From NCBI GenBank assembly GCA_000223315.2, contig AFUS01000004.1:434001-498000 (forward strand): a stretch of 64,000 nt of DNA, given 5' to 3'. Position numbers and translations under genes: made by a program. The notes beneath the pieces were generated by a model. That model was given only the letters and a program-made list of their open reading frames with translations, made no database searches and was not told the DNA's origin. Below are positions 1 through 64,000 of this stretch, piece after piece. The DNA is from Parvimonas sp. oral taxon 393 str. F0440. Its GTDB lineage: Bacteria; Bacillota; Clostridia; Tissierellales; Peptoniphilaceae. The first letter of the stretch is position 1, and every line of letters starts with the position of its first letter.

Positions 1-1
1 G

Positions 2-955
2 AAAATTGAGAAAAATTTTGACAGAGTTTCTATATTTATAATTTTAAGTTTATTACCACTTATTCTAGCTCGTGTATTACCTTTTACAAAAATTAATTAT
101 AAATTGGGTTTTCTAGGGATATCATATATAACTTTTAAAGTAATGCAAATGCTTATAGAGATAAAAGATAAGTTGATAAAAGAGGTAAAATTTGTCGACT
201 ATCTATCTTTTATGATATTTTTTCCAACACTTTCATCAGGTCCGATTGACAGAAGTAGAAGATTTTTTAAAGATTTGGAAAAAACAATTAGTAAAAATGA
301 ATATTTGGACAATTTAGGAAAAGGGATAGAATATATCTTACAAGGGCTTGTTTATAAAATGATTTTATCACAATTAATTTTTGATAAGTCAAGTGCTATT
401 TTAGATGCAAGCTATACAATTCCTAATATGTTAATGTATATGTATCTATACGGATTTTATTTGTTTTTTGACTTTGCCGGATATAGTTTAATGGCTGTTG
501 GAGTTAGTAAAATATTTGGAATTGAAACACCAATGAACTTCAATAAACCGTTTTTAGCAAAAGATATGAAAGATTTCTGGAATAGATGGCATATCAGTTT
601 ATCACATTGGTTTAGAGATTTTATTTTTAGCAGACTTGTTTTTGCTATGTTTAAGAAAAAAATTATAAAAAATTCTTTAATAACAGCAATGGTTGCATAT
701 ATAGTTAATATGACAGTTATGGGGATATGGCACGGATTAAACTTAAGTTATCTTTTATATGGTTTATATCATGGGATTATTCTTGCATTTACTGAGTATT
801 TCCAAAAAACTAAATTTTATAAGGCTAATAAGAGTAAAAAATGGTTTGAGTACTCATCTATCTTTGTTACCTTTAATTTAGTTATGTTCGGATTTTTTAT
901 ATTCTCTGAACAATTTGTATATATTTTAAAAGTATTAAGAGGTAGATTATGGTAA
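2..955 (+). CDS. dltB: DltB, D-alanyl transferase for teichoic acids (5' end outside window)
   Basis: Polytopic membrane O-acyltransferase (MBOAT family) that passes D-alanine from DltC across the membrane for teichoic acid D-alanylation. The frame is open from base 2, so the start lies left of the window; 317 residues are visible and roughly 75 are missing compared with the usual length near 390. A TTG at 104 is not the start because coding-like hydrophobic sequence continues upstream. Visible family marks are RWHISLSHWFRDF near 580-620 and the catalytic-histidine segment WHGLNLSY near 729-750. The stop overlaps the next small gene by 7 bases, as in an operon. No dltA or dltC is in view. Confidence 0.9.
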   Translation, partial: KIEKNFDRVSIFIILSLLPLILARVLPFTKINYKLGFLGISYITFKVMQMLIEIKDKLIKEVKFVDYLSFMIFFPTLSSGPIDRSRRFFKDLEKTISKNEYLDNLGKGIEYILQGLVYKMILSQLIFDKSSAILDASYTIPNMLMYMYLYGFYLFFDFAGYSLMAVGVSKIFGIETPMNFNKPFLAKDMKDFWNRWHISLSHWFRDFIFSRLVFAMFKKKIIKNSLITAMVAYIVNMTVMGIWHGLNLSYLLYGLYHGIILAFTEYFQKTKFYKANKSKKWFEYSSIFVTFNLVMFGFFIFSEQFVYILKVLRGRLW

Positions 956-1079
956 AAAAGAAACAAAGGAATTTATATTTAGAGTTGCATTTTATACATT
1001 AATGATTTCCTCACTAATTATTTTTAGTGTATTGTATGATTTTAATGTTGTAAAAGATTTTATATATAGTAATTTTTAA
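949..1079 (+). CDS. dltX: DltX-like small membrane protein (frame break near start)
   Basis: Short gene of 43 codons after adding one base to the A-run at 954-959. The ATG at 949 has an AGAGGT site just upstream inside the end of dltB. After the break the frame gives one transmembrane segment (FRVAFYTLMISSLIIFSVLY) and ends in FIYSNF. DltX proteins are about 45-50 residues, have one membrane helix and end in a FIYNEF-type motif, so the match is good although made by eye. DltX usually precedes dltA; here it follows dltB, which is unusual. The unshifted frame stops after 17 codons. Confidence 0.7.
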
Positions 1080-1090
1080 TGATAAAATTT

Positions 1091-1123
1091 AAGGTTGAGT
1101 TTTTCAAATTCTCAACCTTTTTT
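1091..1123 (+). terminator. Intrinsic terminator after the dltB-dltX genes
   Basis: Nine-base stem AAGGTTGAG / CTCAACCTT followed by six T. Ends the dlt transcript and runs directly into the palindromic repeat. Confidence 0.8.
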
Positions 1124-1192
1124 ATTGTGAAACAACAAGGTTCCCGGGAACCCACCCGATGCGAAGCATCGTGGAAGGGTGGGGTTCTTATT
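1119..1192 (+). repeat. Palindromic intergenic repeat, copy 1 (perfect pair with 16481-16554)
   Basis: A structured repeat whose core 1123-1190 is an exact reverse complement of 16483-16550. It contains the 14-base palindrome GGTTCCCGGGAACC (1138-1151 region), then a hairpin GATGC-GAA-GCATC enclosed by an outer stem AACCCACCC / GGGTGGGGTT. Much richer in GC than its surroundings. Decayed copies are at 22233-22307 and 55303-55352. Position between genes and nested symmetry resemble REP or MITE-like elements; no coding content. Confidence 0.85.
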
Positions 1193-1278
1193 ATTAAATA
1201 AGAATATTCTTAGAAACTCACTGGACGTAAAGAATAATGTAATGTCAAGTTATTCTATTTTTTGTAAATTTTCACTTG

Positions 1279-1308
1279 AAAAAGGAGTAAATATAATATT
1301 ACTCCTTT
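1279..1308 (-). terminator. Terminator for the reverse-strand dltD copy
   Basis: Ten-base stem AAAGGAGTAA / TTACTCCTTT; on the minus strand it is followed by a T-run. Lies ten bases past the repaired stop of the upstream dltD copy. Confidence 0.65.
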
Positions 1309-1317
1309 ATCTTAATT

Positions 1318-2459
1318 TTATTTGTTAAATTCTAATAAATCTTTTTGTAATTGTATAAAACCTAATCTTCCTAAATGCATTATATCGTTAAAAAAATACG
1401 GTTTATATGAATACATACTATAATCTGTAAGATGTACTTGATTTTCTTTCACTATTTTTTTATTTTATCATAAAATTCTTCTATGGATTTTTTTAGTATT
1501 CCGGTATAATCCGCCCAATATCCTTGCAACGGAATCATTATTATATTCACTTCAAATCCAAGTTCTTTTGCTATTTCAATAAATAATTTCAAATCATCAT
1601 ATTCAGGACTTTCCGAATAATTCTGGTTACTCATATAACCTTCATATTTTTTAAAATCATTTCTTATATATTCATTATAATATTTATTTTCTACGTAAAA
1701 TTTGTTATTATCTGTTTCTTTTTCTGCTCTTTTAGTAGCTTCCTTTTCTAAAGTTTCCCAATTTATTCCTTTGAATTCTAATTTATTTATAGAATTATCA
1801 TATTTATATTTTTTTACAAAGTCTCTTTTTTCTTTTAAATTATATTTATATTTTAAAATAGGATTTATAAATTGATATAAATAATTAGGTTTATAAACAT
1901 TTTCAACATTTGATAGTATAAAACTTGTTGAATCAGTCAAATCTTTTATTCTATTATAAAGTTTTTCTTTTGTATTTTTTGAAATATTTTTATTTTCAAA
2001 GAAATGGTAAAGATGATCTAATGAAACTCTACTTTCAAAAGCTTCTTTTTCTAAACCTTTTTTTTCGAACCACTGCATAGATATTATTAAATTAACTTTT
2101 TTTACGGGTATATCATTTCCTATTGAACCTAAAATAATAGCTTGCAATAAACTTTGGTAATGACCTCCACCTATTTGCATAATATTCTTATCAGAGTAAT
2201 TTAATAATTGTTTTGGATGTTCTTCGTTTTCCAATGTTGCTACAAGTTCTGACGATCCCATAAGTAAAATTGTATTTTTATCTATATTTTTTGTCAATAC
2301 ATCATAAGAATTATACTTTGAATACAAAGTATTATATTTTATACTATTATTTTTCACAATTATATTTTTCTCAATATTTTTTGAATAAAATATTAGTACG
2401 GAAGAAGAAATAAAAATAGATAAAATTAGTGAAATTGCTAATGCTTTTAATCTTTTCAT
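1318..2459 (-). CDS. dltD: DltD copy 1, teichoic acid D-alanylation protein (one frame break)
   Basis: Membrane-anchored hydrolase-fold protein that acts on the outer face in D-alanyl-teichoic acid synthesis. One N-terminal membrane helix is followed by GSSEL (nucleophile Ser region), NIMQIG, an SMQWFEKKG segment and PLQGYWADYTG. The frame closes at 1452, but adding one T to the seven-T run at 1454-1460 (plus strand) opens the expected C-terminus with a D-x-x-H segment (DIMHLGRLG) and a stop at 1318, total 380 residues. It is a close paralogue of the divergent copy at 2991-4148. Ribosome site AGGAG is 6 bases before the ATG. The break is probably a sequence error. Confidence 0.85.
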
Positions 2460-2520
2460 AATGTCTCCTAAAAGTTGTCATATATAAATTTTTATATAAA
2501 ATTAAATTCATATATTATGT

Positions 2521-2570
2521 AAAAAATTTTAGGTTTCATATTTTTAAAAAGTAGCTAAAAAACCTAAAAT
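2521..2570 (-). terminator. Terminator-like hairpin in the leader of dltD copy 1
   Basis: Perfect 11-base stem ATTTTAGGTTT / AAACCTAAAAT (2526-2536 with 2560-2570), with a T-run beyond it in the minus direction. It lies between the promoter at 2591-2618 and the dltD start at 2459, so it could act as an attenuator. Function is inferred from shape only. Confidence 0.5.
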
Positions 2571-2590
2571 ACTCCATAATTAACGGATAA

Positions 2591-2618
2591 ATTATATCAT
2601 ATAGGGTGTTTTTTTCAA
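2591..2618 (-). promoter_or_regulatory. Promoter for dltD copy 1
   Basis: On the minus strand TTGAAA and TATAAT are 16 bases apart. The start site would be near 2584, giving a leader of about 125 bases that includes the hairpin at 2521-2570. Confidence 0.6.
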
Positions 2619-2848
2619 CACATACTATCAAGCTTAAATATTATCATATCAAATCATAAGAGTTACTTAATATTGATTTTTGTTTTTTATAATTTTGTGA
2701 TATAATATTATTCTCAAAAGAGACTTTCATTCTTGTTTTTTAGTTAATTTAATTATACAGATGGTATTATATCTTTAATATGATTAATATTATTCTGATG
2801 ATTTTTTAGTTTTATTTAAAGTTTCTACTGTAAAATTATTTAGGATAA

Positions 2849-2893
2849 TTTTGTGGAGTTTTTAAAAATTTTTGTGGAGTTTTTAAAAATTTT
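2849..2893 (+). repeat. 21-base tandem repeat, two copies
   Basis: The unit built around TTTTGTGGAGTTTTTAAAAA occurs at 2849-2869 and 2870-2890. It is non-coding and sits in the dltD leader; no function is evident. Confidence 0.7.
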
Positions 2894-2901
2894 AATATTT
2901 A

Positions 2902-2932
2902 TATAGATTTTTTAAAAATCTATAATTTTTTT
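2902..2932 (+). terminator. Terminator-like hairpin upstream of dltD copy 2
   Basis: Inverted repeat TATAGATTTTT / AAAAATCTATA with almost no spacer, followed by seven T. It lies just before the dltX remnant and 60 bases before dltD; a leader terminator or a relic of a lost gene. Confidence 0.5.
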
Positions 2933-2934
2933 GA

Positions 2935-2981
2935 GTATTGTACGATGTTAATGTCGTGAATTAATATATAATAATTTTTTA
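2935..2981 (+). pseudogene. Decayed 3' end of dltX before dltD copy 2
   Basis: The bases from 2935 read VLYDVNVVN before a stop and align with VLYDFNVVK at the end of the dltX-like gene at 949-1079; the following AATATATAATAATTTTTTAG also parallels that gene's last bases. This points to an old duplication of a dltX-dltD segment, with only this scrap of dltX left. Confidence 0.6.
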
Positions 2982-2990
2982 GGGGTGTTT

Positions 2991-4148
2991 ATGAAGAGAT
3001 TAAAAGCATTAGGTGTAGCAATAATTTTATCTTTAGTTATTTCTTCTACATTTTTACATTTTTATACTAAAAAGGAGAAAAAGGAGTTTGATGAGTTATC
3101 CGTTCAGAATAATTCTATAAGATATAATGATTCTCCAAATAAATATAAATCTCATGATGCTATAATAAAAAATATAGGAAAAGGGACTATAATACTTTTA
3201 GGTTCTTCTGAACTTATAGTAACAAATGATTGGAAGGAACATCCAAAACAATTTTTGGATTATTCAGATAGAAATATTATGCAAATTGGTGAGGGATTTT
3301 ATCAATCTATAATTCAAGCCATAACTTTGGGTTCAATTGGAGAAAAATCACCGGTAAAAACTGTTAATTTAATATTATCTATGCAATGGTTTGAAAAAAA
3401 TGGAATGAGCCCTGAAGCTTTTCAACCTAGATTTTCAATAGATCATTTGTATAATTTATATAAAAACAAAAAGATTTCTAAAGAAACAAAAGAGAAAATC
3501 TATAATAGAATTTTGGAGCTTTCAAAAAATAATAATATTGTAACTGGAATAGTTGAAAGATTAAAAAGAGATAATCCTGTGGATAAGACAATAAACAATG
3601 CTAATGCTGAAAAGTACAAATTGATTGCAAATAGTAAGTTTTTAAAATCATATCATAGAGATGACAGTGTAAATGATAAAAAAGCTCCTGAAAGATTTGA
3701 CTGGGAAAAACTTAGAAAAGAAGCACTAGATACTGCAAAAGAAGAATCTAATGAAAATAAATTTTTTATGTATAATAAATATTTTGATAAGAATTTCAGA
3801 AAAAATTTTGCAAAGTTAAAAAACTCTGCAAAGAATACAAAGTATAGAAGTGAAGAAGAATATAGAGATTTACAATTGTTCTTGGATGTTGCAAGAGATT
3901 TGGGCTTTAAAGTTAATCTTATTTTAGTTCCGCTTCAAGGACATTGGGCTGACTATACAGGTGTTCCAAAGGATGAGATAGAATATTTTTATAAAAGAAT
4001 TAGAGATATTTCAGCAAAAAATAATGTAAATTTAATTGACTATAGTAAATATTCTTATACAAAATATTTTTTCAAAGATGCTACACATTTAGGAAGGCTT
4101 GGACTTTTACAATTACAGGAAGATTTATTAAAATATAATAATGATTAA
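2991..4148 (+). CDS. dltD: DltD copy 2, teichoic acid D-alanylation protein
   Basis: Intact 385-residue DltD: N-terminal membrane anchor, then the hydrolase domain with LGSSEL near residue 66, SMQWFEKNG, PLQGHWADYTG and the C-terminal DATHLGRLG that carries the Asp and His of the likely triad. ATG at 2991 is chosen over a GTG two codons earlier because AGGGG at 2981-2985 is spaced correctly for it. It is clearly paralogous to copy 1, which points the other way. Compared with copy 1 it has a longer charged stretch around residues 170-230. Confidence 0.9.
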   Translation: MKRLKALGVAIILSLVISSTFLHFYTKKEKKEFDELSVQNNSIRYNDSPNKYKSHDAIIKNIGKGTIILLGSSELIVTNDWKEHPKQFLDYSDRNIMQIGEGFYQSIIQAITLGSIGEKSPVKTVNLILSMQWFEKNGMSPEAFQPRFSIDHLYNLYKNKKISKETKEKIYNRILELSKNNNIVTGIVERLKRDNPVDKTINNANAEKYKLIANSKFLKSYHRDDSVNDKKAPERFDWEKLRKEALDTAKEESNENKFFMYNKYFDKNFRKNFAKLKNSAKNTKYRSEEEYRDLQLFLDVARDLGFKVNLILVPLQGHWADYTGVPKDEIEYFYKRIRDISAKNNVNLIDYSKYSYTKYFFKDATHLGRLGLLQLQEDLLKYNND

Positions 4149-4186
4149 TAGAAATATATTTTAATTCAATAAATTCTCCTAAATTA

Positions 4187-4215
4187 TTGCAAAAAAAGTT
4201 AAAATGTTATATAAT
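4187..4215 (+). promoter_or_regulatory. Promoter for apt
   Basis: TTGCAA and TATAAT with a 17-base spacer, 31 bases before the apt start. Confidence 0.65.
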
Positions 4216-4245
4216 GAGTAGCCAACATAAATTTAGGAGGAAATT

Positions 4246-4764
4246 ATGGATTTAAAATCAAAGATTAGAGTTATAGAAGGATTTCCAAAAGAAGGAATCA
4301 GCTTTAAAGATATAACTACTTTAATTAGTGATGCAGAAGCTTTTAAAGAAGCTGTAAATATTATGAAAAAACATTTAGAAAATAGAAATATAGATTATAT
4401 AGTAGGACCGGAAGCAAGAGGTTTTGTCTTTGGCTCTGCTGTAGCTTATGCTCTAAATATAGGATTTATTCCAGTTAGAAAACCCGGTAAATTACCTGGA
4501 GAAACTGTATCTTTTGAATATGCATTAGAATATGGAACAGATATTCTTGAAATTTGTAAAAATGCATTGAAAAGTGGAGATAGAGTTGCAATAGTTGACG
4601 ATTTGCTTGCTACCGGTGGAACAATTAATGCTTGTGCAAAATTGATTGAGTCTCAAGGAGCGGAAGTTGTTTCAATGCAATTTTTAATGGAATTGACAGA
4701 CTTGAAAGGTAGAGAAAGAAATAAAGAATATCAAATAGATGCTGTTTTGGAGTATAATATTTAA
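4246..4764 (+). CDS. apt: Adenine phosphoribosyltransferase
   Basis: Salvages adenine: adenine plus PRPP gives AMP. The 172 residues match the family length. The PRPP-binding loop is [10 protein letters not shown] near residues 122-131 and the family segment [15 protein letters not shown] is near 54-68. A strong AGGAGG site precedes the ATG. The stop overlaps the start of rqcP by one base (TAATG), so the two are translationally coupled. Confidence 0.97.
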
Positions 4765-5003
4765 TGAGAATCGATAAATTTTTAAAAAATTCAAGACTGA
4801 TTAAAAGAAGAACTATTGCAAAAGAGGCTTGTGAAAAAGAAAGAGTTTTTAGAAATGGTAAAGCTATGAAACCTTCCGATGAAGTTAAAGTTGGAGATAT
4901 TATAGAATTGAAATTTGGAAATTCTGAAGTTAAAATTAGAGTTTTAGATATAACTGATAGCCAAAAGAAAGAAGATGCACAGAAAATGTATGAAAATCTG
5001 TGA
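4764..5003 (+). CDS. rqcP: RqcP, S4-domain ribosome quality control factor
   Basis: Small RNA-binding protein of 79 residues (YabO/Hsp15 type). It opens with [20 protein letters not shown], the S4 fold signature. In Bacillus it binds stalled 50S subunits and helps RqcH add alanine tails. Placement just before divIC matches the Bacillus yabO-divIC order, although the yabP and yabQ sporulation genes are missing here, as expected for a non-sporulating relative. Confidence 0.88.
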   Translation: MRIDKFLKNSRLIKRRTIAKEACEKERVFRNGKAMKPSDEVKVGDIIELKFGNSEVKIRVLDITDSQKKEDAQKMYENL

Positions 5004-5008
5004 AAGTA

Positions 5009-5037
5009 TTGAAAAATTATAGTGTTTGTTATATAAT
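5009..5037 (+). promoter_or_regulatory. Promoter for divIC
   Basis: TTGAAA and TATAAT with a 17-base spacer; overlaps the gap after rqcP and lies about 25 bases before the divIC start. Confidence 0.6.
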
Positions 5038-5060
5038 TTATAGTAGAAAGAGGTGATGAC

Positions 5061-5351
5061 TTGATGAATAAGAGAAATAAAAATAGAATTAGATTTTATA
5101 GTTTAATATTTTTTACTTTTTGTCTCGTTTTTGGAAAAACTTTTATTTATCAAGTTAAGGAAAAAAACAGACTAAATAGTAAAATTCAAACTTTAACAGA
5201 GAGAAAAGAAAAGCTGGATGCTGAAATTACAGAAGCAAAAGATAATCTTAAAAAAGTTGATAGTGAAGAATTTATTAAAAAAGTAGCTAGAGAAAAACTT
5301 AGGATGATAGAAAAAGACGAAGTAGTAGTAAAGTATAAGGATAACGATTAG
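5061..5351 (+). CDS. divIC: DivIC/FtsB-family septum formation protein
   Basis: Bitopic division protein: a short basic N-terminus, one membrane helix (about residues 12-30), a coiled coil (about 35-66), and a C-terminal segment KKVAREKLRMIEKDEVVV typical of DivIC/FtsB. It works with FtsL and DivIB at the division site. Two starts are possible, TTG 5061 or ATG 5064; the AGAGGTG site fits both. Family assignment rests on fold pattern and on its place between rqcP and tilS. Confidence 0.85.
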   Translation: MMNKRNKNRIRFYSLIFFTFCLVFGKTFIYQVKEKNRLNSKIQTLTERKEKLDAEITEAKDNLKKVDSEEFIKKVAREKLRMIEKDEVVVKYKDND

Positions 5352-5373
5352 TTTAATTTAGTAAAGAAAGGAG

Positions 5374-5395
5374 CCGAGTTTTTACTCGGTTTTTT
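5374..5395 (+). terminator. Terminator after divIC
   Basis: Stem CCGAGT / ACTCGG with a TTTT loop and six T, seven bases before the tilS ATG. Confidence 0.65.
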
Positions 5396-5402
5396 AATTT
5401 TT

Positions 5403-6775
5403 ATGAAAAATAAATTTTTTAAAAATTTAAAAAACTTTAATCTTGATAGTTCTAGAATTTTACTTGCCATATCAGGTGGAAAAGATTCTATGACTATGTT
5501 GGATTTGTTTAATGCTTTTAAAGATGAATTAAAATTAAACTTAGTAGTTTGTCATTTTAACCATTCTTTAAGAGATGATGCTGATAGAGATGAAACATTT
5601 GTTAAATCTCAATGTGAAAAATATGGTTTAAAATTTTATTCTAAAAAGGAAGATGTTCTTCTTTTTTCAAATGAAAACAAATTGTCTATTGAAGAAGGGG
5701 CAAGAACTTTAAGATATAAATTTTTTGATCAAATAAAAAGAATTGAAAATCTTGACTATATTGCAACAGCTCATAATAAAAACGATTTGGCAGAAACTGT
5801 TATTATGAGAATTTTAAGAGGAACTGGGATTAATGGGCTAATAGGAATTCAATCCGAAAGAGGAGATTTAATTAGACCAATTTTGGATTTTTCAAGGGAT
5901 GAGATTGAAAACTATATAAAAGAAAATCAAATTCCTTTTGTTGAAGATAAAACAAATTTTGAAGATATGTATTTAAGAAATAAAATTAGATTAAATTTAT
6001 TTCCGATATTAAAAAATGAATATAATCCTAGAATTCTTGACTCTCTTTCAAGACTTTCAAATATTGCTTTTGACTATAGTAATATTTCAAGAGAATATAT
6101 TGCTTCAAAAGAAGGAATTCTTTGGGAATTTAATAAAGAAAAAATATTGGTTGATATAGAAAAATTAAAACATCAATCTAAGTCCTTTAGAAATATTATG
6201 TATAGGGAATTTTATGAGTTTATTAGTAAAGATCCGGATGGTATAAATTATAAAATAATTGAAGAAATTGACAATTTGATTTTTACAAAAACGGGTAAAT
6301 ATATAGAGATAAAAAATGTAATCTTTAAAAATGAATATAATAAACTTCTTATCTATGATAAAAATGTTTTTATAAATTTGAAAACAGATTTTTATTATGA
6401 AAATTTAGATTTTTCTTTGTATTCTACTAAGTTTTTTGATATAATTATAGAGCAGTCATGTTTTGAAGAATTTAATAAATTAAAACAAAACAAGGATATG
6501 CTTTTTATTAATAAAAGATATCTTAAATTGTTGAAAATCAGAAATAGAAAAAATGGAGATTTTTTAGAATTTGAATTTGGAAAGAAAAATTAAAAGATAT
6601 ATTTATTGATAAAAAAATTAGCAAGGATATGAGAGATAATATACCTGTTTTTGAAATTGATAATAATATTATTTGGCTTCCTAATATTAGAAGAGCCAAT
6701 AAGTATTTAGTTGATAATCAGGATGATATTATAAAAATTAGAGTTTTATCAAAGGAGATTTTATGGAGAGATTAG
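5403..6775 (+). CDS. tilS: tRNA(Ile)-lysidine synthase TilS (one frame break)
   Basis: Converts C34 of tRNA-Ile(CAU) to lysidine, an essential step for AUA decoding. The ATP-binding P-loop SGGKDSM is near residues 25-31 and the N-type PPase domain follows. The frame stops at 6593, but one extra A in the run 6585-6589 continues it through the C-terminal substrate domain (residues such as IPVFEIDNNIIWLPNIRR) to a stop at 6775, total 457 residues, the normal length. The stop overlaps the hpt start by 13 bases. Because the enzyme is essential, the break is best read as a sequence error. The ribosome site is weak. Confidence 0.92.
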
Positions 6776-7323
6776 ATTGTGTCGTTAAGTCAGATATGAA
6801 AGAATTGTTATTTGATGAAGAAACTATAAAAAATAGAGTTGAAGAACTAGGGACAGAAATAACCAAATATTATGAAAACGATGAAGCTGAACTTGTAGTA
6901 GTTGGTATTTTAAGGGGGTCTACTTTATTTTTTGCTGATTTAATCAGATTTGTAAATTTACCTATTTCAATAGACTTTATGGCAATTTCATCTTATGGGA
7001 ATTCATCTCAAAGTGGGATTGTAAAAATTGTAAAAGATTTAGAGGCAGATGTTACGGGAAAGAATATTTTAATAGTTGAAGATATTATAGATACCGGAAA
7101 AACTTTAAAATATCTATTACATTATTTTCAAGAAAGAGGAGCGAAAACTGTTAAAGTTGCAAGTATGTTAGATAAGCCTGAAAGAAGACTTGTTGAAATT
7201 TCAGGTGACTTTGTAGGTTTTGAAGTTCCAAATGATTTTATAGTTGGTTATGGACTAGATTATAATCAGTCATATAGAAATTTACCATATATTATTTCTT
7301 TGAAAGAAGAAGTTTATAAATAA
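6763..7323 (+). CDS. hpt: Hypoxanthine phosphoribosyltransferase
   Basis: Purine salvage enzyme turning hypoxanthine or guanine plus PRPP into IMP or GMP. It has 186 residues, with the PRPP motif VEDIIDTGKTL near 105-115 and the flexible-loop segment SSYGNSSQSG near 73-82. AAGGAG lies 6 bases before the ATG. Its position between tilS and ftsH is conserved across Firmicutes. Confidence 0.96.
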   Translation: MERLDCVVKSDMKELLFDEETIKNRVEELGTEITKYYENDEAELVVVGILRGSTLFFADLIRFVNLPISIDFMAISSYGNSSQSGIVKIVKDLEADVTGKNILIVEDIIDTGKTLKYLLHYFQERGAKTVKVASMLDKPERRLVEISGDFVGFEVPNDFIVGYGLDYNQSYRNLPYIISLKEEVYK

Positions 7324-7341
7324 AATAATAGGAGGGAAAGC

Positions 7342-9276
7342 GTGAATAAAAAAACAAAAGCGTATCTTATATATTTGATACCAATCTTGTTTTTAACTGC
7401 ATATTTCTTTGTCATAAAAACTTCAGCTCCTGTAGTTAAGGAATATACAGTTACAGAGATTGTATCAAAAATAAAGAATGATGAAGTTTCTGAGATAACA
7501 ACTCAGGGTTCATATATAACTGGAAAGTTAAATGATAAAAATAAAACAGAATTTAAAACTTATCTACCACAAGAATTTAGACTACAATTTTATGAAAATT
7601 ATTTAAAAGCTAAGGTAGATAATAATACTTTAAAATATAATGGAAAAGCTGAGCCCACAAAGCCTTTTTATCTGGAAATATTACCAACTCTTATAATTTT
7701 AGTAGGACTTGGAGTCCTATGGTTCCTATTTATGAGACAAGCTCAAGGTGGGGGCAAGGTAATGAATTTTGGAAAGAGCAAGGCAAGACTTCATAAGGAT
7801 AAGAAAAATGAAGTTACATTTAATGATGTAGCAGGTCTTGAAGAGGAAAAGGAAGAATTACAGGAAATAGTAGATTTTTTGAGATCTCCTAAAAAATATA
7901 GCGATATAGGTGCTAGAATTCCAAAAGGTGTTTTGCTTGTAGGTCCTCCGGGAACTGGTAAGACTTATCTTTCAAGAGCTGTTGCAGGTGAAGCAAAAGT
8001 TCCATTCTTTAGTATAAGTGGTTCCGACTTTGTTGAAATGTTTGTTGGGGTTGGAGCTTCAAGAGTTAGAGATTTGTTTGAGGAAGCTAAAAAGAATGCT
8101 CCTTGTATTATTTTCATTGATGAAATTGATGCTGTTGGTAGAAGAAGAGGTGCAGGACTTGGCGGTGGACATGATGAAAGAGAGCAAACATTAAACCAAT
8201 TGCTTGTTGAAATGGACGGTTTTGGTGTTAATGAAGGAATCATAGTTATGGCTGCAACAAATAGACCTGACATTCTGGATCCGGCTATTTTAAGACCGGG
8301 TAGATTTGATAGACAAATTTATGTAGGTATTCCTAATGTAAGAGAAAGAGAAGCAATACTTATGGTTCATACTAGAAATAAAAGATTGGATCCGGATGTT
8401 GATCTTAAGGCTATTGCTAAACATACAACAGGATTTACTCCTGCAGATCTTGAAAACTTGTGTAATGAAGCGGCTCTACTATCTGCAAGACAAAATTTAA
8501 AGAGTATTCCTATGAGAATATTTGAAGAAGCAGCTATAAAAGTTGTTGCTGGACCTGAAAAGAAATCTGCTGTTGTAACTGATAGAGATAGAAATATTAC
8601 AGCTTATCATGAAGCGGGACATGCTATTGTTTCAAGATTTGTACCATTATCAGATCCTGTTCAAATGATAACTATTGTTCCAAGAGGAAGAGCCGGGGGA
8701 TTTACAGCTTATTCTCAAGATGAAGATAGTCAATATATGACTGTAAAAGCTATGAAATCTAGACTTGCAATGATGCTAGGTGGCCGTTCGGCAGAACTTA
8801 TAATTTTTGAAGATTTTACAACAGGTGCATCTAATGATATTGAAAGAGCAACTAAACTTGCTAGAAGTATGGTTACAACTTACGGAATGAGTAGCAAAAT
8901 CGGACCTATAAATTACGATATGGGAGAAGAAGAAACTTTCTTAGGAAGAGACTTTGGAAAGGGAAGAACTTATTCTGAAGATATTGCAAAACTTATTGAT
9001 GAAGAGGTTAAGGATTTACTTGATGAGGCTTATGAAACTGCACAAGGAGTTTTAAGAGATAATATCGAATTTTTACACATAATAGCTAAAAAACTGCTTG
9101 AAGTGGAAACTATTAGTGGAAAAGACTTTGAAACTATGTATAATAAATATATGGGTATTGAAGAAGAAGTTCAAGAAGAAACAATTGAAGAACAAAATTC
9201 AGTTGAAAAAGTAGTTTCTACTGAAGAAAATGTTGAAGAAAATATTGTAGAAAAAACTGAAAAAGAAGAAAATTAA
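7342..9276 (+). CDS. ftsH: ATP-dependent zinc metalloprotease FtsH
   Basis: Membrane AAA+ protease for membrane-protein quality control. GTG start with GGAGGG upstream. It has two N-terminal membrane helices (about residues 7-27 and 110-130) around an extracytoplasmic domain, Walker A GPPGTGKT near 200, Walker B IIFIDEID near 257, the SRH region, and the zinc site HEAGH near 424. The C-terminal 40 residues are a Glu-rich tail. Length of 644 is typical. Confidence 0.97.
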
Positions 9277-9307
9277 AATTAAGTAGAAGTTCGCTTCTAC
9301 TTAATTT
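9276..9307 (+). other. UUCG-capped hairpin at the ftsH stop codon
   Basis: Fourteen-base perfect stem AAATTAAGTAGAAG / CTTCTACTTAATTT with loop TTCG, beginning at the last base of the ftsH stop. There is no T-run, so it is more likely a 3'-end stabiliser or processing point between ftsH and the next gene than a terminator. Confidence 0.7.
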
Positions 9308-9320
9308 ATATGGAGGATTT

Positions 9321-9796
9321 ATGGGAAGCAATGATTTTTTATTAATAGTATTTGGTATAATTTTAATATATGTAATTAAAAAAATAGTAGCGATTTTTCA
9401 AACTAGAAAAAAATTAACCGGGGAAATAACAACTATGAGTCTTAGGGGTAGAAAAGTATTATTCGGACTATCTATAGCATTAGTTGGTTTTGGAATTGTA
9501 TATGCAGTAAAAATTCAAGATTTATATAGTATAGTATATGTTTTGATAGGTGTAACTTATTCTATAGTTTCTCTTGATAAATTATATATAGGGGAAAATG
9601 GATTCTGCTTTGACGGAAAATTTGGAGAATTTAAAAAATTAAAAAATGGGGAGCTATAAGTGATAAATTTTATGAAGTTGTAGTTTCAGGAGATTTAAAA
9701 GATGAAGTTCTAACTATTCCTCTAGATAAGGAAAATGTTGAAAAATTATCTGCAATTATTAAACAACATAAATCTAAGACAAAGGCGAAAAAATAA
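9321..9796 (+). CDS. Small membrane protein of unknown function (one frame break)
   Basis: Not recognised with confidence. It has a start with GGAGG upstream and three hydrophobic segments: about residues 5-22, 45-63 and 68-84. The first frame stops at 9659; one extra A in the run 9641-9646 gives a 158-residue protein ending in a basic tail (KSKTKAKK) and a stop at 9796 that overlaps the next ATG. The C-terminal part (WGAISDKFYEV, then a short soluble domain) resembles small PH-like domains of bacterial membrane proteins such as the DUF5673 type, but this is a guess from pattern. Confidence 0.7.
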
Positions 9797-10670
9797 TGAA
9801 ACTTTATGAAAAAGATAATTTAGTAATTTTAGAAAATGTTGAAAATTTTGATGCAAAAGCTATTTTTACTTGTGGACAGGCTTTTAGATGGTATGAAGAA
9901 ACTGATGGAAGTTTTACAACAGTACATTTAGGAAGAGTTTTAAATGTTTTAAATGATGATAATAAGGTTATATTTAAAGGCACTAATTTGGAAGAATTTA
10001 ACGAAATTTGGATAGATTATTTTGACTTGAATACAAACTATAAGGAGATAAGAAAAACATTGTCAAACAACGAAATTTTGGCAAATGCAATGGATTATGG
10101 AAAAGGAATTAGGATATTAAATCAAAATCATTTTGAAATGTTAATAAGTTTTATAATTTCAGCTAATAATATGATTCCAAGAATAAAAAATCTATTGAAG
10201 TAATCTCTATGAGATATGGAAAATATATCTGTGAAGATGAAAATAGAAAATACTATTCTTTTCCAACTGTTGAAGAATTAAGTAAGGCTACTGTAGAAGA
10301 CTTAAGAGAATTTGCAAAAGTTGGCTTTAGAGATAAGAGAATTTTTGATACAGTGAATATGATTTTAAATGAAAAAATTGACTTAGATAATTTTGAAAAT
10401 TTAGAAACGGATATTTTAAGAGAAGAATTGTTAAAATTTGCAGGGGTTGGAAATAAAGTTGCAGATTGTATAATGTTATTCTCATACAAAAGGGGAGAGG
10501 TTTTTCCGGTTGACGTGTGGATTAAAAGGGTGATGGAAGAACTATTTATAAAAGAAGAAACTCCAGTAAAAAAAATTTCAAAAGAAGCTGATAGAATATT
10601 TGGCAAATACGCAGGTTATGCACAACAATATCTTTTCTATTATGGAAGAGAAGAAAAAATAGGGAAATAG
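9796..10670 (+). CDS. ogg: OGG-type DNA glycosylase/AP lyase (one frame break)
   Basis: Base-excision enzyme of the HhH-GPD superfamily that removes 8-oxoguanine. The N-terminal TCGQAFRW matches the OGG1 N-domain. The helix-hairpin-helix KFAGVGNKVADC carries the catalytic Lys and PVDVWIKR carries the catalytic Asp. The frame is interrupted at 10203; one extra A in the run 10185-10190 joins the halves into 291 residues. No iron-sulfur cysteine cluster is visible. It overlaps the preceding membrane protein gene by one base. Confidence 0.9.
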
Positions 10671-10676
10671 AAATAG

Positions 10677-10702
10677 GTACCGATTAAATCGGTACTTTTT
10701 TT
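10677..10702 (+). terminator. Terminator after the DNA glycosylase gene
   Basis: Stem GTACCGAT / ATCGGTAC with a three-base loop and seven T. Confidence 0.85.
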
Positions 10703-10765
10703 ATGTTTTTTTGTTTAATATTTTAAAATTTTTATAAAAAATTTTAAATTTTCAATAAAAATCTA

Positions 10766-10833
10766 TTGAATAAAGATTTATTTGTGATATAATATTTATT
10801 GTTTAATATAGAGATATTATTTGTTTAATATAG
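10766..10833 (+). promoter_or_regulatory. Promoter and twin repeat upstream of the XRE-potABCD operon
   Basis: TTGAAT and TATAAT (10788-10793) with a 16-base spacer. Just downstream the 13-mer TTGTTTAATATAG occurs at 10799-10811 and again at 10821-10833, exactly 22 bases apart, about two helical turns. Two equal boxes on one DNA face suggest operator sites, possibly for the XRE regulator that follows; this is an inference. Confidence 0.6.
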
Positions 10834-10857
10834 TGTTATAAAATAGGAGAAAGAAAA

Positions 10858-11399
10858 TTGGATATTGGAGAAAAATAAAAAATTTAAGAACCATTTTGGG
10901 ACTTACACAAGAAGAACTTGCAGAGAGAGCAGAGCTTACTAAAGGCTTTATTTCTCAGCTTGAAAGAGGACTTACTTCACCATCAATTAGTTCTTTGGAA
11001 GATGTTTTAGAGGCACTTGGAACTAATATTTCAGATTTTTTTAAAGAAGAGAAAGAAGAAAAATTTGTTTTTCAAAAAATTGATGCTTTTGAAACTATTT
11101 TTGAAAATGGAAATAGTAAATTAGAATGGATTGTTCCAAATGCACAAAAGAATTCAATGGAACCGATAATAGTAACTTTAAACGGGCATAAAAGTTATTC
11201 AAGGACTTATGAACCTTTTGAAGGGGAAGAATTCGGTTATGTTTTAAAGGGTAAAATTGAGCTTCACCTTGGTACAAAGACATATATTTTAAATGAGGGT
11301 GAATGTTTTTATACAAGTGGTCAATTCGAAAGAAGTATAATAAATTTATCTAAAAAAGAATCAAAAGTTTTGTGGATTACAAATCCACCAAGTTTTTAG
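10858..11399 (+). CDS. XRE-family regulator with cupin domain (one frame break)
   Basis: Transcription factor: helix-turn-helix in the first 60 residues (LTQEELAERAELTKGFISQL), cupin domain in the last 75 (residues GEEFGYVLKGKIELHLG and EGECFYTSG). The proper start is TTG 10858 with AGGAGA upstream; the A-run 10871-10875 needs one more base to join MDIGEK to IKNLRTILGLTQEEL. Total 180 residues. It sits 9 bases before potA, so it probably controls polyamine uptake in the manner of PuuR-like cupin regulators. Confidence 0.9.
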
Positions 11400-11408
11400 G
11401 AGGAAAAT

Positions 11409-12458
11409 ATGGGGAATCATGCTGTTGAATTAGTTAATATAAATAAGAGATTTGGAGATAATATCGTTCTTGATAATATAAATTTATATATAAGAGATAA
11501 AGAGTTTTTAACTCTTTTAGGTCCATCAGGCTGTGGTAAGACAACTACATTAAGACTTATTGGGGGTTTTGAAACTCCTACAAGTGGAAAAATCTTATTT
11601 GAAGGGAAAGATATTTCAAATGTTCCTCCTTATGAGAGAAATATAAATACAGTTTTTCAAAAATATGCACTTTTTCCGAATATGAATGTTTATGAAAATA
11701 TTGCTTTTGGACTTAGAATAAAGAAAATGTCAGAAAGTATAATAAATGAAAAAGTTAAAGAAATGTTAAGACTTGTAAATTTAAAAGGATATGAAAAAAG
11801 ATCTATTTTATCTTTAAGTGGGGGGCAACAACAAAGAATTGCAATTGCAAGAGCTTTAGTAAATGAACCAAAAGTTTTGCTTTTAGATGAACCACTTGGA
11901 GCATTGGATTTACAGCTTAGAAAAGACATGCAAGTTGAACTTAAAAATATTCAAAAGAGAGTAGGGATTACATTTGTTTATGTAACTCATGATCAGGAAG
12001 AGGCTCTAACAATGAGTGACACAATTGTGGTTATGAACGATGGTAAAATCCAACAAGTTGGAACTCCGATAGATATTTATAATGAACCTAAAAATGCATT
12101 TATAGCTTCATTTATAGGAGAAAGTAATATTTTAGACGGAGTTATGAATGAAGATTTTGTTGTAAGTTTTTCAAATAGAAAGTTCAAATGTGTTGATAAG
12201 GGTTTTATACCAAATGAAGAAATTGATGTAGTAATTCGTCCGGAAGACTTAGAGCTTGTAGATGAAGAAGAAGGAATGTTAGTTGGTATTGTAAAGTCAG
12301 AGATTTTTAAAGGGGTTCATTATGAATTACTTGTTAAGGTTGGAGATTTTGATTATATGGTTCATTCCACAATTACAAAGCCTATAGGATCAAAAGTTGG
12401 ACTTAGAGTTATACCTGATAATATTCATATTATGAAAAAAGGAGCTAAAGAAATATAG
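11409..12458 (+). CDS. potA: Spermidine/putrescine ABC transporter ATPase
   Basis: Energises polyamine import. Walker A GPSGCGKT near residue 39, signature LSGGQQQR near 138, Walker [12 protein letters not shown] near 158, switch His in VTHDQEEA, and a C-terminal TOBE domain (about 275-345). Length 349 fits PotA. AGGAGG precedes the ATG and the stop is directly followed by potB. Confidence 0.96.
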
Positions 12459-13286
12459 ATGAAATTTAAGAGGTTTGCATATCCATATGTTGTATGGTTA
12501 GTAATTTTTATTGTTGTTCCTCTGGTTTTCATAGCAAAATATTCTGTTGACTATGGTGGAGAAAATTTTGTTTTCTCAATGGAACATTATCAAAGATTTT
12601 TTAACCCGACTTATATAAAAGTTTTGTTAAGATCTTTAAAAATGGCAGTTTTATCTACGATTTTGTGCCTTATAATCGGTTATCCTTTTTCATATTTTAT
12701 TACAAAGTTTAAGCTTAAAACAAGAAATATGATGATTTTGTTGGTTGTAATTCCAATGTGGATGAACTTTTTATTAAGAACTTATTCTTGGATTAGTATT
12801 TTAAGTAAAAATGGTCTTTTAAACTCCATTTTGAAATTTTTTGGATTACCTACTGTAAATCTTATGTATTCCAATACATCCATTTTAATAGGAATGGTAT
12901 ATAACTTTTTACCATTTATGATTTTACCGATTTATACGACATTGATTAAGATAGATAAAGAATACATTGAAGCATCTCATGATTTGGGTGCAAATAGAGT
13001 AAAAACTTTTACAAAATTGATATTTCCTATGAGTTTACCTGGTGTTATAACAGGAATTACAATGGTATTTATTCCTGCAATTTCTACTTTTGAAATTTCC
13101 GCTCTACTAGGTGGAAATAAAGAAAACTTAATAGGAAATATAATTGAGCAACAATTTAGAGTTACGGGTAATTGGAATTTTGGGTCTTCTATGAGTATGG
13201 TGCTTTTAGTTATGATTTTAGTTTCACTTTTCGTTATGAATAAGTTTGATCCTGAGTATTCAAAAGAGGTGGAAAATGGAAAATAA
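12459..13286 (+). CDS. potB: Spermidine/putrescine ABC transporter permease PotB
   Basis: Inner-membrane permease with six predicted helices. The EAA loop that docks on PotA is EASHDLGANRVKTFTKLIFP near residues 171-190. It starts at the base after the potA stop and overlaps potC by 11 bases. Confidence 0.95.
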   Translation: MKFKRFAYPYVVWLVIFIVVPLVFIAKYSVDYGGENFVFSMEHYQRFFNPTYIKVLLRSLKMAVLSTILCLIIGYPFSYFITKFKLKTRNMMILLVVIPMWMNFLLRTYSWISILSKNGLLNSILKFFGLPTVNLMYSNTSILIGMVYNFLPFMILPIYTTLIKIDKEYIEASHDLGANRVKTFTKLIFPMSLPGVITGITMVFIPAISTFEISALLGGNKENLIGNIIEQQFRVTGNWNFGSSMSMVLLVMILVSLFVMNKFDPEYSKEVENGK

Positions 13287-14052
13287 ATTTAGAAAATTAT
13301 ATATTTCACTTGTATTTATCTTTATCTATGCACCTATTTTTGTGCTTATATTGTATTCATTCAATGATTCTAAACTTCGTGGTTCTTTTACAGGAATTAC
13401 TTTTAAATGGTATGTTGAATTATTTAATGATAAAGAGGTTTTGACAGCTCTTTATTATACAATATTGATTGCGGTTTTAACTACTATAATTGCAACTTTT
13501 ATAGGAACTGTTGCAGCTATCGGGATATATTACATGAAAAAAAGTGAAAAGTTTGTAGTTTTAAATTTAAACTATATTCCTGTTTTAAATCCTGATATAG
13601 TAATAGCCATTTCTTTAATGGTATTATATAAAGTTTTCAATATTGACTACGGATTTTTGACATTGCTTGCTTCACATATAGTGCTTGCAACACCTTATGT
13701 GATACTTTCGGTTTATCCAAAGATGAAACAGATGAATAAATTTTTACCTGAGGCTGCAATGGATTTGGGAGCAACACCTTTTTATGCTCTAAGGAAAGTA
13801 ATTTTACCTGAAATAAAGCAAGGTGTTTTTGCGGGAGCATTACTTGCATTCACTCTTTCATTGGATGACTTCGTAATCGCTTATTTTAACAGTGGAAACG
13901 GGGTTGTTAACCTTAGTACACAAATTTATTCTATGGCTAGAAAAGGAATAAATCCGTCAATAAATGCTCTTTCAACATTGATGTTTATTGCAATGCTAGT
14001 TCTTTTACTAATTATAAATAAGAAAAGTGAGGATGGTATTTTATATGACTAG
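13276..14052 (+). CDS. potC: Spermidine/putrescine ABC transporter permease PotC
   Basis: Second permease of the importer, 258 residues, six helices, EAA loop EAAMDLGATPFYALRKVILP near 158-177. ATG 13276 is chosen because AGAGGTGG lies just upstream; an in-frame start ten codons earlier would only add sequence that overlaps potB. It overlaps potD by 8 bases. Confidence 0.95.
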   Translation: MENKFRKLYISLVFIFIYAPIFVLILYSFNDSKLRGSFTGITFKWYVELFNDKEVLTALYYTILIAVLTTIIATFIGTVAAIGIYYMKKSEKFVVLNLNYIPVLNPDIVIAISLMVLYKVFNIDYGFLTLLASHIVLATPYVILSVYPKMKQMNKFLPEAAMDLGATPFYALRKVILPEIKQGVFAGALLAFTLSLDDFVIAYFNSGNGVVNLSTQIYSMARKGINPSINALSTLMFIAMLVLLLIINKKSEDGILYD

Positions 14053-15079
14053 AAAGAATATATTTTTAAATGTACTTTTTTCACTTTGTATGATATTTCT
14101 ACTTTCGTCTTGTAATAAAAGAGAAGGTAATGTTGTAAATATGTATAATTGGGGAGAGTATATAGATAAAGAGGTTTTAGATGAGTTTACAAAGGAAACC
14201 GGAATAAAAGTTAATTACGAAACCTTTGTTACGAATGAGGATATGTATTTAAAGATAAAACAGGGTGGAAGTAATTACGATATAGTTGTTCCTTCAGATT
14301 ATATGATTGAAAAGATGATTAAAGAAGATATGTTGGAACCGATAGATAAAAGTAAGATTTCGAACTATAAGAATATTGATGAGAAATTTTTAAATAAGGA
14401 CTATGATCCCGAATCAAAATATTCAATTCCTATGTATTGGGGAACTTTGGGTATTTTGTATAATAAAAATTTGGTAGATGGTGAGATTAATTCTTGGGCT
14501 GATTTATGGGATGCAAAGCATAAGGACAAAATTGTTATGTTGGACAGTTCAAGAGATAGTTTAGCAGTGGCACTTTTAAAAAATGGATTTTCGATGAATT
14601 CAAGAAATAAAGAAGAATTGGAAATTGCAAAAAAAGATTTAATAAAACAAAAAAAATCTATACTTGCATATTTAGTAGATGAAGCAAAAGATAATATGTT
14701 AGCTGAAAATGCTGCAATTGCAGTGATGTACTCAGGAGATGCAACTGAACTATTGGATGCAGATGAAAAGTTCGAATATGTAAAACCTAAAGAGGGAACA
14801 AACCTTTGGTTTGACTCAATGGTAATTTTAAAAAATTCAAAGAATAAAGAGAATGCACATAAGTTGATTGATTTCTTAATCAGAAAAGAAATTTTATCAA
14901 AAAATATGGAGTACACATATTATGCAGTTCCAAATCAAGAAGTAATTGATGAAAATGAATTAATAAAATCAGTAACAAAAATTGACGATAAATATTTCAA
15001 AAAAATGGAAGTTTTTAAAGATCCATCAGATTTTATAAAAGAATATGATAATATCTGGACAGATGTAAAAGCTGATTAA
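14045..15079 (+). CDS. potD: Spermidine/putrescine-binding lipoprotein PotD
   Basis: Extracellular polyamine receptor tethered by lipid. ATG 14045 has GAGGATGG upstream; the signal peptide ends in the lipobox LLSSC near residue 22. The mature domain begins with MYNWGEYIDKEVLDEFTKET, the classic PotD opening, followed by DIVVPSDYM. 344 residues. Last gene of the XRE-potABCD operon. Confidence 0.96.
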   Translation: MTRKNIFLNVLFSLCMIFLLSSCNKREGNVVNMYNWGEYIDKEVLDEFTKETGIKVNYETFVTNEDMYLKIKQGGSNYDIVVPSDYMIEKMIKEDMLEPIDKSKISNYKNIDEKFLNKDYDPESKYSIPMYWGTLGILYNKNLVDGEINSWADLWDAKHKDKIVMLDSSRDSLAVALLKNGFSMNSRNKEELEIAKKDLIKQKKSILAYLVDEAKDNMLAENAAIAVMYSGDATELLDADEKFEYVKPKEGTNLWFDSMVILKNSKNKENAHKLIDFLIRKEILSKNMEYTYYAVPNQEVIDENELIKSVTKIDDKYFKKMEVFKDPSDFIKEYDNIWTDVKAD

Positions 15080-15085
15080 AAAATA

Positions 15086-15120
15086 AGGCATAGATTTAAA
15101 ATCTATGCCTTTAAATTTTT
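15086..15120 (+). terminator. Terminator after potD
   Basis: Ten-base stem AGGCATAGAT / ATCTATGCCT with a five-base loop, then TTTAAATTTTT. It also suits the convergent peptidase gene. Confidence 0.75.
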
Positions 15121-15129
15121 ATTTAGAAA

Positions 15130-16155
15130 TTATTTAGCTAATAAATATTCTATCATTAATTTACAAGTATTTTCGATACCTAAGATATGAGTTCTTTCAT
15201 AACTATGGCTTGCATCAACACCAGGTCCGATTAATGCACAACGAATATCATGTCCTGCTCTAAGTGCAGCAGTTGCATCTGATCCATAATGAGGATAAAT
15301 ATCAATTCTATAATCAATTTTCTTTTCTTCAGCAATCTTTCTCAATTTATTTCTCATTCCTAAATCATAAGGTGTTGAAGAATCCATTGCACAAATAGTT
15401 ACAGCTCTTTCATCAGATTCTTGTCCAACTCCGGGTGCTGCCATATCTACAGCAAAGAATTCAACAGTATTTTCAGGAATAAAGCTTGAACCATGACCGA
15501 TTTCTTCATAATTACTTATAAAGAAATTAATTGTATTTTTAGGTTTGATTTTATTATCAACTAAATATTTTGCAACTCCCATCATAGCAGCTATACAAGC
15601 CTTATCATCTAAATGTCTTGATTTAACAAAACCGGATTCATAAATTCTACATCTTGCATCTAAATAGATGAAATCTCCAACAGAAATGCCAAGTTTTTTA
15701 ACGTCTTCTGCATTTTCAACAACTTCATCAATTCTTACTTCCATATTTTTTATAGAACGTTGAGCAGTTGTTGTAGTATCATAAACGTGAACTGATGCTT
15801 CGTTATATAGAACAGTTCCCGGAATTAACTTTCCGTCAAAAGTTTTGATAAATACATTTTCAGTTTCAACACTTGTTGGAGAAAATCCACCAACTAAGCT
15901 AAAAGCTAAACGTCCATTTGATTTTATTTCTTTTACCATTAAGCCTAATGTATCAACATGACCGGAAAAAGTTATAGCCTCTTTACTTTCTCCTTCTATT
16001 GTAGCTATTAGAGCATTCTTATTTGTTCTTCTCGTAGGAATATTTAATTCTCTAAACTTTTTTTCCATAAACCAAATTGCATTTTCAGTATCTCCAGTAG
16101 GGCTGTAGATATTTAATAACCCTTCAAGTAAATTTGTAACATAATTTCTATCCAT
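15130..16155 (-). CDS. M42-family metallo-aminopeptidase
   Basis: Cytoplasmic two-metal aminopeptidase (glutamyl or deblocking aminopeptidase, PepA/FrvX type). Visible ligands and catalytic residues: SGHVDTLG, DDKACIAAMMG, YEEIGHG, VDMAAPG and the final SHSYERTH. GGAGG sits 5 bases before ATG 16155; a TTG four codons upstream would use that same site and is rejected. 341 residues. Confidence 0.93.
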   Translation of the reverse strand: MDRNYVTNLLEGLLNIYSPTGDTENAIWFMEKKFRELNIPTRRTNKNALIATIEGESKEAITFSGHVDTLGLMVKEIKSNGRLAFSLVGGFSPTSVETENVFIKTFDGKLIPGTVLYNEASVHVYDTTTTAQRSIKNMEVRIDEVVENAEDVKKLGISVGDFIYLDARCRIYESGFVKSRHLDDKACIAAMMGVAKYLVDNKIKPKNTINFFISNYEEIGHGSSFIPENTVEFFAVDMAAPGVGQESDERAVTICAMDSSTPYDLGMRNKLRKIAEEKKIDYRIDIYPHYGSDATAALRAGHDIRCALIGPGVDASHSYERTHILGIENTCKLMIEYLLAK

Positions 16156-16224
16156 AACAACCTCCAAATTTATTTTATATGTTTATTATACACGATATTA
16201 AAACTATTGTAAATTATTCTAAAA

Positions 16225-16253
16225 TTGACAATGAAAAAATAAAATGTTATACT
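16225..16253 (+). promoter_or_regulatory. Near-consensus promoter for the small membrane protein gene
   Basis: TTGACA and TATACT with a 17-base spacer, 31 bases before the ATG at 16285. One of the best sigma-A matches in the window. Confidence 0.7.
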
Positions 16254-16284
16254 TTCCTTGATTTCTAATGAATGAGGGGATATT

Positions 16285-16485
16285 ATGAATTTATTTGTTT
16301 ATAGAAAATTAAATTTAGTGGTAAATGTATTAATTGTAGTTATTTGTATTTTAATGTTAGTATTTTTGAAAACAGATTTTTTTAAAAAAATTATAATTGC
16401 AACTATTTTAATTTTAAAATTATTTAGTATTTTAGATCATTTTAAAAATAAAAAAGTAGAAAATAAATCAAGAAACGAAAAATAA
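16285..16485 (+). CDS. Small two-helix membrane protein, function unknown
   Basis: Not recognised. 66 residues with two hydrophobic segments (about 11-29 and 33-49) and a Lys-rich C-terminus, so a small inner-membrane protein with both ends likely inside. It has a strong promoter and a GAGGGG ribosome site, which supports real expression. Its stop codon is formed by the first bases of palindromic repeat copy 2, so the repeat may have altered its C-terminus. Confidence 0.65.
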   Translation: MNLFVYRKLNLVVNVLIVVICILMLVFLKTDFFKKIIIATILILKLFSILDHFKNKKVENKSRNEK

Positions 16486-16554
16486 GAACCCCACCCTTCC
16501 ACGATGCTTCGCATCGGGTGGGTTCCCGGGAACCTTGTTGTTTCACAATAAAAA
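16481..16554 (-). repeat. Palindromic intergenic repeat, copy 2
   Basis: The core 16483-16550 is the exact reverse complement of 1123-1190, including the GGTTCCCGGGAACC palindrome and the GATGC-TTC-GCATC hairpin. Lies between the small membrane protein gene and the C69 peptidase terminator. Confidence 0.85.
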
Positions 16555-16577
16555 GGGAGCAAAATAATGCTCCCTTT
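16548..16577 (-). terminator. Terminator of the C69 dipeptidase gene
   Basis: Stem AAAGGGAGC / GCTCCCTTT with a T-run on the minus strand; adjacent to repeat copy 2. Confidence 0.75.
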
Positions 16578-16588
16578 AAGTTTAATTT

Positions 16589-18088
16589 TTAAGCGTCAGA
16601 TCTTGAAAAACCATTTTTCATTTCACAGCTTGCTGTGTAAAGAACTTTACCTAATACATCAATTGTTTGTTTTCTTAATTCTGTTGCAATTTCTTCATTT
16701 GCATTTTCACAAAATTCAACAACTTTTCCTTTAGCTATTTTTTTACTTAAGAATTTATTGTCATATTTATTTAAAATTTCAGTACATTTTGATTGAATAG
16801 ACAATTGATAACGTTCAATATGAGAACTGCAAGATGCATAATGAGCATCTGCTAAAGCTGCTATTAAACGATTTGTCCAATAGAAATCTTCTGTTGTAAG
16901 TTCCCCTGTAGTATTTGCAAGATATTCCGGTGTCTTATCTATATTTACATAGAAAGGAATCATTGCATTAAATACATTTGAACCAAGAGCAAGCCATTCA
17001 ATACTTCTGATTGCTTCAGGCATGTCAGGTCTTATTTGAACAAGTCCTAAGAAATTATTTCTATTAATACCAATTGGTCTGAATTTTCCTTTTTCATCTG
17101 AAAATTTTCCATAAGGATCATAAGGAGTTCCTTGGAAATGATTAGAAAGTGCATATTTAATATCTTCAACAGTTATTTTTTTGTCCGGAGTTCTGCACCA
17201 TGGAATATCATCTGATTCAGGAACATAATCTGCTTCCATTCCATCCCAATAATTTGTAAGTGAATTGAAATATCTTTGTAAAACCCAAGCACGAGGAGTA
17301 TTATAAGTATGATCTGCATCAGAGTGGCTACCAAAAGCATCTCTAGGATTTAAATTTCCGTCTAGAGAAAGATCTAAATGATATCTGTTTATAAATTCTC
17401 TTAAATCTGCAGAACACATATATTCTTTTTGTTCTCCAAAAGCATCTTCCAAGTCAAAATAATCAAGACCAAGTTGGTTTGGCATAATTACATAACAATC
17501 ATCCGGAACACGTCTTGCAATCCAATGATGACCTCCGATAGTTTCCAACCACCAAATTTCATTTACATCTTGAAAAGCTATACCGTTCATTTCATAAGTG
17601 CCATATTTTTCTAAAATTTCTCCTAGTCTAATTACACCTTCACGAGCGGATTTGATATATGGTAAAACTAAAGTAACCATGTCTTCTTCACCAATTCCGC
17701 CAACTTTTTCAGGAACATAATCTTTATCTCCTTCTTTTCCAACAGCAGGAATGAAATTTACAAGAGGATCAGCACCCAAAACTCTTTCATTTGAAGTTAG
17801 AGTTTCTGTTGCAGTCATAGAAATATTTAACTCATTAACACCGCAAGCACCCCAAACTCCTGATTCATCAACTGCATTAGGCATACAAGTATAACGCATA
17901 GGATTAGTAGGCAAATCAATTTCAACATGAGATAAAACTGATTTATATTTCACAGGTTGTTCCTTTGGATGAACAACTATAAATTTCTTTTCACAAAATT
18001 GACCTGATGGAGAGTCCTCGTTACGAGCAACCATTGTTGATCCATCATAAGTAGCATTTTTTCCAACTAAAATTGTAGTACAAGCCAT
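16589..18088 (-). CDS. pepD: C69-family dipeptidase
   Basis: Ntn-hydrolase dipeptidase. The start at 18088 gives MACTTILVGK, placing the nucleophile Cys at position 3 for autoprocessing, and AAAGGAG lies 9 bases before it; an upstream ATG that would add 20 residues is rejected. Other family marks: DGSTMVARNEDSP near 15-27 and WLETIGGHHW. 499 residues. No signal peptide, so cytoplasmic peptide degradation is likely. Monocistronic. Confidence 0.93.
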   Translation of the reverse strand: MACTTILVGKNATYDGSTMVARNEDSPSGQFCEKKFIVVHPKEQPVKYKSVLSHVEIDLPTNPMRYTCMPNAVDESGVWGACGVNELNISMTATETLTSNERVLGADPLVNFIPAVGKEGDKDYVPEKVGGIGEEDMVTLVLPYIKSAREGVIRLGEILEKYGTYEMNGIAFQDVNEIWWLETIGGHHWIARRVPDDCYVIMPNQLGLDYFDLEDAFGEQKEYMCSADLREFINRYHLDLSLDGNLNPRDAFGSHSDADHTYNTPRAWVLQRYFNSLTNYWDGMEADYVPESDDIPWCRTPDKKITVEDIKYALSNHFQGTPYDPYGKFSDEKGKFRPIGINRNNFLGLVQIRPDMPEAIRSIEWLALGSNVFNAMIPFYVNIDKTPEYLANTTGELTTEDFYWTNRLIAALADAHYASCSSHIERYQLSIQSKCTEILNKYDNKFLSKKIAKGKVVEFCENANEEIATELRKQTIDVLGKVLYTASCEMKNGFSRSDA

Positions 18089-18236
18089 AATAAAATCTCC
18101 TTTCAAAATATAATCTTTTTTCATAAATTGTGTAACATTTTTACTCATATTACAATTATATTATACTCCGAAAAAATAAAAGTAAATATATTTAATAATA
18201 AATATCAAAAAGAGCAAAAAATAAATTTAATATTTT

Positions 18237-19094
18237 TTAAATTCCTCTTTCAGCCATAATTATTTCAATTTCATTTTCGTTTATTCCTACCATAGCTTCT
18301 CCTAGATTTTCAGAAACTTTTGCAATAACCTTAGGATCATTATAATGTTTAACAGCTTCAACTATTGCCTTAGCTCTTTGTTCAGGATTTCCTGATTTAA
18401 AAATACCCGAGCCTACAAAAACACCTTCAGCACCTAATTGTCTCATAAGCGCTGCATCTGCTGGAGTTGCAACTCCACCTGCTGAAAAATTGACAACAGG
18501 AAGTTTTCCGTTTTTGTGAACATATTTTAATAATTCATAAGGAACTTTAAATTCTTTTGCTTTTTCAAATAATTCATCTTCTGCCATCGCAGTTACTTGA
18601 CGAATTTCACCTTGAATTTTTCTCATATGTGAAACTGCTTGAACAACATCTCCTGTACCTGCTTCTCCTTTTGTACGAATCATTCTTGCACCTTCTTGAA
18701 TACGTCTTAGAGCTTCTCCTAAATCTCTTGCACCACATACAAAAGGTGTATCGAATTTTGTTTTATCAACATGATGAATATTATCTGCAGGGGATAAGAC
18801 TTCACTTTCATCAATATAATCTATTCCTATTTCTTGCAATATTTGAGCTTCTACAAAATGTCCGATTCTACATTTTGCCATAACAGGAATTGAAACAGCT
18901 TCCATTATACTTTTAATCATTGCAGGATCGCTCATTCTTGAAATCCCTCCGGCAACACGAATATCTGCAGGAATTCTCTCTAATGCCATTACCGCAACTG
19001 CTCCTGCTTTTTCAGCTATCTTTGCTTGTTCGGGTGTAGTAACATCCATTATAACTCCGCCTACGAAATTTTGTGTTAAATCTTTCTTTTTCAT
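18237..19094 (-). CDS. pdxS: Pyridoxal 5'-phosphate synthase lyase subunit PdxS
   Basis: Makes PLP from ribose 5-phosphate, glyceraldehyde 3-phosphate and ammonia, using the glutaminase PdxT. Catalytic lysines lie in [10 protein letters not shown] and [12 protein letters not shown]; the strict family opening [17 protein letters not shown] is intact. 285 residues. No pdxT is adjacent, unlike the usual pdxST pair; it follows thiN on the same strand, with a gap of about 100 bases. Confidence 0.96.
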
Positions 19095-19191
19095 AATATT
19101 CCTTTCTCCTTAAATATATTTTATATAAACAGTATAATATATTTTTGATACTAGAGAAAGGGTCAAAACCTATATAAAAAATGGTATCAGA

Positions 19192-19821
19192 TTAAGATTT
19201 AATTACACATAAAATCTTTCCTTTTTCAAAAGATATTTTTGCAGAATTTGATTCTATAATATTGCTTATACAAAGAGAATCTCCCTTTTTAAGATCAATA
19301 TTTTTCACATCATATTTAAAACCGGACAATGTCAAATTTTTTATTTCTTCTGAAAAAGGTATAAAAGAAATTTTTGTATTTAATAGATTATTAAATTCAA
19401 ATTTTCTTTCTATTTTAAAAAGTATTTCAGTCTCTTTTAAAAAATATAAATTATCATATTTAAACATTAAATTAATATTTGTAAGTTCATGATCTAAATT
19501 TCCACCTAATGCACCTATACAATAGATTTTATCGTAATTTTTATCTTTAATGAATTTTAAAATTAATTCTGAATCTGTAAAATCTTTATCTTTAGAAAAT
19601 TCTTTTATAATTACATTTTTTACTTTATAGAAATTTAAAATATCTTTATTGATTGAGTCTAAATCTCCCCAAATTTCATTTGGAATTAAATTCAGTTCAT
19701 AGCAGAGATTTGTTCCACCGTCTGCACAGTAGATATCACCCTTATTCATCATAAAGAAATTTTTAAAATAATTTTTATTTCCTAAAAGTTTTCCATTAAA
19801 AAATATATAAGCAATTTTCAT
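19192..19821 (-). CDS. thiN: Thiamine pyrophosphokinase
   Basis: Makes thiamine diphosphate from thiamine and ATP. Motifs: ADGGTN near residue 36, WGDLDSI near 51, SKDKDFTDSEL near 75 and GGNLDHELTNI near 106. 209 residues, family length. AGGAG lies before the ATG. The product is the cofactor of the Dxs-type enzyme and the 2-oxoacid dehydrogenase E1 encoded nearby. Confidence 0.93.
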   Translation of the reverse strand: MKIAYIFFNGKLLGNKNYFKNFFMMNKGDIYCADGGTNLCYELNLIPNEIWGDLDSINKDILNFYKVKNVIIKEFSKDKDFTDSELILKFIKDKNYDKIYCIGALGGNLDHELTNINLMFKYDNLYFLKETEILFKIERKFEFNNLLNTKISFIPFSEEIKNLTLSGFKYDVKNIDLKKGDSLCISNIIESNSAKISFEKGKILCVIKS

Positions 19822-19951
19822 TATTTTTCTCCTAATTTTTTAATTATATTTTAACATAATTTTAAAATTTTTAAACTATTGAATAATTTATTTGTTAATA
19901 GTATAATTTAATAAATTGAAGTTAAAATTTTACATAAAAGGAGGAGATGCT

Positions 19952-21705
19952 ATGTATTTAGAAAAAATCAATTCACCAAGTGATTTAAAAAATTATCTAT
20001 TGATGAATTAAAAGAGTTAGTCGTAGAACTTAGAACATATTTATTAAAAAGACTTAGTGAAAAGGGAGGACACATAGGTCCTAATCTTGGATCATTGGAG
20101 TTTACAGTTGCACTTCATTATGTTTTTGACTCTCCAAAAGATAAGATTGTATTTGATGTTTCTCATCAAACTTATGTTCATAAAATGTTGACAGGAAGAA
20201 AAGATGCTTTTATGATTCCTGAAAAATATGAATCAGTTACAGGATTTACTTCTCCAAAAGAAAGCAAACATGATTTATTTACAATAGGTCATACTTCAAC
20301 TTCTATAAGTCTTGCTTGTGGTTTAGCAAAGGCTAGAGATTTAAAAGGAGATAATGAAAATATTATAGCTGTTATAGGAGATGGCTCATTAGGTGGAGGA
20401 GAAGCTCTTGAAGGGCTTAATAATGTTTTTGAACTTAAAAGTAATATGATTGTGGTTATAAATGATAACGACCAATCTATTGCGGAAAATCATGGCGGCC
20501 TTTATAAAAATCTTTATGATTTAAGAAAAACAAAAGGAAAGGCAGAAGATAATCTTTTTAAAGCAATGGGTCTTGATTATATCTATGTTGATGATGGTAA
20601 TGATATTGAAGAATTAATTTCAGCATTTAAGTCAGTTAAAGATTTAAAAAATCCTATTGTAGTTCATATTTCAACAACAAAGGGAAAGGGATTTAAGCCT
20701 GCAGAAATTAATAGAGAGAAATTTCATTATGGAGCGCCTTTTGATATTGAAACAGGGGATTTTAAAAATTTTGGAAATGGACAAAATGTAGAAAACTATA
20801 AAAACTTGACTGTTGATTATTTATTGAATGCTATTAAAAAAGATAAAACAGTTGCTGTTTTGAATGCTGGAACACCAGGGGCTTTTAGATTTTCTAAGGA
20901 AATAAGAGAAAAAATGGGTAAGCAATATATTGATGTTGGAATTGCTGAAGAACATGCGGTTGCAATGTCTTCAGGACTTGCAAAAAATGGGGCAAAACCA
21001 GTTTTCTGCGTATATAGTACATTTATGCAAAGAACTTATGACCAAATTTCTCATGATTTGTGCTTAAACAATAATCCTGCATTAATATTGGTTTATGGAG
21101 CATCCATTTATGAAGAAAGTGATGCTACACATCTTGGATTTTTTGATATACCAATGATTTCGAATATTCCAAATTTAGTATATCTTGCACCTACAAACAA
21201 AGAAGAATATTTTAAGATGCTGGATTGGGGATTAAATCAAACAGAACATCCTGTTGCAATAAGAGTTCCTGTAGTTGATGTTGTATCAACTGGTGAAGCA
21301 GATAAAACTGATTATTCAATTTTAAACAAATCTAAAGTAACTAAAAAAGGAAAAGATGTAGCTATTATAGCTCTAAGTAATTTCTATAATTTAGGAAAAG
21401 AAATAGCTGATGAATTAGGGGATGTTACTCTAATTAATCCGGTATATATTACAGGTTTAGATGAAGAATTACTTGAAGAATTAAAAGAAAGTCATAAATT
21501 GGTAATTACTTTAGAAGATAGTGTTATAGAAGGTGGTTTTGGAGAAAAAATTGCAAGATTTTTCGGAACATCTGATGTAAAAGTTAAAAATTATGGAATT
21601 AAAAAGAGTTTTCCCGATAGATTTATTGTGGAAGAATTTCTTATAGAAAATGGAATTTCAAAAGATTTAATCATCAATGATATCAAGGAAATATTGAATA
21701 AATAG
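19952..21705 (+). CDS. dxs: 1-deoxy-D-xylulose-5-phosphate synthase (one frame break)
   Basis: Thiamine-diphosphate enzyme of the MEP isoprenoid pathway: pyruvate plus glyceraldehyde 3-phosphate gives DXP. ATG 19952 follows GGAGGAG; the A-run 19987-19992 needs one more base to join the N-terminus to GGHIGPNLGSLEFTVALHYV. Family marks: GDGSLGGGEALEGLNN (TDP site), AEEHAVAMSSGLA and YSTFMQRTYDQ. The joined length of 584 is a little short for Dxs but complete at both ends; a related paralogue with other substrates cannot be excluded. Confidence 0.88.
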
Positions 21706-21724
21706 GAGATAGGAGGTACTGGTT

Positions 21725-22198
21725 ATGAGTAGAAAATTAGTTGCATATTTCAGTGCAAGTGGAGTAACAAAAAAACTTGCAGAAAGAATTTCAAAAATTG
21801 CAGGAGCGGATTTACATGAAATTGTGCCTAAGGAAATTTACACAGATGAAGATTTAAACTGGATGAATGAAAATAGTCGTAGCAGTATCGAAATGAAAAA
21901 CAAATCATTTAGACCTGAAATAGCAAACAAGATTAATAATATTGATGACTATGATACTATCTATGTAGGATTTCCTATTTGGTGGTATGTTGCACCTACA
22001 ATCATAAATACTTTTTTAGAAAGTTATAATTTAACAGGAAAAACTATTATTCCTTTTGCGACTTCAGAAGAAAGTTTAATGGGAAATACTAACAAAGAAT
22101 TGAAAAATTCCTGTAAGGGTTCAGTTCTAAAAGAAGGAAGAAGATTTGACATTAAAGATAGTGATGAAATAATTAAAAATTGGATTGAAAGTTTATAA
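21725..22198 (+). CDS. Flavodoxin-family protein
   Basis: Small FMN-binding electron carrier or quinone reductase. FMN phosphate loop YFSASGVTKKLAE near residues 9-21 and FPIWWYVAPTIINTFLE near 86-102. 157 residues. TAGGAGGT lies 9 bases before the ATG and the gene is 19 bases after dxs, so co-transcribed; a reductant for the iron-sulfur steps of the MEP pathway is possible but unproven. Confidence 0.88.
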   Translation: MSRKLVAYFSASGVTKKLAERISKIAGADLHEIVPKEIYTDEDLNWMNENSRSSIEMKNKSFRPEIANKINNIDDYDTIYVGFPIWWYVAPTIINTFLESYNLTGKTIIPFATSEESLMGNTNKELKNSCKGSVLKEGRRFDIKDSDEIIKNWIESL

Positions 22199-22203
22199 AA
22201 TGT

Positions 22204-22234
22204 TAGCCGACTTAATTTCAAGTCGGCTATTTTT
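22204..22234 (+). terminator. Terminator after dxs-flavodoxin
   Basis: Nine-base stem TAGCCGACT / AGTCGGCTA followed by TTTTT. Confidence 0.85.
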
Positions 22235-22307
22235 GTATAGAAGAACCTCATCCTTCTACGATATTTCACATTGAGCGGAAATGCGGAAACCCGTTATTGT
22301 ACAATAA
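22233..22307 (-). repeat. Decayed palindromic repeat, copy 3
   Basis: Resembles copy 2 in the same orientation: GAACC-CA-CCTTC-ACGAT, then TTCACAT, then ACCCGTTATTGTACAATA. Many substitutions and lost pairing, so an old copy. Confidence 0.6.
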
Positions 22308-22334
22308 AAAAAGAGATTTCGTTTGAAATCTCTT
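22305..22334 (-). terminator. Terminator after the superoxide dismutase gene
   Basis: Stem AAGAGATTTC / GAAATCTCTT, T-run on the minus strand. Confidence 0.75.
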
Positions 22335-22344
22335 AATATTTTAA

Positions 22345-22989
22345 TTAACATCCACAACCACAGCCACAGCCACAAGATTCAGGATTTCTTTTTTGGTATC
22401 TTGCTTCAACTATATCCCAGTTTACAACTTTCCACCATTCTTTTAGGTATTCAGCTCTTCTGTTTTGGTATTTTAAATAATAAGCATGTTCCCAAACATC
22501 ATTTCCTAAAAGAATAACTTTTCCACAAGAAATTGGACAATCTTGGTTAGGAGTTGCAATTATTTCGATATTTCCTTCTTTATCAGATACTAACCATACC
22601 CAACCTGAACCAAATTGTCCTGCACCTTTTTTGTTGAACTCTTCTTTAAAAGTTTCAAAATCTCCAAATTTTTCAGCAATTTTCTTAGCAACTTCACCAA
22701 CAGGTTCATTTGATCCACCCGGTGTCATGCTTTCCCAGAATAAATTGTGGTTGAAAACTCCACCAACATTATTTTTAATTCCATTCTTTTTGTCTTCTGG
22801 AGCATGTTCTAAATGAGTTAAAATTTCTTCTAATGTAGCTTCTTCAAAAACTGTGTCTTTAATGAAGTTGTTTAAATTGTTTACATAAGTTTGGTGGTGC
22901 TTGCTATGGTGAATTTCCATAGTTTCCTTATCTATTACAGGTTCTAATGCATCATAAGCATAATTTAATTTTACTAATTCAAATGCCAT
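22345..22989 (-). CDS. sodA: Fe/Mn superoxide dismutase with Cys-Gly tail
   Basis: Detoxifies superoxide. Start at 22989 (MAFELVKLNYAYDALEP) with TAGGAGG upstream; longer readings have no ribosome site. Metal ligands: His in MEIHHSKHHQTYVNNL, His in GGVFNHNLFWESM, and Asp and His in DVWEHAYYLKY. 214 residues. The last nine residues are CGCGCGCGC, five cysteines alternating with glycine, which ordinary SODs lack; a metal-loading or redox tail is a guess. Confidence 0.94.
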   Translation of the reverse strand: MAFELVKLNYAYDALEPVIDKETMEIHHSKHHQTYVNNLNNFIKDTVFEEATLEEILTHLEHAPEDKKNGIKNNVGGVFNHNLFWESMTPGGSNEPVGEVAKKIAEKFGDFETFKEEFNKKGAGQFGSGWVWLVSDKEGNIEIIATPNQDCPISCGKVILLGNDVWEHAYYLKYQNRRAEYLKEWWKVVNWDIVEARYQKRNPESCGCGCGCGC

Positions 22990-23166
22990 TTTATTCCTCC
23001 TAAAATTATAAAATATTAAAAACTTATTTGTTTTCAAATCTATTTTACCCATAGGAATATTTTTAAAACTTTAATAATAAATATCAATAATTGAATAATT
23101 ATTTTATAAAAATCGTCTCTATTGAAGTTTTTTTAAAATATGATATACTATGAGCTGGAGGTATTT

Positions 23167-24522
23167 ATGAAAATTATAATTGTTGGAGCCGGTAAGGTTG
23201 GAGAGTATTTATTTACTGATTTAAATACAGAAGATAATGATATTATTTTAATAGAAAAAAGACAAGAAATTTTAAACGAAATGCTATCTAAGTATGATAT
23301 TATGGGGATTTCCGGAAGTGGAACTAACTATGATCTTTTAGAAGAAGCAGGAGTAGAAGATAGTGATATTTTTATTTCCGTTACTGAAAGTGATGAAGTA
23401 AATATTATATCCTGTATTTTTGCAAAAAATATGGGAGCAAAATATACTATTGCACGTGTTAGAAATCCTGAATATTATGCTAAATATGATTTTGTAAAAG
23501 ACGCATTGGGAATTGATTTAGTTATAAATCCAGAATTTGTTGCAGCAAGAGAAATTTCAAGAGGATTAAAGTATCCTTTTGCTCATTCTGTTGAAACTTT
23601 TGTTGACGGTAGAGTAAAACTTATTGGACTTTCTGTTGGAGAAGATAGTCCTTTAAAAGATGTTAAAATTAAGGATTTGCAACAAAAATTCAATATAAAA
23701 GTTTTAATTGGAATCGTTGAAAGACAGGGTGAAATTTTTATTCCTTCGGGTGAATTTATTATAAGAGAAGGAGATAAGGTTCATTTTACAGGAACTGATG
23801 AATTTGTATATAAATTCTATAATATGTTAAAAGTTGGAGAGAAAAAAATAGAATCTGTATTTATTATAGGTGGTAGTAGAATTTCTCATTATTTAATTTC
23901 AAATTTAATTAAGGAAAATATAAAGGTAAAATTAGTTGAAGTTAATCGTGAAATAGCAACATCATTTAGCGAAAAATTTCCTTCAAAAGTTAAGGTAATT
24001 TGTGCAGATGGTTCTGATTCTGATGTTATTGATGAGGAAGGATTGAAAAATTATGATGCTTGTGTAGCATTAACAGGAATTGATGAAGAAAATATTATGT
24101 TAGGAATGTTTGCAAAAAAACTTAATGTTAAAAAGTCAGTAGCAAAAGTTAGTAGACTTTCTCTTTTAAATATTATTCCTCCTACAGATAGTTTTTCCTT
24201 TGTTACACCTAAAAAATTGGTTTCAGATATAATAATAAGTGTAGTTAGATCAATTATCAATAGTGAAGGATCTAATATAGAAACTTTACATAGATTATCA
24301 AATAATGTAGAAGCTTTAGAGATAAAAGTAAACAAAAAATCAAGGGCAATAGAGACTCCTCTAAAAGATTTGGATATCAAGGAAAATGTACTTATAGCTT
24401 ATATTATTAGAGATAACAAACTAATTTTTCCTTCCGGTAGTGATTTTATTATGGTTGGAGATACTGTAATTGTTATTTCAAAGGCAAATTTGATACAAAA
24501 TATAGATTCAATCTTAGTATAG
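23167..24522 (+). CDS. trkA: TrkA, potassium uptake regulatory subunit
   Basis: Cytoplasmic NAD(H)-binding gate of the Trk potassium transporter. Two RCK units: Rossmann motif IIVGAGKVGEYL at residues 3-14 with acidic IEKR, and a second Rossmann-like IIGGSRISHYL near 235. Each is followed by an RCK-C domain. ATG 23167 is used because GGAGG lies 5 bases upstream. 451 residues, 8 bases before trkH. Confidence 0.94.
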   Translation: MKIIIVGAGKVGEYLFTDLNTEDNDIILIEKRQEILNEMLSKYDIMGISGSGTNYDLLEEAGVEDSDIFISVTESDEVNIISCIFAKNMGAKYTIARVRNPEYYAKYDFVKDALGIDLVINPEFVAAREISRGLKYPFAHSVETFVDGRVKLIGLSVGEDSPLKDVKIKDLQQKFNIKVLIGIVERQGEIFIPSGEFIIREGDKVHFTGTDEFVYKFYNMLKVGEKKIESVFIIGGSRISHYLISNLIKENIKVKLVEVNREIATSFSEKFPSKVKVICADGSDSDVIDEEGLKNYDACVALTGIDEENIMLGMFAKKLNVKKSVAKVSRLSLLNIIPPTDSFSFVTPKKLVSDIIISVVRSIINSEGSNIETLHRLSNNVEALEIKVNKKSRAIETPLKDLDIKENVLIAYIIRDNKLIFPSGSDFIMVGDTVIVISKANLIQNIDSILV

Positions 24523-24530
24523 GTGTATTA

Positions 24531-25974
24531 TGAATAATAAAATTATAAGATATATTTTAAGTAAAATTTTATATATTGAGGCAGGATTTTTACTTTTACC
24601 TGTTATAGTTTCTCTCATATATAAAGAAAATTATAGTAATATTTTAAGTTTTTAGTAACAATATTTTTATTATTGTTGAGTGGTTATTTACTAGGATATA
24701 AATCTGATGCAAGTGGAGCTTTTTATGAAAAAGAGGGCTTTATAATAGTTTCATTATCTTGGATACTTTTATCTGCCTTTGGAGCTTTGCCATTTGTTTT
24801 CTCGGGTTCAATTCCTAATTTTATTGATGCATTTTTTGAAACTTCAAGTGGATTTACAACTACAGGAGCTAGTATTTTAACCAATGTTGAAGAACTTAGT
24901 CATTCAATGCTATTTTGGAGAAGTTTTACACATTTGATTGGAGGTATGGGAATTTTAGTTTTTGCACTTGCGATTTTACCTCGTTCAAATAGAAATTCTC
25001 ATATTATGAAAGCAGAAGTTCCTGGACCGATTTTTGGAAAATTTGTTGCAAAAATGAGTTATACTGCTAGACTTTTGTATAAAATTTATTTTGCTATGAC
25101 AGGAATTTTGATAATTTTACTAATTTTAGTTGGTCATCCTGTTTTTGATTCTTTCGTTCATGCTTTTGGAGCTGCAGGAACTGGTGGTTTTGGAATAAGG
25201 GCAAATTCAATTGCATATTATAATAGTCCTGTAGTTGAGATGATTTTGGCAACTGCAATGATAATTTTTGGTATTAATTTTAATTTATTTTATGTAATTT
25301 TAATAGGAAAAGCAAGAGACGGATTTAAGAGTGAAGAATTAAGATGGTATTTGCTTATAGTCTTTGGAAGTGTTGTTTTAATATTCTTCAATATAAGACA
25401 TAATTATACTTCATATCTTACTGCTGTAAAAGATATATTCTTTACAGTTTCTTCAATAATATCGACTACCGGATACGCTACTGTTGACTTTGGAAAATGG
25501 CCTACTTTTTCTCATGCGATTTTGTTGTTCCTGATGTTTACAGGTGCCTGTGCGGGATCAACTGCAGGTGGTTTGAAGATTTCAAGATTTATAATTTTGG
25601 TTAAGTCATCTATTTTACAATTTAGAAAGGCTATAAATCCAAAAAGAGTTTTAAGTGTAAAAGTAGATAATAAACTTGTTGGAAATGAAGTATTGGCGGA
25701 GGTAAAGGGTTACTTTGTAATTTATATATTTTTAATTATAATTTTTACAGTTTTAATATCCTTTACTGTTCCGGATTTCTTAACTGCATTTTCAGCAGTA
25801 ATGGCAACTTTTAACAATATTGGACCGGGACTCTCTGTTGTAGGGCCTACAGGAAGTTATGCAAGTCTTACTTATTTTAATAAAATAGTTTTGTCACTTG
25901 CAATGCTAGCAGGGAGACTTGAAATATTTCCAATACTAATTTTATTCTCATCAACAACTTGGAAAAAGAAATAG
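24531..25974 (+). CDS. trkH: TrkH, potassium channel subunit (one frame break)
   Basis: Membrane pore of the Trk system. ATG 24531 starts a hydrophobic N-terminus; the T-run 24649-24653 needs one more base to reach the main frame. Selectivity-loop segments are visible: TTSSGFTTTGASIL, GAAGTGGFGI, SSIISTTGYATVDF and ATFNNIGPGLSVVG. Joined length 481 is normal. Partner of trkA just upstream. Confidence 0.93.
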
Positions 25975-25986
25975 GGGGAGATATTT

Positions 25987-26607
25987 TTGGCGAAAAAATA
26001 TTATGCTGTTAAGGTTGGAAAAACAACAGGAGTTTTTAATAATTGGGAAGACTGTAAAAAACAAGTTACAGGTTTTTCGGGAGCAATTTATAAATCTTTT
26101 CCAACTTTCGAAGAAGCTAAAGAATATTTGAATAATGAAAGCAACGAAATTGAAAGTAAAAATATTACTTTTGAAGATGTTGCAGATGATGAAATCCTAG
26201 CCTATGTTGACGGTTCTTATAAAAAAGATACTTTAGAATATGGTTATGGAGTTGTTCTCATTTTAAAGGATGATATTATTGAACTTTTTGGAAAGGGAGA
26301 AAATCCTGAAGTTGCAAAGAGTAGAAATGTAACAGGAGAACTTTTTGGCTCGATTAGAGCTATCAGTGAGGCGATAAAGTTAAGAAAGAAAAAGATAATT
26401 GTTTTTCATGATTATCAAGGCATTTCATCTTGGGCTAATGGAGAATGGAAATGTAATTTGCCCCTTACTATAGGATATAGAGATAAAATTAAAGAGTTTA
26501 GAAAGGAAATAGAGATTTTATTTGTAAAGGTTAAGGCGCATTCTAATGATAAATATAATGACCTTGCAGACCATTTGGCAAAAAAATCTTTGGGAATTGA
26601 AAAATAG
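25987..26607 (+). CDS. rnhA: Ribonuclease H1 with hybrid-binding domain
   Basis: Degrades RNA in RNA-DNA hybrids. The N-terminal 45 residues (YYAVKVGKTTGVFNNWEDCK) are the viroplasmin-like hybrid-binding domain. The catalytic domain runs from about residue 75: Asp in AYVDGSY, Glu in VTGELFGSI, Asp in FHDYQGI and the last Asp in NDLADHLAKKS. TTG start with GGGGAGAT upstream. 206 residues. Confidence 0.93.
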   Translation: MAKKYYAVKVGKTTGVFNNWEDCKKQVTGFSGAIYKSFPTFEEAKEYLNNESNEIESKNITFEDVADDEILAYVDGSYKKDTLEYGYGVVLILKDDIIELFGKGENPEVAKSRNVTGELFGSIRAISEAIKLRKKKIIVFHDYQGISSWANGEWKCNLPLTIGYRDKIKEFRKEIEILFVKVKAHSNDKYNDLADHLAKKSLGIEK

Positions 26608-26610
26608 TTT

Positions 26611-27636
26611 ATGACTGAGATATTAAAACCGACAAAAGAAAATATAGAAAAATCTGCAAATTTAATATTAAATGATGAGATTGTTGCAATTCCAACAGAA
26701 ACTGTGTATGGTTTAGGAGCAAATGGGTTATCAGATATTGCGGTTTCAAAAATCTTTAAGGCAAAAAATAGACCACAGGATAATCCTTTAATATTGCATA
26801 TTTCAGATTATGAAATGATGGAAAAATTGGTTTATGAATTAAATGATGATATAAAAGAATTTTTAAATTATTTTTGGCCTGGACCACTGACTGTTATTAT
26901 GAAAAAGAAAGATATAATTCCTGATGCTGTCAGCTGTGGACTTGATACCGTTGCTATTAGAATGCCGAATAATGAAATTGCAAGAAGTTTCATAAAACAA
27001 TGTGGTGTTCCAATAGCTGCGCCTTCTGCAAATATTTCAGGAAAGCCTTCACCAACGACTGCAGAAGATGTTTTTACTGATATGAATGGTAAAATTTCAG
27101 TAATATTAGATGGTGGACTTTGCAATATCGGAATAGAATCAACGGTTTTGGATTTGACTAAAAAACCTTATACGATTTTAAGACCGGGTTTTTACACAAA
27201 GGAAGATTTTTTGAAATATGAAGATGAAATTTTAATTGATGATGCCATTGTAACAGAAAACACAATTCCAAAATCGCCGGGACAAAAGTATAAACATTAT
27301 GCTCCAAAGGCAAAAGTTGTCGTGATTGTAGTAAAAGATAGGAAAAAATCATCAATTGAGATTGAAAAAATAATAAAAGAAAATAAAGACTTAAAAATTG
27401 GAATATTTAAGTTTGACGAAACTATTTTAAGTGTAGAAAATGAAAATATTTTATCATTGGGTTCAGTTTTTGACTTAAAAGAAATGTCTAAAAAATTATT
27501 TAGAGGTCTTAGAGAATTCGACGAAAAAAATGTTGATTTGATTATTGTTGAGGGTTGTGATGAAAAGGGACTTGGATTTTCAATAATGAACAGACTTAAA
27601 AAATCAGCAAGTGGGAATATAAAATATATTGATTAA
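26611..27636 (+). CDS. sua5: Sua5-type threonylcarbamoyl-AMP synthase
   Basis: First step of t6A formation on tRNA: threonine, bicarbonate and ATP give threonylcarbamoyl-AMP. YrdC domain at about 1-190 with IPTETVYGLGANG, KAKNRPQDNPLILH and PSANISGKPSPTTAEDV. The C-terminal Sua5 domain follows the linker SPGQKYKHYAPKA. 341 residues. Only three bases from rnhA. Confidence 0.94.
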   Translation: MTEILKPTKENIEKSANLILNDEIVAIPTETVYGLGANGLSDIAVSKIFKAKNRPQDNPLILHISDYEMMEKLVYELNDDIKEFLNYFWPGPLTVIMKKKDIIPDAVSCGLDTVAIRMPNNEIARSFIKQCGVPIAAPSANISGKPSPTTAEDVFTDMNGKISVILDGGLCNIGIESTVLDLTKKPYTILRPGFYTKEDFLKYEDEILIDDAIVTENTIPKSPGQKYKHYAPKAKVVVIVVKDRKKSSIEIEKIIKENKDLKIGIFKFDETILSVENENILSLGSVFDLKEMSKKLFRGLREFDEKNVDLIIVEGCDEKGLGFSIMNRLKKSASGNIKYID

Positions 27637-27656
27637 AGAGCTTATGCTCTTTTTTT
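27635..27656 (+). terminator. Terminator after sua5
   Basis: Stem AAAGAGC / GCTCTTT with a four-base loop and T-run. Confidence 0.7.
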
Positions 27657-27665
27657 GTTAAATAG

Positions 27666-27694
27666 TTGTTTTTAGAATTTTAATATGTTATACT
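27666..27694 (+). promoter_or_regulatory. Promoter for the methyltransferase gene
   Basis: TTGTTT and TATACT with a 17-base spacer, 26 bases before the start. Confidence 0.55.
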
Positions 27695-27719
27695 ATTTAA
27701 AATTTATCAGGAGGTTTTT

Positions 27720-28538
27720 ATGGATAAGGATTTAAGTTTTTGTGAGGTAATGAATATAGATGATGATTTACAGAGAAATGAGATGTTGTATAAATTTTTT
27801 GATGAAGATTCAAGATTGAAAAGTAAGTTCGGAATGGTGGAAAAATTAACTACAATAAGAGAGATCGATAAAGTTATAAATTCTAATACTAAAATGCTTG
27901 ATATAGGAGCGGGAACGGGAGTTTATACTATAAATTATGCTGATAAAGTTTCTGAAATATATGCTTTTGAACCTTCTGAAAATAATTTTTTGAAATTAAA
28001 TGAAAATTTAAAAAATTACAATTTTAATAATGTTATAACAAAACAATTAAATTCCTTAGAGCTTGAAATATTGCCTGATGATTATTTTGATGTTGTACTT
28101 TTATTTGGGCCACTATATCATTTATCCAATAAAGAGCATCAAATGAAAACATTAAATGATGCAATTAGAGTTTGTAAAAATGGAGGACATATTTTTATAG
28201 CGTTTATAAATCATGATATGGTACCTATTACGGAAACAAACTATAATTTTAATTATTTTGAAAATGGTGCATATAATAAGAATACACAAAGAGTATGGAA
28301 CAGACCTTTTATATTTTTTACTATTGATGAGAGTAAGAGTTTAGTAGAGGAATCAGGACTAAAGATAGAAAGTATAATTGCATCTGATGGTTTTTCTGAA
28401 TTATTATTTGAAAAAATTGAAAAAATGAGCGATGTAGCTTATGAAAATTATTTGCAATGGCATTTTAATCATTGTAAAAATAAAGAACTTTTAGGAGCAA
28501 CAAATCATTTGTTATTTGTTACGAAAAATATAAAATAG
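27720..28538 (+). CDS. Class I SAM-dependent methyltransferase
   Basis: Methyltransferase of unknown substrate. SAM motif I MLDIGAGTGVYTINYAD near residues 59-75, an acidic residue ending strand 2 (FEPSENN), and motif IV VVLLFGPLYHL near 123-133. The C-terminal half resembles small-molecule or tRNA-associated methyltransferases but shows no specific mark. 272 residues with a strong AGGAGG site. A GNAT gene follows 22 bases later, likely the same transcript. Confidence 0.85.
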   Translation: MDKDLSFCEVMNIDDDLQRNEMLYKFFDEDSRLKSKFGMVEKLTTIREIDKVINSNTKMLDIGAGTGVYTINYADKVSEIYAFEPSENNFLKLNENLKNYNFNNVITKQLNSLELEILPDDYFDVVLLFGPLYHLSNKEHQMKTLNDAIRVCKNGGHIFIAFINHDMVPITETNYNFNYFENGAYNKNTQRVWNRPFIFFTIDESKSLVEESGLKIESIIASDGFSELLFEKIEKMSDVAYENYLQWHFNHCKNKELLGATNHLLFVTKNIK

Positions 28539-28560
28539 TAAATTTAAAGGAGATAGTAAT

Positions 28561-29034
28561 TTGCAAGAATTGGTTATTAAAGAAATTGTTGATATTAAAG
28601 AAAAGGAAAAAATATCGAGAGAAATATTAAATGATCTTCCTGAATGGTTTGGTATGCCAGAAAGTACGGAAGAATATATTACAGATTCTAAAGATAAACC
28701 GTTTATTGCCTGTTTTATGGATAATGAGGCAGTAGGTTTTGTGGTATTGAATGCTACAAGTGAGGATTGTGCAGATATTTTTGTTATGGGAATTAAGAAA
28801 AACTATCATAGAATGGGAATAGGAACAAAGCTAAATGATGCTTATGAAGAATTGGCAAAAAAACTTGGTTATACTTATACTCAAGTTAAAACTGTTCAAA
28901 GCGGTCATTATAAAGAATATGATATAACAAATAATTTCTACAAATCTGCAGGATATAAGGAATTGGAAGTTTTTCCAACTCTATGGGATGAATGGAATCC
29001 TTGCCAAATATATATTAAATATATTGGAGATTAG
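28561..29034 (+). CDS. GNAT-family N-acetyltransferase
   Basis: Acetyl-CoA-dependent acetyltransferase with unknown acceptor. The acetyl-CoA loop is MGIKKNYHRMGIGTKLND near residues 78-95. TTG start with AAGGAGAT upstream. 157 residues. The C-terminal DITNNFYKSAGYKELEVFPTL is a typical last GNAT segment. Confidence 0.85.
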   Translation: MQELVIKEIVDIKEKEKISREILNDLPEWFGMPESTEEYITDSKDKPFIACFMDNEAVGFVVLNATSEDCADIFVMGIKKNYHRMGIGTKLNDAYEELAKKLGYTYTQVKTVQSGHYKEYDITNNFYKSAGYKELEVFPTLWDEWNPCQIYIKYIGD

Positions 29035-29077
29035 TATTGTTGCTATTAAAATTAAATAATTGAATATGAGATGAAAG

Positions 29078-29105
29078 GCAGTAAATCAAATTATACTGCT
29101 TTTTT
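29078..29105 (+). terminator. Weak terminator after the GNAT gene
   Basis: Stem GCAGTA / TACTGC with a ten-base loop and six T. Confidence 0.5.
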
Positions 29106-29114
29106 ATTGTTCAA

Positions 29115-29221
29115 ATTATGATATAATAATTATAGATTTATGCCAAATGATAAAGCTGTAATTATTTCATCATAATTACCAAAATTTAATTATAAAAAAG
29201 AGATTATGATATAATAATTAT
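29115..29221 (+). repeat. Duplicated 19-mer flanking an inverted repeat upstream of comEC
   Basis: ATTATGATATAATAATTAT occurs at 29115-29133 and 29203-29221, each containing a TATAAT. Between them GTAATTAT / ATAATTAC (29158-29179) forms a hairpin or operator. Looks like a duplicated promoter around a control site for comEC; function inferred. Confidence 0.55.
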
Positions 29222-29261
29222 GTATTGAAAAATGGTTTATGATTTTGTATTTGGAGGAAGT

Positions 29262-31634
29262 ATGAAAAGAAATATTATTTTTATCTGATTTCCTTAATAT
29301 GTGGAATTTTATTTTGTTATTTTTAAAAATTGAACATTTTACAAAATTCTATATTTTTTAATTTTTGGATTTGCTTGTATATTTTCATATATTTTTAGAT
29401 TCAATAAATTAAAATTATTTTTTTTAATGTTTTCATTGGGCTTTTTAGTAAGTTTTTTTGCAGAAAAAGAGAATAATTTAAACTCATTCTTTGATCAAAA
29501 AGTCTCTTTAACAGGGGAAGTTTTAAATTCAACTGCACGTTCTGATGAAAATGGATACAAATATGAAATTAAATTAAAAAATATTGAAAATACAGAAAAA
29601 TCAGAGAAAATTTTACTTTTTACAAATCATAAACAGTTTAAAATTGGAGATATTGTAAGTGTAACCGGAAAACTTAGAGAAATAAGGTCAAATGGTAATC
29701 CAAGACTTTTTAATTATAAGAGATTTAATTTAAAAAAGAATATATATTCAAATATTTATTCTGATGATGTGAAAAAAATCGGAGAGAATAAAAATTTAAA
29801 GAGAACTTTTCATAATTTTGTCGAAAATGTCTTTGATACTTCTCTTTCATCTGAAAATTCGGATATTATGAAGAGGATATTTCTTGCAAATAATTATGAT
29901 ACTGCTTTTGAAAATGATATTAGAGAAATTGGACTTTCACATATTTTAGCTGTTAGCGGTTTACATATTGGAATAATATATCTTATTTTAAGTAAAATAT
30001 TGATTATTTTACCGATAAAAAGAATTTTTAGAGAAATTATAATTTTGTTTTTTATATTTTTATATGCGTATTTGATTGGTAATCCTGCAAGTGTTTTAAG
30101 AGCGGAAATATTTTTGTTTATCTCTATATTTTCGTTACTTTATGGGAAAGTTAAAGATAGATTAAATGACCTTTTATTGACTGTTTTTGTTATTTTATTG
30201 ATAAATCCATATATGATTTTTGATGTAGGATTGTATTTAAGCGCATTTTCTGTATTTGGAATTATAAAGATTTTACCAGAATTTTCAAAGAAGAGGGACG
30301 GCTTTGTTCTAAAATCTTTAAAACTTACATTTTCAGTTATGCTTATAATTTTACCTATTATTTTATACACTTTTGGAAAGTTTTCAATAATTATATTCTT
30401 TAGTAATTTAGTATTAACACCAATTTTTGTAATTTGCATAGTTATTTCGTTTTTTATTTTGTTATTTGGTTTATTTAGTTTAAAAGTTTGTGTATTTTTG
30501 GGATTATTAGTTAATAGTTTATTAAATCTTATAAGATTAAATGTTGATTTTCTAAAGGCTATAAATATAAATATCACTTTTTATGAATATAACATAGTAC
30601 TTTTAATTTTTACATATTTTTTACTTTTAATTTATTTTAAGAGGAGAGATTTTAAGTATTTTACATTTGATAGCTTTAAATTTTTTATAGTTTCTGCTAT
30701 GATTCTATTTGCTTCTACAAATATTTTTAACATTTATAAAAATGAGGTAAATATAAATTTTATAGATATAGGTCAAGGAGATGCCTGTTTAATAAGAGGA
30801 AAACAGAATAATATTCTAATAGATACAGGTGGAATTACTTTTGGGAAAGGAGATAACGGAAAATCCGTTTTAATTCCATATCTACAGAAAAATGGGGTTA
30901 AAAAACTAGATTTTGTGTTTATTTCACATTTAGACGCAGACCATTGTAAAAATTTGAGTTATTTATCTAAAGAAGTGGAGATTAAAAACTTATTTTTTAG
31001 AAAAGATGGGTATAGAGATTTTGTAAAAAAATATGGAGAAGTTAAGGCTGAAAATATTTATAATATTGAAAATAATTTAAAATTAAATTTAGAGGATGTA
31101 GATTTGGAAGTTTTAAAAGCCAAAGATTCTACGGAAGAAAATGAAAGATCTATAATTGTTAGAGTTATAGCAAATGGGAAGAAAATACTTTTTACCGGAG
31201 ATATTGGAGCTTTTACAGAAAATCAGCTCATAAAAAATGATATAGACTGTGATTATCTCAAAGTTGCTCATCATGGGAGTAAGAATTCCAGTTCTTCTGA
31301 ATTTTTATCGGCTACAAGTCCAAAAACTTCTATAATTTCTTGTGGTTATAAAAATAGATATAATCATCCGCATAAAGATGCTTTAGATAGAATAAAATCT
31401 GTAGGAAGTGATGTTTATAGAACAGACTTACAGGGAAATATTATGCTTAGTATTAATAAGTTTGAAGAAAAAATTACAGGTTTTAGAGAAATTGATAGTA
31501 ATTTATTTGGGTTTTTGAAATTCTATTTTATGGATATTTTAAATATTATAATGTATCTATTTGCTTTTTTAGTATTAGTTAAAATAAATAATGATTTAAT
31601 AATAGATTTAGACTTTATTAAGGAGGAACTATGA
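29262..31634 (+). CDS. comEC: ComEC/Rec2 DNA uptake channel (three frame breaks near start)
   Basis: Membrane channel and nuclease for natural transformation. ATG 29262 with GGAGG upstream; adding one base at each of 29270-29272 (A), 29320-29324 (T) and 29354-29359 (T) gives a continuous hydrophobic N-terminus. Downstream: the OB-like domain, the Competence region with AVSGLHIGIIY and many helices, then a metallo-beta-lactamase domain (NFIDIGQGDACLIRG, HLDADHCKNL). Joined length 791, normal. Stop overlaps holA by 4 bases. Whether all three breaks are errors is less certain than for single-break genes. Confidence 0.85.
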
Positions 31635-32677
31635 ATTATATACAAGCTATGAAGTTGCTAGATAATGGGGAACTTAATGGTATATATGTTTTGAGTGGAG
31701 AAGAAATTTTTTTGATAGATAGGTTTGTTGAATTATTTAAGGAGAAAATTGTTTCAAAAGATTTTTTTGATATGAATTATATTGAATATGATTTTTCAAA
31801 AATTGATTTGCAGAAGTTAAAGATTGATTGTGAAACAGCTCCATTTTTCAGTAATAAAAGACTTATCATTGTAAATGATGTAAATCTTTCAAAAAATGGA
31901 ATTTCTATGTATAAAAACTTCTTTGAGGAAATGTATGATTATATAGATAAAATTCCAAATACAACAGTTCTTCTTTTTGTGATGAAAGGAAGTCTTGCTT
32001 TTCGCGGTAAATTTTATAAACAAATTTCGATTTTAGGACATAATATTGAACTTATAAGATTTAATGAGATTGAACTTTTTAAATTTATTAAAAAAAGATT
32101 TGTTTTAAAAAATATCGAAATTAAAGATAATGTATTGAAATATATTATTGATAGAATTGGGTATTTAGATAGTAGTCGAGAAAAAAATCTTTATGATGTA
32201 GAAAATGAAGTAAACAAACTACTTAATTCCTTTTCCAGAAATGTTTTAGATTTTAAAGATGTTGATGAAATTCTAGTTGATAAATTTGAAAATAGCATTT
32301 TTAAATTGCTGGATACAATTTCTAAAAAAGATTATAAAAATTCAATTAAAATTTTGGTTGAGCTTAAAAAATCAGGAGAGGATTCTTTTTCTACATTTTA
32401 TATGATTGTTAGATATATAAGAAATCTTTTAGGAGTAAAAGTTTTGAAACTAAAACAAAAACATTTAGACTATATTTCAAAAGAGCTAAAAATTTCAAAC
32501 TATGAATGTAAAAAATTGTATTCCGTTTGTGATAATTTTTCAGTAGAAACTCTTTGTAATTATATTGATTTTACATATTCTGTCGAATCGGATATAAAGA
32601 CAAAGAATAGAGATATAGATTTATTGTTAGAGATTTTAATTTCAAAAATGTCGTTAGGAGGCGATTTAATTGAGTAA
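31631..32677 (+). CDS. holA: DNA polymerase III delta subunit
   Basis: Clamp-loader wrench that opens the sliding clamp. 348 residues with the family opening YIQAMKLLDNGELNGIYVLSGEEIFLIDRFVE and delta-like central and C-terminal helices (DIDLLLEILISKM). ATG overlaps the comEC stop; comEC-holA adjacency is common in Firmicutes. Starts with a GGAGG site. Confidence 0.92.
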   Translation: MNYIQAMKLLDNGELNGIYVLSGEEIFLIDRFVELFKEKIVSKDFFDMNYIEYDFSKIDLQKLKIDCETAPFFSNKRLIIVNDVNLSKNGISMYKNFFEEMYDYIDKIPNTTVLLFVMKGSLAFRGKFYKQISILGHNIELIRFNEIELFKFIKKRFVLKNIEIKDNVLKYIIDRIGYLDSSREKNLYDVENEVNKLLNSFSRNVLDFKDVDEILVDKFENSIFKLLDTISKKDYKNSIKILVELKKSGEDSFSTFYMIVRYIRNLLGVKVLKLKQKHLDYISKELKISNYECKKLYSVCDNFSVETLCNYIDFTYSVESDIKTKNRDIDLLLEILISKMSLGGDLIE

Positions 32678-34990
32678 AAAGGTTAATATTTTTGTTGACG
32701 GAATGACTTGTCAAGCCTGTTCAATGAAGGTTGAAAAGGGGCTTTCAAAACTTAAGATTGTAGAGGATGTTTCTGTAAATCTTATGAGCAAAACAGTTAC
32801 GGTTTCCGTTGAAGATGGAGCAAAAGTTGAAGGTCTTATTGGAGTTATAAAAAGACTTGGATATAAACCAAAAAGAGATGAATTGAAAATCGAAAAGAGT
32901 AGTCTTAAAGCAGAAGATATAGAAAAAATCATTTCTGAGTTAAAAGAAAAAGATACTGTTTTAGTAAAAGATGAAGATGACATTTTAAAAGTAAAATACT
33001 TAAAAGATGTTGTTTCTTTAGATGAAATAAATTCAATTTTAGAGAAATATAAAATTTCGGTTAAAAAAGAAAAAAGGAAAGACAAAATATATATGAAGAT
33101 GAAATTAAGGACTTAAAAAAGGACTTAATTATTTCAATAGTATTTAGTGTGCCACTTATGGTTTCAATGTTCTTCCATATGTTTAATATGCATAAATTTA
33201 TACTTAATGGTTATATTCAATGGGCTTTTGCAAGTGTTGTTCAATTTTATGTAGGGAAAAGATATTATATAAATGCTTATAGAAATTTAAAAATAAAAGT
33301 ACAAATATGGATGTTTTAATAGCTTTTGGAACATCAATGGCTTATTTTTATTCAGTCTATAAAGTATTAATCGGAAGTGTTGATGTTTATTTTGACAGTT
33401 CTGCGATGATTATAACACTAATCTTACTTGGTAAATTTTTTGAAGCAAATGCAAAGTCAAATACTTTCGGTGCAATTATGAAATTGATGGATTTAAAAGC
33501 GGACTATGCAATTGTAATTGAAGGGGATAAAGAAGTTAAAAAGAATATTGAAGATGTAAAAATTGGAGATATTGTTTTAGTTAAACCTTATGAAAAAATT
33601 CCGGTTGATGGAGTTATTATTTCAGGGAATAGTTCTGTAAATCAAGCTATGATTACTGGAGAATCTGTTCCTGTCGAAAAAAGTATCGGAGATACCGTTA
33701 TCGGAGCGACAAATAATATTGAGGGGATTTTAAAAATTGAAGTAAAGAGTACAGTAGAAAATTCTGTATTATCTAAAATACTTGATTTGGTTCAAAATGC
33801 TCAGACAAAAAAAGCCCCTGTTCAAAGACTTGCAGATAAAATTTCAAGTTATTTTGTACCGGGTGTAATTTTGTCATCTTTAGCTACTTTAGTAATTACT
33901 TATATTGTTACAAAAGATTTTACAACAAGTTTATTAAATAGCTGTGCAGTAATGGTTATAGCTTGTCCTTGTTCACTTGGTTTGGCAACGCCAACAGCGA
34001 TTATGTCGGGTACAGGTGTCGCTGCACAAAATGGTATTTTAATAAAGAGTGGCGAAGTTTTAGAAAAAATTCATAAAATGGATAGTATTATTTTTGATAA
34101 AACGGGAACACTTACAACAGGAGAATTAAAAGTTATTGAAATAAAAAATAATACTGATTTATCAGAAGAAGATTTTTTAAGTATAATTTATTCTTTAGAA
34201 AAAATACAGATCATCCTATTGCTAAATCTATCGTAAATTTCTGTAAAGAAAAAAATGTAAAAGAATTGGATATTTCAGATTTGAAAGTAATCGCAGGAAT
34301 GGGAGTTCAAGCAGTTTATAATGATAAAGAAATTCTAATTGGAAAGAGAAAATATATCGAAGAAAAACTTGGAAAACTGGAATTAAATATAGAAAATGAA
34401 TTATTGACAATCTTTATATCAATAGGGAGTGAATTTGCAGGTTTTGTTGTTTTAGAAGATGAAATTTCAAAAAATGCATTTGAAATAATTAAGAAATTAA
34501 AAGAAAAAATATTGATGTTTATATGATAACTGGAGATAGTGAAGTTGTAGCCAGAAAAGTTGCAAATAAACTTGGAATAGATAATGTGCTTTATGAAGTT
34601 ATGCCAAATGAAAAATCTCAAAAGGTTTTAGAATTGCAAAAACAAGGTAAAATTGTTGCAATGGTAGGGGATGGAATAAATGACGCTCCAGCTCTTGCAA
34701 GTGCAGATATAAGTTTTGCAATGGGAACCGGTACAGATATTGCTATGGAAACTTCAGATATTACTCTGATGAATGGCAATTTAAACACACTTTTAAATTC
34801 AATCAATATAAGTGAACAAACTCTTAAAATAATCAAACAAAATCTATTCTGGGCATTTTTCTATAATATTATTGCAATTCCATTTGCCGCATTCGGATAC
34901 TTAAATCCAATGCTTGCAGGATTTACAATGAGTTTTAGCTCAGTAAGTGTTGTTTTAAACAGTTTAAGATTAAAAAGATATAAATTTTAG
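32670..34990 (+). CDS. copA: Copper-exporting P1B-type ATPase (four frame breaks)
   Basis: Exports Cu(I). TTG 32670 with AGGAGG upstream. An N-terminal metal-binding domain has [15 protein letters not shown]; then the actuator TGES, the ion channel [13 protein letters not shown], phosphorylation DKTGTLT, hinge MITGDS and [10 protein letters not shown]. Breaks at 33084-33087, 33289-33293, 34199-34204 and 34504-34509 each need one A; the third restores the conserved HP of DHPIAKS. Joined length 774. All motifs survive, so it is read as one working gene with sequence errors. The second region (residues 75-130) is a possible degenerate metal-binding domain. Confidence 0.9.
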
Positions 34991-34991
34991 C

Positions 34992-35025
34992 AAAAATGGT
35001 ATGCCATAAAAGGCATACCATTTTT
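34992..35025. terminator. Bidirectional terminator between copA and pepA
   Basis: Fourteen-base stem AAAAATGGTATGCC / GGCATACCATTTTT, usable on both strands for the convergent genes. Confidence 0.85.
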
Positions 35026-35035
35026 AAATTCTTAA

Positions 35036-36478
35036 TTATTTTTTATTGTATTTTTTTACAAAATTGTAAAGTGTTTTTACCGGAGTACCGCTTGCTCCTT
35101 CAGGATTTGTTCCCCAAGCTGAACTTGAGAATGAAGGACCTGCAATATCTAAATGAACCCAAGGAGTATTTTCAACGAAATGTTCTAAGAAAACTCCGGC
35201 AGTAATTGCACCACCTGTTCCCGGTCCGGTTGCATTTAGTAATTCTCCAACTTTTCCTTTTACGCTTTCTTTATGTTCTTCATAAACAGGGAATCTCCAT
35301 AAATATTCACCCATAAAGTCTGCTGATTCTTTAATTTTTGCATAAACTTCATCATTATTACTTACAGCTCCGATAACTCTTGAACCTAAAGCTTGAATAC
35401 AAGCACCTGTTAAAGTAGCAACATCAACTATGCATTCAGGATTTAATTTTGAAGCTCCATAGTAAATAGCATCAGCTAAAGTCAATCTTCCTTCGGCATC
35501 AGTATTAACTACTTCAATAGTTGAACCCTTCATTGAAGAAATTATATCTCCATTTCTATAAGCATGTCCATTAATCATATTTTCACAAGATGCAACAAGG
35601 GCTATTACATTTCTTTGAACATTCATTTTTCCTACTGCATACATTGTTGAAATAACGGAAGCACTTCCACCCATATCAGTTTTCATAGTAACCATTCCTG
35701 TAGCAGGTTTGATTGCATATCCACCTGAATCATAAGTTAAACCTTTACCAACTAAAACAATAGGTTTTTCATCTTTGTTTGGTAAATGTTTCATAATTAT
35801 AAATTTAGGTGGTAGGTCACTACCTTGTGCAACTGCTAGAAAAGCATCCATTTTCAAAGATTCTATTTGTTTCTTTTCTAAAACTTCAACTTCTACTCCA
35901 ACTTTTTCAAGTTCTTCTTTTGCAAATTTTGCCAAAGTTTCCGGATATATATCATTTGCAGGTCTATTTACAAGATCTCTACACATAAATACTGCTTCCA
36001 TTATCGCTTCAATTTCTTTAATTCCATTTTCTACAATTTCTTTTTTGTCTTCTAAAACATCAAAGAATACTTCACATTCGAATTTATCTTTCTTTTCTTT
36101 TAAGAAATTATCAAAAGCATAAGTAACATTTATAATACCTTCAATCATTGCTTGAGCAGTTAATTTATAACAGATACCGTCAAACTTTTTAACTTCTATA
36201 TTACAGGATTTTACATTATTAGCTTTTAAGTGTTTTCCTAGAGAAAGGAAAGATCTTCTGATATTTTCTAAAGAATTTTCTTCTTCTTTTCCTAGTCCTA
36301 ATAAAATTACATTTTCAGTGTTTGGACCAAGATTTGAAAAAACTTCGCCTCTTTTTCCATTAAAAAGTTTGTTTTCTTTTACATAAGATTTTAACTCTTT
36401 ACTTATTCCGCAAATATCGTTTCCTTCAAAAAATGAAAGAACTTTAACCATTCCGGAATTACCAATTTTAAATTCCAT
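35036..36478 (-). CDS. pepA: Leucyl aminopeptidase PepA (M17)
   Basis: Two-metal cytosolic aminopeptidase. Metal and catalytic residues: VGKGLTYDSGGYAIKP near 243-258, KTDMGGSASV, and the signature NTDAEGRLTLADAI near 325-338. 480 residues. GGAGG lies before the ATG. Single gene between two convergent or divergent neighbours. Confidence 0.95.
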   Translation of the reverse strand: MEFKIGNSGMVKVLSFFEGNDICGISKELKSYVKENKLFNGKRGEVFSNLGPNTENVILLGLGKEEENSLENIRRSFLSLGKHLKANNVKSCNIEVKKFDGICYKLTAQAMIEGIINVTYAFDNFLKEKKDKFECEVFFDVLEDKKEIVENGIKEIEAIMEAVFMCRDLVNRPANDIYPETLAKFAKEELEKVGVEVEVLEKKQIESLKMDAFLAVAQGSDLPPKFIIMKHLPNKDEKPIVLVGKGLTYDSGGYAIKPATGMVTMKTDMGGSASVISTMYAVGKMNVQRNVIALVASCENMINGHAYRNGDIISSMKGSTIEVVNTDAEGRLTLADAIYYGASKLNPECIVDVATLTGACIQALGSRVIGAVSNNDEVYAKIKESADFMGEYLWRFPVYEEHKESVKGKVGELLNATGPGTGGAITAGVFLEHFVENTPWVHLDIAGPSFSSSAWGTNPEGASGTPVKTLYNFVKKYNKK

Positions 36479-36578
36479 ATACTACCTCCAAAAATATATT
36501 AGATAATAAATATCTTACATATATAATAACTAAAATAACAAATTTTTGCAATAGAAAAGGACAACATAGTTGTCCAAT

Positions 36579-37034
36579 TTAAAAAATATTAAAACTTATT
36601 GTTGCCATAATTATTCCTGAAAGAACTAATCCCATTATAGCTGCTAATAAACTTGTTTTAAAATCAATATCTAAGATACTTGCGGCGAGCATTCCGGTAT
36701 ATGCACCCGTTCCCGGAAATGGAATACCTATAAAAATTGCAAGGGCAATTAAAATTCCACTTTTACCTGATTTTTTTAAAATTTTTTCTCCTGCTCTATG
36801 ACCTTTTAATAAAAGTTTTTTACAAAACTTTCCAATATATCTTTTATGTTCTCCCCATAATAAAAAATTTTTTGCAAGAAAGTAAACAAATGGAACAGGA
36901 ATTAAATTTCCTATTATTGCAGTTATATATGAATTTAAAATCGGAAGTCCCATTGCTTGTGAGTATGGAATGGCACCCCTTAATTCAATTACCGGTACCA
37001 TTGAAATAAGTAAAATTAAAAAATATTTTATCAT
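36579..37034 (-). CDS. COG2426-type small multidrug export-like membrane protein
   Basis: Polytopic protein of 151 residues with about four helices, the family opening MVPVIELRGAIPYSQAMG and a central PFPGTGAYTGMLAA. The Sm_multidrug_ex name of this family is not based on firm function, so the role is unknown. AGGAG upstream of the ATG. Confidence 0.85.
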   Translation of the reverse strand: MIKYFLILLISMVPVIELRGAIPYSQAMGLPILNSYITAIIGNLIPVPFVYFLAKNFLLWGEHKRYIGKFCKKLLLKGHRAGEKILKKSGKSGILIALAIFIGIPFPGTGAYTGMLAASILDIDFKTSLLAAIMGLVLSGIIMATISFNIF

Positions 37035-37119
37035 TATCTCTCCTTAATCTATTTTAATAATGTATATATTTTACCATAAAAATTAAATAAAAGAAATACG
37101 AAAAAATTGTAAAAAAGTA

Positions 37120-37147
37120 TTGCATTTATTTTAAAATATGGTATAAT
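37120..37147 (+). promoter_or_regulatory. Promoter of rplJ-rplL
   Basis: TTGCAT and TATAAT, 16-base spacer, with TGG just before the -10. Confidence 0.7.
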
Positions 37148-37163
37148 ATATGTGTTAATTTTA

Positions 37164-37275
37164 TAGGCTACCCAAGACCGTAGGGACATCAGTTTAAAAA
37201 TCCTACATAGGTGGAAATACTTTATTATGTATTTTATCTCTACTCTTGGTAGAGATTTTTTAATATGTAGCCTTT
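37164..37275 (+). ncRNA. L10 leader (ribosomal protein autoregulatory RNA)
   Basis: Closing stem GGCTAC (37166-37171) with GTAGCC (37267-37272); the internal CCCAAGACCGTAGGG segment matches the L10-binding kink-turn region of the L10 leader. An 8-base stem ATCTCTAC / GTAGAGAT followed by six T (37236-37261) is an intrinsic terminator, so control could be by attenuation as well as translation. Excess L10(L12)4 binding represses the operon in known cases. Confidence 0.85.
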
Positions 37276-37290
37276 GGTGGAGGTGAAAAG

Positions 37291-37794
37291 ATGAAAGATT
37301 TTGTTTTAGAACAAAAACAAGCTGTTGTATCAGAAATTAGAGAAAAGATTGAAAATTCAGGTTCTTTAGTTTTAGTTGATTACAGAGGTTTAACTGTTGA
37401 ACAAGTAACTGCTTTAAGAAATAAGTATAGAGAAGCCGGTGTTCAATATAAGGTTTATAAGAATACTATGATGAAATTAGCTTTCAAAGAATTAGGCTTT
37501 GAAGATTTCAATCAATATTTAGAAGGACCTAGTGCAGTTGCATTCTCAGGAGAAGATTTAACAGCAGCGGCAAGAATTACTAATGAATTTGCAAAGACAA
37601 ATGACAAATTAGTTATAAAAGCAGGTATTTTAGAAGGAAAAATTTTAGACAACGAAGGCGTTAAAGCTGTTGCAAACATCCCTTCAAGAGAAGTACTTAT
37701 TGCGAAATTACTTGGAAGCTTCAGAGCTCCGGTATCAAATTTTGTGTATATGTTAGATGCACTAAGAAAGAAAAAAGAAGAAGAAGCAGCTTAA
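37291..37794 (+). CDS. rplJ: Ribosomal protein L10
   Basis: Base of the ribosomal stalk that holds L7/L12. 167 residues with SLVLVDYRGLTVEQVTALRN near 30-50 and the C-terminal L12-binding helix (SNFVYMLDALRKKKEEEAA). Strong GGAGGTG site. Controlled by the L10 leader upstream. Confidence 0.97.
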   Translation: MKDFVLEQKQAVVSEIREKIENSGSLVLVDYRGLTVEQVTALRNKYREAGVQYKVYKNTMMKLAFKELGFEDFNQYLEGPSAVAFSGEDLTAAARITNEFAKTNDKLVIKAGILEGKILDNEGVKAVANIPSREVLIAKLLGSFRAPVSNFVYMLDALRKKKEEEAA

Positions 37795-37823
37795 TGGTTG
37801 CGTAAAATTTTAGGAGGTATATT

Positions 37824-38194
37824 ATGGATTTCGAACAAATATTAGAAGCAATTGAAAAATTATCAGTTCTTGAATTAAATGAATTAGTTAAAGCAGCAGA
37901 AGAAAAATTTGGAGTTTCTGCATCTGCACCTGTAGTAGTTGGAGCAGTAGCTGGTGGAGAAGCAGCTGCAGCAGTAGAAGAAAAACTGAATTTGATGTAA
38001 TTTTAGCATCAGTTGGAGCAGAAAAAATGAAAGTTGTTAAAGCTGTTAAAGATTTAAGTGGCTTAGGATTAAAAGAAGCTAAAGAAGTAGTTGACAACGC
38101 TCCAAAAGCTGTTAAAGAAGGAGTTTCTAAAGAAGAAGCTGAACAAATGAAAGCTAAATTAGAAGAAGTTGGAGCTACTGTAGAATTAAAGTAG
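37824..38194 (+). CDS. rplL: Ribosomal protein L7/L12 (one frame break)
   Basis: Stalk protein that recruits translation GTPases. N-terminal dimer domain ([21 protein letters not shown]), Ala-Gly hinge, then the C-terminal domain ([20 protein letters not shown]) up to [11 protein letters not shown]. The frame breaks at the A-run 37981-37985 in the hinge; one more A restores a normal 123-residue L12. The gene is essential and single-copy in bacteria, so this break is strong evidence for sequence error in the window. Confidence 0.95.
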
Positions 38195-38222
38195 TAAATT
38201 ACTTCTGATTAGATTTAATATT

Positions 38223-38249
38223 AAAAGTGGATTTATATCCACTTTTTTT
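38223..38249 (+). terminator. Terminator after rplL
   Basis: Ten-base stem AAAAGTGGAT / ATCCACTTTT with a short loop and T-run. Confidence 0.85.
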
Positions 38250-38302
38250 ATAAAAATTTTAATATTTATGCTACAAATATTTTTAATAATGATTATTAAG
38301 TG

Positions 38303-38331
38303 TTGATTTATTTTGTTTAAAAATATATAAT
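38303..38331 (+). promoter_or_regulatory. Promoter for the MazF gene
   Basis: TTGATT and TATAAT with a 17-base spacer, about 58 bases before the ATG. Confidence 0.55.
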
Positions 38332-38389
38332 AAATAGGTAATACTATTTAAGAGGGAGTACTTTTAGTTTTTACTAGAAGAAAAGATAT

Positions 38390-38728
38390 ATGAAGGTAAA
38401 AAGAGGAGATATTTTTTATGCTGATTTAAGTCCCGTTGTAGGTTCTGAACAAGGAGGCGTAAGACCTGTACTAGTTGTTCAAAACGATGTTGGAAATAAA
38501 TATAGTCCTACTGTTATTATTGCAGCTATAACTTCTCAGATGAATAAAGTCAAACTTCCAACACATGTCGAAGTTTCTGCAGAATTTGGGCTTCCCAAAA
38601 ATTCTGTAGTATTGTTGGAGCAAATAAGAACCATAGATAAAAAAAGACTTAGAGAAAAGGTTGGCTTTACAGATGAGTTCTTTATGAAAAAGGTTAATGA
38701 GGCGCTTTTAAAATCTGTTGGAGTTTAG
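38390..38728 (+). CDS. mazF: MazF/EndoA-type endoribonuclease, no antitoxin beside it
   Basis: Sequence-specific mRNA interferase fold. 112 residues starting with [21 protein letters not shown], then RPVLVVQND and the catalytic-region residues TSQMNK and [14 protein letters not shown], nearly identical to the Bacillus EndoA pattern. No antitoxin reading frame lies in the 195 bases upstream, nor downstream. It could be a solitary conserved toxin with a distant antitoxin. The ribosome site is poor. Confidence 0.93.
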
Positions 38729-38744
38729 TACATAGAGGGAAAAT

Positions 38745-39612
38745 ATGCTTGAGTTGGTAAAAAACATAGAATTTGTAAAAAAAATAAATTAAAAGTAAAT
38801 AAAATAAGTGAAAAAGAATTTATTTTGGAAAATAAAAAAGAAAAGTATATTTTAAATTTATTTCCTTTTGGTAAGTTTTCTAAAATAAGTAAAATTTTTG
38901 ATTGTTTAAATAAATTATCTGAAAAGTTTTCTAATATTTCTTATGAAGATATTGGAATTTTAAATGACAAGTTTTGTTATAGAATTATTCCTTTTATTAT
39001 TGATGAAAAAATAATTTGACTGATGAAGAGTCTTATAATATAGGCTTTAAAATTGGAAAATTTATTTTTGAATATCATAAAAGTTTTCAAGGCTGTGATT
39101 GTGGTAGATGGAATAAGCATTACAATTATAGGATAAATAAATTTTTGCATAAATATGGTCTTGGTCAGTATAGAGGAAATCTTGATTATGTTCTTTTAGA
39201 TTTTTTGGAAAGAAATAAATATTGCTTAAAAGATAGGACTTGTACTACTATTATAGGACTTAACGGCCTTGAGGATATTAAAATTACAAAAGATGGAAAA
39301 TTTCAAATTGTAGAGGAATATAAAATTTTAAGATCAGATTCTTATTTTGAGTTTAGGAATTTGAATTTATATTATAATAATACAAATTTATTAACTGGAA
39401 TTGTTGACGGATATTTTGACAATAATGTTCCCAGAATGTTTTTCAAGCTTTTGGGTGTATATACTATAATTGAAAATTTATATGATATTTTTGTTGAAAA
39501 TAAAGATGTAGATGATGAAATTATAAATGAAAAGATAAAAAAGATTAATGATATTTATGACGGATTTTCGAGTATATATCCTATTTGGTATTTGAAAAAC
39601 AAAAAATTTTAA
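38745..39612 (+). CDS. Phosphotransferase (APH)-fold protein lacking catalytic residues (two frame breaks)
   Basis: Kinase-like fold, 289 residues after adding one A at 38777-38784 and at 39006-39011. The C-terminal half follows the aminoglycoside phosphotransferase pattern closely: LTGIVDGYF, FFKLLGVYTIIENL, SSIYPIWYLKN. At the place where active members have HGDxHxxN this protein has IGLNGLEDIKI, and the later metal-binding DF is replaced by EEY. So it probably cannot transfer phosphate and may be a pseudokinase. Start ATG 38745 has AGAGGGA upstream; it is 16 bases after mazF. Confidence 0.7.
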
Positions 39613-39628
39613 TAGAAGTTGGAGAAAT

Positions 39629-40737
39629 ATGAATAAATTTAATAGAAGTGTTATAGGATTGTTATTATTTTGTTTGGTTTTTGGAGCTTGTTCAAAACAA
39701 AGTAAAGACGTAGATTCTAAAAATGAGATTAAAAAGAATGAGAGTACAAGTTTTAAGAAATTCTCAAAATCTTTTTTTGGCGTTTTTGATACAGATATAG
39801 CATTTAGTGCTTATTGTGAGAATGAAGAGGAATTTAATAAATATTTTAAAGTATTGGAAGAAGATATGAAAAGATATCACAACCTTTACAATTCTTTTGA
39901 AAATGCAAGCGAAAATAATATAAAATCTATAAATGACAATGCCGGAAAAGAACCTGTAAAGGTTGATAAAGAGATTATAGAGCTGTTGGAATTTTCTATT
40001 GAAAATTACAAAAAATTGTCTGATAAAAATAATATTGCTTTAGGAAGTATAACAGAACTTTGGAGAGCTGAAAAAGATTCTGCAGTTAATCTTAAAGGAA
40101 AACTTCCGGATGAAAACAAAATAAAAGAGGGATTAAAACATACAGATATTAATAATATTGTAATTGATAAGGAAAAGAGTACGGTTTTTATAAAAGATAA
40201 GGATATGAAGCTAGATGTTGGGGCTATTGCAAAGGGTTATTCAGTTGAAAAAGTTATGAATAAATTAAAATCAATGGGATTAAAATCTGCAATAATTTCA
40301 GCTGGAGGAAATGTAAAAGCAATTGGAAGCCCTTTAGAAAAAGATAAAAATAAATGGGGAATAGGAATTCAAGATCCAAAGTTTGATTCTGACAAAGTTG
40401 ATATTAAAGAGGTTATTTATACTGATGAAACTTGTGCAGTAACGAGTGGTGATTATCAAAGATTTTATTTTGTAGGAGATAAAGCATATAATCATATTAT
40501 TGATCCAAAAACCGGTTATCCTAAAGATAAAATTAAAAGTGTAACAGTTTTATGTAATGATTCCGGTCTTGCAGATTTTCTATCAACTAGTTTATTTTTA
40601 ATGGATGTTGAAGAAGGAAAAAACTTTTGGAAAAAGTAAATGGAGCAGAGGCTTATTGGATACTTTCTGACGGAAGTGTACATTATACTGAAAAAATGGA
40701 AAAATTGTTAAAAAGTAAGGGAGCTACAAATAAATAA
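39629..40737 (+). CDS. apbE: FAD:protein FMN transferase ApbE, lipoprotein (one frame break)
   Basis: Attaches FMN to Thr or Ser of membrane redox proteins such as Rnf or Nqr subunits, outside the cell membrane. Lipobox VFGAC near residue 21. Family marks: DVGAIAKGYSVEKVM, SAGGNVKAIG and HIIDPKTGYP with TSGDYQRFY. The frame breaks near 40618-40623 and one A restores the C-terminal 33 residues; joined length 369. No Rnf genes are in the window. Confidence 0.92.
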
Positions 40738-40752
40738 AGTTAATTATATATC

Positions 40753-40781
40753 AAAGTTAGGATTCTTTCCTAGCTTTTTTT
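40753..40781 (+). terminator. Terminator after apbE
   Basis: Stem AAAGTTAGGA / TCCTAGCTTT with one G-U pair, followed by T-run. Confidence 0.7.
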
Positions 40782-40848
40782 ATGTTTGAATTAATAATAA
40801 AGTTTTTACAATAAGAGCATAAAAATAATAAAAAATTTCAAAAAAGTA

Positions 40849-40907
40849 TTGAACATTGTTCATAAAAGTGCTATAATATTCAATGTAAAAATAATGAACA
40901 TTGTTCA
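40849..40907 (+). promoter_or_regulatory. Promoter with two TetR-type operators
   Basis: TTGAAC (40849-40854), 17-base spacer, TATAAT (40872-40877). The 13-base inverted repeat TGAACATTGTTCA covers the -35 at 40850-40862 and recurs at 40895-40907 in the leader, 45 bases apart. This layout suits repression by the TetR protein encoded next. Confidence 0.75.
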
Positions 40908-40928
40908 GTTTATAAAAAGGAGAGAATT

Positions 40929-41509
40929 ATGACTAATATTAAAGATAAAAAAATGAGTAAAGAATATAAAATTATTCAAGCTGCACTTGATATATTTCAG
41001 GAAAAAGGATATGAGAAAACGACGATTAGAGATATTATGTTAAAAACTGAGTTTGGGTTGGGAACTTTTTATTTATATTTTAAAAGTAAACAAGATTTAA
41101 AAGAAAAATAATTTTAGATAAAGCTATTAATTTAGTTGTTCAAGCTGAACATAAATGTACACAAACTGATCCTATTGAAAGATATACTTGTTTTGTGAAT
41201 TATATCATTGATTATTTGATTGAAAATCCATTCGATTTAGAGCTAATATCTCAAAATATTAATTGGACTTTATATACAAAGATTGAAAATGATAAAAGAT
41301 TTATAGAGGCTGATACAACTTTAAAGTTTATACTTAGTAAGTATGAGAAGTTGTTTTCGCATAAATATTCTTATTCACAAAAGTTATATATCCTTTCATT
41401 AACCATAGAAATAGTAATTTCTACTTGTAAGAGTGCAATTATGAAAGATTCTATTTTATCAATTGATGAAATGAAAGCTGTTTTATTTGAAGTAATAAAA
41501 AAATATTGA
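40929..41509 (+). CDS. TetR-family repressor (one frame break)
   Basis: N-terminal helix-turn-helix typical of TetR (KIIQAALDIFQEKGYEKTTIRDI, then GLGTFYLYFKSKQDLKE). The A-run 41104-41108 needs one base to join the ligand-binding domain; joined length 193. It sits directly behind two identical operators and ahead of an exporter, so autorepression with control of the exporter is expected; the inducing ligand is unknown. Confidence 0.9.
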
Positions 41510-41527
41510 TAAGTAATGGAGATTAAT

Positions 41528-43580
41528 ATGAGAAAATTTACAAAATTTATTTCACACCATCCAAGACTTGTGTTATTAATAATGACAATGTTATTGATTC
41601 CGTCAATAATAAGTTACAAAAATACAGGAGTAAATTACAATATTCTTTCATATTTACCTGCTGATTTAAAGTCTACTCAAGGACAAAATATTTTAGATAA
41701 AGATTTTAAAAATGCAGCTACAGTAATGGTAATTTTAGATGGTAGTGATAGAGATGCTGAAGAGTTAAAAAAAGAAATAATGAAAATAGATGGTGTAGAA
41801 GATGTTATTTCAAGAACATCAATAATTGGAGATTCTATTCCCAGTGATTTTTTATCGGATAAAATTAAGAATATTTTTTATTCCAAGGGAAGTACATTGA
41901 TGATGGTAAAGTTTAATGAACCGGCTTCATCATTCAAAACTATGAATGCTATCGAAAGCATAAGAAATATTCAATCAAATAAAAAATATTTGAGTGGAGT
42001 AAGTTCACTAGTTAAAGATACAAAGGATTTAATAGATAAAGAGACTGTTATTTATGTCGGGTTAGCAATTGTTTTAGGCTTAATTATATTGAGCATTACT
42101 AATGAATCTACTGTTATTCCTTTTGTGTTTATGTTAACAATAGGATATGCGGTTATTTATAATTTTGGAACTAATATATTTTTGGGAGAGATATCGTATT
42201 TAACAAAAGCTATTGCAGCTGTTCTTCAATTAGCGGTGACAATGGATTATTCAATTTTTTATATCACAGGTATGTTGAAGAAAAGAAAAAAGAAATAGTC
42301 GTAATGAAGCGATGGACAGGGCAATTCAAAATACATTCACTTCCTTATTTTCATCTTCACTTACAACAATTGCCGGTTTTTTGGTTTTGATTTTAATGAG
42401 ATTAACATTAGGAAAAGATATTGGACTTGTAATGGCTAAAGGCGTTCTAATCGGTTTGTTATGTACAGTAATTGTACTTCCACCGATGCTTTTAATTGCA
42501 GAAAAAGCTGTAAATAGATATAATCATAAGGTTTTGTTACCTTCATTTAATCGATTAGCTGATTTTGATATTAATAAAAGAAAAATTTTAGCATTAGTAT
42601 TTATATTGCTTTTTATACCTGCTATTATAGGTTCTAATAATACAAAACTTTATTACAATCTTGATAGATCTTTACCACAAGATTTAGATTCAATTGTTTC
42701 GTTAAATAAAATGAAAAAAGATTATAATATGGCAAGTACACATTTTATTATTGTTAAAGAAGATTTATCAAACTCAAATTTAACTTCTATGATTGATGAG
42801 TTGGAAAAAGTTGATGGAATTAATAGTGTATTGAGTACACATTCTGTAACTGGAGTTACTTTACCTGCTGAGTTTTTGCCTAATAAATTAAGAGATAATT
42901 TTGTGAAGAATGGCTATCAAATGATAATGATAAATTCGGAATATCAAACCGCATCACCTGAAGTTAATAGACAAATAGAAAAAATCAGAAATATTATTTC
43001 AAAATATGATGATGAAGGATATCTAACAGGAGAAGCGGTATTGACCGATGATTTGACAGAAGTTTCAGAAAAAGACTTCAAAATGGTGAATATTGCTTCC
43101 ATAATTACCGTATTTATAATTATAGCAGTTGCATTTAAGTCTATTGGAATACCAATTATCTTAATATCTGCAATAGAATTGGCTATTCAGATTAATATGG
43201 CTATTCCTTATTATTTAGGTCAGACTATTCCATTTATCACATCAATAATAATAGGAGTAATTCAATTAGGATCAACTATAGATTATTCAATTTTGATGAC
43301 TGACAGATTTTTACATGAATATAGAAAGACAAAAGATTTAAATAATTCTTTGAGAGTTTCTGTAAAAGAAACTTCCAAGTCAATAGTAACAAGTGCATTA
43401 TCTTTTATGGCTGCAACTATTGGGGTAGGACTTTATTCAAAAATGGAAATAGTATCTACAATATGTATGTTTTTAGCCAGAGGAGCTATTATAAGTATGT
43501 TAGTAATAATAATTTTATTACCGGCTATATTGAGTGTAACTTTTCCATTTATTAAAAAAACAACAAAAAATTTAGTATAG
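41528..43580 (+). CDS. MMPL/RND-family exporter (two frame breaks)
   Basis: Large membrane transporter of 684 residues after adding a T at 42255-42260 and an A at 42293-42295. Two halves, each with one helix, an external domain and five helices; the proton-relay DYSIF and DYSIL segments sit in the paired helices. ATG 41528 with GGAG upstream. Similar MMPL proteins export lipids or peptides. It overlaps no neighbour and lies 18 bases after the TetR gene. Confidence 0.87.
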
Positions 43581-43594
43581 AGGAGAGGATGATA

Positions 43595-45917
43595 ATGAAT
43601 AAAAAATTTCAAAAAATTGTAGCATTAAGTTTGCTTTTTTCAATGGTTATTGTGAATGTTTCATTTGCACAAGAAAATAATGTAATTAAGAAAAGCGAAA
43701 CGCTTTATGTAACAGTAGATGGTGATGAAATTAAAGATAAAACTGTATCAGTTTGGTTAAATTCCAATAAAAATATAAAAGTAAAAGATAAATCCAATTT
43801 AAAAGAGGTAAAAATTTAAAAACAGATGAAAAAGTTTTAGGAAAAAATGGATATTTAAACTGGAACGAAGATAAAAAAGATATATATTATCAAGGAAAAA
43901 CTGATAAAGATTTACCTGTAGAGTTGACTGTAAAATATTATTTGGATAATAAAGAAATTAAAAATTCTGAATTAGAAGGAAAAACCGGACATTTAAAGAT
44001 AGTTTTAAGTTCTAAAAACAATAGATATGAAACAAAAAGTATAAACGGAAAAACAAAGATGTATATTCACCATATATCGTGGCAACAGCTATGATTTTTA
44101 GTGATGATAAAGTAAGCGATATAAAATCAGATGATGTAAAAATAGTTAAAGATGGTAAAAATCAAATAGTAACATCAATTTTGACTCCCGGATTGAAGCA
44201 AAATTTTGAAGATATTTTAAAAGAAAAAGATTTAAAGCTATTTAAAGACACCATTTCATTGGAAATGGAAATAAAAAATTACAAACCGATAGAAATCTAT
44301 TCAGTTATTACAAATGAATTATTCCAAGAAAAGAAAAATATTGATTCACTTGATAAATTAAAGGATGGGATAAAACAATTAGAAGATAATTCACAAAAAT
44401 TATTTGATGCTTCTGTTAAATTAACAGAAGGGCAAGACAAATTGAATGATGGAATAGGTCAAATGCAAACAGGAGTAAAAAAACTCTATTCAGGAACAGA
44501 AAAATTATCTGATTCAATGAAAACAATTAAGAGTAAATTTGATTCTCTAGAACCAAAAGTTGGAGTAATTCAAAAGTATATTTCTGAAATGTATGAAGGC
44601 AGTGTGAAACTATTTAACGGAGTAAATATTTATACAGGAGCTGTAGGTGAAATAAATAAAAATGTTGAAAAAATTCAATATGGAGCAACTCAACTTGATA
44701 AAGGTTCAAGTGATTTAGATAATGGAGTTGGAAAGTTAAAATATGCTACTGAAAAGATGAAAGTTGGAACTAAAAAACTTGATAATATAATTGCTCAAAA
44801 AGATGAATTATTAAACAAATCATCACAATTATCTCAAGGCTTGACTAATTTGGGAAATAGCTATGGAACATTACTCTCAGGCATCGAACAAATTTCAAAA
44901 AAATCTACTGAATTAAAAAATTCAACTCAAGAATTTAATAGTAAACTTCATCAAGTTGAAAATTCAATAAAAAACTTAAATTCTAATATTTCTTTAGAAA
45001 ATGATATTAAAAATTTAGAAGCAAAAGCAAATAATATTCAAAAAGTCATTAATGATTTATCAAGCAAAAACAAAGATGGAAGTTTGACATCTGAAATATC
45101 AATTTTAAATAAAACGAAAAATGATTTGTTAGATGAATCAAAAACTTTAAGAGCAAAACAATCAGCATTGGCTAAATTAAATACTTTAGGACAAACCATG
45201 TCAAAACTGGTAACTAATTCAGATATGCTATTGAAAGGCAATACCGATTTATCAAATGCTTTATCAAATGTTTATGAAAAGATGAATGAGACAAAATCAC
45301 AATTGGAAAAATCTTCTTTAGAATTAAACAAAGGACTTTCAAAAATAACAGAAAGTTTGAAAGGAGATGACTTGAATATTTTAAAATCATCAATTGAACA
45401 ATTAGATGGAGCAACCGGAAAAATTAAAACTGGAACTGAAAGTTTAAAATCAGCTACTAATCAAAATAAAGTTGCAATGGGAATGTTACAATCAGCGATG
45501 AGTAAATTAGATGAAAATTCTAATTCTTTAAAGAATGGTTCTGGGCAATTATCTAAAGGATTGAGAGAATTTAAAAACCAATCCGGAATTTTAAATTCAT
45601 TATCACAAGTAAAAGAAAAAGCTGTTATCCCATTTTCAAATGCTATTAATTCACTTAATGAAGGACTTAAAAAAATGGATTCAAGCACTGACCAATTAAA
45701 AGAAGGTAGCGACAAACTGACTTCTTCACAAAAAGAATTTAGTTCAAAATTAGGAGAATTCAAGCAAAAAGGAATTGATGAATTGGAAAACAAAACAAGG
45801 AATATAAATACATTCAAAGATATTATAGATGTAATGTTTGATATGTCCAAACAAAACGCATCACTTACAGGAACAGATGATAATTTTGACACAAAATCTA
45901 GAATTATAGAAAAATAA
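43595..45917 (+). CDS. Secreted heptad-repeat coiled-coil protein (two frame breaks)
   Basis: 774 residues after adding an A at 43810-43814 and at 44049-44053. A signal peptide (cleavage after SFA near residue 27) is followed by a beta-rich domain (about 30-220) and a long region of seven-residue repeats of the xxxLxxG kind (LTEGQDKLNDGIGQM, LDKGSSDLDNGVGKL). This type of repeat occurs in YhgE/Pip proteins and in proteins paired with MMPL exporters. No C-terminal membrane helix is seen. AGGAGAGG upstream. Confidence 0.82.
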
Positions 45918-45943
45918 AATAAAAGTTATAATAAAAAGATGAG

Positions 45944-45980
45944 AACCCCTAAAAACTTATAAAAAGGATTAGGGGTTTTT
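45944..45980 (+). terminator. Terminator of the TetR-MMPL-coiled coil operon
   Basis: Nine-base stem AACCCCTAA / TTAGGGGTT and five T. Confidence 0.8.
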
Positions 45981-46211
45981 ATGTTAAAAAATTTTTATAC
46001 TCTTTTCAATAATTTGTGTTTTAAAAGTGGAATAATTTTATATAGAATTCATTTATAGTTTATTATAAATTTGAAAAAATATTGATAAGACTTAATATTT
46101 ATCAATCTTAGTAAATTTAAGTAATACTTCAACTAAGAATATTTACTCATATCTATTATTTTTTAAAATTAAAAGTAAATAGTTATAATATAAGATGAAA
46201 TAACTAATAAA

Positions 46212-46240
46212 TTGACAAAGAATATGTACTATGATAAAAT
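46212..46240 (+). promoter_or_regulatory. Promoter of the BspA-like gene
   Basis: TTGACA and TAAAAT with a 17-base spacer; the transcript would start just before the AAGGAGG ribosome site. Confidence 0.6.
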
Positions 46241-46262
46241 TCATTTTAAGGAGGATATTAAA

Positions 46263-49200
46263 ATGAAAATCAAAAAAATTTTATCTTATGTAGCATTACT
46301 TTCCATTTTGTTGACTGTAATGCCGATTAGCAGTTTTGCTAATGAATCGGTTTCGGTTGCTAGAAACTATACTGACGAAAGTAAATTTGTATTTGACGAA
46401 AACACAAATACAATAACTAAATTTACAGGCGATGATACAGAGGTAGTTATACCTACAAAAATTAATGGTGTAGAAGTTAAAGCCATTGGTAAAATGGCTT
46501 TTAAAGGGAAAAAATAAAGTCTGTTGTTTTAAATGAGGGAATGGAAATTATAGGGAACGGTGCTTTTGCAGGTGTTACAACTTTAGAAAAATAAATTTCC
46601 CATCAACATTAAAGAAAATTGATGATATGGCTTTTGTAAAAACATCATTGAAAGAATTGAAACTAAATGAAGGTTTGCAAGTAATAGGTAAAAGAGCATT
46701 TTCTAATTGTTCTTCTTTACAAAAAATTAATCTTCCTAATTCTTTGACTAAAATTTCCGATAATGCCTTTGAAAAATGTAAAATCTCTAATGATATTGTA
46801 TTTGGAGAAAATTTGGGACATGTTGGACATAAAGTCTTTTCCGGTAATGGTAATGATATAAATATTAGTATTTCTGAAAAGGGAAATAAATTGTTCTTAC
46901 ACGATGAACTATTCCTAAAAAATCAAAATGAGTTAAACATTCCACAAGGAAGAGAAATTATGCTTTTTGTAAGAGCTTTCTGTGACGGATCTTGTAGTAA
47001 TCTTAAAAAAATAACTTTGAATTGCGGTGAAATAGAAGTTAATGAAAACGACTCAAAAGAAGATATAATTAAAAAATTAAAAGATAAAATTAAACTTACA
47101 TCAGGATTTGTAAAAATAGGTGGTGCAAGTGATGGTTCTTTGGATGAGTATTTTGAAGCGGGGATAGATTTTAATGTAGATAAAAATTTAACTGACGGTT
47201 CGATTATTTCAGGAAAATTCAATAAGTTTAAGGATGAAGATTATTTAAAAGCGAATCAAAACAAAAATTTAATAGAATCCGTTTTGGATAGATATGAAAT
47301 TAAGGTAAGAGTTAGGACTATTACAAATAATAAAGAATTTAATGCCGAAGACTTTAAATATGAAGAGGTAAAAAATAAAATAATTTCAAAGAGAAGTTAT
47401 TTTGGAATCTCCGGTTTTTCAGAAAAAGGTCTTGAAAAATTAAAGACAAATAGGGATTTGGTAATTCCAAAAACTGTTATAATTAAAGAAAATGGTGTTG
47501 ATGTTGAGAAAAGGATAGAAGGTATTTGTTCCAAAGCATTTGAAAACAAAGAACTTAATTCAGTTAAGATAAATATTTCAGAAGGATACAATGAATACAT
47601 AATCGATACGGGAGCTTTTCAAAAGAATAATTTAAAAGAGTTTGAAATTCCTGATGGTGTTAAATTTATAGAATCCTATGCTTTTAAGAATAATAAAATC
47701 AAAAAACTATTTATTCCACAAACTGTTGTAAAAGTTGGAAATGAAAGCTTTGCGTATAATGAGATAGAAGAACTTAAAGTTTCAGATAGTGTTTCTCTAT
47801 TTCAATTTGACTCTTTTAGTTTTGCACACAATAAAATTAAAGAGGTAGATTTACCATTTAGTATATTTAAACTTCTTCAAAATGTATTTGTTGAAAATAC
47901 CGGAAATGAAGATGGAAAAGTTATTTTATACACAAGAAATAAAAAACATTTGGAAACTTCGACTTACATCAATCCACATAGTGATTATCATAAATTTGTT
48001 TTAGTTGGTAAAGATGTTAACCGTAATAAACTTCAAAAAATACTTGAAATAGCTAAAGAATTGGATAAATCGGACTATGAAACTACAAGTTTTGAAAAAT
48101 TAGAAAATATTTATGCAGAAGCAAAAACTATTATGTTAAATCATAATTCAACACAAAAAGATATTGATGAAATAACAAAAAGTTTAAGTAAAGCAATCGA
48201 AAATTTGGTTCCAAATGGTGCAAATAAAAAAGCATTAATAAAAAATATTTCAAGATTAAGTAATATTAATAAAATTCTATATACAGAAGACTCATATAAT
48301 AAGTTTATAGAAGAACTTGAAAAAGCGAAGGCTGTAGTGAAAGATGCTTCAGCTAAACAAGATGATATTGATAAAGCACTATTGGAGTTATTAAAAGCGG
48401 AAGGAAAACTTGTTTTAAGTGAAGAAGCAAAATATAACAAGAATGATTTTATTTTTGAAGGCACTAAGATAGTAGGTTTTTCAGAGCTTGGAAAGGAAAA
48501 ATCAGGATATAACAAAAATTTAATTATTCCTAATAAAAACAAAAAAGGAGAATCTATAACAGAAATTGGAGATAATGCTTTTGAATATACAGGAGAGTAT
48601 GAATATACAACAGATACTGGAGAATCATTAAATGGTCTTTTAAGTGTTGAAATTCCAAAAACAGTAAAGAAAATAGGAAAAAGTGCTTTTCAAAAGAATA
48701 AGTTAAAGGAAGTTATCTTACCGGAAGGATTGGAAGAAATAGGAACACTTGCATTTAATGGGAATCAATTAGTGAGTATTGAAATACCCGATTCAGTTGT
48801 TAAAATGGGAGAAGGAACTTTTTCATTAAATAATATTTCTTATGCAAAACTTTCTAAGAATATGAAAACTGTACCAAATGGTATTTTTCAAGAAATCTTA
48901 ATTTGAAAAACATTGACATTCCTGATGGTGTAGAAAAAATCGGTCAATCAGCTTTTTCAGGTTGTCCATTGGAAAGTATAAATATTCCAAATACTGTGAA
49001 AAAAATAGAAAGATATGCTTTTTTATCACATAGAATTACAACTCTTGAAATTCCATCATCAGTTGAAACTATTGAAGATCAAGCTTTTGCTTCAAATAAA
49101 AAATTCAGATATTTAAAAAATTTGATATTAAATGAGGGACTCAAAATAATAGGAAAAGACGCATTCAAAAGTTGTCTAATTGAAGAAGTTGTTATTCCAT

Positions 49201-50105
49201 CAAGTCTAACATTTTTAGACAAGAATGCTTTTAATGACAATATGGATAGTGAAAAAAATGTTATTAAAGTTAAAGTTTACACTTACAATAAAGAACATCT
49301 AAAATTTGAGCAAAGTAAACATCATGAGATTATATTAAAAGATGTAAATCTTGAAAATTTAAAAACAGAAATAGAAAAAGCAAAAACTATTAAGAATTTT
49401 GATAAATATATTTATTCTGATGAAAATATAAAATCAGATTTTGATAAGATTCTTAAAGATTGTGAAGAGGCTTTAAATAATCCTATAAGTCAAAAAAATA
49501 TCGACATTTTAACAAAAGCTTTAAGTGAAAGTTTGTCAAAATTAAATGGTGTTAAACCGTCTAATCCTGAAGAAAAACCTGAAGATGAGTTGATTACAAC
49601 ATTAATTGATCCAAAAACTAATATTTCAGTTTCAGGGAAAAGATTATTAGACTTTATACTTGTTGTTGAAAAAATAAATGGAGAAGACTTCTTAGCATTT
49701 AAAGGTAAAGATGTTTCAATCTTTGACATCTCATTTGTAAATAAGATAACTAATGAAAAAGTTAAAATTAAAGATGGTGATTATACAGTTTCAATTCCTA
49801 GAGAAAAAGGTAAAACAGTAAATAAGGTTTACTATATTGACAAAAAAGGAAATCTGGAAGAAAAAACTTTTACTCAAAATGAAAAATCTATAATATTTAA
49901 AACAGGACATTTTTCAATGTATGCAGTTGAGTATAAAAAAGGAAATAATGAAAAAGATAAAATAATAGATAAGGATAAAGTTATAGATAAAAATAAAACA
50001 AATAAAAAATTACCAAAAACAAATATCTCCAGTAATTCGATATTAGTTCCGACTTTATTAGGAATAGCGAGTATAATAATAAAAAGAAAAAATATAAGTA
50101 ATTAA
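46263..50105 (+). CDS. BspA-like leucine-rich repeat surface protein, LPXTG-anchored (three frame breaks)
   Basis: 1281 residues after adding one A at 46509-46514, 46587-46591 and 48893-48895. Signal peptide ending SSFA; several blocks of LRR_5 repeats of the pattern IPxxVxxIGxxAFxxN (residues about 60-180, 350-480, 730-960); two FIVAR-like helical modules (about 580-720 and 1030-1100); then a beta domain and a C-terminal sorting signal LPKTN, hydrophobic stretch and KRK tail. Such proteins of oral anaerobes bind host matrix or other bacteria. It is the only sortase substrate seen here. Confidence 0.9.
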
Positions 50106-50110
50106 AAGAA

Positions 50111-50141
50111 AAACCTAATCTATTTTGTGTAGATTAGGTTT
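50111..50141. terminator. Bidirectional terminator between convergent genes
   Basis: Stem AAACCTAATCT / AGATTAGGTTT with flanking A and T runs. Confidence 0.8.
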
Positions 50142-50157
50142 TTATATAAAATTTACT

Positions 50158-50547
50158 CTAACTTTTTTTAATTTCTTCATGTTTACAATGTGGACAAATA
50201 ACTTTTATCTTTCCTTTTCCTTTTGGAATTCTAAGTTCCTGTCCGCAATTTTTACATTTAAAATACTTGTAATTTTTTCTGTCTTTGGATGAAAATTTTA
50301 AAAGTCTTGAGTATATTGGAGAAATTAGATTAAAAAATTTCACTTGCTCCATAGCTCTTTTTCTCTTGTTTTTTGAGAACATCCTAAACATAGCAACAGA
50401 AAATAAAATTAATGAAGTTATTGCTAAAATATCACTTTTCTTAAAAAGATTTACAACAGCAAATCCCAGTGAAAGGTAGATTATAATATTATTTAAAACA
50501 TCTCCGCCATATCTATCTTTCATAAAGTTAAAAAATTTTTGTTTCAT
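50158..50547 (-). CDS. Membrane protein with C-terminal zinc ribbon
   Basis: 129 residues; two hydrophobic helices (about 21-36 and 43-58), a basic middle region, then a zinc ribbon CKNCGQELRIPKGKGKIKVICPHC with four cysteines and a Lys-rich end. Similar small proteins are widespread in Firmicutes, with no known role. GGAGAGA upstream of the ATG. Confidence 0.8.
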   Translation of the reverse strand: MKQKFFNFMKDRYGGDVLNNIIIYLSLGFAVVNLFKKSDILAITSLILFSVAMFRMFSKNKRKRAMEQVKFFNLISPIYSRLLKFSSKDRKNYKYFKCKNCGQELRIPKGKGKIKVICPHCKHEEIKKS

Positions 50548-50681
50548 AACATTCTCTCCTTAAAAAATCATATTAACCGATTTTATTATACCACAAAAGA
50601 GAGTCCTAATAACAGTTTGATATTGTTTGAAATTTGTGATAAAATAAATAAGTATGATGTGATTTTATATAGAGGTGTTTT

Positions 50682-51899
50682 ATGAAAAATTTTGGTATAA
50701 GCATTAAATTTCAATATGATATAGACGGATTTTTAGAAAAAATTGATGAATTTGCTGAAGATGATAATTATGGATATTCACTTGAAGAAATTGATGGTTC
50801 TATAGTTTTAAATTTTGAAATTCTTCCTTATCTTTCTTGTAATTTTAAAATTGATGAAGAAATTGAAATGAGAACAGAAACTTGCTATTACGGAATGGGT
50901 TATCATTTGTTAGTTATTGATTTCGTTAATGAACTTTTTGAATTTTTAGGTTGTAAATTTGAAATTAAAGATGATACGGGATTCTATACAGATAATGATA
51001 TTAAAAAACTTAAAGAAAAGTTTGTTCTTTGGTTTAAAGATAGAGCGGATTTGATTTTAAATAACAAAGAAAATGTTAGAATTAAGTCTATTTTTATGGA
51101 TAATAAAAAATCATTTCCTATAACTACTGATGATTATATTTGTACTTATACAGGAGTAATTTCTCTTTCGGAGTTTGAAGAATTATATAAAAAAGATTTT
51201 GAAACAATCTATAGAAGAGTTTTCTTATTTAGTGAAAAAGTAGTTGATCCTTATTGTGATGAAAATTATTTGCTTTACCATGTTTGGAATAATTTAAAAG
51301 ATTTGACATTAGTTGATGATTTTGATGAAAGATTATCTATGGTTATGTTTATGTTTGAAAACTTAATTGAAAATAATGTACAAATACATTTGCCACAAAA
51401 ATATTGTAGAGAAATATATAAATATTTGGGAGTTGATAAATTCTCATCATCAAATTTTGTATATAGAAAAGTTAGATATGAAGTTGGATATCATTTTTAT
51501 GATAAATTTTTGAAAGATATAGACTTTTCATTGAGAATTCCTAGTTGGTTTGAATATAATGAAAAGTTAAAAGGCTATTTGACAACTGATAATGCCATAT
51601 TTTTAAGTGAATATCTAAGTTTTGAAGGTTTTGATTATGATGAAAAATATTTATCTGAAAAAAGCTCAGAAGATTTTAAAATTTTAATATTTGATACAAT
51701 AAATAAAAACAATTACTTTTTAGGTTTTGAAAGTTTAGATGATGAATATGGTTATATTTCAATAAAAGAGCAAAATAATATGAATTGTGAAGAAACAAAT
51801 TGTCAAATTATTGATGTAAAAAGAAATAAAATGTATGAAATTAGTGTTTTAGGAACTGAATCTATGGATATAACAAAACATATGATTGAGTTAATGTAG
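50682..51899 (+). CDS. Protein of unknown function, 405 residues
   Basis: Not recognised. Acidic soluble protein rich in Asp, Phe and Tyr with no signal peptide, membrane helix or known nucleotide motif. Short landmarks are CYYGMGYHLLVIDF near residue 67 and KMYEISVLGTESMDITKHMIELM at the end. AGAGGTG site before the ATG. It lies 14 bases before a GntR regulator, so the two are probably one transcript and the regulator may respond to its activity. Confidence 0.75.
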   Translation: MKNFGISIKFQYDIDGFLEKIDEFAEDDNYGYSLEEIDGSIVLNFEILPYLSCNFKIDEEIEMRTETCYYGMGYHLLVIDFVNELFEFLGCKFEIKDDTGFYTDNDIKKLKEKFVLWFKDRADLILNNKENVRIKSIFMDNKKSFPITTDDYICTYTGVISLSEFEELYKKDFETIYRRVFLFSEKVVDPYCDENYLLYHVWNNLKDLTLVDDFDERLSMVMFMFENLIENNVQIHLPQKYCREIYKYLGVDKFSSSNFVYRKVRYEVGYHFYDKFLKDIDFSLRIPSWFEYNEKLKGYLTTDNAIFLSEYLSFEGFDYDEKYLSEKSSEDFKILIFDTINKNNYFLGFESLDDEYGYISIKEQNNMNCEETNCQIIDVKRNKMYEISVLGTESMDITKHMIELM

Positions 51900-51913
51900 G
51901 AGATGGATGTTTT

Positions 51914-52555
51914 ATGGATAAAACAGGTAGAACCAAGGAAGAAATTTTTAATATCTTAAAAGATAGAATTGTAACATTAAAATATGAACCCGGAAAAATT
52001 TTAAATGAAATAGAGTTATCAGAAGAGTTTGGAGTTAGTAGGACACCAATTAGAACAGTATTTCAACAATTAGAGGCTATTAAATTAGTTGATATTGTTC
52101 CAAGATATGGAGTTCAGGTTGCAACTTTAGATTTTTTAAATATAAAATCATTATTTGAAGTTACAAAAGTGTTAGATCCTCTTGCAACAAGATTAGCAGT
52201 TTCAAAACTGACAGATAATGATAGAGAGAGACTTAAAGAAATAGTTTCTACTTTAGAAACTTATGATACTACGAAAGATTATCAGGAAGCAATTTTACTT
52301 GATGAAGAATTCCACAAAATAGTTACAAAGTCTTGTGCGAATCCATGGCTTATAGATATATTATCTGATTTGCATTGCCAAACAGAGAGATTGTGGCATT
52401 ATTGTGATATTTATTTTAGTGATATGGAAATTTTTACAAGAACATTTAGAAAGATTTTAGAAGCCTTTGAAAAAAGGGATGAAGAAATGGCTGAAAAATA
52501 TGCAAGAGAACATATTGAGGATTTTGTTGAAAAAATAAAATCTGCATTATTATAA
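51914..52555 (+). CDS. GntR-family regulator, FCD type
   Basis: 213 residues. Winged helix at the N-terminus (LKYEPGKILNEIELSEEFGVSRTPIRTVFQQLE), C-terminal FCD ligand domain with the metal-binding pattern D-x-x-FH (LLDEEFHKIV) and later His residues (WHYCD, REHIED). FCD proteins sense organic acids, often carboxylates. TAGGAGATG upstream. Confidence 0.9.
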   Translation: MDKTGRTKEEIFNILKDRIVTLKYEPGKILNEIELSEEFGVSRTPIRTVFQQLEAIKLVDIVPRYGVQVATLDFLNIKSLFEVTKVLDPLATRLAVSKLTDNDRERLKEIVSTLETYDTTKDYQEAILLDEEFHKIVTKSCANPWLIDILSDLHCQTERLWHYCDIYFSDMEIFTRTFRKILEAFEKRDEEMAEKYAREHIEDFVEKIKSALL

Positions 52556-52561
52556 AATTTA

Positions 52562-52586
52562 GAGTGATTAGTTTTACTAATCACTC
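52562..52586 (+). terminator. Hairpin after the GntR gene, T-tract missing
   Basis: Ten-base stem GAGTGATTAG / CTAATCACTC. The T-run expected of a terminator is absent because the left end of the IS begins exactly at its foot. Confidence 0.55.
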
Positions 52587-54168
52587 AGACTGAAGACAAA
52601 GGTGTCAATGAGAAATCATAGACACCTTTTTTAGTGGAGAAAAGAGTTAAAAAGTAGTATAATAATATAAAAGGAGATGTTGAAAATGCTACATAAGAAT
52701 GATGAAAATAGAGTAAATCAAGTGCAAATGGTAAGTATAGATTCTTTAGTTCCAAAGAATCATTTATTAAGGAAAATAGAAGAAACAATAGATTTTTCCT
52801 TCATATATGATTTAATAGAAGATAAATATTGTTTAGATAATGGCAGACCAAATATAGATCCAGTAGTACTTTTTAAAATAATATTTTTAAAATACATTTT
52901 TGGTATAAAAAGTATGCGTCAAACAATAAGAGAAATAGAGGTAAATGTAGCATATAGATGGTTTTTAGGATATGATTTTTATGATAAGATACAACATTTT
53001 ACAACATATGGACAAAATTACAAGAGAAGATTTAAAGATGCAGATATATTTGAAAAGATATTTGTAAATATATTAAGTCAAGCAGAGAAATAAGGCTTTG
53101 TAGATGAAAAGATACAATTTGTAGATTCGACACATGTAAAAGCACATGCAAATAGACATAAGAATATAGAAGTAAAGATAGAAAAGAAAGCAAAGAAATA
53201 TCATAGTCAATTAAATGAAGAGATAAAAAAGGATAGAGAATTAAAAGGGAAAAAGGAATTAAGTCCCACCAATGGAAAAGAAATAGTAAAAAAAGTAGAA
53301 AGTACAACAGATAAAGAAAGTGGATTATTCCATAAAGGAGAACATAACGAGGTTTTTGCATATAGTGTACAGACAAGTTGTGATAAAAATGGCTGGGTGT
53401 TAGCTTGTAGAAGCTATGCAGGAAATTTACATGATAGTGAAACATTTATGGATTTTTATGAAAAGGACTTAAAGAAATTCGAGTTAAGAAAAATAGTAAT
53501 GGATGCAGGATACAAAACACCGGCAACAGCAAAGATGTTGATAGATGATAAAATACAACCGGTATTACCATATACAAGCCCAAAAAGAAAGAGAAAAGAA
53601 GGATTTTATCCAAAAGATTATGTATATGATGAATATTATGATTGTTACATCTGCCCTGAAAATGAGATATTAAAATATAGTACGACAACAAGAGAAGGAT
53701 ATAGAGAGTATAAAAGCGATAGAAAAAAATGTAGTAAGTGTAAGAATTTAGATAAGTGTACAGAAAGCAAAAACAAACAAAAAGTAATAACAATACATAT
53801 ATGGAAGAATTACTTAGAAGAATGTGAAGAATACAGATATACAAAAACAGGAAAAGAAGAATATAAAAGAAGAAAAGAGACGATAGAAAGAACATTTGGA
53901 ACAGTAAAAGAATATCATGGATTTAGATATACAAACGAAAAAGGGAAAGCAAAAATGCAAATAAAAGCTCTCCTAACTTTTGCGTGTCTAAATATGAAGA
54001 AATTAGCAAATATGATGAGTAGATTAAGTAGAAAGAGACCTAATTTTTTAAATTTTAGAGAAATTTATATAAAATTTAAGATTTTAAGAAATTTTCATAT
54101 AATTTTTAATTAAAAACAAAAATACATAAAAAAAGCACAGACAAAATTTATGCTTTGTCTGCACTCTG
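52586..54168 (+). mobile_element. IS1182-type insertion sequence
   Basis: Terminal inverted repeats: 52586-52601 (CAGACTGAAGACAAAG) against the reverse complement of 54153-54168 (CAGAGTGCAGACAAAG), 14 of 16 equal. A single transposase gene lies between, with a terminator-like hairpin close to the left end (AAAGGTGTC / GACACCTTT then T-run, 52598-52632), which would block read-in transcription. Target-site duplication was not identified, so the outer limits are approximate. Confidence 0.7.
52686..54113 (+). pseudogene. IS1182-family transposase interrupted by one stop codon
   Basis: DDE transposase of 476 codons in one frame, with a TAA at 53091-53093 after residue 135 (AEK-stop-GFVDE). N-terminal domain SLVPKNHLLRKIEE; then FVDSTHVKAHAN with the first catalytic Asp, MDAGYKT with the second, and the ERTFGTVKEYHGFRYT segment with the catalytic Glu. 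The break is a substitution-like in-frame stop, not a base loss in a homopolymer. If real, this copy is inactive. Confidence 0.85.
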
Positions 54169-54200
54169 AAACTCAGGGTTTTTGTAATCCTGAGTTTTTT
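54169..54200 (+). terminator. Terminator beyond the IS right end
   Basis: Stem AAACTCAGG / CCTGAGTTT with six T; between the IS and the convergent asparaginase gene. Confidence 0.7.
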
Positions 54201-54227
54201 GTTATAAAAAATTAGTTTTAAAGTTTA

Positions 54228-55229
54228 TTAATTTTCTTTAAATATCATATCATTATTTATTTTTGTATAGAATAATTTTTTTACTGTTTCAAAATCATTA
54301 CCAAAATTTCCTAAAATCCACATTATTTTTGTAACCGTTGCTTCTGTTGTCATATTTTGGGATTCTAAGTAAGAGATTGAACTTATTCTTTTTCCGACTT
54401 CATAAACTCCAACATCAGAACCCTCTTGTGGAACTTGTGTTGTCATTATTATAGTTTTTTCGTTGTCGTATTCTGATATTAATCTCTTCAGTTCTGTTTC
54501 TATCGTTTTTGGAATTCCGCCAACGCCAAAGCTTTCAATTATTATTGCATCATAGTTTTTGAAAATTTCAGGTAGAATTTTAGCGGTCATTGAAGGAATT
54601 AATTTTAATACAAAAACATTAGTATTTAATGAGTCATAAAATTTAACTTCTTTTTCACACTTTTCATCGTTTATATATCTATAAATTTTTTCATCTTGCA
54701 TAATTGCTAGGAATGGGAAGTTTACAGATGAAAAAGCATCAAAGCTTTTTGATCTTTCTTTTCTGGCTCTTGTTCCTGCAATTACTTTTCCGTCAAAAAC
54801 AATGCTAACACCTTTTGAATTGCTTTTTGAGGCATATAAAAGGCTATTTAATAAATTATTTTTTGCATCTGTTATATGCATATCTATTGATTTTTGTGAA
54901 CCGGTTAAAACTATTGGCTTTTGACTGTTTTGTATTAGATATGATAGAGCTGAAGCTGTATATGCCATTGTATCAGTACCATGTGTAATTACAAAGCCAT
55001 CATATTTTTCATAATTTTTTTGAATTTCATCTTTTATCTTTAACCAATGTTCCGGTTGCATATCTGTTGAATCTACATTTAAAAGATTTACTGTATCTAT
55101 TTCAAAATCAAGTTTTGTAAAATTTAAGTATTCAAGTAGCTTTTTTGAATTTATTTTTGGGGTTAATCCTTCATCGGTTGGCATTGATGCGATTGTTCCA
55201 CCTGTTGAAATTAATAAAATTTTTTTCAT
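54228..55229 (-). CDS. ansA: L-asparaginase, type I
   Basis: Hydrolyses asparagine to aspartate and ammonia in the cytoplasm. First catalytic Thr in ISTGGTIASM near residue 11, second site VITHGTDTMAYTASAL near 79-94, and Lys of the SQKSID region. 333 residues. No signal peptide, consistent with type I. Confidence 0.94.
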   Translation of the reverse strand: MKKILLISTGGTIASMPTDEGLTPKINSKKLLEYLNFTKLDFEIDTVNLLNVDSTDMQPEHWLKIKDEIQKNYEKYDGFVITHGTDTMAYTASALSYLIQNSQKPIVLTGSQKSIDMHITDAKNNLLNSLLYASKSNSKGVSIVFDGKVIAGTRARKERSKSFDAFSSVNFPFLAIMQDEKIYRYINDEKCEKEVKFYDSLNTNVFVLKLIPSMTAKILPEIFKNYDAIIIESFGVGGIPKTIETELKRLISEYDNEKTIIMTTQVPQEGSDVGVYEVGKRISSISYLESQNMTTEATVTKIMWILGNFGNDFETVKKLFYTKINNDMIFKEN

Positions 55230-55302
55230 AACCTAAACTCCTATATTTGTAATTTTTACATCAGCTATATTATATCACAAAAAATTAATAATTAAATATT
55301 AA

Positions 55303-55352
55303 TTTTTATTGTAGAATAACAATGTTCTAAAAGCGAAGCATCTTAGAAAAAG
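55303..55352 (+). repeat. Decayed palindromic repeat, copy 4
   Basis: Same orientation as copy 1: TATTGT-AGAATAACAA-GTTC, then GCGAAGCATC, followed by a lost right half. Lies between ansA and the solute-binding lipoprotein gene. Confidence 0.55.
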
Positions 55353-55358
55353 AGATTT

Positions 55359-56801
55359 TTAGTGTTTTAATAAATTTTTTATTAATAATAGTCCATTTGG
55401 ATTTACATGAAGTCCTTGTATATTATTATGAACAAGAACAGAAAATGAACGTTTATATAGTGGGAAAATAAGATTATCTCTTTGTATATCTTCAATAGAA
55501 GTGTACATTTTTGAGAAGTCATCATTTTGTAAAAAGTGATTAATATAATATTTTATATCCAATTCGTCTGTAGTTCCCATATTAAAGATTGAGTGTGTTA
55601 TTTCTGAAGTTCCGTCATTTTTTATACTTACTTTAATTTTATATTTATCAATCCACTCTTTTGATAGAGATGCCAAAATCCTTTCAGATAATTTTGTTCC
55701 ATTACTACTTAAAGTAAGAATCTCATTTTGTAAATTTGAAGATTTTAAAATTTCCTCAACTTCATTTTTTAATTTTGAAATTTGTTCTGAAACTAAATTT
55801 TCTCTTTGAATCATAGGGACTGAATTATTATACAAAATGAATTCAGCTAAAAATTTAGAATCTATTAAATCATTCAAATTTTTCCTTAAAGTATCATTTT
55901 TTAATATTTTATTGTTTGTGTCTAATTTTAAAAATTCAAAAATATTAGTTTTAAAGTTTAGAAGTTCCGGTTTTTTACTTGAGTCAAGACGTCTTTCATA
56001 TGGTATTTCATAAAATGGAAGGCCGAAAAAGTCAATTTGTTTTAAGTCGAAAAGTTGATAAGCTAATATCTCATTTTCTACTAATTTCAAAGTTACTTTT
56101 TTAATCTTTGTATTTACATTATCCCAATAATTTTCATTTTGTTCTAAAATTATTTCTTCATCGGTGTAGCTTTTTAATTTAAAAGCACTATTAGTAATAA
56201 GATTTTCTTTGTCAATCTTACTATCTTTTTTAGTAGGGAACATAAATACATTTGAAAGTATTTCATCGAAATTTTTAACAGGATATTCCATAGTTACTTC
56301 TATTGTGTTTTTGTTTAAAATTTTAATTCCATCAAATTCTTTGAGTTTTGCTTTTCCATCATATAGTTTTTTTGCGTCTTTAATAAAAAATAGTTTAAAA
56401 GCATTAGGATTTTTATTTTCATAATTTAAAATGCTCATCCAAGACTCTACATAATCTTCTGCAGTAATATCTGATCCGTCAGACCATTTTAAATTATCTC
56501 TAAGTGTAATAGTCCACTTTTTAAAATCTGCACTTTTTTCTATGCTTTCAGCTTGGTTTAAGGCTATTTTTCCATGAGATGAATATTCAGTAAGACCTTC
56601 AAAAAGTTGAGATACCACTGAATCATTATTTAGGCTGTCTGATAATTTCGGATCCAGATTGTACTCTTGTTTTTTAACGGCTGTTACTATTTCTGTATTT
56701 GAAGTTTTTGAATTATCGCTTTGTTTGTCTTTCTTATTATTTGAACATGACACTAGAAGAAAAGTCATTAATATTAAAAATATTTTTAAAAATTTTTTCA
56801 T
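55359..56801 (-). CDS. Oligopeptide-type ABC transporter solute-binding lipoprotein
   Basis: Extracellular receptor of solute-binding family 5 (OppA/DppA type). Lipobox LLVSC near residue 19. Family features: PKLSDSLNNDSVVSQLFEGL near 55-74 and WTITLRDNLKWSDGSDITAEDY near 98-119. 480 residues. No permease or ATPase genes are beside it, so it is an orphan binding protein for a transporter elsewhere. AGGAG upstream. Confidence 0.9.
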   Translation of the reverse strand: MKKFLKIFLILMTFLLVSCSNNKKDKQSDNSKTSNTEIVTAVKKQEYNLDPKLSDSLNNDSVVSQLFEGLTEYSSHGKIALNQAESIEKSADFKKWTITLRDNLKWSDGSDITAEDYVESWMSILNYENKNPNAFKLFFIKDAKKLYDGKAKLKEFDGIKILNKNTIEVTMEYPVKNFDEILSNVFMFPTKKDSKIDKENLITNSAFKLKSYTDEEIILEQNENYWDNVNTKIKKVTLKLVENEILAYQLFDLKQIDFFGLPFYEIPYERRLDSSKKPELLNFKTNIFEFLKLDTNNKILKNDTLRKNLNDLIDSKFLAEFILYNNSVPMIQRENLVSEQISKLKNEVEEILKSSNLQNEILTLSSNGTKLSERILASLSKEWIDKYKIKVSIKNDGTSEITHSIFNMGTTDELDIKYYINHFLQNDDFSKMYTSIEDIQRDNLIFPLYKRSFSVLVHNNIQGLHVNPNGLLLIKNLLKH

Positions 56802-56896
56802 AAGATTCTCCTTTTAAATTTTTCTAACAGATATATTTTATCATAATTAGTTAAAAATAAAATAATTACAAAAAAGTAATAAAAATATTAAAAGTT

Positions 56897-56916
56897 ATTG
56901 TGATTTAAATCACAAT
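56897..56916. promoter_or_regulatory. 20-base perfect palindrome, CRP/FNR- or Rex-like operator
   Basis: ATTGTGATTTAAATCACAAT is fully self-complementary and holds TGTGA-N6-TCACA, the CRP/FNR core; it also resembles a Rex box (TTGTGA...TCACAA). It lies between the solute-binding lipoprotein and the dehydrogenase operon, 120 bases before the latter. A second partial box, TTGTTAAAAAATTAAATA, is at 56938-56955. The regulator is not in the window. Confidence 0.65.
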
Positions 56917-57035
56917 TATTATATTTCTAAAACTTTATTGTTAAAAAATTAAATAAGTTTTGATATATCTTATTAATATGAGGTAAATACATAGTACAAA
57001 ATAATAATTTTGATATTAAATTTTGGAGGTTTATA

Positions 57036-58010
57036 GTGAGTAATTCAAAAAAATTAACAAAAAAAGAACTTTTAGAAATGTATGATAAAATGTTACTTAT
57101 AAGACATTTTGATATGGAACTTAGTAAATTATATTCAAGAGGATTTATTCATGGAATGACACATTATTCTGTTGGGGAAGAAGCTGCAAATGTAGGTGCT
57201 ATTTATCCCATGAGAAAAGAAGATTTAATGTATTCAAATCATAGAGGACATGGTCAAACAATTACAAAAGGTATTGATATAAATAAAATGATGGCAGAAA
57301 TTTTGGGAAAATCTACTGGGCAATGTAAAGGCCGTGGAGGCAGTATGCATCTTTACAATTTGGAAGTAAATAATATGGGATGTAATGGTATTGTTGGCGG
57401 TGGACATGGTTTAAGTACTGGTGCAGCTCTTGCTCAAAAAATGAAAAAGACAGGAAATGTTGTAGTTTGTTGTATGGGTGAAAGTGCTACAAATGAAGGA
57501 AGTTTTCATGAATGTTTAAATATGGCGTCAATTTGGAAATTACCTTTAATATTTTATGTAATAAATAATAATTATGGTATTTCAATGTCTCAACAAAGAT
57601 CAATGACTGTTGAAAGAGTTGTTGATAGAGCAGAGGCTTATAAAGTAAAATCAATTTATGTTGAAGATGGTAATAATGTTTTAGATGTTTATGATGCTAT
57701 GAGTGAAGCACTTGATTACGCTAGGGAAGGTAATGGACCTGTTTTGGTTGAAGCAAAAAGCTATAGATGGTTTGGTCACTCTGCTTCAGATGCAGGAAAA
57801 TATAGAGATAAAAAAGAAGTTGACGAATGGAAAGAAAAAGATCCTAATGTTGCATTTAAAAAATATTTGGTTGAAAATAAAATTGCGACTGAAAGTGAAC
57901 TTGATGAAATGGAAGAAAGTGTAAAGAAAGTAATCGCTGATGCAATAACTTTTGCTAAGGAATCACCTTTAGCAGATGAAAAAGATGCTTGTACTGACAA
58001 TTATGCTTAA
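57036..58010 (+). CDS. 2-oxoacid dehydrogenase E1 alpha subunit
   Basis: Thiamine-diphosphate-dependent decarboxylase subunit of a pyruvate- or acetoin-type dehydrogenase. GTG start with GGAGG upstream. Family marks: HGMTHYSVGEEAANVGA, SNHRGHGQ, and the cofactor region MGESATNEGSFHECLNMASIWKLP ending in INNNYGIS. The usual GDG of the Mg-TDP motif reads GES here. 324 residues. Heads a four-gene operon; gene order E1a-E1b-E2-E3 with lipoyl-E3 resembles acoABCL, so acetoin as well as pyruvate should be considered. Confidence 0.9.
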   Translation: MSNSKKLTKKELLEMYDKMLLIRHFDMELSKLYSRGFIHGMTHYSVGEEAANVGAIYPMRKEDLMYSNHRGHGQTITKGIDINKMMAEILGKSTGQCKGRGGSMHLYNLEVNNMGCNGIVGGGHGLSTGAALAQKMKKTGNVVVCCMGESATNEGSFHECLNMASIWKLPLIFYVINNNYGISMSQQRSMTVERVVDRAEAYKVKSIYVEDGNNVLDVYDAMSEALDYAREGNGPVLVEAKSYRWFGHSASDAGKYRDKKEVDEWKEKDPNVAFKKYLVENKIATESELDEMEESVKKVIADAITFAKESPLADEKDACTDNYA

Positions 58011-58032
58011 TATTATTTAATAGGAGAAGATT

Positions 58033-59022
58033 ATGGCTAGTGAAATAAAAATTATGACTTTGCGTGAAGCAATAAAAGAAGCAATGTCCGAAGAAATGCG
58101 TAGAGATGAAAATGTATTTTTAATGGGAGAAGATGTTGGTATTTTCGGAGGAGATTTCGGAACTACTGTCGGAATGCTTGAAGAATTTGGAGAAGAAAGA
58201 GTTAGAGATTGTCCTATAAGTGAAGCTGCTATAGCAGGAGCTGCCGCAGGTGCTGCGTCTGTTGGAATGCGCCCTATCGTTGATTTAACTTTTATGGATT
58301 TTGTTACAATAGCAATGGATGCTATAGTAAATGAAGCTGCTCCAATGAGATATATGTTAGGTGGAGAAGTAAGTGTCCCGGTTGTTTATCGTTGTGCGTC
58401 TGGATCTGGTACTGGAGCCGCTGCTCAACACTGCAAGGCTCTTGAATCATGGTTCTGTCATATTCCGGGTTTAAAAGTTGTTGCACCCGGAACAGTGAAT
58501 GATGCTTATGGAATATTAAAAGCATCAATAAGAGATAATAACCCTGTAATTTTTATCGAATCCAAAGCCCTTTTTGGAAGAAAAGGAGAAGTTAAGGTTG
58601 GAGAAATTGTTGAAATCGGAAAAGGGGAAGTTAAAGTCGGAGGTAAAGATGTAACTTTAGTTTCTTGGGGAAGAATGTTAGAAAGGGCTTTACAGGCCGC
58701 TGAAGAATTAAAAGCTGAAGGAATTAGTGTAGAAGTTGTTGACCCAATAACATTAGTACCTTTAGATGAAGACTTGATAGTTGAATCTGTTAAGAAAACA
58801 GGAAGACTTGTTCTTTGCCATGATTCATTTAAAACAGGTGGATTTGGTGGAGAAATTTCAGCTAGAATTGCTGAAAGTGATGCTTTTGATTATTTAGATG
58901 CGCCAATTTATAGACTTGCTGGAGCCGACACAAATATACCTTCTGCTAAAAACTTAGAGGCAGTAATTGTACCAAGTGTTGAAGATATTAAAAATACAAT
59001 TAGAAAAGCAGTTAATAGATAG
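58033..59022 (+). CDS. 2-oxoacid dehydrogenase E1 beta subunit
   Basis: Partner of E1 alpha. 329 residues: LREAIKEAMSEEMRRDENVFLMGEDVG, then CPISEAAIAGAAAGAA, the MRPIVDLTFMDF segment, and the C-terminal domain with DSFKTGGFGGEISARI. AGGAGAAG upstream; 22 bases after E1 alpha and 9 before E2. Confidence 0.95.
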   Translation: MASEIKIMTLREAIKEAMSEEMRRDENVFLMGEDVGIFGGDFGTTVGMLEEFGEERVRDCPISEAAIAGAAAGAASVGMRPIVDLTFMDFVTIAMDAIVNEAAPMRYMLGGEVSVPVVYRCASGSGTGAAAQHCKALESWFCHIPGLKVVAPGTVNDAYGILKASIRDNNPVIFIESKALFGRKGEVKVGEIVEIGKGEVKVGGKDVTLVSWGRMLERALQAAEELKAEGISVEVVDPITLVPLDEDLIVESVKKTGRLVLCHDSFKTGGFGGEISARIAESDAFDYLDAPIYRLAGADTNIPSAKNLEAVIVPSVEDIKNTIRKAVNR

Positions 59023-59031
59023 GAGGAAATT

Positions 59032-60069
59032 ATGTCTGATACAAAATTAAGAGCAACACCTGCTGCAAGATTTTTATCTAAGCAAAATAATATCGACTTA
59101 TCATTGCTAAAAGGAACAGGCCCTAAGGGAAGAATTCAAAAAGAAGATATTTTAAATTTTAAAAATTTTGGAATTATTAAAGTTTCTTCTCTTGCGAAAA
59201 AAATTGCAGAAGTTGAAGGTGTTGATTTAACTAAGGTAATTGGAACTGGAGTTAATGGTAAGATTTTAAAGGAAGATGTTTTAGAATTTTTAACAAATAA
59301 AGATGTAATTTCTACAGAAAATGCTGTTGAAGAACAACAAGTTGAAGTTCAAGAAGTTAAAAAATCATACGGTGAAGTTGAAGAAGTTCCAATGTCAATG
59401 ATGAGAAGAACTGTTGCTAAGAGAATGAGTGAAAGCTATTTCACAGCACCAGTTTTTGTAGCAAATATAGAAGTTGATATGACTGAAGTTAAAAACTTAA
59501 GAGCAAATATTATGCAACAATTAATTGATGAAACAGGATATAAACTTACTATTACAGATATAATTTCTTTAGCTACTGTTAAGAGTTTAGTTAAACATCC
59601 ATATGTAAATTGTAGTTTATCAGCAGATGGAACTAAAATTTTACTTCATAAATATGTAAATCTTGCTATGGCTGTTGGTCTTGAAAGTGGACTTTTAACT
59701 CCGGTTGTTAAAAATGCTGAGAAAATGAGTTTAAGAGAACTTATGATTTCATTAAAAGACTTAACTAAGAAAGCTGTTGAAATGAAATTAGAGTCAGAAG
59801 AATTAGAAGATAGTACATTCACTATTAGTAATTTAGGAATGTTTGGAATTGATTCTTTTGCTCCTATTATAAATCAACCTAATAGTGCAATTTTAGGTGT
59901 AAGTGCAACTGTTGATAAACCTGTTGTAGTAAATGGAGAAATAACTGTAAGACCTATTATGAAATTATCAATTACTGTTGATCATAGGGTTGTTGATGGA
60001 ATGGAAGCTGCTAAATTTTTAAATACTTTGAAAAATTATTTAGAAAATCCTATTTCAATTTTAGTTTAG
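59032..60069 (+). CDS. E2 acyltransferase with two E3-binding domains and no lipoyl domain
   Basis: Core acyltransferase of the complex. Instead of the usual N-terminal lipoyl domain the protein opens directly with two peripheral-subunit-binding modules: residues about 8-42 (ATPAARFLSKQNNIDLSLL, GTGPKGRIQKEDI) and about 50-86 (VSSLAKKIAEVEGVDLTKV, GTGVNGKILKEDV). The catalytic domain from about 120 is complete and has the active-site DHRVVDG near residue 319. 345 residues. The ATG has AGGAGG upstream, and no lipoyl-coding sequence exists in the 9 bases between E1 beta and this start. Confidence 0.92.
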   Translation: MSDTKLRATPAARFLSKQNNIDLSLLKGTGPKGRIQKEDILNFKNFGIIKVSSLAKKIAEVEGVDLTKVIGTGVNGKILKEDVLEFLTNKDVISTENAVEEQQVEVQEVKKSYGEVEEVPMSMMRRTVAKRMSESYFTAPVFVANIEVDMTEVKNLRANIMQQLIDETGYKLTITDIISLATVKSLVKHPYVNCSLSADGTKILLHKYVNLAMAVGLESGLLTPVVKNAEKMSLRELMISLKDLTKKAVEMKLESEELEDSTFTISNLGMFGIDSFAPIINQPNSAILGVSATVDKPVVVNGEITVRPIMKLSITVDHRVVDGMEAAKFLNTLKNYLENPISILV

Positions 60070-60084
60070 TGTGAGGAGAAAATT

Positions 60085-61803
60085 ATGTTAACAGAAGTAA
60101 TAATGCCAAAAGCTGGTAGTGAAATGGAAGAAGGTCAAATTGTAAAATGGCTTAAAAAAGAGGGAGACAAAGTTGAAGCTGGAGAAATAATTCTAGAAAT
60201 TATGACTGATAAGGTTAATATGGAAATTGAAGCTGAAGCTTCAGGAACTTTGCTTAAAATTTTAAAACAAGATGGAGAAATTGTTCCGGTTATAACAACT
60301 ATTGCATATATAGGAGATGAAGGAGATGTTATTCCTGAAACTGCTTCAGCACCAGCTAAAGAAGAAGTTAAGGAAGAAGTTAAAGCACAACCTGAAGAAA
60401 AAGTTGTTGAAGTTAAAGCTGAAACTAAAAAAGAATTAAAAGACGGTGAATATGATGTTGTTGTAATTGGTGGAGGCCCTGCAGGTTATTATTCAGCAAT
60501 TAAAGCTGCTCAAAAAGGAGCAAAAGTTGCAATAGCAGAAAATAACAAATTTGGTGGTACTTGCTTAAATAGAGGTTGTATTCCAACAAAAACATATTTA
60601 CAAAATGTTGAAGATTTAGAAAGAATTAAATCATCAAGCAAAAGAGGAATTATTTTAGAAAATGATAATGCTACTATTGATGTTGCAAAGGCTTTAAAAT
60701 TCAAAAATTCTATAGTAAAGAAACTTACTGCTGGTGTTGAATTCTTATTAAAGAGCAATTCAGTAGAAATGTTTAAAGAAACTGCTTATATTAATTCAAA
60801 TGGAAATGTTACTTTAGAAAGTGGAAAAGAACTTGTATGTGGTTCTGTAATTTTTGCCGGTGGTTCTAAATGTGTTAAAAATATTAAAGGTTCAGAAAAT
60901 TCAAATGTTATAGACACTGATGAAGCTTTAGATTTAAAAGAAGCACCGGAATCTTTAGTAATAATCGGAGCAGATTATATTGGAGTTGAAATGGCTCAAA
61001 TATTCAGCTCTTTTGGAAGTAAAGTAACTGTTGTTGAAAGAAAAGAATCAGCAATTAAAGTTGTAGATTCAGAAGTTTCTTCAATTTTAATCAAGTCTTT
61101 AGAAAAATCAGGAATTAAATTTATATTTGGTAAAGAAATTACTGAAATTTCAGGAGAAAAAGTATTATCAGGTTCAGAAGAAGTTGCTAGTGCAAAAGTA
61201 ATTTTACTTACAACTAGAGAAGCTGATTTAACTGCATTAAAAGATGTAAAACTTGAAGTTTCAAATGGAAATGTTGTAGCAAATGATAAAATGCTATCAA
61301 GTTTAAAGAATGTTTATGTACCTGGAGATATTAATGGTAAAAATCTTCTTGCACATGCTGCATTTAAAATGGGAAATATTGTTGCATCTGAAATTGTTGA
61401 AGGTAAATCAGATAAGTATAATAACAATGTTATTCCTAGAGCAATTTACACATATCCTGAAATTGGTAGTGTAGGTTTAACTGAAGAAGAGGCTAAAAAA
61501 TCTTATGATGTAAAAGTTGGAAAATTCAATTATGGAGCAAATGGTAGGGCTTTAGCTCATGGAGATTCATCAGGAATGGTTAAAATTATTTCTGATGCAA
61601 GATATGGTGAAATTTTAGGAGCTCATATCGTTGGACCTAGAGCATCCGAGTTGATTAATGAAGTTTCGGTTTTAATGCAATCTGAAGTTATTGTTGAAGA
61701 AGCAATTAAAATGGTATTTGGACATCCAACATTCTCAGAAGCAATTTATGAAGCTATTGCAGATGTTGAAGGAGTTAGTGTACATTTACCGAGAAAACAA
61801 TAA
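60085..61803 (+). CDS. lpdA: Dihydrolipoamide dehydrogenase (E3) with N-terminal lipoyl domain
   Basis: Reoxidises lipoamide. Residues 1-75 are a lipoyl domain with the acceptor Lys in EIMTDKVNMEIEA; a charged Pro-Ala-Glu linker follows (about 80-125); then the flavoprotein: FAD site VVVIGGGPAGYYSA, redox disulfide GGTCLNRGCIPTK, NAD site VIIGADYIGVEMAQ, and the catalytic His in GHPTFSEAIYEA. 572 residues. It must provide the swinging arm for the whole complex, since the E2 has none. Confidence 0.95.
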   Translation: MLTEVIMPKAGSEMEEGQIVKWLKKEGDKVEAGEIILEIMTDKVNMEIEAEASGTLLKILKQDGEIVPVITTIAYIGDEGDVIPETASAPAKEEVKEEVKAQPEEKVVEVKAETKKELKDGEYDVVVIGGGPAGYYSAIKAAQKGAKVAIAENNKFGGTCLNRGCIPTKTYLQNVEDLERIKSSSKRGIILENDNATIDVAKALKFKNSIVKKLTAGVEFLLKSNSVEMFKETAYINSNGNVTLESGKELVCGSVIFAGGSKCVKNIKGSENSNVIDTDEALDLKEAPESLVIIGADYIGVEMAQIFSSFGSKVTVVERKESAIKVVDSEVSSILIKSLEKSGIKFIFGKEITEISGEKVLSGSEEVASAKVILLTTREADLTALKDVKLEVSNGNVVANDKMLSSLKNVYVPGDINGKNLLAHAAFKMGNIVASEIVEGKSDKYNNNVIPRAIYTYPEIGSVGLTEEEAKKSYDVKVGKFNYGANGRALAHGDSSGMVKIISDARYGEILGAHIVGPRASELINEVSVLMQSEVIVEEAIKMVFGHPTFSEAIYEAIADVEGVSVHLPRKQ

Positions 61804-61809
61804 AAATTT

Positions 61810-61856
61810 AAGGGACTGTATCAGAATTATTAATCTGAAAGCAGTCCCTTATTTAT
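61810..61856. terminator. Terminator after the dehydrogenase operon
   Basis: Stem AAGGGACTG / CAGTCCCTT with an inner TCAGA / TCTGA pair; T-rich on both sides, so it may serve both convergent genes. Confidence 0.7.
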
Positions 61857-62374
61857 TACTTGGTTTTTTCAATAATCATATCACATAATTTAAGAACATG
61901 ATTATATAATTTTTCATCTTTGTTTAATTCAAAGGTTCCGACAATATTTTTATCTTTCGGATCATATCTTTCCATGATTACTTCCTTTCCTGATTTCAAA
62001 TCTTCATAGCTACTGATTCCAAATTTAACATCATCATTTATATTTACTAGTATTTCTATTGCGATTTTATATCTGTCTTTATTTCCGCTTTTGTAATCAG
62101 CAGTAAAATCTAAGAAAGGAGTTTTAAATTCGTTTATAATATCCTTTTCGTTTTTATCTGAAATATAAAAATGAAAATTTTTAGTACTTTGATCCATATT
62201 TATGCTACCCATAACTTCAATTGAATTTTTAGGTTTGGTAGTTTCATTAGTTTTTTCAGTTTCAGTTGTAATTGGTTTATTTTGTTCTTTATTATTACAA
62301 GCACATATCAAAAAGAGTACAATGAATACGCTCAATATCCGTATAAATTTGCTGTTTAAATTTTTCCATTCCAA
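61856..62374 (-). CDS. Lipoprotein of unknown function
   Basis: Not recognised. TTG start with AGAGGTGAT upstream. Signal peptide with lipobox FLICAC near residues 22-27; then a Thr-Glu-Lys spacer and a soluble domain of about 110 residues (GSINMDQSTKNFHFYISD, FGISSYEDLKSGKE). 172 residues. It overlaps the end of the caspase-like gene by 19 bases and is read from the same strand, so the two belong together. Confidence 0.75.
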   Translation of the reverse strand: MEWKNLNSKFIRILSVFIVLFLICACNNKEQNKPITTETEKTNETTKPKNSIEVMGSINMDQSTKNFHFYISDKNEKDIINEFKTPFLDFTADYKSGNKDRYKIAIEILVNINDDVKFGISSYEDLKSGKEVIMERYDPKDKNIVGTFELNKDEKLYNHVLKLCDMIIEKTK

Positions 62375-63657
62375 CTTTTATCACCTCTAAACCTTAATGG
62401 GTAGTAATCATCCGTAGCATTCAACGCATTCCATATATTTGAATAAAATGAAATTGAAGAGTTTCTTTTCACATATCTATTTAAATTTTTACAAAATTTA
62501 TTTGAAACTTTTATATGGACATCTTCAAACCATCCCATAAAAATCATCTTACTTGAATTATTATAAATTTGAAAAGCATTTGACCATGTATTATTAGCTG
62601 CAGTTGAGCAAGCATCCAAAAATACAAACTTCCATTTTCCGGAGACATCTGAAGGGTATACATAATTACCTGAGTTATCAGTAATAGAGTTAGTACTTCC
62701 ATGTCCCGAAAAAGTAAAGCCATAAGAATTATGTCATTTTAAATAAGCTTTTACAGTACTTGATGAAAAATAATTTACACTTGTGCTATATCCTAAAATA
62801 CTCAATATTTCTCTTAAGTTTACAGCATTTTCAGGCTCAAAAGTTTCGGAAATATAAAAAGATTTTCCATCTAAACTTTTAACTCCGTTAATAAGTAAAA
62901 CTCTTCCGTCCTTTGCATCAACCCAGACTTCAAATTCATTATCATAAATTACTTTATAAATCGGTTTAGGTTTTTCGTCTTCTTTTAATTTATCTATAAC
63001 AAATTTGATTTTTACAAAGTTGGCTTTTACATTATTTTTGTGTAAATATCCATCAGCAATGTTTTTTGCTTCCTGAATTGTTATGTTTGCCAAAACTCTT
63101 TTGTTAAATTCTTCGATTTTTGAATAAGTTATAATTCTACCGGTAGAATTTTCAATACTGACAATAATTACATTATACTTATTTTCAATATTGTCTGTAT
63201 CATTTGAAAAAATTAGTTTTGTTCCAGCACCATCTAATAAATCTTGCTCTTCTTTGAGTCTGAAACCATCAGGAATCAATTTTGTAATTTCAGTAATTAT
63301 ATTTTTTTTCTTTATATTGTTGAATGATATGCTACTATTATTATTATCTAATTTCAATTCAGATGTTCTATCCATATTCAATAGATTTCCATTACTATCG
63401 AATATTATTTCTGAAATATTATTTATCTTATAAATAATATTATTCTTTTTATATAATTTTCCATCGAAACCATTTATATTTTAATTAGATAATTTTATTT
63501 TGGTATCATTTTCTTTTTCTAGTTTTTCCTTAGTTAAATCTAAAATTCTAAAAGCATTCTTTATTTTAGTATTTGTTTCATTTGCATTCACAGTATTGGT
63601 TACAAAAAATGCACTCAGTATCAATAATAACCCTAATATTTTATATTTTAATTTCAT
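62356..63657 (-). pseudogene. Secreted PepSY- and caspase-like protein broken by two in-frame stops
   Basis: One frame of 434 codons with stops at 63481-63483 (TAA) and 62734-62736 (TGA). The signal peptide ends near NTVNA. The middle (about residues 100-250) resembles a PepSY/FTP-type prodomain, ending VWVDAKDGRVLLING. The C-terminal part has FSGHGST and, 40 residues on, FLDACSTAANN, a His-Cys pair like caspase-fold peptidases (C11/C14/C25 clan). Start ATG 63657 with GGGAGG. No base addition fixes the stops, so true decay or substitution errors are both possible. Confidence 0.65.
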
Positions 63658-63895
63658 ATTATTTTCCTCCCTAATTCATATATAAAAAACGTTTATTAAT
63701 CTATTAAACACAAACTATCTCCGTTTTTATACCTAGCAAAGTTGAAAAAAATAATCCACCTCCAAAACTGCAATACGGTACTCACTAAAAGTATATTATT
63801 TATTGAATAGATAGTATCATAATTATTAAATAAAATCAATAGTAAATATTAATGATGTTTGTTATTTTATTTTCAAGGTAAATTGCAAGAATAAA
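63658..63895. other. Intergenic region before the IS30-type fragment
   Basis: About 240 bases. Only the ribosome site of the caspase-like gene and a minus-strand GGAGGTGG at about 63750-63757 are seen; no gene or terminal repeat was recognised. Confidence 0.5.
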
Positions 63896-64000
63896 TTAGC
63901 CACATACAAATAACTCTTTAGGTGTTTTGTAATTGAATATTTTTTTAGGATAATCATTAATCCAATTTTCAATAAATGCTATTCTTTGGTGAGTAGTATT
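63896..64000 (-). mobile_element. IS30-type transposase, C-terminal end (cut by window edge)
   Basis: The minus frame is open from base 64000 to a stop at 63896 and reads RIAFIENWINDYPKKIFNYKTPKELF, the usual end of IS30-family integrase-like transposases (rearrangement of the RPRKxLxYKTPxExF pattern). Only 34 residues are visible; the rest lies right of the window. Confidence 0.65.

Follow-up and report, generated by a model that had tools for sequence, protein, structure and literature searches.

A TetR-linked MmpL-type exporter in Parvimonas is paired with a secreted coiled-coil partner of an undescribed family

How the RND/MmpL pumps of single-membrane bacteria with a thick wall pass hydrophobic substrates past the membrane is, in our judgement, an open question. 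It is raised by a locus in a 64,000-nucleotide stretch of the Parvimonas sp. oral taxon 393 str. F0440 genome (hereafter the window), where a TetR repressor, an MMPL/RND exporter and a secreted xxxLxxG coiled-coil protein share one promoter with two operators, a putatively self-regulated gene unit of Clostridia. The original prediction had described this anatomy correctly, and offered two roles for the coiled-coil protein (hereafter the partner): a substitute for an adaptor, or the exporter's client.

The features of the unit are collected in Table 1. While the predicted gene content stands, the original prediction missed that the genes do not form single open frames in this assembly: tetR and the exporter gene are each broken once and the partner gene twice, and the reported 774-residue protein is a span rather than an ORF, the partners of congeners having 776 and 778 residues. 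As all three genes are whole in congeners, and the 290-aa gene and ApbE gene immediately upstream are broken as well, we read the breaks as a probable local assembly error; further along, at 50.2-52.5 kb, three genes are intact. With all three genes broken, activity of the unit in strain F0440 itself is putative.

Table 1. Coordinates of the unit within the window.
Feature	Position	Strand	Basis or remark
Terminator-like hairpin between unit and upstream ApbE gene	40753..40777	+	Pattern scan
Promoter TTGAAC-17-TATAAT, TG before -10	40849..40877	+	Pattern scan, 10/12 matches
Operator 1	40850..40862		TGAACATTGTTCA, overlaps -35
Operator 2	40895..40907		Identical TGAACATTGTTCA copy, 45 bp downstream, between -10 and tetR start
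tetR repressor gene	40929..41509	+	TetR_N PF00440, 3.9e-13; broken near 41.1 kb
MMPL/RND exporter gene	41516..43580	+	PF03176; about 689 aa if whole; broken near 42.3 kb
Secreted coiled-coil partner gene	43595..45917	+	TIGR03057, 2.4e-16; about 776 aa if whole; broken near 43.8 and 44.1 kb
Partner Sec-type signal peptide, ending ..NVSFA	43595..43672	+	By eye
Partner N-terminal beta domain	43691..44364	+	Coordinates via alignment to congener L036
Partner LxxG heptad coiled-coil region	44364..45850	+	TIGR03057 repeat; relatives' alignment; Finegoldia model
Partner C-terminal strand, predicted to complete beta domain	45882..45914	+	Finegoldia relative's model
Terminator-like hairpin after partner gene, CCCCTAA...TTAGGGG then T-run	45942..45980	+	By eye

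The two 13-base operators proved to be exact copies, the first overlapping the -35 element as originally proposed. No further exact copy of TGAACATTGTTCA exists in the genome of 1.48 Mb, where the reversed pattern, searched as a control, gave 0 matches. In 60 shuffles of the promoter region that preserved base composition, the paired arrangement was never reached. When up to two mismatches are permitted, the pattern occurs five times in the whole window against 5.1 expected, which is not above chance. The promoter scan covered 5.7 kb and gave 60 promoter-like matches, this promoter among them, against 42.6 expected; by eye, relatives have a similar promoter layout. The pattern scan that found the upstream terminator-like hairpin missed the one following the partner gene.

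Twin operators recur in relatives' loci, at 22/38 same-strand and 22/33 divergent promoters, using a fixed spacer of 3 and a score threshold of 6 that was chosen once the scores were known; the same search found no paired operators at the other 16 and 11, respectively. The tetR starts of L041, L042 and L044 were shifted by hand for this search, since in these loci the longest ORF started ahead of the operators or within them. Operator half-site and TetR recognition helix co-vary, which may be a single evolutionary change. A TetR_N DNA-binding domain at residues 15-57 (Pfam scan) identifies a TetR family regulator. The repressor probably binds the twin operators, and it would occupy both, one covering the -35 and the other lying past the -10, until released by the substrate or a similar molecule.

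The original prediction was staked on the three genes co-occurring in relatives, and it held up. Among the 80 best-matching loci, hereafter the named loci, three were not evaluable with contigs ending 55-222 bases from the exporter. In all 77 others the partner adjoins the exporter: 69 times downstream, five times upstream, and three times fused in-frame at the exporter's C-terminus (L085, L100 and L103). A TetR gene adjoins the pair in 58/77 loci and was not found adjoining the other 19, three of which have little upstream sequence. The pairing was also seen in 20/20 relatives examined (22 had a match). Within a phylum sample of 299 genomes, own genome included, the beta domain adjoins this exporter type in 29 of the 33 genomes that encode it, and 29 of 31 exporters scoring >600 bits have an adjoining beta domain, the two exceptions being G329, where the contig ends, and G307, whose beta domain is on a separate contig. 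Beta-domain genes occur without this exporter in three of the 33 genomes (G223, G297 and G267, the last a weak partial match). Across 52 loci, pairwise distance correlations were 0.83 for exporter-partner and 0.37 for exporter-TetR, with partial correlations of 0.81 and 0.03, respectively, where TetR is represented by the best-scoring protein per locus and not always the adjacent one. The exporter-partner correlation may largely reflect shared descent.

Such tight linkage, together with secretion of the partner, would also fit a surface protein that is exported or assembled by the pump. We nevertheless consider this client role very improbable: the partner carries a Sec-type signal of its own (lipobox-like in 18/65 partners by a loose rule), and in three loci it forms one chain with the exporter. 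Furthermore, the substrates known for MmpL-type pumps are small molecules and lipids. The partner appears to be soluble in the Parvimonas clade and an apparent lipoprotein in some other hosts.

Both pieces of the broken exporter match PF03176 (MMPL; 7.6e-15 and 3.1e-30), revealing two MMPL-type halves, and the C-terminal piece shares 99% identity with a segment of an unbroken 689-aa frame from congener G004. Each half has an Asp-Tyr pair (D244-Y245 and D590-Y591), invariant in 18/18 aligned exporters; such pairs form the proton relay of MmpL3. Among solved structures the exporter is nearest to MmpL4/5 by sequence (1.2e-37), and so, by structure, is the exporter part of a fused relative's model (2.2e-28). 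It lacks the coiled-coil insertion (PD3) in the second ectodomain: exporter lengths are 684-760 aa (n=73) compared to 975 for MmpL4 and 967 for MmpL5, and MmpL4 residues 569-719 (about 150) have no counterpart in the exporter profile, the middle of the alignment being matched via an internal repeat. We considered whether the partner's coil could derive, within this phylum, from one once carried in cis, a scenario unsupported by the larger MMPL paralogues. Four such Firmicutes proteins (L167-L170, 804-861 aa) carry roughly 40-90 extra residues near the place of the MmpL4 insertion, and by eye these are not LxxG heptads.

The heptad-repeat character ascribed to the partner is borne out by TIGR03057, at 59.1 bits against a curated cut-off of 18.6. 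The N- and C-terminal ends are conserved around a coil of variable length. Pfam and NCBIfam scans of relatives' beta domains gave no family, including none that binds ligands; MmpS and the N- and C-terminal domains of YhgE/Pip were not matched by any model in either library, and Pfam scans of the window pieces, 35 beta domains and the full Finegoldia partner gave no HlyD-family profile. The partner represents an undescribed protein family, and no paper on the exporter-partner pair was among the titles and abstract openings listed from open-licence PMC literature.

It is conceivable that the partner is a sensor or scavenger, binding an outside amphiphile (a fatty acid, bile acid or antimicrobial) that it passes to, or signals through, the exporter while the wall is not spanned. 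A precedent is offered by FarER of Staphylococcus aureus, where a TetR-family regulator and a pump underlie inducible linoleic acid resistance (PMC12671165 and PMC10019231). We regard this role as improbable, given that no ligand-binding family was matched in Pfam or NCBIfam and the long coil is left unexplained.

To examine the fold of the partner, a Finegoldia relative was modelled with AlphaFold from an alignment of 60 of the 65 untruncated, unfused partners, five long or divergent ones being omitted (A3). The model places a beta domain at residues 31-245, with block means of 89-97 as far as residue 240, helices at 251-755 and a C-terminal strand at 766-776 (block means 90-96). This last strand of the chain apparently completes the beta domain, and the predicted architecture is thus one of base and coil, with the coil inserted in the beta domain. 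Coil confidence is about 39-82 by block, so that a single hairpin is at most tentative. Alignments to beta-sandwich structures extend to residue 777. When the model was searched whole, the mu-homology domain matched with Z 11.5 over 185-198 residues at an rmsd of about 4, a likeness without sequence support. Foldseek with the whole predicted model placed 3g9h (2.8e-4) at rank 5 behind four coiled-coil rows (chemoreceptor and Rad50 coils), which we take as coiled-coil matches, as we do the coil-driven PDB sequence matches to myosin and SMC. No RND adaptor and no lipoyl plus beta-barrel fold was present among the 50 fold matches listed.

A role resembling that of MmpS, as a clamp or oligomeriser close to the membrane, is unlikely, albeit less so than the client and sensor roles. 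The beta domain would then serve to assemble or gate the exporter, and the coil would tie the complex to peptidoglycan without forming a conduit. This role would be in keeping with a partner adjoining every evaluable exporter among the 80 named loci, and with strong conservation of the beta domain across partners whose total length ranges between 519 and 1233 aa. PMC12346298 describes MmpS5 as fastening the MmpL5 trimer; it also presents MmpS5 as a TM helix and beta domain without a long coil, and our Pfam and NCBIfam scans found no MmpS match.

The suggestion of a substitute for an adaptor is favoured by three fusions, conserved ends around a variable coil, and a coil inserted in the modelled beta domain, but not by any adaptor-family match. 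A model of the fusion was built from an alignment (A5) that combined 14 exporters with 60 beta-domain fragments and three fused rows, a composition picked after trials. Each part is confident, but with most of the linker <50 and no inter-domain error given, we reject the model as proof of exporter-partner contact.

We consider it fairly probable that the locus encodes a TetR-controlled two-component export system, in which the partner supplies in trans the coil that mycobacterial MmpL4/5 carry in cis. An MmpL-type RND pump without the MmpL4/5 coiled-coil insertion would reside in the cytoplasmic membrane, with the third gene providing a dedicated outer partner exported via the Sec pathway. The N-terminal beta domain and C-terminal strand would form a base close to the membrane and the exporter, possibly in physical contact with the latter, from which the LxxG coil would project into the peptidoglycan as a guide or spacer taking an amphiphilic substrate through the wall, as the PD3 hairpin does in MmpL5. 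By analogy with FarE, the substrate may be fatty acids or other amphiphiles. The coils may also oligomerise into a needle or conduit. That Gram-positive MmpL pumps with a mu-homology-like beta base and a coil assembling into a needle constitute a widespread undescribed class of machine is possible, if doubtful. Such a needle, its coil about 16-70 nm if a single hairpin, would take lipids or other amphiphiles out of the membrane, across the peptidoglycan and up to the cell surface; if true, Gram-positive bacteria would have in it their equivalent of the MmpL5 needle and of tripartite RND pumps.

The surroundings of the pair were inspected in 61 loci, and in 14 of them an ORF on the same strand follows within 100 nt. 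By eye these ORFs represent no recurring family. In L132 and L125 the start of the exporter overlaps with a DUF308 gene, and a similar gene was seen by eye in L116. We inferred no substrate from the neighbour genes. The beta domain matched one of 72,556 plasmid records, and a viral-contig scan gave one locus. Exporter matches in 'phages' consist of eight unannotated records from human faecal samples, which we take to be bacterial DNA.

The partner is a candidate dedicated helper for the RND/MmpL pumps of wall-thick, single-membrane bacteria. It points to a beta-domain family for which no Pfam or NCBIfam entry was found, and places some of the anonymous TIGR03057 heptad proteins in a context. 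With its natural fusions and compact operons, the pair should lend itself to expression and structure determination, and the conserved operators offer a ready reporter for the inducer and hence the substrate.

Several known systems resemble parts of this unit. TIGR03057 X-X-X-Leu-X-X-Gly proteins, YhgE/Pip included, have the same heptad repeat, but TIGR03057 is a 28-position repeat model only and does not cover the partner's conserved beta domain or its C-terminal strand. The periplasmic adaptors of RND pumps (HlyD/MFP, e.g. AcrA) are often lipoproteins, with a coiled-coil hairpin inserted in a base made of both chain ends. The partner differs in having no HlyD-family profile match and in beta-domain fold matches that, among those listed, are mu-homology domains, and its hosts have no outer membrane, nor, to our knowledge, a mycomembrane. 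FarE-FarR is likewise Gram-positive and couples a TetR-family regulator to an exporter of the MmpL class; we know of no coiled-coil partner gene in that system, and its likeness to the present unit is one of description. The nearest solved structures, by sequence and by model, are MmpL4/MmpL5 with MmpS4/MmpS5 (PDB 9b43, 9dp6, 9mvz and 9syj), which share with this pair a pump, a dedicated outside partner and a long outward coiled coil. MmpS4/5 are small beta proteins with a TM helix, whereas the partner here carries a long coil. In MmpL4/5 the coil is inserted in the pump as PD3, which for MmpL5 is described in PMC12346298 as a 125-Å hairpin that builds a trimeric channel, whereas here the pump is without the insertion and the partner bears the coil.

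The exporter-partner system is real and conserved far past the genus. Of 60 relative genomes searched with the C-terminal piece of the exporter, 22 contained a match at a cut-off of 1e-20; 20 of these were retrieved, with G049 and G052 (a match to half of the query, in larger frames) left out. The coiled-coil gene lies behind the exporter in all 20, a second, distant exporter copy in G011 standing outside this count. The exporter itself is split at one of these loci (L040), and the partner reading frame lacks a start at another (L045). Within the genus, the exporter was found in two of five other species; the remaining three (G001, G003 and G005) gave no match, a patchy distribution that may reflect loss or transfer.

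A scan of species genomes with an exporter alignment gave at least 596 matches, the best 80 of which represent the closest relatives rather than a random draw. Of these 80 loci, 69 have the partner downstream of the exporter and 5 have it upstream; 3 encode a fusion, and 3 lack the partner, their contigs ending 55, 61 and 222 bases past the exporter (L069, L080 and L101). Co-occurrence of the trio, as expected from the original prediction of a single operon, thus holds in relatives: the partner adjoins every exporter other than those at contig ends (77/80), and TetR, scored by a 16-sequence profile, adjoins 58 of these 77 pairs (25 on the same strand, 33 divergent). Three of the 19 loci without an adjoining TetR have little upstream sequence. 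At L116, L125 and L132, a gene for a DUF308-like membrane protein (DUF308 by Pfam in L125 and L132 only) lies upstream and shares a few bases with the start of the exporter gene.

In a phylum sample of 299 genomes, including the window's own and G036, the partner's N-terminal beta domain is present in 33 and adjoins this exporter type in 29 of them. It occurs without this exporter type in G223, G297 and G267, and on a separate contig from the exporter in G307. Conversely, 29 of the 31 exporters scoring above 600 bits have an adjoining beta domain, the two exceptions being an exporter at a contig end (G329) and the split case of G307. Exporter matches in G299, G335 and G225 are fragments, and no adjoining beta-domain match was found for the larger, lower-scoring MMPLs (G131, G176, G192, G229, G265 and the second of G201). 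The G223 and G297 loci (L171 and L172) encode beta-domain proteins 649-655 aa long, each with a hydrophobic stretch at the C-terminus, and an adjacent small membrane protein, with no MMPL exporter. Across 52 loci, pairwise distances correlate at 0.83 for exporter versus partner beta domain, much of which may be explained by common descent, and at 0.37 for exporter versus the best-scoring TetR of each locus.

The three fusions are single reading frames of 1283 aa (L085), 1249 aa (L100) and 1636 aa (L103). Each runs from the exporter through a stretch of positive charge and the hydrophobic signal segment of the partner into the complete partner. L085 and L100, which belong to separate assemblies, share 63% identity, so their fusion is not a recent one; L103 and L100 are 38% identical. 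With its signal segment retained, the partner would lie outside and stay tethered to the C-terminus of the pump. Cleavage at lipobox-like sites or re-initiation within the frame is possible.

In the window, the gene order, domains and paired sites of the predicted TetR-MMPL-coiled-coil unit with twin operators are present, but its genes are interrupted, which had gone unnoticed; the frame breaks hence leave this observation partly confirmed. The second hairpin, after the partner gene, was recognised by eye.

Features of the unit and its surroundings in the window (domains from Pfam and NCBIfam)
Feature	Coordinates	Strand	Remarks
Small MazF/PemK-like ORF	38390-38728		named by eye; intact; adjoins broken gene run
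ApbE family gene	39629-40734		E 2.1e-67; frame-broken close to end
Promoter with twin operators and the three genes below		+	flanked by two terminator-like hairpins
tetR	40929-41509	+	TetR_N; 1 frame interruption
MMPL exporter gene	41516-43580	+	MMPL in each piece; 1 frame interruption
Secreted coiled-coil gene	43595-45917	+	xxxLxxG repeat; 2 frame interruptions
BspA-like leucine-rich-repeat surface protein	46212-50105		named by eye; LPKT-type sorting tail; split over three ORFs

A 290-aa gene and the ApbE gene directly upstream of the unit are likewise interrupted, and three genes at 50.2-52.5 kb are uninterrupted. Whole gene copies exist in two congeners (G004; L036 and L037), the G004 exporter being a 689-aa frame, part of which is 99% identical to the window's exporter piece. 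So many successive breaks in otherwise well-conserved genes point to local assembly errors in this genome (1.48 Mb, completeness 89.7%). Alternatively, the unit may have decayed recently in this strain.

Putative operators TGAAC-N3-GTTCA are paired 38-46 bp apart at tetR of the window and eight relatives, while other Clostridia have putative TGACY-N3-RGTCA sites 32-59 bp apart. Counting a score of at least 6 as a pair, the paired-site search detected pairs in 22 of the 38 same-strand promoters, a set that contains the window's own (21 of 37 distinct, L038 and L057 being the same record), and in 22 of 33 divergent promoters; it found none in the other 16 and 11, respectively. For 43 of 44 promoters, 0/60 composition shuffles reached the pair score (1/60 for L124). 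By eye, L047 has one pair 29 bp apart, just beyond the distance limits. The half-site change accompanies a Leu to Lys substitution before GTFY in the recognition helix (8 versus 22 among the 30 repressors displayed). Since the 8 repressors are close relatives, this co-variation may reflect one evolutionary change.

The partner signals are Sec-type in appearance, and are lipobox-like in 18/65 by a loose rule or 15/77 by a stricter rule with fusions counted in. Conservation is found in the N-terminal domain, which carries K-x-E-x-x-Y close to the start of the mature protein, and in the C-terminal strand, with a variable coil between them and lengths of 519-1233 aa (median 809, 65 partners). Several partners from more distant relatives of the window terminate in a short amphipathic tail (e.g. 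FINWLKNLFKK), conserved and preceded by a charged linker, which is possibly a membrane or exporter contact. No convincing Pfam or NCBIfam family was found for the N-terminal domain across 35 members (best Pfam E 0.0026; terminal heptad repeat excepted), and the PDB sequence matches of the whole partner, among those listed, were all to the coil.

An AlphaFold model of the Finegoldia partner, built with 60 sequences (mean pLDDT 72.5, pTM 0.48), places the beta domain at 31-245 and the last strand at 766-776, both with confidence, and helices at 251-755 between them. Fold searches used this whole model; middling Z values are common in such searches, and large models are better searched by domain. 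Ranked by Z, mu-homology domains of clathrin/COPI adaptors occupy 48 of the best 50 rows (Z 10-11.5, ~180-200 residues, rmsd mostly 3.5-5, aligned range up to residue 777); Foldseek returned coiled coils in rows 1-4 and a mu-homology domain in row 5, at 2.8e-4. As modelled, this likeness is a fold resemblance only. Because the modelled chain exits the beta domain and returns there, the coil passes should be even in number, and a single hairpin would measure ~16-70 nm (median 38 nm). The Gram-positive wall is of comparable thickness.

We propose that repressor release would switch on pump and partner jointly. The partner would exit by Sec, its beta base presumably settling on or near the pump and its coil extending into the wall. 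The pump would draw a putative amphiphilic substrate from the membrane, to be passed along or released beyond it. FarER offers a functional precedent in a Gram-positive, with an exporter of this class under TetR control, and is described as conferring inducible resistance to linoleic acid (PMC12671165).

The exporter aligns best with MmpL4/5 by sequence and, in a fusion model, also by structure. The exporters are 684-760 aa long, compared to 975 (MmpL4) and 967 (MmpL5), and MmpL4 residues 569-719 have no counterpart in the exporter profile, the gap position being approximate as the preceding stretch matched through an internal repeat. Larger MMPLs (L167-L170, 804-861 aa) have extra residues near the place of PD3, the mycobacterial coiled-coil insertion, and a C-terminal tail that by eye is bactofilin-repeat-like. 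In MmpL5 the insertion (residues 499-684) is described as a 125-Å hairpin, three of which assemble into a channel (PMC12346298). The coil is thus in cis within the mycobacterial pump, whereas here a separate protein carries it. Among the papers listed by open-literature searches, none described the exporter-partner pair. The MmpL pump is of a known kind; the new element is a separate coiled-coil partner, regularly encoded beside it and carrying a beta domain of no assigned family.
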